DNA from: Cyanobacteriota bacterium
Lineage (GTDB): Bacteria > Cyanobacteriota > Vampirovibrionia > Gastranaerophilales > UBA9971
Assembly: GCA_022703625.1 (NCBI GenBank)
Contig: JAKLDH010000009.1
Span: 1-43,939 of the forward strand
DNA: 43,939 bases
Direction: 5' to 3'
Positions 1-43,939 of this stretch are shown piece after piece. A program made the position numbers and the translations under genes. The notes beneath the pieces are model-generated. The model worked only from the letters and a program-made list of their open reading frames with translations. It was not told where the DNA came from and ran no database searches. The stretch's first letter is position 1; the number at the start of each line of letters is the position of its first letter.

Positions 1-999
1 TTAGATAAATGTTATATTATAGCCGAGATTGGCGGTAATTTTACTACTTATGAAGAAGCGATAAAGCTTATTGATGCGGCAAAATATGCCGGTGTCGATG
101 CGATTAAGCTTCAAACCTATAAGGCTGAAACTATATCAAGTAGAAATGCTTTTTTTGATATGGAAAATACCGGAAAAATATCTCAGTATGAATATTTTAA
201 AAAATATGAACTTTCAAAAGAATTACATAAAAAAATATTTGATTATGCTGATTCAAAGGGCTTAGACTGGTTTTCCACGCCGTCGCACCGAACTGATGTT
301 GATATGTTAAATTCTTTAGGCGTCAAAGTTCATAAAATTGGCGCTGATGATGCGACAAATATTCCTTTCTTAAAATATGTTGCCGCAACGAAACTTACTG
401 TATTGCTTTCAACCGGTATGTGCAATTTAGAAGAAGTTAAAAAAGCAGTTAATGCAATTTTGGAACAAGGAAACGATAAAATTGTAATTTTCCATACAGT
501 TTCAGGATATCCGACTTATCCCGAATACGTCAATTTAAATGTTATAAATACTTTTAAAAAAGAATTCCCCGAAATTCCAATAGGGTTTTCCGATCATACG
601 CTTACGCCAATGGCTTGTATCGCCGCAGCAACAATGGGAGCGCAGGTTTTAGAGAAACATTTTACTCTCGATAAAAACGCTGAAGGTCCGGATCATATGA
701 TTTCTGCGACTCCTGACGAGATGAAATACATTGTTGATTCAGTGAGAGAAATTGAAAAAATGAAAGGTTCCTCTGTTAAAATGCCTGTTGGCGCAGAAAT
801 TCAGAATAGAATAAATAACAGAAAAAGTATTGTTGCAATAAAAAATATTAAAAAAGGCGAACAATTTTCACTTGATAACATTGATATAAAAAGACCCGGC
901 AATGGAATTGAACCTGAATATTTAACGGAATTAACAGGCAAAATCGCATTAAAAGACTTGAAAGAGGATGAATTAATTACCTGGAGTGATTTTTCTTGA
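1..999 (+). CDS. neuB: NeuB/SpsE-type nonulosonic acid synthase, 5' end cut by window
   Basis: This is a sialic/legionaminic/pseudaminic acid synthase family protein that condenses phosphoenolpyruvate with an acylated amino sugar in the cytoplasm. Frame 1 is open from base 1, and the visible start (LDKCYIIAEIGGNF) sits inside the first strand of the NeuB TIM barrel, so only some 10-15 residues are missing. Seen motifs are AEIGGNF, DAIKLQTYKAE, a KIGADDATN segment and GFSDHT. A C-terminal SAF (antifreeze-like) domain covers roughly the last 60 residues (RKSIVAIKNIKKGEQF). Its stop overlaps the next gene by 4 bases. Order with the following genes matches spsE-spsF-spsG of Bacillus subtilis, which suggests legionaminic- or pseudaminic-type sugar synthesis, perhaps for flagellin or surface glycans. 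The exact substrate cannot be read from the sequence. Confidence 0.88.
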   Translation, partial: LDKCYIIAEIGGNFTTYEEAIKLIDAAKYAGVDAIKLQTYKAETISSRNAFFDMENTGKISQYEYFKKYELSKELHKKIFDYADSKGLDWFSTPSHRTDVDMLNSLGVKVHKIGADDATNIPFLKYVAATKLTVLLSTGMCNLEEVKKAVNAILEQGNDKIVIFHTVSGYPTYPEYVNLNVINTFKKEFPEIPIGFSDHTLTPMACIAAATMGAQVLEKHFTLDKNAEGPDHMISATPDEMKYIVDSVREIEKMKGSSVKMPVGAEIQNRINNRKSIVAIKNIKKGEQFSLDNIDIKRPGNGIEPEYLTELTGKIALKDLKEDELITWSDFS

Positions 1000-1682
1000 T
1001 AGGCATAATTATACAAGCCAGAATGGGATCAAATCGTTTGCCTGGTAAGGTTTTAAAAAAAATAGGAAATAAAACCCTCCTGGAACATATTTTTTATAGG
1101 TTATCGTTCTTAAAAACATCTGTAAAAGTTATTTTAGCTACCTCAATAAACCCTGAAAACGATATAATAGAAAGTTTTTGCTCTGAAAATAACATCACCT
1201 GCTATAGAGGCAGTGAAAATAATGTTCTGGAAAGATATTATTTATGCGCAAAAAAATATAATTTTGAGCATATAATAAGGCTTACGGCTGATAATCCTTT
1301 TACGGATATAGAAGAGCTCGATAATTTAATAAATCTTCATCTTGAAACAAAATCCGATTATTCGCATTCTTTTACAAACCTGCCAAAAGGCGTCGGCGCA
1401 GAAATTTTTACGTTTAAAACTCTGGAAAAAAGCTGTATTGAAGGAAAAGAACCTCATCATCTGGAGCATGTTAATGAGTACATACTTGAAAACCTTGATT
1501 TGTTCAAGATTACAGTTTTAAATGTGCCGAAAGAAAAAAATAAACCCGAAATAAGCCTTACAATAGACACTTTGGAAGATTATAAAAAAGCTTGTTTTCT
1601 GGTGAATAAAAGCGAAAATGAATTTATTAATATAAAAGAGCTTGTTCAATTGTTAATGCAATATGAAAAGGAGAATAATTAA
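996..1682 (+). CDS. spsF: SpsF-like cytidylyltransferase (CMP-sugar activating enzyme)
   Basis: A 228-residue nucleotidyltransferase of the SpsF / acylneuraminate cytidylyltransferase family, expected to activate the nonulosonic acid made by the upstream synthase with CTP. The N-terminal nucleotide-binding signature IIIQARMGSNRLPGKVL is complete, and RLTADNPF carries the acidic metal-site region. The start is a TTG at 996 inside the upstream stop (TTGA overlap), which indicates translational coupling. No ATG lies near the conserved N-terminus, so TTG is the sensible choice. An alternative reading is a 3-deoxy-manno-octulosonate-type cytidylyltransferase, but the QARMGS motif and the neighbours favour SpsF. 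Confidence 0.85.
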   Translation: MIGIIIQARMGSNRLPGKVLKKIGNKTLLEHIFYRLSFLKTSVKVILATSINPENDIIESFCSENNITCYRGSENNVLERYYLCAKKYNFEHIIRLTADNPFTDIEELDNLINLHLETKSDYSHSFTNLPKGVGAEIFTFKTLEKSCIEGKEPHHLEHVNEYILENLDLFKITVLNVPKEKNKPEISLTIDTLEDYKKACFLVNKSENEFINIKELVQLLMQYEKENN

Positions 1683-2585
1683 GTGAACTGTCCTGTTTGT
1701 AAAAGTGAAGACAATTTTATCTTTATGGAAGGCATATTTGATTGTGATAAAACCAAAGTGCTGGAATGCAACGGTTGCGGTATGCAGTTTTTAGATAAAA
1801 TTATGACTGAAAAAGAAGAAAGTGATTTCTATTACAATTATTATAATCGACAGGATGATCGCCAATATAAAGATATGAGCTTAAAAGATTTCCAGGATCG
1901 AGCAGTATTACAGTATGAAGACTACTTTAGGGATGTATATCTTAATTTAGTAAAAGATTCAAAAGATATTTTAGAAGTAGGTAGCGGTAGCGGAGGGTTT
2001 TTGCAATTTATTCTTAAATATTTCAAGGATAAAAATATTTCAAGCGCAGAAAGATCACAGCAAAATTTTGATTTTTTAACTAAGAATTGCAAGGAAAAAT
2101 TTAAAGATATTACTTTTTATAGAGATTCAAATGAAATAAAAGACAAAAAATTTGATTTAATCACTGCATTTGGCGTGTTTGAACACGTTAGACACAGTAA
2201 GGCTTTTTTGCAGGATTTAAAACCTTTATTAAAAGATTCAAATTCAAAATTAATAATGACTTTTCCTAATAAATATAATCCTTTTGTATATTTACACGAA
2301 TTAGAAGAATTTAAAAAGTTTTTATATATGAAAATGCACTATTATACTTTTTCTACAAAATCTTTAGAAATTTTAGCCGAAGAAACAGGTTATAACATTG
2401 AAAATATTTACTATTGGCAGGTTTGGGGACTTGATAACGCTTTTTCATGGTTAAAAAACAGAAAGCCTTCTGATTTTTGCAAATATACAAATTTTTTCTC
2501 AAAAGAAATTAATGATATGTACAAAAAAGAATTAACCCAAAATAAAATGACTGATACAATGATACTTGTATTAAACAAAAAATAG
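1683..2585 (+). CDS. Zinc-ribbon class I SAM-dependent methyltransferase
   Basis: A 300-residue predicted methyltransferase. Residues 1-35 hold two Cys-x2-Cys knuckles (CPVC and CNGC) that form a zinc-ribbon. The SAM-binding Rossmann motif I follows (DILEVGSGSGGFLQF, about residues 95-110), with ITAFGVFEHV as the later acidic/His motif. This architecture is common in surface-glycan clusters, where such enzymes methylate sugars or modify polysaccharide intermediates. The start is GTG at 1683, directly after the previous stop, with AAGGAG at 1668-1673. It lies between the SpsF-like and PseG-like genes and so is probably part of the same operon. A similar zinc-ribbon methyltransferase lies at 32530-33378. 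The substrate is unknown. Confidence 0.8.
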   Translation: MNCPVCKSEDNFIFMEGIFDCDKTKVLECNGCGMQFLDKIMTEKEESDFYYNYYNRQDDRQYKDMSLKDFQDRAVLQYEDYFRDVYLNLVKDSKDILEVGSGSGGFLQFILKYFKDKNISSAERSQQNFDFLTKNCKEKFKDITFYRDSNEIKDKKFDLITAFGVFEHVRHSKAFLQDLKPLLKDSNSKLIMTFPNKYNPFVYLHELEEFKKFLYMKMHYYTFSTKSLEILAEETGYNIENIYYWQVWGLDNAFSWLKNRKPSDFCKYTNFFSKEINDMYKKELTQNKMTDTMILVLNKK

Positions 2586-2593
2586 TCAAAAAT

Positions 2594-3547
2594 ATGTTTG
2601 GAATATGCTTGGAAGCCTCCCATCAAAAGGGATTGGGGCATTTATACAGAGCTTTAAATCTGACAGAGTTTTTAAATTCTGTTAACAAAGAATATGTTGT
2701 TTTTATTAATAATGATAAAACAGCTGTTTCAATCCTGAAAGAAAAGTCAGTTAATTTTGAAATAGTCAAACTGGTTGATTTTGAATCAGACTGGGAAACT
2801 GAATTAATAAAAAAATACAGACTTAAAACATGGATAAACGACAGGCTGGATACAGATATCAGGCATTCTCAAAATATTGTAAAAAACGGAATTAAACTCA
2901 TCGCTTTTGATGACGCAGGAAGCGGCGCAGAGCTTGCCGATATCAATTTTGCAGGACTTCCGTGTATATTTAATAGGGATTTAAAAGGGAAAAAAGTTTG
3001 TAAAGGCATACAATATCTTGTTTTAAACAAGAAAATAGATTTCTTTAAAAGAGAAAGAAACAATATCGATAATATTCTGGTAACTCTTGGAGGAAGTGAC
3101 ACTTACGGCGTAACGTTAAAAGTTGTGAACATACTGAAAGAGTTGAATAAAAAAGCTTGCGTTATAACAGGTCCGTCTTTTCAGCATAAAAACGAATTAA
3201 AAGAATTGATTAATGATGATTTTGCGATATTAGACACTGTACCATCGCTTATTGAGGAGTTTTACAAATATGATCTTGCCATAACAGGCGGCGGGGTAAC
3301 TCCTTTTGAAGCAAATGCCTGCGGACTTCCGTGTATTATAGTTGCAAACGAGCTTTTTGAAACTGAAAACGGCAAATATCTGGACAATCTAGGCTCATCT
3401 ATATTTGCGGGTTATCATGAAAATATAAATACTGAAATTTTTACAAAAGAGCTTGATATAGAAAAAATGAGTAAAATTGGACTGGAAAATATTAAAACTG
3501 ATGGTTTTGAGAATATTTACATGGAAATTTCTATTTTTCTAAAATAA
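2594..3547 (+). CDS. pseG: PseG/SpsG-like UDP-sugar hydrolase or glycosyltransferase (GT-B fold)
   Basis: A 317-residue protein of the PseG/SpsG family, which removes UDP from a 2,4-diacetamido-trideoxyhexose during pseudaminic-type sugar synthesis. Seen features are the N-terminal glycine loop with the family His (HQKGLGHLYRALNL), the hinge strand ILVTLGGSD at about residue 158, and the C-terminal UDP-binding loop AITGGGVTPFEANACGLP. Length and order fit SpsG. I see no convincing Shine-Dalgarno sequence before the ATG, which lies 8 bases after the previous stop, so it may be translated by coupling. The 3' end overlaps the convergent gene on the other strand by 17 bases. The substrate stereochemistry is inferred only. 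Confidence 0.82.
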   Translation: MFGICLEASHQKGLGHLYRALNLTEFLNSVNKEYVVFINNDKTAVSILKEKSVNFEIVKLVDFESDWETELIKKYRLKTWINDRLDTDIRHSQNIVKNGIKLIAFDDAGSGAELADINFAGLPCIFNRDLKGKKVCKGIQYLVLNKKIDFFKRERNNIDNILVTLGGSDTYGVTLKVVNILKELNKKACVITGPSFQHKNELKELINDDFAILDTVPSLIEEFYKYDLAITGGGVTPFEANACGLPCIIVANELFETENGKYLDNLGSSIFAGYHENINTEIFTKELDIEKMSKIGLENIKTDGFENIYMEISIFLK

Positions 3548-4478
3548 ACATATGAAAGGTACAATTGCCCTGATTTTGTTCATTTAATTCTATATTATCT
3601 ATTATTGGATTTATTAATTCATAGAATAAATTTATCCATTCTTCTTTAATTTCCAGCAAATCTTCATTATTTATTTTTGAAGTCATTTTTATCAATAACG
3701 GTGAAATAGGGCGAAGTCCAATATCCCACATCTTAATTATCTTTTCTGAAAGATAAGCTTTGTGTTCGATTATGTTTAAATTTGCCTTTTGAATAATTTC
3801 AGCCCACTTTTGATATGAATAAGTGTGTTGTATATTATCAGACAGTCTTCCTCTATCTATTTTTTCCAGCCATTTCCAGGATGGGTCCTTTGTTTTAAGA
3901 TACAAATTATAATAAAAAGAACTTTCCGCAAATTGCTTATCCGGAACAAAAATAAAAGCCTTTCCCTCTTTTTTTAGTATGCGTTTTATTTCTCTAAGTG
4001 TAACCTCCGGGTCGTTTAGCCAATAAATTATATTAGAAAAAATAAAGGAAAAAGATTCATTTTCAAACGCAAGTATCCCATTTCCATCGCCTAAAGTCGT
4101 AGATTTATAAATACTTAATAAATTAGCCTTATCCAGCAGGCTTTGTTTATGATCAAAGCCTGTATCAAAAACATAATTTGGTTTTCGATTTATCTTTATA
4201 AGATTTTTAATTTTTTCATCATAAGAATTGTAAATATCTATTTTGTTAAAAAAGGATTCCAAGTTAGTTGTGGACTTAAAAACATCATACTGAAGGTCTA
4301 TTCCTCCTTGAGCGGCAATAAAAGAAAAAATTCCATCTCCGCACCCAAAATCAAGAGAAGGAGATTTTATGTAATCACGATATTTATTTAACAAACAGGC
4401 ATCAATAGTTCTCCACATAGCCGTTTCAGGTCTTAGCCAATATACATTAAGAAAATTTTTAAGAACTTTTTCTTTCAT
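3531..4478 (-). CDS. Class I SAM-dependent methyltransferase
   Basis: A 315-residue protein with a SAM-binding motif (SPSLDFGCGDGIFSFIA, about residues 38-55) and a post-motif acidic region around NIIYWLNDPEVTLREI, both typical of class I methyltransferases. It lacks the N-terminal zinc-ribbon seen in the enzymes at 1683 and 32530. It is convergent with and slightly overlaps the PseG-like gene, so it lies at the end of the sugar cluster but on the opposite strand. Its upstream side faces the terminator at 4575-4611, so it probably has its own promoter in 4479-4574. A sugar or small-molecule target is likely from context, but unproven. Confidence 0.72.
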   Translation of the reverse strand: MKEKVLKNFLNVYWLRPETAMWRTIDACLLNKYRDYIKSPSLDFGCGDGIFSFIAAQGGIDLQYDVFKSTTNLESFFNKIDIYNSYDEKIKNLIKINRKPNYVFDTGFDHKQSLLDKANLLSIYKSTTLGDGNGILAFENESFSFIFSNIIYWLNDPEVTLREIKRILKKEGKAFIFVPDKQFAESSFYYNLYLKTKDPSWKWLEKIDRGRLSDNIQHTYSYQKWAEIIQKANLNIIEHKAYLSEKIIKMWDIGLRPISPLLIKMTSKINNEDLLEIKEEWINLFYELINPIIDNIELNEQNQGNCTFHMFILEK

Positions 4479-4574
4479 TTTAGAATCCTTATTTTAAAAT
4501 AATTATAATATAATTTTCCAACTTTTATTTTATATTAAAAAAACTATTTATTAGTTTACTCTGAATAAAAAGCT

Positions 4575-4611
4575 AAATACAGCTCATTTAACAACGAAAT
4601 GAGCTGTATTT
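4575..4611 (-). terminator. Rho-independent terminator of the tail-fibre-like gene
   Basis: A perfect 15-bp inverted repeat (4575-4589 with 4597-4611, loop AACAACG) built on ACAGCTC/GAGCTGT, flanked by A-rich and T-rich runs on both sides. It follows the stop of the 4619-5440 gene within 8 bases. Runs on both flanks mean it could also work in the forward direction. Confidence 0.8.
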
Positions 4612-4618
4612 TTATAAT

Positions 4619-5440
4619 TTAAAATGTTCTTTTTGCTATAAATATACATTCTCCAGTTGTGATATTTATAGACGAGCTTCCAAGTGGATAAGCGTAATAG
4701 GGATTTGTGTATTTATTAGTTACAGAATTTGAATCAAATTGTACTTTTGCCTGATTTCGATTAAACATATTGTAACCTCCTCCCCATGTTTGTACGGATT
4801 CTCGTCTTTCAGAATCTAAAGGTATCCAATTATAATTACTATTTTCTCTGAATAAGCACATTATATCAACATATTCAGTATTAACACCAGTATTAATGCT
4901 CTTTGTATAAGCAGTATTTATACTAACACTAAAAATTTCAGAACTACAGAATCCTCTTAGAACATAAGTAATAACATCAGTAACGCTGTCCTCGTCAGTA
5001 ACAGCTTCACCGAGGAATACTCTTTGTTTGACTTCCCATGAGCTTCCGTTATAAACCTCCATTGTCATTTTAGGGATATTAAAATGGTGCTGTCCTGTGG
5101 AAGGACTGGATGGTCTGGCAAATCCATAATCAGGCGCCAATGTTGTATGCCCGTATGTAATTGCGGAAGTTGACAAATCCCTGTCAACATAAAGAAAGTT
5201 TGTGGTACTGGCAGTTAAACTGCTGATAGTTTGATCTGCATCGATTTTTTCAAAATAATCAACAGTGCCAAGTTCATTGAATCCTTGCGCAAAGGTAACA
5301 ATTACCGGATCAGGCGTTGCATCGAGATTAACAGCCAGTCCTGTTCCCGCAGATAAAAAATTTGCATAACCGTTTGCATCCACGCTACCTGATAATACTG
5401 TTTGCCTTGTACAAGTAGAAGTGGTTAAAGCATAACCCAT
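4619..5440 (-). CDS. Phage-tail-fibre-like structural protein, stand-alone
   Basis: A 273-residue protein without signal peptide or membrane segments, rich in Ser, Thr, Asn, Gly and aromatic residues. Segments such as SAGTGLAVNL, TASTTNFLYVDRD, TTLAPDYGFARPS and TGQHHF followed by WEVKQRVFLGEA resemble the N-terminal half of tail-fibre/tail-collar proteins of prophages, where they form a beta-rich trimeric shaft. This is recognition from memory of that family, not a search. No other phage gene (portal, capsid, integrase, lysis) is visible near it. The gene is a complete single-gene unit: promoter 5524-5551, 5' hairpin 5464-5519, a good AGGAGAA before ATG, and a terminator. It may be a domesticated fibre, a moron or a surface or secreted fibre. 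Confidence 0.6.
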   Translation of the reverse strand: MGYALTTSTCTRQTVLSGSVDANGYANFLSAGTGLAVNLDATPDPVIVTFAQGFNELGTVDYFEKIDADQTISSLTASTTNFLYVDRDLSTSAITYGHTTLAPDYGFARPSSPSTGQHHFNIPKMTMEVYNGSSWEVKQRVFLGEAVTDEDSVTDVITYVLRGFCSSEIFSVSINTAYTKSINTGVNTEYVDIMCLFRENSNYNWIPLDSERRESVQTWGGGYNMFNRNQAKVQFDSNSVTNKYTNPYYAYPLGSSSINITTGECIFIAKRTF

Positions 5441-5463
5441 AATATTCTCCTTTCTTACTCATT

Positions 5464-5519
5464 CTTATAATTTTTATATACATATACATATACACATACA
5501 TATACATAAAAATTATAAG
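5464..5519 (-). promoter_or_regulatory. 5'-UTR stem-loop of the tail-fibre-like mRNA
   Basis: A perfect 14-bp inverted repeat (5464-5477 with 5506-5519, CTTATAATTTTTAT and its complement) encloses a 28-base loop of alternating TACATA-type repeats. It starts at about the predicted transcription start and ends some 20 bases before the AGGAGAA ribosome binding site. Its position suggests an mRNA-stabilising 5' hairpin or a translation switch. Confidence 0.6.
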
Positions 5520-5523
5520 TTTA

Positions 5524-5551
5524 ATTATAATAAATTTTCACAAAATTTCAA
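5524..5551 (-). promoter_or_regulatory. Sigma-70-type promoter for the tail-fibre-like gene
   Basis: Read on the reverse strand, TTGAAA (5551-5546) and a perfect TATAAT (5529-5524) are separated by 16 bases. The inferred start near 5517 falls at the edge of the 5' hairpin. This is the best-looking housekeeping promoter in the first 10 kb. Confidence 0.65.
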
Positions 5552-5669
5552 GTTAAATTTTATGAATTGTTTTTTACTTTAAATGATTCAGTACATAAAA
5601 AAACAGGCATGTTAAAATAGACTAATCTTGTGTTAACAAAGCGCTATATACAAGGAAATAAACAGCTTA

Positions 5670-6362
5670 ATGAATAAGACAGCAGTTATACACCAGCCCG
5701 ATTTCTTGCCGTATATGGGTTTTTTCCAAAGATTTTTAAATTCCGATCTTTGGATAATACTCGATAATGTTCAGTTTTTAAACAATAGCAAAAGCTGGCA
5801 TAACAGAGATAAGATTAAAACAGAAAATGGAGAAAAATGGTTTACTGTCGCAGTTCAGAAATGTTCTCAAAAAACCCCTATAAACGAAGTTTTGCTTTCG
5901 GATACCGGTTGGCGTGAAGATAATCTTAATTTAATTATTAATAACTACAGAAAAGCTCCTTTTTTTAATGAAATAATTCCATATATCAATAATTTATATG
6001 CTTTTCAATGCGAAAAAATGATTGATTTCAACTTAAAATCCATAGATACGCTTATGGAAATATTTAATATCAAAATAGAAAGAATTATGGCAAGCAATTT
6101 ACACCCTGAAGGAAACAAAAATGATCTTTTGATCGATTTATTAAAAAAAGTTGATGCTAAAATTTATTTATCAGGGGTTGGAGCTAAAAATTATTTAATT
6201 CCGGAATTGTTTGAAGAAGCGGGAATCCAAGTTATATGGCAGGATTTTAAACATCCGGTTTATCCTCAATTACACGGGGAGTTTATACCATATTTAAGTT
6301 CAATTGATATGTTATTTAACTGTGGAATAGAAAAATCAAGGGAAATACTAAGGAGTTGTTGA
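5670..6362 (+). CDS. WbqC-like family protein
   Basis: A 230-residue protein of the WbqC family, recognised by the N-terminal AVIHQPDFLPYMGFFQRF block, the DNVQF segment and SWHNRDKIK, with YLSGVGAKNYL further on. WbqC-like proteins occur in O-antigen and surface-glycan clusters; their biochemical role is not established, but they are thought to act in modified amino-sugar synthesis or transfer. The stop directly abuts the start of the PIG-L deacetylase, so the two are probably co-translated. This pairing supports a role in altering an N-acylated sugar. Confidence 0.85.
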   Translation: MNKTAVIHQPDFLPYMGFFQRFLNSDLWIILDNVQFLNNSKSWHNRDKIKTENGEKWFTVAVQKCSQKTPINEVLLSDTGWREDNLNLIINNYRKAPFFNEIIPYINNLYAFQCEKMIDFNLKSIDTLMEIFNIKIERIMASNLHPEGNKNDLLIDLLKKVDAKIYLSGVGAKNYLIPELFEEAGIQVIWQDFKHPVYPQLHGEFIPYLSSIDMLFNCGIEKSREILRSC

Positions 6363-6989
6363 ATGAATATACTTGCGATAGGCGCGCATTTTGATGACAT
6401 CGAACTGGGTTGCGGCGGTTCCATTGCAAAGCATACAGCTAAGGGAGATAAAGTCTATATTTATGTCGCCACAACTTCAGGTTACAGCGATTATGCAAAA
6501 CAAGCCGTAAGAGATAATGATGTTGCCTTAAATGAAGGCAAAAACGCCGCTAAAATTCTCGGAGCTGAAGTTACACGGGGAAATTGCGAAACGCTGAAGC
6601 TTGAATTTAATGACGAGTTAAATATTGATATAATCAAGCTTATAGAAGAAAAAAAAATAGATCAAATTTATACTCACTGGCATGGTGATATTCATCATGA
6701 TCACGCCGCTTTATCAAAAGCCACGCTTCAAGCAGGTCGGCATGTGAAAAGAATACTTATGTACAGAAGTAACTGGTATCAATCCCCAACAGATTTTAGA
6801 GGCAATTTTTACATTGATATAACAGAAACCTGGCATATAAAAGAAAAAGCGATACAGGCTCACGAATCTGAATATAAAAGAGTTGGAGAAAAATGGTTAA
6901 GCTTCTTTAAAAACGAAGCCCAAAATGCGGGGCAAAGAATCGGCGTACCGCTTGCCGAGGTGTTTGAGCTTATTAAGTGGATTGAATAA
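6363..6989 (+). CDS. PIG-L family deacetylase (LmbE-like)
   Basis: A 208-residue zinc-dependent N-deacetylase of the PIG-L/LmbE family. The metal and catalytic motif AHFDDIELGCGG is at residues 8-19, and the second zinc ligand motif lies in HHDHAA, near residue 120. Family members remove N-acetyl groups from GlcNAc-containing compounds or sugar nucleotides. It starts immediately after the WbqC-like stop codon and ends at a gene-poor convergent boundary with rex. Together with the WbqC-like protein it probably makes a re-acylated or free amino sugar for surface glycan; the substrate is not readable. Confidence 0.88.
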   Translation: MNILAIGAHFDDIELGCGGSIAKHTAKGDKVYIYVATTSGYSDYAKQAVRDNDVALNEGKNAAKILGAEVTRGNCETLKLEFNDELNIDIIKLIEEKKIDQIYTHWHGDIHHDHAALSKATLQAGRHVKRILMYRSNWYQSPTDFRGNFYIDITETWHIKEKAIQAHESEYKRVGEKWLSFFKNEAQNAGQRIGVPLAEVFELIKWIE

Positions 6990-6995
6990 ATTAAA

Positions 6996-7015
6996 GGGCG
7001 CCTCTAAAAACTCAA
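6996..7015. repeat. Short dispersed repeat, copy A (partner at 36174-36193)
   Basis: The 20-base sequence GGGCGCCTCTAAAAACTCAA matches GGGCGCTTCTAAAAACTCAA at 36174 with one difference. Both copies lie between genes. It lies in the 75-base convergent gap between the deacetylase and rex. Confidence 0.6.
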
Positions 7016-7064
7016 TTTTTTGAAATTTTCATAAAATAAGTCCTGTTCTGCGTAACAAAACTAA

Positions 7065-7703
7065 TTAACCTTTATTTTCATCAATTTTCATTGATAAAAT
7101 AACAAAATCAGCCGCAATATCCTGATTAGCGACAATAATTTCCTTTGGAACTTCAATATTAATCGGCGCGAAATTCCAGATTGCTTTAATCCCTGAATTA
7201 ACAGCAAGTGTCGCCATTTTTTGAGCCTCTTCGCCTGGAATTGCTATTATTACTATTTTAATATCCTGTTCGCAAACCTTTTCAGTAAACTCTGAAATAT
7301 GAAAAATCTCTTTTTCAGCTATTTTTAAACCTATTTTATGAGGGTCAACATCAAAAAGAGCAATAATATCAAGTCCATACTTATTAAAACCGGTATATTT
7401 CGCAAGCGCAAGCCCTAAACTTCCTGCCCCAATAAGAAAAGCCTTTTTGGCATTGGAAAGATCAAGAAAACTCTCAAGATGCGCCTTAAATTCTTTTGTA
7501 TTAAAACCAATTTTAGGCTTGCCGGAGTAATTTATCGCCGCAATGTCTTTTCTGACTTGTGTTTCGTCAACATCAAGCCGGCGGGCAATCTCAACGCTGC
7601 GAATATATTCTTCGCCACGTTCAAAATGCTCACAGACAATCCTGTAATACCTTGGCAATCTTCTTAAAGTGGGACCTGAGAGTTTTTTTTTCATTTTAAA
7701 CAT
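7065..7703 (-). CDS. rex: Rex redox-sensing transcriptional repressor
   Basis: A 212-residue Rex protein, a repressor that releases DNA when the NADH/NAD+ ratio rises. The N-terminal winged helix spans about residues 1-75 (SGPTLRRLPRYYRIV, RRLDVDETQVRKDIAAI). The Rossmann NAD(H) domain begins at FLIGAGSLGLALAKY, and FDVDPHKIG carries the ribose-binding acid. Length is normal for the family. It is the last gene of the hydC-hydB-hydA-rex group, 79 bases after hydA. That gap holds a dispersed repeat, and no clear Shine-Dalgarno precedes either possible ATG (residue 1 or 4). Operator-like sites in front of hydC suggest Rex controls the hydrogenase and itself. Confidence 0.95.
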   Translation of the reverse strand: MFKMKKKLSGPTLRRLPRYYRIVCEHFERGEEYIRSVEIARRLDVDETQVRKDIAAINYSGKPKIGFNTKEFKAHLESFLDLSNAKKAFLIGAGSLGLALAKYTGFNKYGLDIIALFDVDPHKIGLKIAEKEIFHISEFTEKVCEQDIKIVIIAIPGEEAQKMATLAVNSGIKAIWNFAPINIEVPKEIIVANQDIAADFVILSMKIDENKG

Positions 7704-7724
7704 GACGAATTCAATATGAGGATG

Positions 7725-7765
7725 GAAAGATTGCCACGTCGTCGCTTTCGCTCTTCCTCACATTG
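7725..7765. repeat. Dispersed 'ATTGCC...CACATTGAC' repeat inside the hyd-rex gap
   Basis: GATTGCCACGTCGTCGC followed by CTCTTCCTCACATTGAC resembles, in reverse orientation, the repeat of the form GTCATTGCGAGG...CGAAGCAATC that is scattered in many bacterial genomes. A second member is at 43525-43585. It fills most of the space between hydA and rex. Confidence 0.5.
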
Positions 7766-7782
7766 ACAAAACGCCATTTCCT

Positions 7783-9849
7783 TTATTTCTGATATTTTGA
7801 GAGAATTTTGTCTTTAAAAACACCCTCAATCTTATCAAGAGTAGCTTTAAGTATAAGTTCTCCGTCAATGACAACTGAAGGACCCTCTGAACAATGTTCC
7901 ATACAGAATGTTGCTCTTATGTTGACGTTATTTTCAAGATTATTTTCCTTGATAAGCTTTGTTAAAGCCTCAATAATTCCATAAGAACCTTTTGCATAGC
8001 AGTTTGTTCCAACGCATACCTGAACATCAGTAACTTTTGCGCCTTTTTCTACAGAAGAAAGATTTATAATTTCGCCAAAAATTCTTTTTCTGTTTTTGTA
8101 ATGGGTGTGTAAAAGCTCATGAGCGATGTGGCTGTTGGGTTTTTCGAGCCATTTTTGGTATAACCTTATTATTTCAGGGTTATCATGGGATTTATGAATA
8201 GGGTTATGCACATCAGCGTCATAAAGCCCTTTCATTCTTCGTTCTTTTATTTCCCTGTCTTTATAACTTGGAGGCTGTCCTGCGCCGCCTAAGCAGCCGC
8301 CTGGGCAAGCCATTACCTCTACCATATGATAATGAGCTTCACCGTTTTTAATTCGTTCAAGCAACGCTGAGGCTTCGCTGAGAGTGTTTACTATAGCAAC
8401 TTTTACTTCGTGCTCATCAATTTTGATGGAAAGCTCTTTTACTGTATGAAGCCCTCTGGCTTCTGTAATTGCCACTTTTTCAATTTTTCTGCCGGTAATT
8501 GTTTCATAAGCAGTTCTTAATGCCGCTTCAGCAACACCGCCTGATGATCCAAATATTACACCTGCACCTGAAAATATACCAAACGGCGAATCAAGATGCT
8601 CCGGTTCAATGTGCTTAAAGTCTACACCGGCTTCGTTTATCATTCTTATCATTTCCTGTGTGGTAAGAACAAAATCAACGTCTTTCGTGTCGTCTGTTTT
8701 GAATTCTTCCTTGTTGCATTCAGCTTTTTTGGCAGTACAAGGCATTATAGAAACTATTACAATATCTTCTTTTTTTATTTGCTGGTCAGCTGGTTTGTTA
8801 AGGTTAAATTCCTCTATAAGCACTTTTTTAGCTACAGAACCAAACATTTGCTGTGGAGATTTACATGTGGAAAGATTTTTCAGAAAACTAGGGTATCTTT
8901 GCTCAAGAAATCTGACCCATGCAGGGCAACAGCTGGTAAATAAAGGCAGATTTTCGCCCTTTTTAAACCTTTCAATAAACTCTGAGGCTTCTTCCATAAT
9001 GGTTAAATCGGCTGTAAAACAGGTGTCAAAGATTGAATCGAATCCGATTTTTCTAAGAGCGGCTGTGATAAGCCCTAGAGTATTTTCGCCGTAAGGAAGC
9101 CCAAAGGTTTCGCCGGCTGCAATTCTTACCGCAGGAGCAATTTGAACCACCACTTTCTTTTTAGGATCAAGAATCTGCTCCCATACTCTGTCTATGTCGG
9201 ATTTAATTCTAAGAGCTCCTGTAGGACATACTGCTGTACACTGTCCGCAATATGTGCAGTCAACTTCATCAAGACCTTTGCCGTAAGCAGGCATTACAGT
9301 CGCTTCTGAGCCTCTGTTTACAAAGCTTAGACAGCCTGTTCCCTGAATTTCCTTGCAGGCTCTTACGCATGCGCCGCAAAGTATGCATTTGCTGGGATCT
9401 CTTACTATTGAAGGGTTTTTATCGTCAATTGGCAGATGTTTTTCTTTGCTTGGAAACCTTACATCTCTTACCCCAAGCTTTTTTGCCAAATCCTGAAGAT
9501 CACAGTTTTCGCTTTTTGCGCAAATTGTGCAATCTCTGTTATGGCTTGCCAAAAGAAGTTCAACGGTCATTTTTCTGATTTTTCTTGTTTTTTCAGTGTT
9601 AACCTGAACTTTCATTCCGGCTTGCGGCTTTACAGTACAGCTTGTCTGAATTCCCATTCCTTCAATTTCAACCACACACATACGGCAAGCGCCATAAGTG
9701 CTTAAATCCGGTCTGTAGCAAAAGGTTGGGACTTCTATACCGGCTTTTCTTATTACTTCAAGCAGATTTTTTTCATTTGAGAAGGAAACTTCTTTTCCAT
9801 CCACGATTAATTTTTGTTCGATTTTATTTTCCATTATATTAGCGTTCAT
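7783..9849 (-). CDS. hydA: Electron-bifurcating-type [FeFe]-hydrogenase catalytic subunit HydA
   Basis: The 688-residue catalytic subunit, resembling Thermotoga HydA, which makes or takes up H2 with NADH and ferredoxin. Domains in order: N-terminal [2Fe-2S] (C44, C55, C58, C71); His-Cys3 cluster motif (H103, C107, C110, C116); two [4Fe-4S] clusters (CILCGACVRAC from 155 and CTYCGQCTAVCP from 198); H-domain with L1 TSCCPAW (305-311), L2 MPCTAKKAE (369-377) and L3 EVMACPGGCLGGAGQP (511-526); and a C-terminal thioredoxin-like [2Fe-2S] domain (C612, C617, C649, C653). I chose the ATG at 9849 (AAGGAGG 12 bases before, 4 bases after the hydB stop) over an upstream in-frame TTG overlapping hydB. All H-cluster cysteines are present. 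Maturases HydEFG are not in the window. Confidence 0.95.
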   Translation of the reverse strand: MNANIMENKIEQKLIVDGKEVSFSNEKNLLEVIRKAGIEVPTFCYRPDLSTYGACRMCVVEIEGMGIQTSCTVKPQAGMKVQVNTEKTRKIRKMTVELLLASHNRDCTICAKSENCDLQDLAKKLGVRDVRFPSKEKHLPIDDKNPSIVRDPSKCILCGACVRACKEIQGTGCLSFVNRGSEATVMPAYGKGLDEVDCTYCGQCTAVCPTGALRIKSDIDRVWEQILDPKKKVVVQIAPAVRIAAGETFGLPYGENTLGLITAALRKIGFDSIFDTCFTADLTIMEEASEFIERFKKGENLPLFTSCCPAWVRFLEQRYPSFLKNLSTCKSPQQMFGSVAKKVLIEEFNLNKPADQQIKKEDIVIVSIMPCTAKKAECNKEEFKTDDTKDVDFVLTTQEMIRMINEAGVDFKHIEPEHLDSPFGIFSGAGVIFGSSGGVAEAALRTAYETITGRKIEKVAITEARGLHTVKELSIKIDEHEVKVAIVNTLSEASALLERIKNGEAHYHMVEVMACPGGCLGGAGQPPSYKDREIKERRMKGLYDADVHNPIHKSHDNPEIIRLYQKWLEKPNSHIAHELLHTHYKNRKRIFGEIINLSSVEKGAKVTDVQVCVGTNCYAKGSYGIIEALTKLIKENNLENNVNIRATFCMEHCSEGPSVVIDGELILKATLDKIEGVFKDKILSKYQK

Positions 9850-9853
9850 TTTA

Positions 9854-11713
9854 TTAGTTTTCCTCCTTAATTGCGTCAAACGGGCAGGATGTTAAACATG
9901 CGCCGCATTTAATGCATTTTTCCTGGTCAATAACGAATGTTTCTTTTATTTTGCCGCTTATCGCTGAAACCGGACAAACTTTAGAGCATTTTGTACAGCC
10001 TTTGCAAAGAGCCGGATCAATTTTAATTGTCTTGAATGCCTCACATACTCCTGCCGGACATCTTTTGTCCACAATATGCGCTAAATACTCGTCTTTAAAG
10101 TATTTTAAAGTTGACAACACCGGATTAGGAGCAGTTTTGCCCAATCCGCATAATGAACCAAGCTGTACAACTTCCGCAAGTTCTTCAAGTAATTTAAGGT
10201 CTTTAAGTTCAGCCTTGCCTGCCACGATTTTTTCAAGGATATGAAGCATTTGCTTTGTTCCTTCACGGCAGGGAATACATTTTCCGCAGGATTCGCTTTG
10301 TGTAAACTCCAGAAAGAACCTTGCAACTTCAACAATGCAGGTGTCTTCGTTCATAACAACCAAGCCTCCTGAACCTACCATTGCTCCTACGCTTTTTAAA
10401 GACTCATAGTCAAGTGCAAGATCAAGATGTTGTTCTGTTAAACAACCGCCTGAAGGACCTCCGATTTGAACTGCTTTGAATTTCTTGTTATTTCGGATTC
10501 CACCGCCTATGTCATAAACGATTTCTTTTAAAGTTGTGCCTAAAGGTACTTCAATAAGTCCTGAATTGTTGATTTCTCCTGTTATTGAAAAGGTTTTTGT
10601 ACCAGGACTGCCTCCTGTACCGTATTTTTTATATTGTTCCGCATTGTTTAATATTATCATTGTTATATTTGCGTATGTTTCTACGTTGTTTATAAGTGTT
10701 GGCTTTCCAAACAAACCTTCATTTGCGGGGAAAGGAGGTTTTGGCATCGGCATTCCTCTATCGCCTTCTATGGAGGCTATTAGTGCGGTTTCTTCACCAC
10801 AAACAAAAGCTCCTGCCCCTTCTTTAATTTTAATTCTGAACGAAAAATCCGTCCCGAAAATATTATCGCCTAAAAAGCCTCTTTCTTCCGCTTGTTGAAT
10901 GGCGATTTTTAATCTTTTTACAGCCAGCGGATATTCAGCTCTGACGTAAATATATCCTAAGCTTGACTCTACAGCATAAGCCGCTATTATCATACCTTCA
11001 ATTAATCTGTGAGGATCGCCTTCCATAAGTCCGCAATCCATAAATGCGCCTGGATCGCCTTCATCAGCATTACAAATAACGTATTTTTGATCGGCTTTGT
11101 TCATTCTCACAAAGTTCCATTTTTTGCCTGTAGGGAAGCCTCCGCCCCCTCTTCCTCTTAAGCCGCTCTGTTCAACTTCATTACAGACCTGTTCAGGGGT
11201 AAATTCTTTAATAACTTTATCAATCGCTTCATAACCTCTTGCGGCTATGTATTCATCAATGTTTTCCGGATTAATTTGTCCGCAATTAAAAAGAGCTTTT
11301 TTGGTCTGGTATTTATAAAAGTCAATTTCCTGTGGATTTTGTATTGTTTTATTGGTTTTTGGATCAACAAAAAGAAGTCTGTCAATCACTTCAGCGTTTT
11401 TAAGAGTTTTTTCTATTATTTCTGCTACATCTTCAGGCTTTACTCTTACATAAGTAAGTTTTAAATCAGGAATTGCAACAAAAACGCCCTGTTCGCAAAA
11501 GCCATGACAGCCTGTTTTTATTGCTGTTACATGTTTTTCGCCTTTTAATTTTACGTCAGCTCCTAATTGAAGGAATTTATCGTAAATATCCAATGCTCCA
11601 TTAGCCACACATCCAGTCCCTGAGCATATTAGCACTCTTGCTCCGGTCTTTTTGACATATTCTGAAGCTCTTTCAAATTCTTTTTTTATATCCGCCTTTA
11701 CTGTATTAGTCAT
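9854..11713 (-). CDS. hydB: [FeFe]-hydrogenase NADH-binding flavoprotein subunit HydB (NuoF-like)
   Basis: A 619-residue NuoF-like subunit that carries FMN and the NAD(H) site. Order: N-terminal thioredoxin-like [2Fe-2S] domain (C30, C35, C69, C73); FMN/NADH loop GLRGRGGGGFPTGKKW (184-199); GAFVCGEETALIASIEG; SLBB region near IGGPSGGC; the N3-type [4Fe-4S] site SCGKCIPCREG with a fourth Cys at LCGLG (522); and a C-terminal two-[4Fe-4S] ferredoxin domain (CKGCTKCSKVCP, CIKCGACLTSCP). The ATG at 11713, with AAGGAGAT just ahead, overlaps hydC by 8 bases and is preferred over an in-frame start 42 bases upstream. This domain set matches bifurcating HydABC enzymes. Confidence 0.95.
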   Translation of the reverse strand: MTNTVKADIKKEFERASEYVKKTGARVLICSGTGCVANGALDIYDKFLQLGADVKLKGEKHVTAIKTGCHGFCEQGVFVAIPDLKLTYVRVKPEDVAEIIEKTLKNAEVIDRLLFVDPKTNKTIQNPQEIDFYKYQTKKALFNCGQINPENIDEYIAARGYEAIDKVIKEFTPEQVCNEVEQSGLRGRGGGGFPTGKKWNFVRMNKADQKYVICNADEGDPGAFMDCGLMEGDPHRLIEGMIIAAYAVESSLGYIYVRAEYPLAVKRLKIAIQQAEERGFLGDNIFGTDFSFRIKIKEGAGAFVCGEETALIASIEGDRGMPMPKPPFPANEGLFGKPTLINNVETYANITMIILNNAEQYKKYGTGGSPGTKTFSITGEINNSGLIEVPLGTTLKEIVYDIGGGIRNNKKFKAVQIGGPSGGCLTEQHLDLALDYESLKSVGAMVGSGGLVVMNEDTCIVEVARFFLEFTQSESCGKCIPCREGTKQMLHILEKIVAGKAELKDLKLLEELAEVVQLGSLCGLGKTAPNPVLSTLKYFKDEYLAHIVDKRCPAGVCEAFKTIKIDPALCKGCTKCSKVCPVSAISGKIKETFVIDQEKCIKCGACLTSCPFDAIKEEN

Positions 11714-12242
11714 TAGCTTTATCTCCTTCTCCTGATCTTTCCAAAAGCTTGTCAAGTATGATTTTAACGGCTTCAGGAGTTACTTTTGAATAAACTTTGT
11801 TGTTTATAACAACAACAGGCGCAAGGGCGCAGGCTCCGAGGCAACGTACTGTTTCCACGCTAAATTGCAGGTCTTCGGTTGTAAACTTGCCGTCTTTAAG
11901 TTTCAGCTTTTCTTTGATTGCTTTATAAACCGGCATACTTCCACGAACGTGACAGGCTGTGCCGTCGCAAACTTTAACTTCGTATTTGCCTTTAGGGTCA
12001 AGGCTGAACTGACTGTAAAATGTCGCAACTCCATAAACGCTTGCCGGCGAAATTGACATTATAGTTGCAATATAAGTCATAATTTCTTCGGGAAGGTAGC
12101 GATATTCGCCCTGCACTTCCTGAAGGATCGCTATTAAGTTCTGTTTTTGGTATTTGTATTTTTCAACAATTTCGTTTACTTTACAGAATTTTCTTTGTTT
12201 TTCAAAAACTTTTTCAAGATTTTTTTGTGTTTCAGCTACCAA
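11706..12242 (-). CDS. hydC: [FeFe]-hydrogenase NuoE-like subunit HydC
   Basis: A 178-residue thioredoxin-like [2Fe-2S] subunit (NuoE family). The cluster ligands are visible as C-x4-C (CDGTACHVRG) and C-x3-C (CLGAC), with the usual helical N-terminus containing YRYLPEE and GVATFYSQF. The start is TTG at 12242, supported by AAGGAGG eight bases upstream; no ATG fits the conserved N-terminus better. It is the first gene of hydC-hydB-hydA-rex, and the 330 bases upstream hold three Rex-type palindromes. It should transfer electrons between HydB and HydA in the cytoplasmic complex. Confidence 0.94.
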   Translation of the reverse strand: MVAETQKNLEKVFEKQRKFCKVNEIVEKYKYQKQNLIAILQEVQGEYRYLPEEIMTYIATIMSISPASVYGVATFYSQFSLDPKGKYEVKVCDGTACHVRGSMPVYKAIKEKLKLKDGKFTTEDLQFSVETVRCLGACALAPVVVINNKVYSKVTPEAVKIILDKLLERSGEGDKAND

Positions 12243-12266
12243 TTTTTGAGCCTCCTTGTAATTATA

Positions 12267-12284
12267 TTGTGATTTATTTCTCGA
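12267..12284. promoter_or_regulatory. rex operator: Weak Rex-like site next to the hydC ribosome binding site
   Basis: TTGTGATTTATTTCTCGA matches 11 of the 14 fixed positions of TTGTGAA-N4-TTCACAA. It lies 25-42 bases before the hydC start, where binding would block early elongation. The weakest of the three sites. Confidence 0.35.
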
Positions 12285-12434
12285 TTAAAATCAAAATTTT
12301 TTATACTTTGTTAAAATAACTTTTTTTAATAATAGACCTTCTTTTCAGGATTTAATTTAAAACTGCGCCAAAAGGAGTTTCTATAATTATTCAAAATAAT
12401 TTTGATAATTAAATATGAAATACAATTCCATATT

Positions 12435-12452
12435 TAGTGATTTTTTTCACTT
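12435..12452. promoter_or_regulatory. rex operator: Rex-like palindrome 2
   Basis: TAGTGATTTTTTTCACTT holds the perfect core GTGA-N6-TCAC, and AGTGA pairs with TCACT; 10 of 14 fixed positions of the Rex consensus match. A CRP/FNR-family protein could also recognise such a core, so the assignment rests on the linked rex gene. Confidence 0.5.
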
Positions 12453-12496
12453 TATGGCATTAAATTACCATGCATAAAGTGTAAGATCAACTATTA

Positions 12497-12514
12497 TTGT
12501 GAATTTTTTCAAAA
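12497..12514. promoter_or_regulatory. rex operator: Strong Rex operator
   Basis: TTGTGAATTTTTTCAAAA matches 13 of the 14 fixed positions of the known Rex consensus TTGTGAA-N4-TTCACAA. It lies about 255 bases before the hydC start, in an operon that ends with rex, which makes redox autoregulation likely. Confidence 0.7.
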
Positions 12515-12572
12515 TAAATTTTTAAAATCGCTAAGAAGACTTGCAACTCCTCTTAGCATATATAGAACAGGT

Positions 12573-13064
12573 TTATTTTGAAAAAAATTCGGGGCAATTC
12601 ATTAATTTTTTAATATCAATTGATTTATGCTCAAGAAAATCATAAACAACTATTGAGGAGTTTACCTGTCCAAAGCGAGCTACTTCATCATTTACTATTT
12701 TTAACTCCTCAATTGATTTTGTAATAACTTTAATTAAAAAATCATTTGTGCCTGTAATTCTTAAGCATTCTATAACCTGATGAAACTGCATCATTGTTTC
12801 AGAAAAAGCTTTTTCCTGGATGCTGAATATTCCGGATAAACTGACCATCATTATAGATACAATATTATAATTTAAAGCCTTATGGTTAATATTAATGGTA
12901 TATTTAGCTATAATCCCGGCTTCTTCCAGTTTTTTAATTCTTTCAATAACCGAAGAAGAAGATAAATTAACTATTTTACCGATTTCTGTATAAGAAATGC
13001 GAGAATTTTCCTGCAAAAGAGCAAGAATTTGATATGATACTTTATCAAGATTAAAATTTAGCAT
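12573..13064 (-). CDS. Lrp/AsnC family transcriptional regulator
   Basis: A 163-residue regulator with an N-terminal helix-turn-helix (residues about 5-55: LDKVSYQILALLQENSRIS, EIGKIVNLSSSSVIERIKKL) and a C-terminal RAM ligand-binding domain (SIMMVSLSG, RITGTNDFLIKVI). It is divergent from an Asp/Glu racemase and a RidA-family gene, so it probably senses an amino acid and controls that pair. A perfect TATAAT lies six bases before the ATG and no Shine-Dalgarno is visible, so the message may be leaderless. The usual length for the family is 150-165 residues. Confidence 0.9.
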   Translation of the reverse strand: MLNFNLDKVSYQILALLQENSRISYTEIGKIVNLSSSSVIERIKKLEEAGIIAKYTININHKALNYNIVSIMMVSLSGIFSIQEKAFSETMMQFHQVIECLRITGTNDFLIKVITKSIEELKIVNDEVARFGQVNSSIVVYDFLEHKSIDIKKLMNCPEFFSK

Positions 13065-13070
13065 AAATTT

Positions 13071-13099
13071 ATTATAATGCCAAAAATTTTAAGGTAAAG
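13071..13099 (-). promoter_or_regulatory. Promoter of the Lrp-type gene, probably giving a leaderless mRNA
   Basis: On the reverse strand TTTACC (13099-13094) and TATAAT (13076-13071) are 17 bases apart. Only six bases separate TATAAT from the ATG at 13064, so transcription would begin at or next to the start codon. Confidence 0.55.
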
Positions 13100-13112
13100 A
13101 CTAAATAACTTA

Positions 13113-13137
13113 GTAAAAAATAGGTTATTTTTTACTC
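13113..13137. promoter_or_regulatory. 11-bp palindrome in the divergent lrp/racemase promoter region
   Basis: AGTAAAAAATA (13113-13123), spacer GGT, then its exact complement TATTTTTTACT (13127-13137). It sits centrally between the two divergent genes, which is the expected place for an Lrp-family operator. Binding is inferred only. Confidence 0.55.
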
Positions 13138-13188
13138 TTTTTTATTATTTTATAAAGATACAGTAAATGTAAGAGTGAGAAATAAAAA

Positions 13189-13896
13189 ATGAAAACTATT
13201 GGTTTAATTGGTGGAATGAGCTTTGATTCTACAGTTGAGTATTACAAAATAATCAATACGGCAGTAAGAAATGAACTTGGGAAAAACGCTTCAGCGAAAA
13301 TTCTTTTACATAGCATGAATTTTCAGGAAATAGTGGATTTACAGTTTCAGGGCGAGTGGGAAAAACTTGGATCAATTGTATGCGAAGCGGCGATAGGATT
13401 AGAAAAAAGCGGCGCTGATTTTATTTTAATTTGCACAAATTTAATGCATAAAGTTGTTCCTATTGTGGAAAAAAAGGTTTCTATTCCTATAATTCATATA
13501 GCAGATGTTACATCTATGGAAATAAAAGCTCAAAAGATAAGAAAGGTTGCGTTATTGGGCACAATCTTCACAATGGAAGAAGATTTTTACAAAAATAGAA
13601 TAGAGAGCCATGGCATAGAGGTAATTTTGCCTGATAAAGAGGATAGACAGGAGGTCAGCCGTGTAATTTACGAAGAGTTATGCAGAAGTATAATAAAAGA
13701 AGATTCTCAGGCGAAATATGAAGAAATAATTGAGAAAATGATTGAAAAGGGAGCTGAAGGAGTAATTCTAGGCTGTACAGAAATACCTCTTTTATTGGAG
13801 AAATCGAGAATACCGTTATTTAACACAACGGAGATTCATGCTTTATCAGCGGTAAAATTGGCGCTTGAAAAAAGAAAGGAGGCAATATGCAATTAA
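13189..13896 (+). CDS. Aspartate/glutamate racemase family protein
   Basis: A 235-residue PLP-independent amino-acid racemase. Both catalytic cysteines are visible: C82 in ICTNLMHK and C196 in LGCTEIPLL, with the N-terminal GLIGGMSFDSTVEYY block typical of aspartate racemases. The enzyme would interconvert L- and D-aspartate or a related amino acid, or act as a broad-specificity racemase. It overlaps the RidA-family gene by 10 bases and is divergent from the Lrp-type regulator. The D-amino acid could feed peptidoglycan or be catabolised; the sequence does not decide. Confidence 0.88.
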   Translation: MKTIGLIGGMSFDSTVEYYKIINTAVRNELGKNASAKILLHSMNFQEIVDLQFQGEWEKLGSIVCEAAIGLEKSGADFILICTNLMHKVVPIVEKKVSIPIIHIADVTSMEIKAQKIRKVALLGTIFTMEEDFYKNRIESHGIEVILPDKEDRQEVSRVIYEELCRSIIKEDSQAKYEEIIEKMIEKGAEGVILGCTEIPLLLEKSRIPLFNTTEIHALSAVKLALEKRKEAICN

Positions 13897-14351
13897 TTGC
13901 AAAAAAGATAAAAGAGCTTGGCTATGAACTGCCTGGGGTTTCAGTACCGGTGGCATCATATATACCCGCTGTTAGGATTGGAAATCTTATATATACTTCC
14001 GGAAGTCTTCCTATAAAGGATGGCAAGTTAATTTATACCGGAAAAATAGGAGAAGGATTCAATTCAGAGCAATATGGATATAAAGCATCCGAATTATGCA
14101 TTTTAAATGCGCTTAGCGTAATAAACGATTTAGCAGGTTTGGACAATGTAAAACAGATTATCAAACTGACAGGCTTCGTGAACAGTTCGGATACATTTAC
14201 CGGTCAGCCGAAAGTGATAAACGGCGCTTCTGATCTGCTTGTAAAGATATTTGAAGACAGGGGGAAGCATGCAAGGTCGGCCGTAGGGGCTGTTTCTCTT
14301 CCGCTTGGAGCTTCTGTGGAACTTGAACTTATTGTGGAAATAACCTGTTGA
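13887..14351 (+). CDS. RidA/YjgF family protein (imine/enamine deaminase-like)
   Basis: A 154-residue member of the YjgF/RidA family, longer than the 128-residue classical RidA and like the subgroup with an N-terminal extension. Seen are RIGNLIYTSGSLP, GYKASELCILNALSVI, KLTGFVNSSDTFTGQP, HARSAVGAVSLPLGASVELELI with the substrate-binding Arg in HARSAVG. RidA proteins hydrolyse reactive imines made by PLP enzymes. AAAGGAGG lies just before the start within the racemase gene. Pairing with an amino-acid racemase and an Lrp regulator suggests an amino-acid detoxification or conversion unit. Confidence 0.88.
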   Translation: MQLIAKKIKELGYELPGVSVPVASYIPAVRIGNLIYTSGSLPIKDGKLIYTGKIGEGFNSEQYGYKASELCILNALSVINDLAGLDNVKQIIKLTGFVNSSDTFTGQPKVINGASDLLVKIFEDRGKHARSAVGAVSLPLGASVELELIVEITC

Positions 14352-14470
14352 CCTATTGACACATTAAAATTTTTGAATATTAATAATTAAAATATTTATC
14401 CTATAATTGTGGTTTTTTAAATGAATAATTTTAGCTATAAATTAAGTAAAATTAACGAAATGATAATGTG

Positions 14471-14506
14471 CTGTCAGATGCGAATGCGTCCGGCAGGTTA
14501 TTTTTA
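14471..14506 (+). terminator. Likely terminator of the racemase-RidA operon
   Basis: CTGTCAGATGC (14471-14481) can pair with GCGTCCGGCAG (14486-14496) through a GAAT loop, with two G-U pairs and one mismatch, followed by GTTATTTTTAT. It is 120 bases after the RidA stop. Confidence 0.5.
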
Positions 14507-14545
14507 TATTAACTGAAATATATAGTTAAATAAGAAAATATAAAC

Positions 14546-14587
14546 AAATCCGCTGGTCCTTTTATAAAAGTTCCAGCGGATTTTGTA
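14546..14587 (+). terminator. Long hairpin just ahead of the acetyltransferase gene
   Basis: An 11-bp perfect stem (14546-14556 with 14573-14583, core CCGCTGG/CCAGCGG), with an inner CTTTTATAAAAG palindrome, then TTTTGTATT. It ends some 20 bases before the next start codon, so it could be a terminator with read-through or a leader attenuator. Confidence 0.5.
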
Positions 14588-14605
14588 TTAGAAAGGATTT
14601 AAAAA

Positions 14606-15382
14606 ATGCAATTAAATATTCAAAGAGATTATGGCGCAGATCTTTTTTTTAAACAAAATTATCCAAATAACAGAGTTAAATTTTCTGAAAAAAGTAATAT
14701 TGATAATACTGACAGCTCTGAAATTAAGGAAAAAAAGCATGACATTGGTAAAAAAGCTTTTATTGGAGCAACAACAGCGGCAGGTCTTTTCTTTTCAGAT
14801 TTATTTTTGGCAAAAGGCAAAATTTTATCAGGATTAAGCAACAATAAAATTTCTTTTATAAAAACGATGTCTGAAGAGATTGATAACGTTGTAAAACTGG
14901 ATAACTATGCGACAAAAGGAAGAGTAGAAGCGTTTTTTTCTATTCCCGGATTACATGCGGTATGGAATCATCGAATTATTCATAAGCTTCATGAATGGAA
15001 AGTCCCTGTTATTCCTCGTTTTCTTGCAAATGTATCAAGATTTTTAACAGGAATAGAAATTCATCCTGGTGCCCAAATAGGCAAAAATGTTTTTTTTGAC
15101 CATACCGGTGCAATAGTCGGAGAAACAGCTAAAATAGGGAACAATGTACAGATAATAGGTCCTGTAGTTTTGGGTTCTACTGGTAAAGACGGGTTCTTAA
15201 GGCATACTATTGTTGGAGATAGAGCGGTTCTTGGAATTCGTTCGGTATGTTTAGGCAGACTGACTATAGGACAGGACGCTAAAGTCGGAGCAGGAGCCGT
15301 TGTATTGCGTGATGTTCCTCCAGGCGCAACGGTGGTAGGTGTTCCTGCCAAAGTTGTCCGAAAAAAGGATAATTTATACTAG
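14606..15382 (+). CDS. cysE: Serine O-acetyltransferase-like protein with N-terminal extension
   Basis: A 258-residue hexapeptide-repeat acetyltransferase resembling serine acetyltransferase (first step of cysteine synthesis from serine). The core begins near residue 100. IHPGAQIGKNVFFDHTG (152-168) carries the CysE Asp-His pair (D165, H166), then GETAKIG, LRHTIVGD, and the left-handed beta-helix repeat AKVGAGAVVLRDVPPG. The DHTG region is one residue shorter than the classical DHATG. The first ~90 residues are unusual: a polar stretch and a hydrophobic segment (AFIGATTAAGLFF, 51-63) instead of the helical SATase N-domain. The ATG has AAAGGA about 8 bases upstream. A related O-acetyltransferase acting on sugars is possible. 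Confidence 0.65.
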   Translation: MQLNIQRDYGADLFFKQNYPNNRVKFSEKSNIDNTDSSEIKEKKHDIGKKAFIGATTAAGLFFSDLFLAKGKILSGLSNNKISFIKTMSEEIDNVVKLDNYATKGRVEAFFSIPGLHAVWNHRIIHKLHEWKVPVIPRFLANVSRFLTGIEIHPGAQIGKNVFFDHTGAIVGETAKIGNNVQIIGPVVLGSTGKDGFLRHTIVGDRAVLGIRSVCLGRLTIGQDAKVGAGAVVLRDVPPGATVVGVPAKVVRKKDNLY

Positions 15383-15400
15383 AATGAGTTTATTTTTCCG

Positions 15401-15423
15401 AAAAACCGGCAAAGCCGGATTTT
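15401..15423. terminator. Bidirectional hairpin between convergent genes
   Basis: AAAACCGGC-AAA-GCCGGATTTT forms a 5-bp GC stem (CCGGC/GCCGG) with flanking A/T pairs. It lies between the forward acetyltransferase and the reverse flavoprotein gene and can serve both. The T run is short, so efficiency is uncertain. Confidence 0.45.
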
Positions 15424-15484
15424 CCAGAAAAAACACTCCCGCTTCGCAATACCACAATTCGTTTATAGTATAAATTCGAAATTA

Positions 15485-16378
15485 TTACTGCAAAGTGGTA
15501 TATTGTGATATTTCCATAGCTGCGCGAATTCCATCTCCTGCTGAAATTGCGGTTTGCCTGTAAATGTCGTTTTTCACATCCCCTATAAAAAATAATTTTT
15601 TAGTGATTTTAAATTTCTCTGGTTTTTCTAAAATTTCATGACTTAAAAAATTCAGATTAGGCTTTCTGCCAATGGCAAATAAAAGGTAATCAGCGTCTAT
15701 TTCTTTTGCGCTATTACATATAATGCCAAGTCTGTCAGAAATATTTGCCAGTTTTACAGGTTCTTCGTTTTCAATATAAATAATTTTTTCATTTTTTAAG
15801 GCTTTTTCCTTTAACAGATTGATACATTTTGTTTTTGATGTTCTATTTAAAATTATCACCTGTTTTACATCTGTATTTAAAGCTAAATTTAAAGCATAAT
15901 CAAACGCTGCATCCCCTGAACCAACTATAATAACTTTTTTACCGCTAATTTCTGATTTATAAAGTTCAGTAATTTCATAAAAAATTCGGTTTTTAATTTT
16001 CTCAGGAATTTCTATAAGAGGCGTTTTAGGCTCTGTTCCAGATGCAACAACCAAAATTTTTGATCTGTATTCTGAATTTTCAGTTTGAATTTTAAAAAGA
16101 TCATCACTGAATTCTACCAGTTTAACTTCCTCAAAAATAGGACTTAATAAGGATTTTTCAAGATGTGTTTTTAATTTTTCCACTAATTCCAAGCCTGTTA
16201 AACTTTCATAAAAGCCGGGATAGTTTTCTACAAGGTTTGCGTTTCTTAAAAGTCCTCCGATTGCTCTTCTTTCAAACATAACCGGCTCGATGCCATATCT
16301 TTTTAACTGTATTGCGCATGAAATGCCTGCTACTCCAGCTCCAATTATTGAAACGTCTATATTTGAGGAATTAAACAT
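15485..16378 (-). CDS. Thioredoxin-reductase-like FAD/NAD(P) oxidoreductase lacking the redox CxxC
   Basis: A 297-residue two-dinucleotide-binding flavoprotein. The FAD motif is VSIIGAGVAGISCAIQL near residue 10; the NAD(P) motif is KVIIVGSGDAAFDYALNLA in the middle; FAIGRKPN and FFIGDVKN complete the FAD site. In thioredoxin reductase a CATCDG motif precedes the second glycine motif; here that stretch (EITELYKSEISG) contains no cysteine, so this is not a true thioredoxin reductase. It could be a ferredoxin/flavodoxin-NADP reductase relative or a specialised oxidase. It overlaps the isochorismatase-fold gene by 8 bases, so the two are co-translated. Confidence 0.85.
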   Translation of the reverse strand: MFNSSNIDVSIIGAGVAGISCAIQLKRYGIEPVMFERRAIGGLLRNANLVENYPGFYESLTGLELVEKLKTHLEKSLLSPIFEEVKLVEFSDDLFKIQTENSEYRSKILVVASGTEPKTPLIEIPEKIKNRIFYEITELYKSEISGKKVIIVGSGDAAFDYALNLALNTDVKQVIILNRTSKTKCINLLKEKALKNEKIIYIENEEPVKLANISDRLGIICNSAKEIDADYLLFAIGRKPNLNFLSHEILEKPEKFKITKKLFFIGDVKNDIYRQTAISAGDGIRAAMEISQYTTLQ

Positions 16379-17024
16379 TCAATTCCTCCAGTAATTCCTG
16401 GGCTAAAACCGGAATACAAAAGCCATGAGCGAGGTTTACAAGCGTATTTCTGTGAAAAGTTGCATTATATGTCGCTGTTCCGTCTATAACAAAAAAAGTT
16501 TTAAATCCTCTTGTAAAAGCTGATCTTGCTGTACTTTCACAGCATAAATGCGTCATTACTCCTGTTATTACAACGTTATCAATATTATAATGTTCTAAAA
16601 GTCTTTGCAGATTGGTATTATAAAAAGCATCATACTGAGATTTATTGAGAACAGTACATCCTGCCGTGTTTAATTTCTTTATAATTTTGCTGAATTTATT
16701 TTCTTCCGTCAATAAATCATTCCACCATTCGCCCATCATACAAGCATTTTTCGTGGTATTTAGGTGTCTTGTGAAGATTACAGGAAGGTTATTCGCTTTA
16801 AAAGAGGAAATAAGCTCTAATATATTAGGAATTATGCTTTCAAAAGAAGGGATAAAAGCATGGGAAGAACTTTCGCAAAAAAAATCCTGCATATCTAATA
16901 CCAAAAGCACAGATGTTTCACTTTTAAACTTAAATTTCCTGTGGTTATGGAAAATTGCGGTTTCTTCCCTAAATTTTCGTGATTCCGAAGCTAAATTTTC
17001 CTGCGTAAAATATTTTTCTTTCAT
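16371..17024 (-). CDS. Isochorismatase-like cysteine hydrolase
   Basis: A 217-residue cysteine hydrolase of the isochorismatase/nicotinamidase superfamily. The triad is readable: D44 in LVLDMQDFF, K128 in VLNKSQYDAF and C161 in GVMTHLCCEST. Family members cleave isochorismate, nicotinamide, N-carbamoyl compounds or related amides. WWNDLL and FTRHLN resemble the isochorismatase branch more than nicotinamidase, but no entAB/dhb-type siderophore genes are nearby. The gene overlaps the flavoprotein gene and follows the small coiled-coil gene by 13 bases, forming one short operon. The substrate is unknown. Confidence 0.85.
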   Translation of the reverse strand: MKEKYFTQENLASESRKFREETAIFHNHRKFKFKSETSVLLVLDMQDFFCESSSHAFIPSFESIIPNILELISSFKANNLPVIFTRHLNTTKNACMMGEWWNDLLTEENKFSKIIKKLNTAGCTVLNKSQYDAFYNTNLQRLLEHYNIDNVVITGVMTHLCCESTARSAFTRGFKTFFVIDGTATYNATFHRNTLVNLAHGFCIPVLAQELLEELNV

Positions 17025-17037
17025 AACACCAAAAATT

Positions 17038-17394
17038 TTAGCCCTGTTCTTTATTTTTCAAGATGTTATCCAATAAATTTATCTTGTTTTTCGCTAAAGA
17101 AATCTCTTTTTCTATTTCTTTTCTGCTCTTTAACGCCTGTCGCAGCTGATCTGCTATCGAAAACAGATAAAGACCTGCTTCACTAACGCATTTAGAGATT
17201 ATATTCTGCTCATGTTCATCAGGCAGTAAGTTTATCCTCTCGCCTGATATCTTATAAAGCTTCTCAATAAGTATTGAAAGCTGTTCTTTTTTACATTCCA
17301 GGTTTATACAGCGCGAAGCAATCTTTTTCTTTTCCCGAATTGCTTCGTCTTCGCTAAGATTCAAAATTTTCTTGTCCATATTCTGCATGCTCAA
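17038..17394 (-). CDS. Hypothetical small coiled-coil protein
   Basis: A 118-residue charged, helix-rich protein without a signal peptide. Heptad-like patterns lie at about residues 15-50 (KKKIASRCINLECKKEQLS) and 85-118 (LKSRKEIEKEISLAKNKIN). I do not recognise the family. The start is TTG at 17394 with AGGAGGAG about 9-11 bases ahead; the ATG at 17388 is an alternative. It is first in a three-gene reverse operon with the isochorismatase-fold and flavoprotein genes. Its closeness to the flagellar operon is suggestive (many export chaperones are small helical proteins), but nothing in the sequence proves that link. Confidence 0.6.
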   Translation of the reverse strand: MSMQNMDKKILNLSEDEAIREKKKIASRCINLECKKEQLSILIEKLYKISGERINLLPDEHEQNIISKCVSEAGLYLFSIADQLRQALKSRKEIEKEISLAKNKINLLDNILKNKEQG

Positions 17395-17829
17395 ACATTC
17401 TCACTCCTCCTAAAACACCTAACTTTGTTTAATATAAGCCACATAAAGTTCAGAAAACTACGGCATTACGAATATAAAACCAGCATGCCGATGACGTAAT
17501 TTATAATATATACTATAAATTTTTTTCTGTTTTTGAAAAAAGCATGCCAAATCATGCCATGACAAGTAAAAAACATGTTTAAAAAGCTTTAAAACTTGTA
17601 ATATCAACAAAATAGAATAAGCTTTTAATATTTCTTTTAAATCTTTACAAATATTTTTAATAATGTTAACTCAAATTGCCTATAAATAAACGTTTTTAGA
17701 GATTATAATCCTCAAAATGGTTTTAAAATATGATTTTTTGTTATTCTTAATTAGCCTAATAGAATTATAATAATTAATTTTACATATTTTAACTCCATAA
17801 GACATTTCTAATCTTGATTTTGGCATATT

Positions 17830-17884
17830 ATATCTTTCAAGATTTTAACAAAAATTTTGTATAAATTTTTGTTAAAAAAGATAT
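17830..17884. repeat. Large AT-rich hairpin
   Basis: A perfect 15-bp inverted repeat (17843-17857, TTTTAACAAAAATTT, with 17863-17877; loop TGTAT) inside a second 7-bp pair ATATCTT/AAGATAT (17830-17836 with 17878-17884). A seven-base bulge sits on the left arm only. Function unknown. Confidence 0.6.
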
Positions 17885-18000
17885 AGCAGTATTGAAAAAA
17901 TATATATTTAGTTAAAACTCTTTATATGATTGAAAAAATGGCGCTTAATATTTTTTAATAATATTTTTTTTAATTAATTTTTTATAAAGACAGGCAATTG

Positions 18001-18030
18001 TTGAGTAAAAAATTTTTTTATAAATATATA
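18001..18030 (+). promoter_or_regulatory. Possible promoter of the small RNA
   Basis: TTGAGT (18001-18006) and TATATA (18025-18030) with an 18-base spacer would start transcription near 18037, shortly before the first AAAGGAGGT. The match is moderate in a very AT-rich background. Confidence 0.3.
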
Positions 18031-18036
18031 CAAATT

Positions 18037-18211
18037 CAAAAAATTCTCAAAAAGGAGGTACAATTTTAATTTTATAGCATTATGTTATCATTTTAAACTT
18101 AATAAAGGAGGTTTTCAATTTTAAACTGTTAAATATTATTATATTTAGTTTAAAAAAGGAGGTTTCAAAAAAAGATATTAATCAAAAAAGAGGGATTATC
18201 CCTCTTTTTTT
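18037..18211 (+). ncRNA. Candidate small RNA with three AAAGGAGGT motifs
   Basis: Three copies of AAAGGAGGT at 18051, 18104 and 18155 are 53 and 51 bases apart, separated by AT-rich segments that share CAATTTTAA-like tracts. TTTTAAACT and AGTTTAAAA (around 18119-18154) can pair between copies 2 and 3, leaving the GGAGG motifs in linkers. None of the three is followed by a start codon opening a real frame. The segment ends in a textbook intrinsic terminator although no protein gene lies upstream for over 600 bases, so a non-coding transcript is the simplest reading. Its 5' end is only estimated. It might bind CsrA-type proteins (GGA motifs) or the 16S 3' end. Confidence 0.45.
18184..18211 (+). 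terminator. Intrinsic terminator of the candidate small RNA
   Basis: AAAAAAGAGGG, loop ATTAT, CCCTCTTTTTTT: a strong stem directly followed by a run of T. The A run on the left would let it act in reverse too. Confidence 0.85.
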
Positions 18212-18410
18212 GTTGCGACCTGCAATAACAGGAGAAGCGCATAAAATATTATTTCTTCTTAAATAAAAAATAAACCTTCAGATTTAAGTGTTAATTTGTA
18301 TATACATCTCACGATGGATGATAACAACCGCTTAATATTGTAATTTGAATATTAATGTGTGGGTATTTATATCCTGATATAAAAAAACAGGGAAAAGAGA
18401 TTTCGGTAGG

Positions 18411-18998
18411 ATGAATTTATCAAGTCTGGACATAACTTTAAGTCGTATACGACAAATAGAAAATACAATCGGTATGATTGATCAAAAGTTTAACGGCTTA
18501 CTAAACAATCACACAACCGGTTCAAACTCTTTTGATAAAATTCTGGATGAAAAACTAAATGAATTTTCACCTCCTGAAAATGAGGATATAAAAACCGATA
18601 AAACATCTTCAACTGATGAGAAATTTAACAGAAAAGAACTGAATCAATTAATTGAAAAATATTCCAGAAAAAATAATCTGGATAAAGACCTGGTCAGCGC
18701 AGTTATTAAGGCTGAATCAGGTTTTAATCCCAAAGCTGTTTCTCCGGCAGGAGCACAGGGGCTAATGCAGTTAATGCCCGCAACAGCTAAAGGATTAGGC
18801 GTAGAAGATCCGTTTGATCCTGAACAGAATATTTCAGGGGGAACAAAATATCTGAGTAATTTAATACATAAATATAATTCAGTAGAACTGGGACTTGCGG
18901 CTTATAATGCAGGACCGGGAAGCGTTAACAAATATGGGGGAATTCCTCCTTATGCAGAAACTCAAAATTATGTAAGAAAAATATTGAAATCACAATAA
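18411..18998 (+). CDS. Flagellar-locus lytic transglycosylase (SLT domain)
   Basis: A 195-residue protein with a polar coiled N-terminus (1-75) and a soluble-lytic-transglycosylase domain from about 75 to 195. The catalytic Glu is E102 in VIKAESGFNP, followed by GAQGLMQLMPATA, GTKYL and the LGLAAYNAGPGSV motif. It would cleave peptidoglycan to let the rod pass the wall. There is no signal peptide, so export through the flagellar apparatus is possible. It begins the flagellar operon, 33 bases before flgF. It stands in for the muramidase half of enterobacterial FlgJ, whose rod half is encoded separately at 23309. Confidence 0.88.
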   Translation: MNLSSLDITLSRIRQIENTIGMIDQKFNGLLNNHTTGSNSFDKILDEKLNEFSPPENEDIKTDKTSSTDEKFNRKELNQLIEKYSRKNNLDKDLVSAVIKAESGFNPKAVSPAGAQGLMQLMPATAKGLGVEDPFDPEQNISGGTKYLSNLIHKYNSVELGLAAYNAGPGSVNKYGGIPPYAETQNYVRKILKSQ

Positions 18999-19031
18999 AA
19001 ATAAAACAATACAGGACGATTAGGGGGAAAA

Positions 19032-19820
19032 ATGGTAAATGGTATAGATATAGCGGCATCAGGAATGGTCAGTATAATTGACCTTAATGATATTATTGCG
19101 AATAATCTTGCTAACGCCAATACTACCGGTTTTAAACAATTAATACCGACATTTCGTAATATTCAGGACTTTAGTGTCCCCGATATGAATAAAAAAAACG
19201 GAGAAGCTTCTGATAGCATGACCTCGATCGGGAATTTAAGCGCAGGAAGCATGATTGACGCTACCCAGCTTGATTTTTCGCAGGGCTCTCTTCATCAAAC
19301 CGACAAAAAACTTGACTTAGCCATTAATGGAGAAGGGTTTTTTACTGTTGAAACGGAAAAAGGACAATTTTACACAAGAAATGGCAGTTTTTCAGTTAAT
19401 GACGAAGGGGATATCGTTACAAAGGAAGGATATAAAGTTCTTGGAGAAGGTGGAAGAGGCATAAATATTGATCTTGAAGATATAGGAGTTGAAAAACTTG
19501 TTATAACACGAGATGGAAGAATAATGTCAGGAACTGATGAACTTGACAAACTTAAAATGGTTGATTTTGAAGATAAAACAAAATTAAAAATGATGGGAAC
19601 ATCGCTTTTTAGGAACAGCGATCCCGACAATCCGCCTGTTGAGCTTAAAAACGGAGCTGTTATGCAGGGATATCTTGAAACTTCAAACGCAAATGTGGTT
19701 AAAACAATGATTAATTCAATTTCAGGCGCAAGAACCTATGAAACTTTATCAAAAATAATAAAAGATACAGACGCAACGCTTAGAAAAACAGTAAACGAGG
19801 TAGGAACAGTTATTGGATAA
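19032..19820 (+). CDS. flgF: Flagellar rod protein FlgF
   Basis: A 262-residue axial protein of the hook/rod family. The N-terminal D0 signature ANNLANANTTGFKQ (about residues 24-37), central GEGFFTVET followed by FYTRNGSFSVN, and the C-terminal NANVVKTMINSISGARTYE helix are present. Two such proteins stand in series here; this one is less like the FlgG consensus and precedes it, so it is called FlgF. GGGG-rich ribosome binding sequence (AGGGGG) lies shortly before the ATG. A long hairpin separates it from flgG. Confidence 0.87.
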   Translation: MVNGIDIAASGMVSIIDLNDIIANNLANANTTGFKQLIPTFRNIQDFSVPDMNKKNGEASDSMTSIGNLSAGSMIDATQLDFSQGSLHQTDKKLDLAINGEGFFTVETEKGQFYTRNGSFSVNDEGDIVTKEGYKVLGEGGRGINIDLEDIGVEKLVITRDGRIMSGTDELDKLKMVDFEDKTKLKMMGTSLFRNSDPDNPPVELKNGAVMQGYLETSNANVVKTMINSISGARTYETLSKIIKDTDATLRKTVNEVGTVIG

Positions 19821-19861
19821 CGATGCTCAAATAAAAATAAATTTCGAATTTTTGTTAAATT

Positions 19862-19902
19862 GTTTTTGTTGTGTGGCGGCTTCGCCGCCACACAACAAAA
19901 AC
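19862..19902 (+). repeat. 19-bp perfect hairpin between flgF and flgG
   Basis: GTTTTTGTTGTGTGGCGGC (19862-19880) pairs without a mismatch with 19884-19902 across a TTC loop. It is followed by ACCGAAATTCATTTTG, not a T run, so it is not a clear terminator. It belongs to the dispersed palindromes with a 3-nt loop found elsewhere in the window. Within an operon it could act as an attenuator or as an RNA-processing or stability element. Confidence 0.75.
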
Positions 19903-19916
19903 CGAAATTCATTTTG
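19894..19916. repeat. 23-base direct repeat, copy 1 (copy 2 at 27150-27172)
   Basis: The segment containing ACAAAAACCGAAATTC is identical over 23 bases to 27150-27172. Copy 1 overlaps the right arm of the flgF-flgG hairpin. Confidence 0.7.
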
Positions 19917-19967
19917 GGGAGAGTATATTAATAAATTTAATTATTTTTATAAACAGGGAGGAAATTT

Positions 19968-20753
19968 ATGTTAAGGTCTTTAACTACTGCGGCAACAGGG
20001 ATGTTAGCTCAACAATTAAATATAGATGTAATTTCAAACAATTTGGCAAACGTAAACACAACAGGTTATAAGAAAGTTAGAGCGGAATTTCAGGATTTAT
20101 TATCTCAAACAGTAAAAGCGTCCGGCGCTCAGATTTTTCAGGGAACAACCCAGCCGGTAGGTATACAGGTTGGTCTTGGAACTAAAACCTCCGCAACCGT
20201 AAAAGAATTCAGCGAAGGCGCCTTTAAAGCCACCGGAGGAAAACTTGATGTGGCAATTGAAGGAAGCGGTTTCCTGCAAGTGCTTATGGATGATGGAACA
20301 ACGGCATATACAAGAGATGGCAGTTTAAAAATAGACGCAACAGGACAGCTGACAACAAGCGATGGATTTGTAATACAGCCTCAGGTCAATATTCCGGCGG
20401 AAGCTCAGGATATAACAATAACACCGGACGGCAAAATAGCCGTAAGATTAGCTGGAGATTCCGCGCAAACTGATATAGGAACTTTAACGCTTGCGAAATT
20501 CGCTAATCCGGCTGGTCTTTCAGCAATCGGAAAAAACCTTTACAATCAAACCGCAGCTTCAGGTAAGCCTATAGAAGGACAACCGGGACAGGAAGGGTTT
20601 GGAACTCTTCAACAGGGCTTTATTGAAGGCTCAAACGTTCAGGTTGTAGAGGAGCTCATAAACCTTATTCAGTCAGAACGGGCTTTTGAAGCCAATTCAA
20701 AGCTGATTAAATCATCAAATGAAATGCTTGCCATCGTTAACCGTATGAGTTAA
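19968..20753 (+). CDS. flgG: Flagellar distal rod protein FlgG
   Basis: A 261-residue distal-rod protein, full length for the family. MLRSLTTAATGMLAQQ, SNNLANVNTTGYKKVRAEFQ, the AIEGSGFLQVLMDDGT block, YTRDGSLKID and the C-terminal GSNVQVVEELINLIQSERAFE are all canonical. A GGGAGG ribosome binding site precedes the ATG. It follows the hairpin at 19862 and precedes flgA by 29 bases. The protein is exported through the flagellar secretion channel and polymerises on top of the proximal rod inside the P and L rings. Confidence 0.96.
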   Translation: MLRSLTTAATGMLAQQLNIDVISNNLANVNTTGYKKVRAEFQDLLSQTVKASGAQIFQGTTQPVGIQVGLGTKTSATVKEFSEGAFKATGGKLDVAIEGSGFLQVLMDDGTTAYTRDGSLKIDATGQLTTSDGFVIQPQVNIPAEAQDITITPDGKIAVRLAGDSAQTDIGTLTLAKFANPAGLSAIGKNLYNQTAASGKPIEGQPGQEGFGTLQQGFIEGSNVQVVEELINLIQSERAFEANSKLIKSSNEMLAIVNRMS

Positions 20754-20782
20754 TCATTAATACTTAATTAAAGGATACTAAA

Positions 20783-21484
20783 TTGAGAAAGTTACTTAAC
20801 ATATTGGTTTTATCAGCTTTTATATTTCTGGGAATTAACCTCAGAGCTTATTGCGCTGATTTAAGTTCTCAATTTGTTATAGAAGAAATTAAAAATGATA
20901 TTATTGAGCAACTAAAACAAATTTATGACGGGGAAATAGAGGTTAACATAATATCTTTACCTTATCAGACGTTAAGTTTGCCTGACGGAAAAGTTGAAAT
21001 TAAAGCAGAAATTGGCAATCTGGATGTAATATCCATTATAAAAACAGGCATATATGTAAATAATGTCAGAGTTAAAAGTTTTGGAGCAAGAGCTGAAATT
21101 AAGATTAAAACTAAAGCCTGGGTAGCAAAAGATTGGATAAAAACAGGCGAAACATTAAACAGTATAGCTTTTGAGCAAAAAGAAATTACTTCTTCGTTTG
21201 GCAGTTTGCCTCAAAAAAACTTTAAACCAGGTAACTATATGGCAAGAAGAAATATTAAACCCGGAGAAGTTATACAAATCAAAGATATTCAGGAAATTCC
21301 GACAATAGTAATAAACAGTCCGGTTTCCCTGATATTTAAAACTCCCGCCATAGCGGTTACTATTCCGGCAATAGCCTTAACAAGCGGCAAAACCGGCGAT
21401 TTTATAAAAGTAAAAAGCATACAATACAAAAAAAATTATGTCGGCAAAGTTATTGGGCAAAATCTGGTTTTAATCAATATTTAG
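20783..21484 (+). CDS. flgA: Flagellar P-ring assembly chaperone FlgA
   Basis: A 233-residue periplasmic protein. Residues 1-25 form a Sec signal peptide (charged MRK start, hydrophobic LLNILVLSAFIFLGINL, AYCA). The C-terminal half holds the SAF/FlgA domain with VAKDWIKTGETLNSIAFEQK, ARRNIKPGEVIQIKDIQ and the final VGKVIGQNLVLI. FlgA chaperones FlgI, encoded two genes downstream, during P-ring assembly. The start is TTG with AAAGGA nearby. A cysteine just before the likely cleavage site (YCAD) could hint at a lipoprotein, but the spacing looks more like signal peptidase I. Confidence 0.9.
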   Translation: MRKLLNILVLSAFIFLGINLRAYCADLSSQFVIEEIKNDIIEQLKQIYDGEIEVNIISLPYQTLSLPDGKVEIKAEIGNLDVISIIKTGIYVNNVRVKSFGARAEIKIKTKAWVAKDWIKTGETLNSIAFEQKEITSSFGSLPQKNFKPGNYMARRNIKPGEVIQIKDIQEIPTIVINSPVSLIFKTPAIAVTIPAIALTSGKTGDFIKVKSIQYKKNYVGKVIGQNLVLINI

Positions 21485-21499
21485 GTAGGAAAAAAGCTG

Positions 21500-22147
21500 A
21501 TGAAAAAGAATATTTTATTTAAAACATTAATAAGCATAAGCGCATTTGTATTAATAAATAACGGCGCAAACGCAGAATCGCTTTTTCAGGCGGGAGTTTC
21601 CCAGTCTGTTTACCCTATGCAACCTAAATCTCTTTTCAGCACAGTAAGAGCAAAGACTATAGGGGACGTTATAACTGTTATTTTAGCCGAAAATTCAATT
21701 ATGCTGACTGATTTATCGTTAAATGTAAGCGCAAGTTCAGAAATGGAAGATAAATTTACCAGTGTAATAGATGAACTGTTCAATAGTCAAAAAAAGGGGA
21801 CAAGAATTGATCTTCCTGATCTTGACGGTTATGGAGGGTCATCTAAAACGAAGAATACAGCAAGCGCGCAAAGAACAATAAGCCTTAACGATACAATTAC
21901 CGTACAGGTTACACAGGTTTTGCCAAATGGAAATCTTGTAATACAGGGTAAAAAAGTTGCAATAAACGGCGGAGAAAAATCGCAGGTAATTATGAGCGGA
22001 ATACTTGATCCACGTTTTATTACAACGGCAGGAACAGTTCAATCAAGCAATATTGCAAACTTACAGCTTGCAGTTGTCGGAAACGGAACAGTGTCAAGAC
22101 ATGATTCAGAAAGCCTAATGAACAGAATCTTCGGGCATCTTTTCTAA
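21500..22147 (+). CDS. flgH: Flagellar L-ring protein FlgH, without lipobox
   Basis: A 215-residue L-ring protein. The family core is clear: GDVITVILAENS, NTASAQRTISLNDTITVQV, VLPNGNLVIQGKK, ILDPRFITTAGTVQSSNIAN. The N-terminus is a signal peptide (MKKNILFKTLISISAFVLI...ANA|ES) cleaved by signal peptidase I. FlgH is normally a lipoprotein; here no cysteine occurs anywhere in the protein, so it cannot be lipid-anchored. It lies between flgA and flgI in the expected order. The ring would form in the outer membrane around the rod. Confidence 0.93.
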   Translation: MKKNILFKTLISISAFVLINNGANAESLFQAGVSQSVYPMQPKSLFSTVRAKTIGDVITVILAENSIMLTDLSLNVSASSEMEDKFTSVIDELFNSQKKGTRIDLPDLDGYGGSSKTKNTASAQRTISLNDTITVQVTQVLPNGNLVIQGKKVAINGGEKSQVIMSGILDPRFITTAGTVQSSNIANLQLAVVGNGTVSRHDSESLMNRIFGHLF

Positions 22148-22189
22148 AAATTAATTGGTTTTAAAAATAATGGAGACGGGTTTACAGGT

Positions 22190-23293
22190 ATGAAAAAGAC
22201 AATTTTAATTTTAACGCTGCTGATATTTTTCAGTTCGGGTTATATGCCTGTTCTTGCTAATAAAGTAAGGATAAAAGACATAACGCATATAGACGGGATA
22301 AGAGAAAACCAGCTTGTGGGTTATGGAATAGTTGTAGGCTTGCCTGGAACAGGAGATAACAGCAGATCAACCCAGATTACAAACGTTTCTCTTTTAAAAA
22401 ATCTTGGAACAGTAATAGACACGCCTAATGATATTAAAAAAGGCAACACAGCGGCTGTAATTATAACGGCAATGGCTCCCGCTTTTGCCAGAAACGGAGA
22501 TAGAATTGATATTACGGTTTCATCTCTTGCCGACTGTTCAAGTCTTGAAGGCGGCGTCCTTGTTCAAACACATCTTTTAGCTCCTAACGGAGAAGTTGTC
22601 GCCGTTGCTCAGGGACCTATAAGCGTTGGAGGAACAAGCGTTTCAGCTGAGGGAAGTTCCGCAAGAACAAGTATCGTTACTTCAGGAAGAATCCCGAACG
22701 GCGCAATAATTGAACGTGATATAACTTCCGATATTGGCGATGAACTGGGACTTAAGCTGGTTCTTCATAAATCGGATTTTACAATGGCATCAAGAGTTGC
22801 TGATGTGATAAGTCAAAGCATTGCTCCCGCAAAAGCAATAGACGGAAGCGCAATAAGCGTTGCAATTCCTGCAAAATACAATGAAGACCGGATAAAGTTT
22901 TTATCAATTCTCGAAAATATCACTCTTAATCCGTCTGATTCAGTAGCAAAAATTGTAATCAACGAACGGACAGGAACAATCGTTATAGGAAACAATGTAA
23001 AACTTATGCCTGCGGCGGTTGCGCACGGAAATCTAAGTGTTACTGTAAAAACCGAAAATGAAGTTTCCCAGCCTAACGAAATGGCTACAGTAGGGACAAC
23101 TACAGCGGTTTCAAATTCAGAAATAGAAATTACGGAAGCAGAAGGCAAATTTGTGGAAGTTCCTGCTAACGCTAATTTAAGCGAGCTTGTAAGAGCTTTA
23201 AACTCAATAGGAGTAACGCCTTTTGATTTAATATCCATACTACAGGCTTTAAAAGCCGCCGGAAGCCTTCAAGCAACGCTTGAAATAATATAA
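22190..23293 (+). CDS. flgI: Flagellar P-ring protein FlgI
   Basis: A 367-residue periplasmic P-ring protein, normal length. A signal peptide (MKKTILILTLLIFFSSGYM...LA) is followed by the invariant RIKDITHIDGIRENQLVGYG, VVGLPGTGD, AFARNGDRIDITVSSL, DCSSLEGGVL and the C-terminal LVRALNSIGVTPFDLISILQ. It follows flgH by 42 bases and precedes the flgJ rod-domain gene by 15. Together with FlgA and FlgH it shows a diderm envelope with a peptidoglycan layer. Confidence 0.97.
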   Translation: MKKTILILTLLIFFSSGYMPVLANKVRIKDITHIDGIRENQLVGYGIVVGLPGTGDNSRSTQITNVSLLKNLGTVIDTPNDIKKGNTAAVIITAMAPAFARNGDRIDITVSSLADCSSLEGGVLVQTHLLAPNGEVVAVAQGPISVGGTSVSAEGSSARTSIVTSGRIPNGAIIERDITSDIGDELGLKLVLHKSDFTMASRVADVISQSIAPAKAIDGSAISVAIPAKYNEDRIKFLSILENITLNPSDSVAKIVINERTGTIVIGNNVKLMPAAVAHGNLSVTVKTENEVSQPNEMATVGTTTAVSNSEIEITEAEGKFVEVPANANLSELVRALNSIGVTPFDLISILQALKAAGSLQATLEII

Positions 23294-23308
23294 ACAGGGG
23301 AAGTAACA

Positions 23309-23638
23309 ATGTTGGAATCGCCAAATATTCAGGCAACTGATTTAAATATTCAGCAAAATAAGATTAATGAACTGTCAAACATTAATTTTAAGGATAAAAA
23401 ACAGGAAGACTTAATGAATGCGGCAGCGCAGTTTGAAGCTGTATTCCTGAACCAGATGTTTAAAGCGCTGGATGCGACGATTGAAAGAGATGAAGACGCA
23501 ATGTTTTCCGGCGGACGGGGAGAACAAATGTTCAAATCAATGTTTTATGACGAAATAGCCAAGGATATATCTTCAAATCCATCGACATCCTTTGGGTTTG
23601 CAAAACAAATTTATGAACAAATGAAAAATATAGTATAG
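23309..23638 (+). CDS. flgJ: FlgJ-type rod-cap protein (rod domain only)
   Basis: A 109-residue protein equal to the N-terminal rod-binding domain of FlgJ: AAAQFEAVFLNQMFKAL, GGRGEQMFKSMFYDEIAK and the final GFAKQIYEQM. The muramidase domain of enterobacterial FlgJ is absent; the transglycosylase at 18411 probably supplies that function. Single-domain FlgJ is common outside gammaproteobacteria. It lies directly after flgI with a GGGGAAG ribosome binding site in the flgI-flgJ gap's opposite side (AGGGGAAG), consistent with co-expression. Confidence 0.9.
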   Translation: MLESPNIQATDLNIQQNKINELSNINFKDKKQEDLMNAAAQFEAVFLNQMFKALDATIERDEDAMFSGGRGEQMFKSMFYDEIAKDISSNPSTSFGFAKQIYEQMKNIV

Positions 23639-23656
23639 AAAGATAGGGTAGGAACA

Positions 23657-23995
23657 ATGACGGTAAGTGAAATCGGTTTTCAGACAAATATTTTACAGTC
23701 AATAAGAGCTCAAAACGCATTTCAAAGAACGGCAAGAAATGCTGAAGAACTTAATAAAGCCCCAAAAATGTCTTTAGAAGAAGATGTTAAAGTTTCAATT
23801 TCTTCAAGAGATATAAATAGAGGGAATTCTGTTGTTAATAACACGGACAATACAATGACTAAGGCATCAAAAAACCCTTATATTAATGAAATAAAAGAAT
23901 TTGCGAACAAATATAATATGGCAGACATTGAAGACGCTGATATACAGGAAGCCCTGCGGTATGGAACAAGCCTTTTTGTTAATCATATCGCATAA
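23657..23995 (+). CDS. Hypothetical flagellar-operon protein in the flgM position
   Basis: A 112-residue polar protein between flgJ and flgN, a place where flgM (anti-sigma-28) often sits. VKVSISSRDI near residue 45 faintly resembles the V-x-[IL]-S-S segment of FlgM, and the C-terminus is helical (INEIKEFANKYNMADIEDAD), but the usual FlgM C-terminal pattern (V-x2-L-K-x2-I-x2-G-x-Y) is not evident. There is no signal peptide or membrane segment. Spacing to neighbours is 18 and 24 bases, so it is co-transcribed. It may be a divergent FlgM, another export-related factor or something new. Confidence 0.6.
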   Translation: MTVSEIGFQTNILQSIRAQNAFQRTARNAEELNKAPKMSLEEDVKVSISSRDINRGNSVVNNTDNTMTKASKNPYINEIKEFANKYNMADIEDADIQEALRYGTSLFVNHIA

Positions 23996-24019
23996 AAAAA
24001 CGGAGGAGGTTTGAAATAA

Positions 24020-24502
24020 ATGGAAAAAGACATACTGGAGCTTGAACAAATACTTGAACAGGAAATAGAAGCTTGTTCAAAACTTGAACAATATATAAAC
24101 GACAAAAAAAATTATCTTGTAAAAGGTGATATACAGGGAGTTATGAAGATTGATGTTGAGCTGGACAGATATAATTCCGCTGTAGAAAGGCTGGAAGAAA
24201 AACGAAGACAGCTTTTCCCTGACCAAACAACCTTAAAAAATATTATAGACAGCATGGAAGAGAAAAATAAAGCTTTATATATACAGGAATTAAGGGATAA
24301 GCTTAATAATACGCTTTTAAACGCCCAGAAACAGAATAATATTAACGCTGAACTTATTAAACATTCTTTAAAAATAATAGAGAGTTCTATTGCATCAATT
24401 GTAAATGTCTTAGTGCCTGAGAGCATCTCTTATAACCGGAAAGGAAAGGTTGTAAATGAAGACAGCTCGGAAGTAATAAGTTCTGTAATACACGAAGCAT
24501 AA
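24020..24502 (+). CDS. flgN: Flagellar export chaperone FlgN
   Basis: A 160-residue, almost wholly helical protein of the FlgN family, which binds FlgK and FlgL and delivers them to the export gate. Family-like features are the acidic N-terminus (LELEQILEQEIEACSKLEQYINDKKNYLVKGD is helical throughout), ERLEEKRRQLF and the paired C-terminal helices with NAELIKHSLKIIESSI. GGAGGAGG lies shortly before the ATG. Its place directly ahead of flgK and flgL, its clients, supports the call more than sequence alone. Confidence 0.82.
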   Translation: MEKDILELEQILEQEIEACSKLEQYINDKKNYLVKGDIQGVMKIDVELDRYNSAVERLEEKRRQLFPDQTTLKNIIDSMEEKNKALYIQELRDKLNNTLLNAQKQNNINAELIKHSLKIIESSIASIVNVLVPESISYNRKGKVVNEDSSEVISSVIHEA

Positions 24503-24526
24503 ATTGACAACGGGGGGAAAATAAAA

Positions 24527-26065
24527 ATGACAGCAAGTTTATTTGGCATATATACTGCTCAAAGGTCTTTATCGTTAAACCAGGCGGCTATTGACCTGAT
24601 TAGCAATAATATTTCAAACATGAACACCCCCGGATACAGTAAACAAAGGGTGGAAATAGAACAATTAACAAGCGGAAACATATCAAACATTCCTCAAAAT
24701 GCCTGTCAGGATTCACTTGGCGCTGTTATATCAAGCATAAGCAGAAACAGGGAAGCTTATCTGGACACTTATTTCAGAAATGAAAATTCAGGTTTAAGTT
24801 ATTTTAAAGAACTTCAGGGAAACGCTGATCTTATTGAAAATATAACAAATGAACTTGATGAAATAGGCATTAATCATTCACTCGATGAATTTTATGAGTC
24901 TTTACATCAGCTTGGCGGAAATCCAAACGATATTGTAGCAAGAAATAATGTTATTCAAAAAACGATTGAATTAACAAGTAAATTCAATTCGGTTTATGAA
25001 CGTCTTGAAAACCTAAGAACCAGTATTGTTGGAGATTTTACCAACCCTAATACGCTTAATAACAGTAAAATACAATTATCTATAAATGAATTAAACAATA
25101 AATTAAGCTCGATAGCGGATCTGAACTCTACTATAATTCTTTCAACAAGTCAGGGCACTTCGCCAAATTATTTGCTTGATCAAAGAGATAAACTTCTTGA
25201 TGAAGTTTCTGCTTTAATTCCAATAGATATTACAACTCATTCAAACGGCTCTGTAACCGTTAACCTTGGCAATACATCGCTGGTTTCCGGTCAGGAGCAA
25301 ACAGGCTTTTTTGAAGTTACATCAGGAGATATAAATAATCCTGCGATTATTCAAATACAAAATGGTACTGGAGGAACGCTTGTAAATGATGCTTATTCGC
25401 TTATAGATTCGGGTAAAATCGGAGCTATTTTAGAGATGGGCGGCTCTGACGCAAATAAACTGACAATAAAATCTGTTATGGATGATCTCGATACGCTTGC
25501 AGAGGAACTTGCAACTTCAATTAACGGGATTCAAACAAGCGGACAATATATGATTGAAAATCCGGTCGGCAGCGGAACTTATGAATTAAGCGGCGATCCG
25601 CTTGTTACGATTCCGCCAGACTTTTTTGTTGATAACTTAGGCGCAACATTAAACATTACAGCAAAAACTATTTGTCTTAACAGCGCCATACTGAACGATT
25701 CCTATCAGATAGCCACAGCGGATGCCGCTTCCGAAACAGGTGAAACAGGTGATGGAAGTAACGCTCTTCTTATGGCTCAGGTAAGGGATTCATTTCTGGG
25801 AGGACTTGGAGGAGCTACAACAGAACAATACATAACCAATCTGGTCGGCAAAGTCGGAAGTAAAACCAATACTATTAAAAATAATCTGGATATTAAGGAA
25901 AATGTAACCCAACAAGTCCGTTTAAGAAGAGAATCTGTAATGGGCGTTAATCTTGATGAAGAAATGACTGACTTGATTAAATTTCAAAGAAGTTATGAAG
26001 CTTCCGCCAAAATTTTTTCAATAGTAGATCAAACTATAAAAACAATAATAAACATGGTGGGATAA
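24527..26065 (+). CDS. flgK: Hook-filament junction protein FlgK (HAP1)
   Basis: A 512-residue hook-associated protein 1. The N-terminus has the axial-protein signature IDLISNNISNMNTPGYSKQRVE, followed by a coiled D1 region (NLRTSIVGDF), LLDQRDKLLDEVSALIPI, and the C-terminal VNLDEEMTDLIKFQRSYEASAKIF helix. The length is near the usual 450-550 residues. It forms the first junction layer between hook and filament. The gene starts 24 bases after flgN with a GGGGGG-type ribosome binding sequence. Confidence 0.96.
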   Translation: MTASLFGIYTAQRSLSLNQAAIDLISNNISNMNTPGYSKQRVEIEQLTSGNISNIPQNACQDSLGAVISSISRNREAYLDTYFRNENSGLSYFKELQGNADLIENITNELDEIGINHSLDEFYESLHQLGGNPNDIVARNNVIQKTIELTSKFNSVYERLENLRTSIVGDFTNPNTLNNSKIQLSINELNNKLSSIADLNSTIILSTSQGTSPNYLLDQRDKLLDEVSALIPIDITTHSNGSVTVNLGNTSLVSGQEQTGFFEVTSGDINNPAIIQIQNGTGGTLVNDAYSLIDSGKIGAILEMGGSDANKLTIKSVMDDLDTLAEELATSINGIQTSGQYMIENPVGSGTYELSGDPLVTIPPDFFVDNLGATLNITAKTICLNSAILNDSYQIATADAASETGETGDGSNALLMAQVRDSFLGGLGGATTEQYITNLVGKVGSKTNTIKNNLDIKENVTQQVRLRRESVMGVNLDEEMTDLIKFQRSYEASAKIFSIVDQTIKTIINMVG

Positions 26066-26091
26066 AAAATTGATAATAAAGAGGTTATAAA

Positions 26092-27033
26092 ATGATTAAT
26101 CAACGTATAACAAACGGTTATCTGAATGAAAATGTTTTAAGCAATCTTGTTACAAACAGGGATAAATTAATTGAGCTGCAAAGAAAAATAGCATCGGGGA
26201 AAGAAATTGAAAATGCTTCTGACAATGTTTTTTCAGCGACAACTATTTTAAATTCCAATTTTTCTCTTGGAAAAATTGATGTTTATCTTAAAAATATAAA
26301 TACGGCGAAATCAGAAATTGAAACTGCTGATAAAGCATTATTGACGACACTTGATTCTGTTCATAAGTCAAGGGAGCTGACAATCCAGGCGTTAAACGCC
26401 ACTTCAGGCGCTGAAGAAATGGGCATAATAGGCAGTCAAATAAATCAACTTCTTCAACAGGTAAAAGATATAGGAAACACTCAATTTGGAACAAAATATA
26501 TTTTTGGAGGACAAAACACAAACTCTGCCCCATTCAGCGTTCCTGCCGACGGAGAAATTAAATATAACGGTTCCTCTGATGGAACGCCTGAAAGAGATAT
26601 AGAAATCGCCAAAAGTGTTACAATAACAATGAATATCGGCGGGGATGAGCTTTTCGGCTATTATTACGAAGACCCCGCAAACCCTGGCACCTACTTAGAG
26701 CAAGGATTAATAGGCACTTTAACCACATTAAAACAGGAATTGGAAGGCGCTCAGGATAAAGATGTAATAAGAACGAAGCTGGAAGAGCTGGATTTGGAAT
26801 TACAAGGCTTATTAGAAGCCCAGTCAACCTTTGGAGGATTATTATCGAGGCTTGAAATCACACAGCAATTGCATAAGGATGATGAAATAAATTTAACAGA
26901 CGTAAAATCGCAAGTTCAGGATGTTGATTTTGCAAAAACCATATCAGATTTACAGTTTCAGGAAACTGCGCTAAAAGCCTCTTTACAGGTAAGCGCAAGG
27001 GTTATCCAGCCTTCAATATTAAATTATTTATAA
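26092..27033 (+). CDS. flgL: Hook-filament junction protein FlgL (HAP3)
   Basis: A 313-residue flagellin-like protein: N-terminal D0/D1 helix (LQRKIASGKEIENASDN), QINQLLQQVKDIGNTQFGTKYIFGG and the C-terminal LQFQETALKASLQVSARVIQPSILNYL-type end (given here in parts: FQETALKASLQ, QPSILNYL). It lacks the length and hypervariable centre of flagellin, and its place after flgK fits FlgL. It is the last gene before the operon terminator, so filament genes lie elsewhere. Confidence 0.94.
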   Translation: MINQRITNGYLNENVLSNLVTNRDKLIELQRKIASGKEIENASDNVFSATTILNSNFSLGKIDVYLKNINTAKSEIETADKALLTTLDSVHKSRELTIQALNATSGAEEMGIIGSQINQLLQQVKDIGNTQFGTKYIFGGQNTNSAPFSVPADGEIKYNGSSDGTPERDIEIAKSVTITMNIGGDELFGYYYEDPANPGTYLEQGLIGTLTTLKQELEGAQDKDVIRTKLEELDLELQGLLEAQSTFGGLLSRLEITQQLHKDDEINLTDVKSQVQDVDFAKTISDLQFQETALKASLQVSARVIQPSILNYL

Positions 27034-27090
27034 GAATTTTATTTTTATAATAAAGGTTATTATTATAATTTCCTACCTACCGTCTTTTAC

Positions 27091-27116
27091 ACCGGGTATT
27101 CTATGCCCGGTTTTTT
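27091..27116 (+). terminator. Terminator of the flagellar operon
   Basis: ACCGGGTAT, loop TCT, ATGCCCGGT, then TTTTT. A strong GC stem with one G-U pair 58 bases after the flgL stop, closing the operon that begins at 18411. Confidence 0.88.
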
Positions 27117-27149
27117 ATTATTTATAAGGCGCCTCAAATGCCAAGTCAT

Positions 27150-27172
27150 AACAAAAACCGAAATTCATTTTG
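27150..27172. repeat. 23-base direct repeat, copy 2 (copy 1 at 19894-19916)
   Basis: Identical to the segment after the flgF-flgG hairpin (contains ACAAAAACCGAAATTC). It lies between the flagellar terminator and the end of pilQ, close to GGCGCCTCAAA, which recalls the 6996/36174 repeat. Confidence 0.7.
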
Positions 27173-27193
27173 CAAACAGTATACTTAACCTTA

Positions 27194-28924
27194 TCAAAGC
27201 TCATTATAAGCGATGTCGTCGATTATTACCGGCGTTATTAATATAATCAGCTCGGTTTTTTGATGCTCAAAATCTGTATTGGTAAATACCTTCCCAAAGA
27301 AAGGAATATTTGCCAACAGCGGAATTTTACCGACTTTTTCCACGTCATTTTCTTTTGAAAGTCCTGCTATTGCAAGTGTTTCTCCTGACTTTATCCTTAC
27401 ATCCTGCAATATAACTTCTCTTGTTGAAATTGGAGTTACGCTTATAGCCGCTGCGCCAACCTGTGTTGCTCCTATTTCAACCGTGGGAAGCGAGCTCGTT
27501 ATTGAAGGTCTTATCCGCATTGTTACATAATCTTCATTCCCTATTTTAGGCAAAATATTTAACACAATGCCAACATCGGCAAGCTCGGCATTGTAAGTGG
27601 TCGCAGAATCAGTAATCGTTGTTTCAACTTTACTTAAAACCTGATCTGTAATCTTGATTAGGGATTCGCTGCCGTCAAGCGCAATAATAGTAGGGTCTGC
27701 AAGTAATTTTGCTTCTTCTTTATATAACATTGAATTTATTTTTACTGCGACTTCATCGGCTAAACTGCTTACTGTATTGACTGTAATGCCTGATTGATTA
27801 GCCAATGAGGTGAAATTATTACCGTTAAACGCTGTAGGAACATTAAACCCACCCTGTGTTTTTCCTCCTTGCATTGATGTGCTTAAGCCAAGGTCTTTTG
27901 AATCGCTTTTTTTCAATTCTATTAAAGAAACTTTGATTGAAACCTGCTTTAAAGGCTTATCAAGATACTTTATAGCTTCTTCGGCAAGAAGAATATCGCT
28001 TTTTAATCCCGCTATCAAAAGAGAGTTTGTTCTTGTATCAGGGATTACAATTGCTCCGCCATCGTTATTGTCAACCGCAATATCGCTGGTTCTTGACGTA
28101 TAGTGCTGAATTTTTATTTTACTGGCAAGCGTTCCGGCATCCCCAAAATTTTCAGTCGATTCAAGACTTTCAACTTTGCCTTTTATTGTTTTTGAATCTA
28201 TAAGACTGCTTTGACCTGTAGAAGTTCCTGTTGCATTTGTTGATTGTGTTTCTGCGCTGATCGGTACCGCTTGAAACGCAGAGCCGCTTGATTGTTCATT
28301 TACTTTGTAGCCTTTATTAAAAATACTGGCTTTTAAAATGTCTGCAATATACACTGCATTTGAATTATTAAGCTTAAATGTTTTAATATATTTTCTGTTA
28401 AGCCCTTTTTTAGTCATTGCAGGTCTAGAAGCTACGAAAATTGTTTTGTTTGACACTCTGGATTCTAATTCTTCACTTGTTAAAATAGTCTGCATTGCTT
28501 CGTTAAGTGAAATTCCTTTGAGTTCGGCTGTTATAAACCCCATAACGCTTTCGTCAATAACCACGTTCATTCCGCCTTCTTTGGCAATTATTCTGAGTAT
28601 TGAGGCTACATCAACGTTTGTTAATGTCATATCAATTGTTGCATCCTGCGCAAAAGCGTCAAAACCTTTCTCCATTTCCATATATTCTTTATCAATTCTT
28701 ATACCGCTTTCAGTAAGGGCATTAAGGCTTTTATGAATTCTTCTGTCCAGGTCTTCCTGACCTATGTTTCTGATACTTTCTTCATTAATTTGTTTAACTG
28801 ACTTTACACCAAGCTTTTTATCATTTTCCTCTATGGCAGAAGCCGCTGTATTCGGCATTAAAGCTAAAATTAACGCCCAGATCAGCGAGATTAAAGTTAT
28901 TCTGTAAAATTTTGCGGATATCAT
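27194..28924 (-). CDS. pilQ: Type IV pilus secretin PilQ
   Basis: An outer-membrane secretin of 576 residues from the ATG at 28924; an in-frame GTG six bases upstream overlaps the AGAGG ribosome binding site and is less likely. Order: signal peptide (FYRITLISLIWALILAL...ASA), N0/STN-like region (DMTLTNVDVASILRIIAKE), N1-type region (TFKLNNSNAVYIADIL), then the secretin beta domain with VGKIPLLANIPFFGKVF and the closing TELIILITPVII. It forms the channel for the pilus. No AMIN domain is visible. It ends the pilM-N-O-P-Q operon. Confidence 0.92.
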   Translation of the reverse strand: MISAKFYRITLISLIWALILALMPNTAASAIEENDKKLGVKSVKQINEESIRNIGQEDLDRRIHKSLNALTESGIRIDKEYMEMEKGFDAFAQDATIDMTLTNVDVASILRIIAKEGGMNVVIDESVMGFITAELKGISLNEAMQTILTSEELESRVSNKTIFVASRPAMTKKGLNRKYIKTFKLNNSNAVYIADILKASIFNKGYKVNEQSSGSAFQAVPISAETQSTNATGTSTGQSSLIDSKTIKGKVESLESTENFGDAGTLASKIKIQHYTSRTSDIAVDNNDGGAIVIPDTRTNSLLIAGLKSDILLAEEAIKYLDKPLKQVSIKVSLIELKKSDSKDLGLSTSMQGGKTQGGFNVPTAFNGNNFTSLANQSGITVNTVSSLADEVAVKINSMLYKEEAKLLADPTIIALDGSESLIKITDQVLSKVETTITDSATTYNAELADVGIVLNILPKIGNEDYVTMRIRPSITSSLPTVEIGATQVGAAAISVTPISTREVILQDVRIKSGETLAIAGLSKENDVEKVGKIPLLANIPFFGKVFTNTDFEHQKTELIILITPVIIDDIAYNEL

Positions 28925-28939
28925 AAACACCTCTTATAA

Positions 28940-29647
28940 TTAATATTGTAATTCCTCAAGATTGTTTAAATACTTGAATTCAACGTTATTATCAATTTCT
29001 GTCAGCGGTTTGATTGATTTTGTAACTTTACTTCCCTGAATTTCAAAGTCGCAACTGAGGTTTTGAGCGTCTATGTTCAGAACTTTTACTCCTCGCAAGG
29101 TTTCACCTGTGTTTAAAGAATCTGTATATCCATTTATTTCAGCTATGACTTTATTTCCGAGAAATCCTTTTATTTCTACAGTGTTTAAAGGTTTTTGCGT
29201 TGCCTGTTCTGATTCTTCAAGCCCGGGAAGAAGCGGAGGTTGCGGCAAACCGCTTTCTAATGACAAATCGGGGATGGTTGGCAAATTGTTTTCCGAGGCA
29301 TTATAAGGCGTATATCTGCTTTCAGAGTATGAAAACGGATCATGTTTTCCTGATTGTCCTGATGCAATCCTGATTAAATCGGATTTATCAGTCGGTTTTA
29401 TTTTTTTTCCTGATTTTTTTAAATCTTTTTCAGGAAATTCATCACTTTTTATTTTTTCTTCTGTAATTTTTTCTTTAATTTCAGTTTTAACAATCTTAAC
29501 AGGTTTTTTTACAGCTATTTTTACCGGCTCAGGCTGTTTAGCAGAAAAATTATTCTGTTTATTCGCATAATAAAAGTAGCTTGTGGCAAACATAGCCAAT
29601 ACAACTATTATTATTAATATTTTCTTTAATTTTTCCTGATTTTGCAT
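28940..29647 (-). CDS. pilP: PilP-like pilus alignment protein
   Basis: A 235-residue inner-membrane-anchored protein: one N-terminal membrane helix (ILIIIVVLAMFATSYFYY), a Lys/Pro-rich linker (about 35-85), the GKHDPFSYSE element comparable to the R-x-DPF motif of PilP/GspC proteins, a Pro-rich stretch, and a small C-terminal beta domain (VEIKGFLGNKVIAEING, LNTGETLRGVKVLNID). PilP couples PilN/PilO to the secretin. It lacks an obvious lipobox, unlike proteobacterial PilP, so a membrane helix replaces the lipid. Position between pilO and pilQ supports the call. Confidence 0.75.
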   Translation of the reverse strand: MQNQEKLKKILIIIVVLAMFATSYFYYANKQNNFSAKQPEPVKIAVKKPVKIVKTEIKEKITEEKIKSDEFPEKDLKKSGKKIKPTDKSDLIRIASGQSGKHDPFSYSESRYTPYNASENNLPTIPDLSLESGLPQPPLLPGLEESEQATQKPLNTVEIKGFLGNKVIAEINGYTDSLNTGETLRGVKVLNIDAQNLSCDFEIQGSKVTKSIKPLTEIDNNVEFKYLNNLEELQY

Positions 29648-29681
29648 TTTACATATCCTGTTTTTAGCTTTTTAATTTCTT

Positions 29682-30392
29682 TTATTCAGGGGATTTAACG
29701 GATTTAGTTTTAACTTGTTGTTCGTCAGGGTTTTCGTTTAACTTCTTTTTCTTTTCATTAACTGCGGATTTATAAATACTTCCTTTTATTATCAGTTCTA
29801 CTCTTGGATTTAAGCGACTTTTATCATCGCTAAATACTTCTGTGTGTATTCCTTCAATATAAATTTTTCTCTGATAGTTCTCCAAGAATGATATAAAGTC
29901 TATTACTTCGCTATAATACGCAATGGTATTAATTTCAAAGGTTTTTTCCATTATAGAAATCAAAGGTTTTTCTTCTTCATTTTTTTGTTTTTTAGAATTT
30001 CTTGTTTTCTTTTTAACGCTCTGTTTTAAAGGATTATTTATATCAATTTCTTTTTCTGACTGAGAAGTAACTTTAGTTATTTTATTTACGGATTCATTTG
30101 CAAAAAGTTCCAGGTCAACTAATAAAATTTCGTCTTTAAATTCAGAAGGGAACTCAATTTCATAATCAGCAAGTTCTGTATTTAATTTATTCAGGGCATT
30201 TAAAAGCTTCTTATTTTTTCTAAGCCCTTCCACATTATTTTGCAGCTCTTCTATAGCCATATTTTCAGATTTGATTTGTTTTTCAAGTTTAAAATATTCT
30301 TTAACCCCAGGAATAGTAAATTGAACGATGAAAAACGCCGTTAAAAATACCGGTATTAAACCCAAAAATATTATTTTTTTTAAACTGTTCAT
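29682..30392 (-). CDS. pilO: PilO-like pilus alignment protein
   Basis: A 236-residue bitopic protein: membrane helix at 8-27 (IFLGLIPVFLTAFFIVQFTI), coiled coil at about 35-75 (KQIKSENMAIEELQNNVEGL), then a ferredoxin-like periplasmic region (FEINTIAYYSEVIDFISFLE). That last element is the typical PilO 'yy-v-dFl-nLe' segment. It overlaps pilN by 4 bases, so the two are co-translated, as usual for PilN/PilO heterodimers. The C-terminal 30 residues are a charged tail. Confidence 0.82.
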   Translation of the reverse strand: MNSLKKIIFLGLIPVFLTAFFIVQFTIPGVKEYFKLEKQIKSENMAIEELQNNVEGLRKNKKLLNALNKLNTELADYEIEFPSEFKDEILLVDLELFANESVNKITKVTSQSEKEIDINNPLKQSVKKKTRNSKKQKNEEEKPLISIMEKTFEINTIAYYSEVIDFISFLENYQRKIYIEGIHTEVFSDDKSRLNPRVELIIKGSIYKSAVNEKKKKLNENPDEQQVKTKSVKSPE

Positions 30393-31147
30393 ACGGCTGG
30401 TTCCTGTTTTTTATCTTGTTTTTCGACTTTATTTTTTTCTAATTCAGATTCTTTAGGAACCTGAACATCAAATTGATTTTGTATGATATTTATTTCAGCA
30501 GGGGTTTTAACGCTTGCTTCTATTTCAAATTCATACATTCCGGTTTCTTTTTTATACTCGATTTTTTTAATTTCAGAATTATAAAGAAATGAATTTTTAT
30601 CTTCATTTATATTAAAAATAAGCAACGAAACGGATGTTAAAGGTTTAATTTCCGATTTCTGCCATCCTTTCACCGGCACAGCTCCTGAAATCTTTAATTT
30701 GTTTAATGATTTTGAGCCATTGGCGGTTATTATTTTGTTGATATCAAAAATTATTATATTGCCCGGAATTTTACTTGCGATATCTTTTAACACTAAACTC
30801 CAGGGAATATATGTACTGTTAATTTGTTTTTTAATCAGCATTTTATAATTAGCAATTTCCATTTGATCCTGAAGATTTTTTCTATACATTTGCAATTTTG
30901 TTTGTTCATCCAAAAGTTCATTATGTTGCGTCTGCAATTTTTCAAGTTTAACTTTTTGTTTTCCCGACAAATTATTTGTAATAAACCAGATGCCGAAACT
31001 ACTTGTGAAAACAATAAAAATTGCCACAAGAAAAACCAAAATAATAATTCTGGTAGCCGCATCCAGATCGTCTTTCCGGATAACGGTTTTATTATATTCA
31101 GGAGCCCTGTTAAGGTCGCCTATAAGGTTTATATTAATCGTTTTCAA
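30389..31147 (-). CDS. pilN: PilN-like pilus alignment protein
   Basis: A 252-residue protein with the PilN hallmark at the N-terminus, INLIGDLNRAPEYN (the INLLP-like motif that docks on PilM), one membrane helix at about 33-57 (IIILVFLVAIFIVFTSSFGIWFI spans it), a coiled coil (QKVKLEKLQTQHNELLDEQ), and a periplasmic domain with DIASKIPGNIIIFDI. A Lys/Glu/Gln-rich tail ends it. It starts 2 bases after the pilM stop and overlaps pilO. Confidence 0.86.
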   Translation of the reverse strand: MKTININLIGDLNRAPEYNKTVIRKDDLDAATRIIILVFLVAIFIVFTSSFGIWFITNNLSGKQKVKLEKLQTQHNELLDEQTKLQMYRKNLQDQMEIANYKMLIKKQINSTYIPWSLVLKDIASKIPGNIIIFDINKIITANGSKSLNKLKISGAVPVKGWQKSEIKPLTSVSLLIFNINEDKNSFLYNSEIKKIEYKKETGMYEFEIEASVKTPAEINIIQNQFDVQVPKESELEKNKVEKQDKKQEPAV

Positions 31148-31149
31148 GT

Positions 31150-32247
31150 CTAAAATCCTTTTAACGCTAAACCAATACTTGTTGAAAATAACGGGATATT
31201 TATCGGATACAATAAATTTTCCTGATTTTGCAATTCTTCTGACAGGTTTATAAACGGATTAAACACGCAGGTTTGAATTTTTAGCTTGTTTTGAATATAT
31301 TTATCAATATTTTGAACGCAAACACCGCTTCCACCAAGTATAATTCTTTCTATTTCAACGGGTTCGGTTTTGCTTGAGTTAAAAAATTCGATTGTTTTCT
31401 GGATTTCTGCGGTAATATTGGAATAAATATTTTTTGCGGCATTGGAAGCTTTGCTTAAATCAGGGTTTTCACTTATTTCTGAGCCCGGGATCATTAGCGC
31501 AACTTCCGGCAGAAATTCTAAAATTTCTTCTTTCTTTTTATTTACGCTATTTGTTATGCTTTCCATAATATTTTTTTTGCCGGCGCGGAGATTATGGGAA
31601 AAAACCGGCATGCCGTTTTGAATTACGTTAATATCGGTATAATCATAGTCTATCAAAACTGAAATATATGTTTTTTCAGGATCATTAATGATTTCAGCGT
31701 TAGCAAGCGCTGTAATCATTGCAAATGCTGAAATATCCACTGCGCTGACAGACAGTCCGGCGTTGTAAATTGCGTCAAGATAACTTCTTACAATCGTTTT
31801 TGATATAGCGCAAAGAATAACATCGACTTTTTTGCCGGATTCATCTTCTCTCCGTGTATTTTCAAGCACATGAAAATCAACGTTCAATTCCTTCATTGTT
31901 AATGGCAGGTGTTTAGACGCTTCCTGCGGCGCAATTGTCTTTAATTCCTCTTTAGGCAGGTCAGGCAATGTTATTCTTTTAATAAAAACGCTGCTGCTTG
32001 GCATTGAAATTATTGTATTTTTTGTATCAGGCTTGTATTCGTTAATTATCGATTTTAAAGTTTCGGTTAATTCTTCAAAATTTTCAATCTGATCGTTTTG
32101 AATTATTTGTTTTAAAAAAGGCTTATATATATAATTTTCAATAAACTTTTTTTTATTTTTTTCTTTGAAAAAAACCATTGTTATGCCTTCAGATGAAATT
32201 TCCAGCCCAATGCGTTTTTCGGAAGATTTTTTAAACAGATTAATCAT
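31150..32247 (-). CDS. pilM: PilM actin-like pilus assembly ATPase
   Basis: A 365-residue cytoplasmic protein of the FtsA/actin fold that binds PilN and links the pilus motor to the alignment complex. Seen are the phosphate-1 loop region (RIGLEISSEGITMVFF), TIISMPSSSVFIKRITLPDLPKEELKTI, SAVDISAFAMITALAN, VLIDYDYTDINVIQNG and IILGGSGVCVQNID (given in parts, each a known PilM block). It is the first gene of pilM-N-O-P-Q; the 282 bases upstream are AT-rich and contain a TATAAT on the reverse strand (32411-32406) without a good -35. Confidence 0.9.
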   Translation of the reverse strand: MINLFKKSSEKRIGLEISSEGITMVFFKEKNKKKFIENYIYKPFLKQIIQNDQIENFEELTETLKSIINEYKPDTKNTIISMPSSSVFIKRITLPDLPKEELKTIAPQEASKHLPLTMKELNVDFHVLENTRREDESGKKVDVILCAISKTIVRSYLDAIYNAGLSVSAVDISAFAMITALANAEIINDPEKTYISVLIDYDYTDINVIQNGMPVFSHNLRAGKKNIMESITNSVNKKKEEILEFLPEVALMIPGSEISENPDLSKASNAAKNIYSNITAEIQKTIEFFNSSKTEPVEIERIILGGSGVCVQNIDKYIQNKLKIQTCVFNPFINLSEELQNQENLLYPINIPLFSTSIGLALKGF

Positions 32248-32529
32248 TCTCTATCTCTTACCCATCTTGATTTTTTTAAATCTAACTTTTATATTCAAAT
32301 AAAAACAAAAATAATTATTTTAATAATACACTTTTTTAAAAAAAAATATAAGTATCTGAAAACAAAAACCCAAATTTCGATTTTAAGAAACTGTTGTTTT
32401 TTCTTATTATAACTGGAATTTATGCATTTAAAGACAAGTTTACATTTTGAAATACTCGAAATGAATTTATTGTAATCAGAAATACCATGCTCATTTTAAA
32501 AAGTTTTTAATAATTTGTAGAAGTTGATT

Positions 32530-33378
32530 TTATTTTTCAAGAATGGCTATAAGTGAGTCGCATTGCTCAATTTCTGCAAGTTTTTTTTCGTATTGAATCT
32601 GAAGCTCCTCACTATCAAGAAAATCCCACTCAATATGACCAGCCGGTTTCCCTTTTGCTAACCAATGCAGATGATTCGCCAGAGTATATCGCTGATATTG
32701 TCTTATAGAATCAATTTTAAAACTTGTTTTTTCTAATAAAGTCCTTAAATTAGCCTGATTAAACAAATATAAATGGCAACTCCAGTAAGTAAAATCTGAA
32801 AACGGTTTACAGTCATATAAATGCAAAAGAACATCATTTGAAGAAGGAACTTCTATAATTATTTTGCCTTCTTCCGCTAATTTGGGATAAAGCCGGTTTA
32901 AAACCTGTAAAGGGTCTTTTATATGCTCAAATACATGAAATAAAGTTATTATATCAAGACTTTCATCAGGAATTTCTTCTATGCCGGAATATACATGAAA
33001 ATCGTTTTTTAAAGCGGTTTGACAATTTTTATTAGGTTCAAGCGCATATAATTCTGCGGCAATATTGGCTTCCTTGATTTTTTTTAATAAAGAGCCTTTT
33101 CCACAGCCAAAATCAAGGATGCGTTTATTGATGAATAAGTTGTTGTGAAGATTAAATCTTTTTTCAGTGTCGGTTTTATCTGTAACATTAACAATATTGC
33201 CTAAATTAACGGATTTTCCCATTCCTCCCTGTTCATAAAAACTTTCATTTATATGATCTTTTTTATCCAGGAAAACAAGTCCGCAATTATTACATTTTAA
33301 AACGTTTAAATCAGTTCTATCTCTTACCCTGTCTTTTATTAAAGAAAGAGAAGAATTACAGCATAAATAACAACTCAT
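32530..33378 (-). CDS. Zinc-ribbon class I SAM-dependent methyltransferase (second copy)
   Basis: A 282-residue methyltransferase with the same layout as the enzyme at 1683-2585: an N-terminal four-Cys ribbon (CYLC near residue 3 and CNNCGLVFLD near 29), SAM motif I RILDFGCGKGSLLKKI, then ITLFHVFEHIKDP and the PSSNDVLL region. It is divergent from the second NeuB-type gene, 203 bases away. Context suggests modification of a glycan or glycolipid; the substrate is unknown. Confidence 0.8.
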   Translation of the reverse strand: MSCYLCCNSSLSLIKDRVRDRTDLNVLKCNNCGLVFLDKKDHINESFYEQGGMGKSVNLGNIVNVTDKTDTEKRFNLHNNLFINKRILDFGCGKGSLLKKIKEANIAAELYALEPNKNCQTALKNDFHVYSGIEEIPDESLDIITLFHVFEHIKDPLQVLNRLYPKLAEEGKIIIEVPSSNDVLLHLYDCKPFSDFTYWSCHLYLFNQANLRTLLEKTSFKIDSIRQYQRYTLANHLHWLAKGKPAGHIEWDFLDSEELQIQYEKKLAEIEQCDSLIAILEK

Positions 33379-33581
33379 TTATAATTGTTCACAAATTTCT
33401 TATACTTATAAAAAATATAATATAATTAACTTTTATTATTGTAAAAAAAATTAAGCAAATTCATTAATTTAGCTTAGAAAAACAGATTGAAGCGCGCAAA
33501 TTTAATATAATTACACCACGCAATTAAATTAAAAAGGCGCTAAATTAGATATATGTATTTAAGTCGGGGGGTAAAATTTAC

Positions 33582-34469
33582 ATGAATAAAGTTGTAAAAG
33601 TCGGTAATGCATTAATTGGCAGGAATCAACCTTGTTTTATTATTGCTGAAATAGGGATTAACCATAACGGATGCGTTAATGTAGCAAAAAAATTAATAGA
33701 TTTAGCTGTTTCATCAGGATGCAATGCGGTAAAATTCCAAAAAAGGACTGTTGATATTGTATATTCACAGGAAGAACTTGCTCTGCCAAGACCTAACCCG
33801 TTTGGAGAAACTAACGGCGATCTTAAACGAGGCTTGGAATTAAAACTTGAAGATTACGAAGAAATTGATGATTACTGTAAAAAAAGAGGAATAATGTGGT
33901 TTTCTTCTTGCTGGGATAAAAATTCTGTTGATTTTATGGAATATTTTGAGCCTCCTTGTTATAAAATAGCTTCCGCAACCCTTACAGATGATGATTTACT
34001 GGCTTATACAGTTTCAAAAAATCGCCCTGTATTAATATCAACAGGAATGAGCACGTTGGAAGAAATTGATCATGCCCTTAGTATTACGGGAACAAATAAT
34101 GTTATTTTGTATCACTGCACTTCCACTTATCCTACAGATGCAGAGGAAGCCAATTTAAACGCAATTCACGAACTTGATAAAAGATATGATTGCCCAATCG
34201 GATACAGCGGGCATGAAAGAGGAATAAGCCCGTCTATTATAGCGGCGGCTATTGGAGCGGTATCTGTTGAAAGGCATATAACTCTTGACAGAACAATGTG
34301 GGGAAGCGATCATGCCGCCAGCCTTGAGCCTTCAGGATTGTTTAAAATGGTTCGAGATATTCGCTCCATTCCCAAGCTTCTTGGAAATGGCGAAAAAGTT
34401 GTTTACCAGAGCGAAAAACCGATTATCAAAAAACTTAGAAAAGTTTTTAGTTCCGCAAGTAAGGTTTAA
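33582..34469 (+). CDS. NeuB-type synthase without SAF domain
   Basis: A 295-residue nonulosonic acid synthase-like protein. The TIM-barrel motifs are complete: CFIIAEIGINHNG, AVKFQKRTVD, WFSSCWDKNSVDFM, VLISTGMSTLEEID, HCTSTYPTDAEEANLNAI, GYSGHERG and ERHITLDRTMWGSDHAASL. The C-terminal SAF domain of the first NeuB (1-999) is missing; the chain stops after VVYQSEKPIIKKLRKVF. Such short forms occur in the family. The stop at 34469 is only 12 bases from a palindromic element. A GGGGGG-type sequence precedes the ATG by about 10 bases. It may make a different sialic-like acid or act with the nearby methyltransferase. Confidence 0.85.
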   Translation: MNKVVKVGNALIGRNQPCFIIAEIGINHNGCVNVAKKLIDLAVSSGCNAVKFQKRTVDIVYSQEELALPRPNPFGETNGDLKRGLELKLEDYEEIDDYCKKRGIMWFSSCWDKNSVDFMEYFEPPCYKIASATLTDDDLLAYTVSKNRPVLISTGMSTLEEIDHALSITGTNNVILYHCTSTYPTDAEEANLNAIHELDKRYDCPIGYSGHERGISPSIIAAAIGAVSVERHITLDRTMWGSDHAASLEPSGLFKMVRDIRSIPKLLGNGEKVVYQSEKPIIKKLRKVFSSASKV

Positions 34470-34481
34470 TGCGATAACTTA

Positions 34482-34625
34482 TACCAAGTTGCAATCAATG
34501 TAGTATTAAATCTCCCTCCTTCTACCCCTCCCCAAGGGGGGGGTAGAAGAGTTGACAAGGGTTTTGCCGGCTACGCCGGCAAAACCCTTGTCAAAAAATA
34601 ATACTCTTTTGATTGCAACTTGGTA
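34482..34625. mobile_element. MITE-like palindromic element with two internal hairpins
   Basis: Perfect 18-bp terminal inverted repeats, ATACCAAGTTGCAATCAA at 34481-34498 and its complement at 34609-34626, plus an inner pair AGTATTA/TAATACT (34502 and 34599). TA sits at both ends (34482, 34624), as for Tc1/mariner/IS630-type insertions. Inside are a C/G-rich hairpin (34519-34549, CTTCTACCCC/GGGGTAGAAG) and a perfect 20-bp stem with a TAC loop (34552-34594). No protein is encoded, so a transposase would have to act in trans. Confidence 0.65.
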
Positions 34626-34635
34626 TTAGATCACG

Positions 34636-34665
34636 AAAATTGACATGCCGAACTTGTTTCGGCAT
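34636..34665 (-). terminator. Hairpin after the aspartase gene
   Basis: ATGCCGAA (34645-34652) pairs with TTCGGCAT (34658-34665), loop CTTGT; read in reverse it begins at the aspartase stop and is followed by GTCAATTTTCG. It could end aspartase transcription, although the T run is weak. Confidence 0.45.
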
Positions 34666-36069
34666 CTATTCGGCATGGAGTTTATACCCCAATGCCAATA
34701 CTGCTTCGGGCGAAGTTAGCTCGTTAAACCTATCTTCAGTTATATATCCATTTTTTATCAAATAATTTTTTATATTTAAATCTGAATGTTCAATTTCTTT
34801 AATTATTTTAGAAATTTTATTATAGCCAAGCTCCGGCAAAAGAGCGGTTAATGTGGCATAACTGGATTCTACCTGCTGCTTTAACGCTTTTTTATTAGGC
34901 TTTATCCCGTCAATACAATATTCTCTAAGAGTTTTATTTGTATTTATTAATAGCTCAAGGGATTCCAGAAAAGAAAATGCCAATAAAGGTATATTATGAT
35001 TAAGTTCAAACTGTCCTCCGGCTACGCATTGATCTATTATTAAGTCATTTCCGAGAACTTTTATGCCTACCTGCGCCGATAGCTCAGGAATTACAGGATT
35101 AATTTTCCCGGGCATAATTGATGAACCCACCTGAACAGCAGGAAGGATTATTTCTGCCAGACCCGCTTTAGGTCCTGAGTTCATTAATCTTAGATCATTT
35201 GAAATTTTTATAAGATTTGTTGCGTGAGCTTTTAATATACCGCTAACTTCACTGAACACATCAAGGTTTTGAGTGTTTTCAACCAGATTTTCCGCTCTGG
35301 AAAGACCAATTCCCGTTAAGTCCTGAAGCTTGTCAATTACGCTGAAAATAAATTTTTTAGGAGCAGACAAACCTGTTCCAATAGCAGTCCCGCCAATATT
35401 CACTACTCTAAGACGTTCTTCACACTTGTAAATTCTCCACCGATCTCTGGATATTGCTTCTGCATAAGCTGAAAATTCTTTTCCCAGCGTTATTAATACC
35501 GCATCCATAAGCTGTGTTCTGCCAACTTTTACTATATCGGCAAATTCTTTTTCTTTTTCCTGAAAACTCTCCTGAAGAGCTGTTACTTCTTTTTCAAGTT
35601 TTCTTAAAAGAAATATTGACGCGGTTTTTAATGCTGTTGGATATACGTCATTTGTTGACTGAAAAAGGTTTATCTCTTCTATTGGGTCGATAAATTTATA
35701 TTCGCCTTTGTTTTTGCCATAAATTTCAAGCGCTCTGTTAGCGATAACTTCGTTAACATTCATGTTGAGAGAAGTTCCCGCGCCTCCCTGAAAGGGATCA
35801 ACGATTATTTCTTCGTTAAATTTGCCTTCTGAAAACTCTTCACAAGCTTTTATAATGGCATTTGCTTTTTCCTTTTCCCAAATCGCAAGATCCTTTATCG
35901 AAAGCGAGCAGGCAAGCTTTAAAAGCCCGAATGCTTTTATAAATTCCTGATTTATTTTATATCCTGAAATATTAAAATTTTTTTTTGCCCGATAGGTGTG
36001 AATACCCCAGTAAGCGTTTTTTGGAATTTCAACTTCGCCAAGAAAATCCGTTTCTTTTCTGTAAGACAT
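34666..36069 (-). CDS. aspA: Aspartate ammonia-lyase (aspartase)
   Basis: A 467-residue member of the fumarase/aspartase superfamily. The signature GSSIMPGKINP (315-325) contains the mobile catalytic loop Ser. AGTSLNMNVNEVIANRA (97-113), STNDVYPTA (138-146) and GRTQLMDA (183-190) line the active site. The NMNVNEVIANRA block and the length favour aspartase over fumarase C, though these are not separable with certainty by eye. It would convert L-aspartate to fumarate and ammonia, which fits an anaerobe using fumarate or amino acids. The start ATG has AAGGGAA just upstream. It is a single-gene unit. Confidence 0.87.
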   Translation of the reverse strand: MSYRKETDFLGEVEIPKNAYWGIHTYRAKKNFNISGYKINQEFIKAFGLLKLACSLSIKDLAIWEKEKANAIIKACEEFSEGKFNEEIIVDPFQGGAGTSLNMNVNEVIANRALEIYGKNKGEYKFIDPIEEINLFQSTNDVYPTALKTASIFLLRKLEKEVTALQESFQEKEKEFADIVKVGRTQLMDAVLITLGKEFSAYAEAISRDRWRIYKCEERLRVVNIGGTAIGTGLSAPKKFIFSVIDKLQDLTGIGLSRAENLVENTQNLDVFSEVSGILKAHATNLIKISNDLRLMNSGPKAGLAEIILPAVQVGSSIMPGKINPVIPELSAQVGIKVLGNDLIIDQCVAGGQFELNHNIPLLAFSFLESLELLINTNKTLREYCIDGIKPNKKALKQQVESSYATLTALLPELGYNKISKIIKEIEHSDLNIKNYLIKNGYITEDRFNELTSPEAVLALGYKLHAE

Positions 36070-36143
36070 TTTTTATTCCCTTAATTTTATAAGTATCAAT
36101 CTGAATTAATTATAGCAATCATTTAAAGAAATCGATAAATTTA

Positions 36144-36193
36144 AAAGGAGGTTACTGTAAAGTCTTAAATTGCGGGCGCTTCTAAAAACTCAA
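36144..36193. repeat. AAAGGAGGT plus short dispersed repeat, copy B
   Basis: AAAGGAGGT (36144-36152) with no gene start after it is followed by TGTAAAGTCTTAA, the same sequence that precedes the palindrome at 43718, and by GGGCGCTTCTAAAAACTCAA (36174-36193), a one-mismatch copy of 6996-7015. Confidence 0.5.
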
Positions 36194-36288
36194 AAAATTC
36201 AATTAAGCAATTTTTTAAACAAGATTGTTTTTATAATAATACAAATATATGGGATTAGAGAAAAATATTAGGAAAAGGGGATTTAAAG

Positions 36289-36648
36289 ATGTCAGAATTT
36301 TGTAATGTTAGCAACATGAAAACAGGTATGGAAACTTACAAAAACATACCTAATGCAATTAATGGAACTATCAGAAATGAAGTTGCTTTAGCAAGAGCAA
36401 CCGGTGAATGTGAAGCGCCAACAAGAGAATTAGCTTCCGAAAACGCAAAAAATCAAAGCGTCTTCAGTCAAACTACTGATGGCAGGCTTAAGTTTACAGA
36501 TCATGCAACCAGTCAAAGACAATGCGATATTTTAGCGGACAAATACGGTTATATGGATCCACAGGTTGATTCAAACGGCGCATGTACAGTTAAAGAACCT
36601 TCTTTAACTGATAAAGCCATAAATTTTGTATCAGGTTTATTTAATTAA
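36289..36648 (+). CDS. Hypothetical small protein
   Basis: A 119-residue protein that I do not recognise. It has no signal peptide or membrane segment; it is rich in Asn, Thr, Ala and Glu, has four cysteines (FCNVS, GECEAP, QRQCDI, NGACTV), and ends in a short amphipathic helix (LTDKAINFVSGLFN). A good AAAAGGGG ribosome binding site precedes the ATG, and a strong hairpin follows it, so it looks like a genuine, independently expressed gene. Codon use and base composition resemble its neighbours. Confidence 0.65.
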   Translation: MSEFCNVSNMKTGMETYKNIPNAINGTIRNEVALARATGECEAPTRELASENAKNQSVFSQTTDGRLKFTDHATSQRQCDILADKYGYMDPQVDSNGACTVKEPSLTDKAINFVSGLFN

Positions 36649-36677
36649 ATAAAAAATTGTTTTTATAAAGCTTTAAT

Positions 36678-36712
36678 TAGCGGGTGTCTTGCCTTCGGCA
36701 AAACACCCGCTA
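36678..36712. terminator. Palindromic repeat R1 between convergent genes
   Basis: TAGCGGGTGTCTTGCC, loop TTC, GGCAAAACACCCGCTA: a 16-base stem with one mismatch. It lies between the 36289 forward and 36720 reverse genes and can terminate both. Same family as 43718-43752, with paired stem changes. Confidence 0.6.
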
Positions 36713-36719
36713 TGACCTT

Positions 36720-36917
36720 TTAATGACTTTTATTATAAAATTTTATAAAATTTTCAACTGATCTGTCATAAGTTTTTTCATCCTCTAAAGGAAAGAAACA
36801 TCCGGGAATTTCTCCTCTTTTTCGGTGAAAAGTTACACAATCACAGCATATTCCTCTTTTTGAGCAGGAATATGAACATGCGCAGTCATTAAGATTTTTT
36901 TCTTTTTTACATTCCAT
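36720..36917 (-). CDS. Small cysteine-rich protein, DUF6485-like
   Basis: A 65-residue protein with seven cysteines: MECKK, NDCACSYSCSKRGICCDCVTFHR, GEIPGCFFP (positions roughly 3, 12, 14, 18, 24, 25, 27 and 40, the count depending on the first Cys). The pattern C-x-C-x3-C-x5-CC-x-C plus YHR/FHR, PGCFFP and TYDRS recalls the DUF6485 family of small, probably metal-binding proteins common in anaerobes; this is from memory. The function of the family is unknown. The start lies in AT-rich sequence with AGGGAAAT upstream. Confidence 0.75.
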   Translation of the reverse strand: MECKKEKNLNDCACSYSCSKRGICCDCVTFHRKRGEIPGCFFPLEDEKTYDRSVENFIKFYNKSH

Positions 36918-37079
36918 AATAATTTCCCTTTAAATTTTCAAAAATATAATGTTTTAAGTTTTTGTAATATAAACACAAATTTATGACAATTTTTATTTTT
37001 AGCTACCTTGTTTATTTAGTGAATAATTATAAATTAAAAAAGTAAAAATTTTTATTAATTAAAGAGAGAGATTAAAAAT

Positions 37080-40000
37080 ATGATGGAAATTTCAAAAGGG
37101 TTTGTAAATAATTTTGATAAAAAAGCGCAAAATAAACCGTCTTTTAAAGGCTTAACAGTTGAAACAAGAAATGACGGAACAAAACACCATTCATTTTATA
37201 GCCCGGGCTCTGATAAAATTCAACTGGAAATTTTGCCTCTTATAAGAGATGACAAAGGAAATTATAAAGTTGCTGAAGGAGCTGAAAAAGAAACGATTTC
37301 CCCGAAAAACACAACGGAATTTCTTAAAAAATGGGAACCTAAAGATAAAAGCTCAATTTTAAATATATCAAGCCCGGGCATAATTCCTGCATACAGGTTT
37401 AAAGACGGAGAAAAGATTATTCTTGACGAAGTAAGACGAGTCAAAATCAACGGGGAAGACTATAACCTCGGATGGGACCCGCAAAGACCCGATCTTAAAA
37501 AAGCCCGTACAATAATGCATATCATGCCTGATATGCAAAAAGCCGACGGACCTGACAGAAGAAACCATTTCAATATGTTCGGAGGAACTATTAATGATGT
37601 TATAGGCAAGCTTGATTATTTCAATAAATTAGGCGCAACAAGAATTTTAAGCGCGCCTGTTTTTAATAACGGACCTAAAAACAGCAACGGTTACTGGACA
37701 AAAAATCCGTATCAGGTTGATCCGATAAGAGGCAGTTTTTCTGATTTTAATAAACTCCAAACCGAGCTTTATAAAAAAGGAATGGGCTTTATTGCCGATG
37801 GCGCTTTTATAAATGAAAGCTGGGAAGGCGTTCATGTTAAAGACATAATGAAATACGGAAAAGAATCTCCGTTTTTGCGCTGGTTTGAAGTTTCTGATCC
37901 AAATAAACCTTTATGCCCTCCTTTATTGCCGGATATGAACAATAAAAAAGCTCTTCAAAATCTTGGAATTAAACTGATAAACGCTCCATATAAACTGGAA
38001 TATCATAAAGACGCTTTAAAACCCGCTGAAATACTTGAAAATAGTGATTTTGACAGAAATCAACCAACAAAAATCCAGCTTTTTGATAAACGTTTTCTAA
38101 GTCCTGAAAAACAAAAAGAAAACAAAGTAACAGATGTTTATGATATTAAAGAACTTGATAATCCTAATGAAGTTAAGAGTTTTGACGATTCAGTCCAGCT
38201 TGCTTCTTTTGAAGTAGAAGCTGATAAGATTAAAAAAGCGTTAGACAAGCCATATATAGAAAAAACAGGTCTTAATCCCGAAAAATTCCTTATGAATACA
38301 GACATGGGAAGAAATTTTAAATTGACCTACACGGGCGAAGGAAGCAATATTGCCCTCTGGGACGGTCAGAATGATATCGCTAAATTAAGATTTTTCGTTA
38401 CTCCGTCAGAAGAACTGGAATTACATCCTGATGAGGTAACAAACATCAAAAAAGCGTCAGCGCAGGTTCAGGATAATCTTGTTCAGGTAGGAGAATTCTG
38501 GACAGGGCAGACAGAAAAAACCCTTTCTGAGCATACGGCAAATGTTCTGTCTGAAAAACTAAGCGCTATAGGTAAAAATTCCGGCAAATCCAAAGTAGAA
38601 CGTTTTGAGCAGGCTATAAAAGAATTAGCGGGAACAGAACTTCCGAAAGAAAGCATTGACCTTATAAATAAAGAACAAATAGACAATATTTTAAACAGCA
38701 AGTATGATCCTGAAACAAAGTCCTATACAGGAAGTTATAATATGCAAATAGCTCCTCTGCCAAAAAATATAACAGAAGGCTTAATGAGCTATCCTCTGGA
38801 AACAATAGATTTCCCTGATGAAATTTGTTCAGTCCTCGCAGGACCTCATGTAAAAAAACTTGCTTCTAATTATGATCTTGTCGGGGTTTCAAGATATGAT
38901 CTTATGAAAAAACCTGAATACAAGACAGATTACAGTGAAACCTACAAAGACATGGACGACGTTTATCAATATAAATTAACGCCTTTTGTAAAGAAAATCA
39001 TTAATTCCAGCGAAGTCCTTAAAGCTAAAATGCCTATTGATGAAAAAGGAGATTTTGCAACTGATGAAGGCAAGGAAATTTTTAGAGTTGTAGCGGACGA
39101 TATAGTTAAATTCGCTGTTGTAAAAGCATTTGCGAACACTTCTCCTACAGAAGAAAGCCTTAATAGCGATAAACCTAAAGGACTTGAGTTTAACAGGGAA
39201 GAACTTGCTGTAAATTCTTTTGCAAACTGGAAAAACAGAAGACAGGCAAGTCATGAAGCTGAAGCCGGAAGCATTATTGATTCAATAAACAACGGCTTAC
39301 AGCAGAATATAAAAGCGGAAGATGAGAAAAAGCTGACAACATATCTTGAAAAAAGGGTAAAAGGACTTAATGGAGATGCTTTAAAAGTTTCCAAACTTAT
39401 TATGAATAAAACGGAATCCGGCTTGGAATGGAGAATTGACGCCGCAAGAGATGCCGCAAATATGCAGAAAATAATGACTTCCGGCGATTCCCAAAACACA
39501 AGAACATCAAACTTCTTCCATGAAAGCTGGGATCAGGTTATCGGCTTATGGGACAGATTTATTAAAGGCGTTAAAAAAGAAAATCCAAAATATTACGCAA
39601 TAGCGGAATCCTCTAATCTTCATAAAGTTTATCCGGGTGATCCTGTTAATAAATTTTTGAAAAAAACCAAAGGAATTGATGTTCCGGTAGGAAATTATCC
39701 AAACATGGGCTCTGTGGAAAGAAAATTTATTGAACAAACAAAATTTACCACTCCAACAAATTATACATACATGTTTTCTACCTTGCCTAATATAGTTCAT
39801 GCGGCAATGGATGCTCAATATACTGAAAAATGCGAAGATTTATTCAGTTTTTTAAATAAGAAATTATTGTATGGCTGGGAACCTAATAAAGTTGGAGAAA
39901 GCCCCGGATTTCTCCGAAGCGCGCCTGCTGACAGCATTCTATATTCTCATATAGGAGTGGATAATCATGATACCTCCAGGGCTCTTCATGGACTTTCTTT

Positions 40001-41390
40001 GGATATTAATGAATACAGCGGAAATATTAAAATAACCGACGAAAAATTACAAAGATGGAACGGTTATAAAATAGGAAAAGAGCTTAATAAATATAATGAG
40101 CTTGATAAAATAGTAAATCCAAAAGCAACTCTTTCAAATATTTTCAATATTTTTGATAAAGCCTGGGGAACATCTAAAGACGATAGAAACTGGTGGTACA
40201 AATCAAATGACGAAGATGCCAGATGGAAATTTGTAATAGACAATTGGCAGGAGCCTTGGGTCGAATCTAAAGATTTAATCGCAAATGTTAATTTAACTGA
40301 AAAATTTAAACAAGAAAAGAAAATTGCTCAAAAAGAATTTGAAAATAATAAAGATAAAATTGGACCTGCAAAACTAAATTATGCTGAGATGAAAAAAACT
40401 GTTATTCCTTCTATTGTTATGGCTGATACCTTGATAAAAGTATATAAAGATTCTGTAGGGGATAAAGAGCTGAAAATTCCAGAAGAAAAAAGACAAAAAC
40501 TCGATGAAACAATACAAAAAGCTATAGATAATATTACCGCAGGAAGCTTTAAGGGCAAGGAATATAGAGAGCTGCCAATCCACTTTGCAAAAAGGGCAAT
40601 AAATCATAATTGGAAAGATATTGTTGCTGAAGCTAAATACCTTGATCCATCAGCTGTAGAAATTTTGGACACTAAAATAAAAGGCGAAAAAACCATAGGC
40701 GATAAACTCGGTGATAAGGTCTATGCAAACTTTGTTCAGCCTGGACTGGAAAAAGTAAAGGCTATTGAGTTATACAAAGTAATTCTGCCCGGATGTCCAA
40801 CTGTTTATAATGGAGAAGATACCGCAGAAACAGGCTTTGAGTCTAACGGGAAGAATGTATATCTTTACAATAGAAACCGTCTGCATCATGAATGGCTCAA
40901 AGAAAGCCCTATAATAGCAAATTTTAATAATCAACTTAAAGATATACTTAATTTAAGAAAAAATAAAGACCTTTCACCGCTTGTAAACGGTCAGATAATT
41001 GTTTTACCGCAACTAAAACATTTTATTGAAGAAAAAATTACTGATGAAAAAGATAAAACTAAAATTGAGAAAAAACTTGTTAATAATTCTAAACTTTATG
41101 CTCTTTACAGATATAATAAAGAAACAGACGTTATTGCCGTTTTAAACATCGCTGGATTTAACAATACACGAGAAAGCAGTAAAATTGAACCGCAAACAAT
41201 TCCTTATATCGACACTTCCAGAAACGGCGATTTTGGAATTACCGGCGGATTGGATAAAGGCGCCGTGTTTGTGAACGCTTTAGATAAAAAAGATGAATAT
41301 ATAGTCAAAGAAGAAGGAAAGCTTTATAAACAAGGCAAAGATCAGTCAATTGTAATTGATCAGCCTGCTCTTATTCTTTATAGAAAGTAA
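37080..41390 (+). CDS. Giant GH13-like (alpha-amylase superfamily) protein with large insertion
   Basis: A 1436-residue protein. GH13 regions are recognisable but widely spaced: GGTINDVIGKLDYFNKLGATRI, here in parts (GGTINDVIGKLDY, KLGATRI), NGYWTKNPYQVDPIRG, region I with D240 and N245 (DGAFINES, normally D-x3-N-H), region II WRIDAARD with nucleophile D787, region III YYAIAES with acid/base E843, region IV GVDNHDTSR with D964. LPGCPTVYNGEDTAETG near the C-terminus is the barrel's last helix-loop. About 545 residues separate regions I and II instead of the usual ~100, so domain B is hugely expanded. The N-terminus has no signal peptide but carries PSFKG at 20-24. The substrate is probably an alpha-glucan or maltodextrin; the call on fold is firm, the activity is not. 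Confidence 0.8.
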   Translation: MMEISKGFVNNFDKKAQNKPSFKGLTVETRNDGTKHHSFYSPGSDKIQLEILPLIRDDKGNYKVAEGAEKETISPKNTTEFLKKWEPKDKSSILNISSPGIIPAYRFKDGEKIILDEVRRVKINGEDYNLGWDPQRPDLKKARTIMHIMPDMQKADGPDRRNHFNMFGGTINDVIGKLDYFNKLGATRILSAPVFNNGPKNSNGYWTKNPYQVDPIRGSFSDFNKLQTELYKKGMGFIADGAFINESWEGVHVKDIMKYGKESPFLRWFEVSDPNKPLCPPLLPDMNNKKALQNLGIKLINAPYKLEYHKDALKPAEILENSDFDRNQPTKIQLFDKRFLSPEKQKENKVTDVYDIKELDNPNEVKSFDDSVQLASFEVEADKIKKALDKPYIEKTGLNPEKFLMNTDMGRNFKLTYTGEGSNIALWDGQNDIAKLRFFVTPSEELELHPDEVTNIKKASAQVQDNLVQVGEFWTGQTEKTLSEHTANVLSEKLSAIGKNSGKSKVERFEQAIKELAGTELPKESIDLINKEQIDNILNSKYDPETKSYTGSYNMQIAPLPKNITEGLMSYPLETIDFPDEICSVLAGPHVKKLASNYDLVGVSRYDLMKKPEYKTDYSETYKDMDDVYQYKLTPFVKKIINSSEVLKAKMPIDEKGDFATDEGKEIFRVVADDIVKFAVVKAFANTSPTEESLNSDKPKGLEFNREELAVNSFANWKNRRQASHEAEAGSIIDSINNGLQQNIKAEDEKKLTTYLEKRVKGLNGDALKVSKLIMNKTESGLEWRIDAARDAANMQKIMTSGDSQNTRTSNFFHESWDQVIGLWDRFIKGVKKENPKYYAIAESSNLHKVYPGDPVNKFLKKTKGIDVPVGNYPNMGSVERKFIEQTKFTTPTNYTYMFSTLPNIVHAAMDAQYTEKCEDLFSFLNKKLLYGWEPNKVGESPGFLRSAPADSILYSHIGVDNHDTSRALHGLSLDINEYSGNIKITDEKLQRWNGYKIGKELNKYNELDKIVNPKATLSNIFNIFDKAWGTSKDDRNWWYKSNDEDARWKFVIDNWQEPWVESKDLIANVNLTEKFKQEKKIAQKEFENNKDKIGPAKLNYAEMKKTVIPSIVMADTLIKVYKDSVGDKELKIPEEKRQKLDETIQKAIDNITAGSFKGKEYRELPIHFAKRAINHNWKDIVAEAKYLDPSAVEILDTKIKGEKTIGDKLGDKVYANFVQPGLEKVKAIELYKVILPGCPTVYNGEDTAETGFESNGKNVYLYNRNRLHHEWLKESPIIANFNNQLKDILNLRKNKDLSPLVNGQIIVLPQLKHFIEEKITDEKDKTKIEKKLVNNSKLYALYRYNKETDVIAVLNIAGFNNTRESSKIEPQTIPYIDTSRNGDFGITGGLDKGAVFVNALDKKDEYIVKEEGKLYKQGKDQSIVIDQPALILYRK

Positions 41391-41418
41391 TACGAGTCTT
41401 ATTATTGTTATACTAAAA

Positions 41419-41497
41419 TTAGCTGGCGTTTCGGCAAAGCCGAAACGCCAGCTAAACCCTTACTCAGCTTGCGCCGCCCTGCGGGCGAAGCAGGCTG
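41419..41497. repeat. Two-stem palindromic repeat R2
   Basis: Stem 1: a perfect 17-bp stem with AAA loop (41419-41455, starting TTAGCTGGCG). After ACCCTTACT comes stem 2, an imperfect hairpin 41465-41497 (CAGCTTGCGCCGCCC...GGCTG). The architecture and the linker CCCTTACTCAGC are shared with 43718-43795. It lies between the convergent GH13-like and ilvB genes and may end both transcripts. Confidence 0.75.
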
Positions 41498-41520
41498 TAA
41501 ATATCCAAATTAACAAAAAT

Positions 41521-43293
41521 TTAGGAATATTCGCCTTGTAAATCATCGCAAGTTTCTTTGCCCATAAGAACATTGCAAATAGGATCGCCAGCAAGTACCC
41601 ACGGGAAAACAGCTTCCATAGAATCAACGATAAAATCAACAAAAACGGGTCCTTCTGTTTCAATCGCTTTTATTATTGTTGAATCAAGCTCTTCTTCCGT
41701 TGCAACTCTCATTCCTGTTGCTCCATAAGCCTCTGCAAGTTTTACATAGTCAGGACCGGTCATTAAAGTGTGTGAATACCTTTTATCAAAAAGTCTTTCC
41801 TGCCATTGTCTTACCATGCCAAGATAACCGTTATTAATGATAAATACTTTTACAGGAATGTTATAATGTATACAGGTTGCCAATTCCTGAATATTCATCT
41901 GGATACTTCCATCTCCTGCAATATTTATAACAAGTTTATCAGGGTTTGCGACTTGCGCGCCAATTGCAGAAGGAAAACCAAATCCCATTGTGCCTAATCC
42001 GCCTGATGTTACAAACCTTCTGGGTTTGTCAAACTTGTATAAAAGCCCTGTCCACATTTGATGCTGACCAACTTCCGTACAAATGACAGGGTCTTTGCTT
42101 TTTGTTAATTCATAAATTCGCTGTATAACGTTTGCAGGGTTAAGTTTTTCTGTTTTTGCGCTGACTTTAACCCTTTTTTGTTTCCACTCGCTGATTTTTT
42201 CCAGCCATTCCTTTTTTTTATCAGCGGTTTTATTGATTTCTTCAGGATTAATAATATTTAACATATCAGACAAAATTCTTTTTGCGTCCCCGACAATTGG
42301 GATATCAACCGGTACGCTTTTGCTGATTGAGCATGGATCAATGTCTATATGAATAATTTTAGCGTCAGAGCAAAATTTGCTTAATTTTCCTGTTACTCTG
42401 TCGCTAAAACGAGTTCCAATAGCAAACAGGGTATCGCAATTTGCCATTGCTAAATTTGCCCGGTAGTTTCCATGCATTCCGACGAGTCCAAGAGAAAGCT
42501 CATCGGTTCCGGGGAAGCCTCCTGTGCCCATAAGTGTATTAGCAACAGGAATATTAAGGATTTTTGCAAGTTTTAAGAGTTCTTCATGGGCTTCTGCCGC
42601 AATTACTCCTCCACCGCATAGAATTACCGGTCTTTCAGCTTTATTCAACAGGTTTAAAGATTTTGCCACCTGTAGGGGATGACCGTTATAATTCGGATTA
42701 TAGCCTGGCAGCTTGACTTTTTCCGGATAAATATATTCGGCTTTATCTGTAAGAATATCTTTAGGCATATCTACCACAACCGGTCCGGGTTTTCCGGTTG
42801 TTGCAATATGAAAAGCCTCTTTTATTATAGTTGGAAGGTCTTTTGTGTTTTTTACAAGATAATTATGCTTGCAGCATGATCGTGTTATTCCTACAATATC
42901 AGCTTCCTGAAAAGCATCATTGCCTATCAGGCTTGAAGCAACCTGTCCCGTGAACACTACCAGTGGATATCCGTCATAATAAGCGTTGGCGATTCCGGTA
43001 ATAGCGTTACATGCGCCAGGACCCGAAGTTACAAGAGCTACTCCTGGCTTTCCTGTTGTTCTGGCATAGCCTTCTGCGGCATGGATTGCGCCTTGTTCGT
43101 GTCTTACGAGATAATGTTTAATTTCTTCACAACCGTATAATTGATCATATATATGCAGAATTACACCGCCAGGATAGCCGAATATATCTTTTACGCCTTC
43201 TTCTTTGAGGCATTCAATAAATATTTCAGCTCCGGTTAAGGTTCTTACTTCTTTTCTGCTCTCTTTTGTTGTTGATTCACTCATTTTTGACAT
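41521..43293 (-). CDS. ilvB: Acetolactate synthase large subunit (acetohydroxyacid synthase)
   Basis: A 590-residue thiamine-diphosphate enzyme, first step of branched-chain amino acid synthesis (pyruvate to acetolactate). The N-terminal FGYPGG, VRHEQGAIHAAEGYAR with the catalytic Glu, GPGACNAITGIANAY, FQEADIVGITR, the central GTRFSDRVTGK and the TDP motif GDGSIQMNIQEL...NN are all present. The VFPWVLAGDPICNVL-type C-terminus favours the anabolic IlvB rather than the catabolic AlsS. No ilvN or ilvC follows within the window; the gene's 3' neighbour is convergent. The start at 43293 has only a weak GGGTGAT ahead; an ATG three codons later is an alternative. Confidence 0.93.
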   Translation of the reverse strand: MSKMSESTTKESRKEVRTLTGAEIFIECLKEEGVKDIFGYPGGVILHIYDQLYGCEEIKHYLVRHEQGAIHAAEGYARTTGKPGVALVTSGPGACNAITGIANAYYDGYPLVVFTGQVASSLIGNDAFQEADIVGITRSCCKHNYLVKNTKDLPTIIKEAFHIATTGKPGPVVVDMPKDILTDKAEYIYPEKVKLPGYNPNYNGHPLQVAKSLNLLNKAERPVILCGGGVIAAEAHEELLKLAKILNIPVANTLMGTGGFPGTDELSLGLVGMHGNYRANLAMANCDTLFAIGTRFSDRVTGKLSKFCSDAKIIHIDIDPCSISKSVPVDIPIVGDAKRILSDMLNIINPEEINKTADKKKEWLEKISEWKQKRVKVSAKTEKLNPANVIQRIYELTKSKDPVICTEVGQHQMWTGLLYKFDKPRRFVTSGGLGTMGFGFPSAIGAQVANPDKLVINIAGDGSIQMNIQELATCIHYNIPVKVFIINNGYLGMVRQWQERLFDKRYSHTLMTGPDYVKLAEAYGATGMRVATEEELDSTIIKAIETEGPVFVDFIVDSMEAVFPWVLAGDPICNVLMGKETCDDLQGEYS

Positions 43294-43524
43294 TTTTTAT
43301 CACCCAATAACATATTTTTTCTTATTTTGTATTGTTTTAAAGATTTATTATAAGTTTATAGTTTACACTAAACGCCTAAAATAATCAGCCATTTAAGCTT
43401 TTACAAAAATGATTTTTTATTTTTTGACCGGAATAAACTATAGGTTATTTGGTTCAATGTGGATTGTTGTGAAATAATAATATTATTAAGTTACAGCGCA
43501 GCATGTAATCCAAAAACGAGGCGC

Positions 43525-43585
43525 TGTCATTGCGAGGCGTTATAATGCCTCTAAAATACTTTAATATAACTAACGAAGCAATCTT
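43525..43585. repeat. 'GTCATTGCGAGG...CGAAGCAATC' dispersed repeat
   Basis: TGTCATTGCGAGG at 43525-43537 and CGAAGCAATCTT at 43574-43585 are the two ends of a repeat known from many unrelated bacterial genomes; the middle is degenerate and AT-rich here. The related copy at 7725-7765 is in the opposite orientation. Confidence 0.6.
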
Positions 43586-43717
43586 CCAGCAAGCTATAAA
43601 AGCAATAAAAAATTTAATTTCGTTTAAAATTTTTATACATTTTTTTTATTGATGAATTTTATACCAATCTTAAAAAGAAATCGTTAAATAAAAAAGCTGT
43701 TTTTGTAAAGTCTTAAT

Positions 43718-43795
43718 TAGCTGGCGTTTTGCCTTCGGCAAAACGCCAGCTATACCCTTACTCAGCCCGTGCCGCCCGTAGGGCGGCACGGGCTG
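43718..43795. repeat. Two-stem palindromic repeat R3
   Basis: Stem 1: TAGCTGGCGTTTTGCC, loop TTC, perfect 16-bp complement (43718-43752). Linker TACCCTTACT. Stem 2: CAGCCCGTGCCGCCC, loop GTA, perfect 15-bp complement (43763-43795). Preceded by TGTAAAGTCTTAAT, which recurs before R1 in altered form. Confidence 0.8.
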
Positions 43796-43867
43796 TAGGT
43801 ATTATCTTTTTAACCAATTAACGAAAACTTATTTAACTTGAATTGCTAAATAAATAATTTTATATTT

Positions 43868-43939
43868 GGCGTAGCGGCTGGCTTCGCCAGCCGCTACGCC
43901 GTTTTAAGGGCATGCGGCTCGCAGGCTTTGCCTGCGAGC
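43868..43939. repeat. Two-stem palindromic repeat R4, cut by window end
   Basis: Stem 1: GGCGTAGCGGCTGGC, loop TTC, perfect 15-bp complement (43868-43900). Linker GTTTTAAGG. Stem 2 begins at 43917 (GCTCGCAGGC, loop TTT, GCCTGCGAGC) and is probably longer beyond the window, because GCATGCG precedes it. Confidence 0.7.

Follow-up and report, generated by a model that had tools for sequence, protein, structure and literature searches.

A candidate CsrA-titrating small RNA gene in a FliW-encoding, Melainabacteria-type lineage

The CsrA-titrating RNAs CsrB/CsrC and RsmX/Y/Z are known mainly from Gammaproteobacteria. They are free-standing, terminated and untranslated RNAs with repeated RGGANG sites, their bodies are poorly conserved while their promoters are conserved and carry an upstream box, and their hosts encode a CsrA with the RNA-contacting residues L4 and R44. 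Their GGA motifs sit in hairpin loops or unpaired stretches, and a BarA-UvrY-type two-component system activates their transcription. In the FliW-CsrA flagellin homeostasis switch of Bacillus and Campylobacter, fliW lies directly upstream of csrA, CsrA carries a C-terminal extension and residue N55, and no small RNA antagonist is known in the described cases. In FliW bacteria, CsrA also binds flaA/hag mRNA leaders, which contain SD-type GGA sites. One review describes RNA decoys and FliW as mutually exclusive modes of CsrA antagonism, and another states that whether the two act together is still undetermined. In the open-access papers that we searched, we found nothing on CsrA in Melainabacteria.

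Here, we describe a locus that probably encodes a CsrB/RsmX-like CsrA-titrating RNA in a FliW lineage, where both its transcription and its binding of CsrA are what we infer. The locus lies in the window, the whole 43,939-nt stretch of Gastranaerophilales DNA that was analyzed. Like CsrB/CsrC and RsmX/Y/Z, the predicted RNA would be free-standing, terminated and untranslated with repeated RGGANG sites, and it shares with them a poorly conserved body behind a conserved promoter with an upstream box, as well as a host CsrA that has L4 and R44. Unlike them, the RNA and its homologues have a predicted length of ~99-214 nt, contain two to three GGA clusters, are very AU-rich and match no Rfam family; they occur in a Melainabacteria-type lineage whose host encodes FliW too, and their upstream box, CTTAAYATTTYTTWA, is not obviously a UvrY/GacA site. 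The host resembles the FliW-CsrA switch in the position of fliW, the C-terminal extension of CsrA and N55, and departs from it in having a candidate small RNA antagonist. The SD-type GGA sites recall the flaA/hag leaders, but the predicted RNA ends in a terminator, is tied to no single downstream gene and is not an mRNA leader.

The predicted small RNA is ~175 nt long and occupies positions 18037..18211 of the + strand, with its start inferred from the promoter (~7 nt past the -10) and its end from the terminator. Three GGA motifs, all identical to AAAGGAGGT, lie on the + strand at 18051..18059, 18104..18112 and 18155..18163, with spacings of 53 and 51 nt between successive copies. The predicted RNA has its first GGA at nt 18, and over all homologues this position ranges from nt 9 to nt 18. 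An intrinsic terminator, written AAAAAAGAGGGATTATCCCTCTTTTTTT / AAAAAAGAGGGAUUAUCCCUCUUUUUUU, follows on the same strand at 18184..18211. Both the three identical 9-mers and the textbook terminator at 18184 reported in a first-pass annotation of this DNA are therefore borne out. No start codon lies 6-16 nt past any of the three motifs, and tandem short reading frames were ruled out because there are no usable start codons. The relatives were also checked for short reading frames, and none follows the motifs there, in agreement with the annotation's statement that no reading frame comes after them. With a promoter, a terminator and no reading frame, the sequence supports the terminated non-coding transcript that the annotation had proposed, transcription itself being predicted.

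The region folds better than its dinucleotide shuffles (z = -2.97). The annotation had further suggested that the spacers form hairpins, which is unsupported as a conserved feature, since the predicted folds outside the terminator differ among homologues. The predicted unpaired probability of GGA ranges from 0.02 to 0.98 among homologues, and placement of GGA in hairpin loops is not a consistent prediction; in the window copy, the three sites are predicted to be mostly paired, which counts against a CsrA-titrating role, though the RNA is AU-rich and its fold weak. A search of Rfam with the RNA returned no match at the gathering score, families of CsrB/RsmX type gave none at E values up to 10, and a known Rfam family was rejected as its identity for this reason. 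Because of this lack of a match, the RNA is best described as probably working like CsrB/RsmX rather than filed as a member by descent, and its origin is likely independent of that family.

Across the 2.5-Mb genome (G000), AAAGGAGGT occurs 25 times, compared with 30 occurrences of a reversed control pattern, and a closely spaced pair of copies (pattern search, gap 30-50) is unique to this locus genome-wide. The rarity of the 9-mer and the unique close spacing of its copies indicate that the cluster is neither a product of chance nor a sign of generally strong ribosome-binding sites in this genome. The copy at 36144, which the annotation had called a lone fourth, does lie in non-coding DNA, but the window total is five rather than four, the extra copy being at 10731 within a coding region. 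The 36144 copy is part of a dispersed intergenic repeat (window 36069-36289) unrelated to the RNA gene. At least 11 further loci of the genome match this repeat over stretches of 20-95 nt with 75-95% identity, and at least one of them shares AAAGGAGGTnnnnGTAAAGTCTTAA; as part of this repeat, it was rejected as a second RNA gene. No second copy of the RNA was found in its own genome, where other matches to the promoter model described below score at most 18.4 bits.

Alignments place an upstream box, CTTAATATTTTTTAA, at 17944..17958 (+ strand; single match in the window) and a promoter consisting of GCAATTGTTGAGT (-35 region) and TTTTTTTATAAATATATA (-10 region) at 17994..18030 (+ strand). In the homologues, CTTAAYATTTYTTWA (the family consensus of the box) is followed by CAATTGTTKARTAA, which a T-rich stretch separates from a TATATA-like -10. 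The box is present in 8/8 homologues, ~36-40 bp ahead of the promoter element, and the CAATTGTTKARTAA element is invariant in the alignment of all eight. With two CTTAA-like half-sites 10 bp apart, the box is a candidate activator site, and its conservation suggests that transcription of the RNA gene is regulated. The promoter class CAATTNTTNA-N9..14-TTTTTATA (also written GCAATTNTTNA-N9..14-TTTTTATA) is expected 0.01 times in the window and was found twice, here at 17995-18022 and again at 36208-36235 before a 119-aa ORF. It also stands ahead of genes elsewhere in the order, several of them short ORFs without assigned function (L022, L186, L188, L196, L199, L207). This recurrence before other genes supports a real promoter, and a single sigma factor or regulator may recognize the class.

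Boxes of the form CTTAATATTTCTTAA(C/T)AT, or close variants, were also seen in DNA of the order's largest family, f2 (L145, L146 and L147, in G258, G380 and G090), and their shape resembles OmpR/PhoB-type half-site repeats. As the sampled f2 genomes are without csrA, the regulator of the box probably has other targets. In another family, the promoter class on the reverse strand is followed by apparent short non-coding terminated transcripts, one with a single GGAG (L193 in G023) and one without GGA (L190/L191 in G015/G020). These candidates have no Rfam match, and they are possibly distant relatives or other RNA genes.

Homologues of the RNA gene were found in 8/10 genomes of the family, covering four genera, and each has the box, the promoter element and the terminator, the stem sequences of which vary between genera. 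A first blast of the region against 60 relatives gave mainly AT-rich noise. The exception was G006:C306, a clear relative from another genus, which has two AAAGGAGG and a terminator; as in the window, it is placed upstream of the 118-aa ORF and the isochorismatase gene and in divergent orientation to both. The remaining six homologues beyond the window (G001, G004, G005, G007, G008 and G009) were located via the synteny of the G006 copy and the promoter. A two-element promoter pattern searched over 383 genomes of the order recovered all eight copies and four unrelated extras (G090, G210, G258 and G380), which were rejected as homologues because no GGA-rich terminated body follows. With a promoter model, the eight homologues reach 61-86 bits, and no other site in 30 genomes exceeds 30.5 bits; the weaker matches are mostly ordinary same-class promoters before genes, such as that in G003, which precedes a 193-aa ORF. 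A stricter pattern applied to 84,980 species genomes, a set that may leave out records of the window's own genome, matched only within this group (Candidatus Gastranaerophilales, Candidatus Caenarcanum, Melainabacteria GWA2_34_9 and UBA9971). Directly past the RNA terminator in G006 lies a ~60-bp dispersed repeat (L081 2000-2060) with some 40 matches in that genome, which is also present in G001 and G003.

The RNA bodies of the eight homologues diverge too far to align well, and what they share is an excess of GGA. Over 1022 nt of RNA body, GGA occurs 27 times and TCC once, a value reached in 0/20,000 shuffles. With the window copy left out, as it had been chosen for its motifs, the counts are 24 and 1, with 1/20,000 shuffles as high. 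GGA density per strand is 2.64 per 100 nt in the RNA bodies. The intergenic DNA of these genomes has 0.86 and shows no strand bias. Two short cores stand out, AAAGGA with 14 occurrences (1.2 expected) and GGANG with 15 (1.9 expected). The full SD-like 9-mer is not conserved, and the relatives show AAAGGACGG (G004, G005), AAAGGAAGG (G007, G009), GGGGGGAG together with AUAGGAA (G008), and CGGAGGA in its place. The E. coli CsrB repeat is CAGGA(U/A/C)G, the loop bound by RsmE is ANGGAN, and E. coli CsrB contains 22 GGA sequences (PMC7652899), so that the two to three clusters seen here are few by comparison, a point against the titrating role. The AAAGGA/GGANG pattern appears to fit the CsrB repeat and the RsmE loop better than an anti-SD function. 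With promoter, GGA motifs and terminator kept in all eight homologues, the GGA-repeat logic by which the first-pass annotation had invoked CsrA titration is supported.

The same features could be read as those of an sRNA that base-pairs with C-rich mRNA or sRNA targets via its G-rich motifs, independent of CsrA. The gene is conserved, terminated and non-coding with repeated purine-rich stretches, and some regulatory RNAs do pair through such stretches. However, the motif flanks vary between genera and a short core in an A/G context alone persists, which fits a protein-recognized motif better than a pairing seed, and we consider this explanation unlikely. Slightly less likely again is a ribosome decoy, in which 30S subunits would be held or tuned through pairing of their 16S rRNA, at its anti-Shine-Dalgarno end, with the SD-like motifs. 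In its favor, each of the three motifs of the window matches the 16S 3' end by perfect complementarity over 9 nt, the genome contains AAAGGAGGTGATCC, the complement of that end (L041, one of the 25 genomic AAAGGAGGT sites), and GGAGG is found somewhere in 7/8 homologues. Yet AGGAGG is missing from 4/8 homologues, and the motif nearest the promoter reads GGAAGG or GGACGG in four genomes from two genera, with GGGGGGAG in G008, changes that weaken SD pairing and keep GGA. We know of no natural RNA that is established as a ribosome decoy of this kind. The pairing with 16S 3' ends that the annotation had offered as a second function is thus weakened, as the 9-mer is broken in several relatives (GGACGG, GGAAGG, GGGGGGAG, AUAGGAA) while GGA stays.

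The genes around the locus bear on a further explanation, that the RNA regulates, as a leader or attenuator, the flagellar operon to which the annotation had linked it. The locus does share its strand with the SLT-flgF operon, lies ~200 nt ahead of it and ends in a terminator. However, this operon is found downstream in the window genome only, and the homologues precede argG (G006, G001) or are faced by nadA (G004, G007), trpA (G008), a sensor kinase gene (G005) or a partly masked nadA-like ORF (G009). No AGGAGG cluster was found upstream of the SLT gene in other genomes of the family. On the basis of these changing neighbors and missing clusters, the leader or attenuator was rejected as very improbable, the special link to the flagellar operon is unsupported, and the operon is best seen as a bystander. 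What is kept lies on the other side, in a conserved divergent operon encoding a 118-aa protein without a Pfam match (17038..17394, - strand; beside the RNA gene in 8/8 genomes), an isochorismatase-family protein (PF00857; 16371..17024, - strand; synteny kept in 7/8) and a pyridine nucleotide-disulphide oxidoreductase. As judged from this arrangement, the RNA gene is free-standing and not a flagellar leader. Equally improbable is remnant DNA or a chance cluster with no functional RNA: AT-rich DNA does yield spurious promoters, but two promoter elements, the terminator and a strand-specific GGA excess are conserved over four genera.

CsrA titration requires a CsrA, and the check for csrA that the annotation had proposed was positive. 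The genome encodes one CsrA gene (PF02599, 1.4e-23), directly downstream of fliW (PF02623, 1.1e-35). The 103-aa protein has a C-terminal extension, keeps the RNA-contacting L4 and R44, and contains N55, the FliW-contact residue of CsrA (PMC13407953). Of the 17 CsrA genes found in relatives, every one encodes L4, R44 and N55, and 16/17 have a FliW motif upstream. Among the RNA-bearing genomes, csrA was found in 7/8, and was not found in G008, which is 89% complete. Neither csrA nor the RNA was found in G002, and csrA-bearing G003 yielded no RNA. Outside the family, the sampled f2 genomes are without csrA and without the RNA, and families f3, f4, f6 and f7 have csrA and no clear RNA homologue that we could find. 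This distribution indicates that, within the order, the RNA is not an obligatory companion of CsrA, yet it fits a CsrA partner within the family. In total, promoter elements, GGA motifs and terminator are kept over four genera in an RNA gene that reads as non-coding, and CsrA and FliW are both encoded.

For the CsrA-titrating RNA, we propose that positions 17940-18211 form a small RNA gene whose three-motif product would bind CsrA dimers through its RGGANG sites, and that the RNA-bound CsrA would be kept from reaching the Shine-Dalgarno regions of its mRNA targets. The RNA would act alongside the FliW encoded upstream of csrA, giving two CsrA antagonists, and an activator, the existence and identity of which we infer, would act at the upstream box. 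Somewhat less firmly than for the titrating role itself, we favor the view that in this Cyanobacteria-related lineage an RNA decoy and FliW converge on one CsrA, and that decoys arose outside Gammaproteobacteria, probably independently. If true, antagonist modes that have been described as mutually exclusive would coexist, and the locus supplies a concrete pair, an N55-bearing CsrA and an RNA with GGA repeats, for an in vitro test of this coexistence. CsrA-decoy RNAs would then extend to a distant bacterial lineage.
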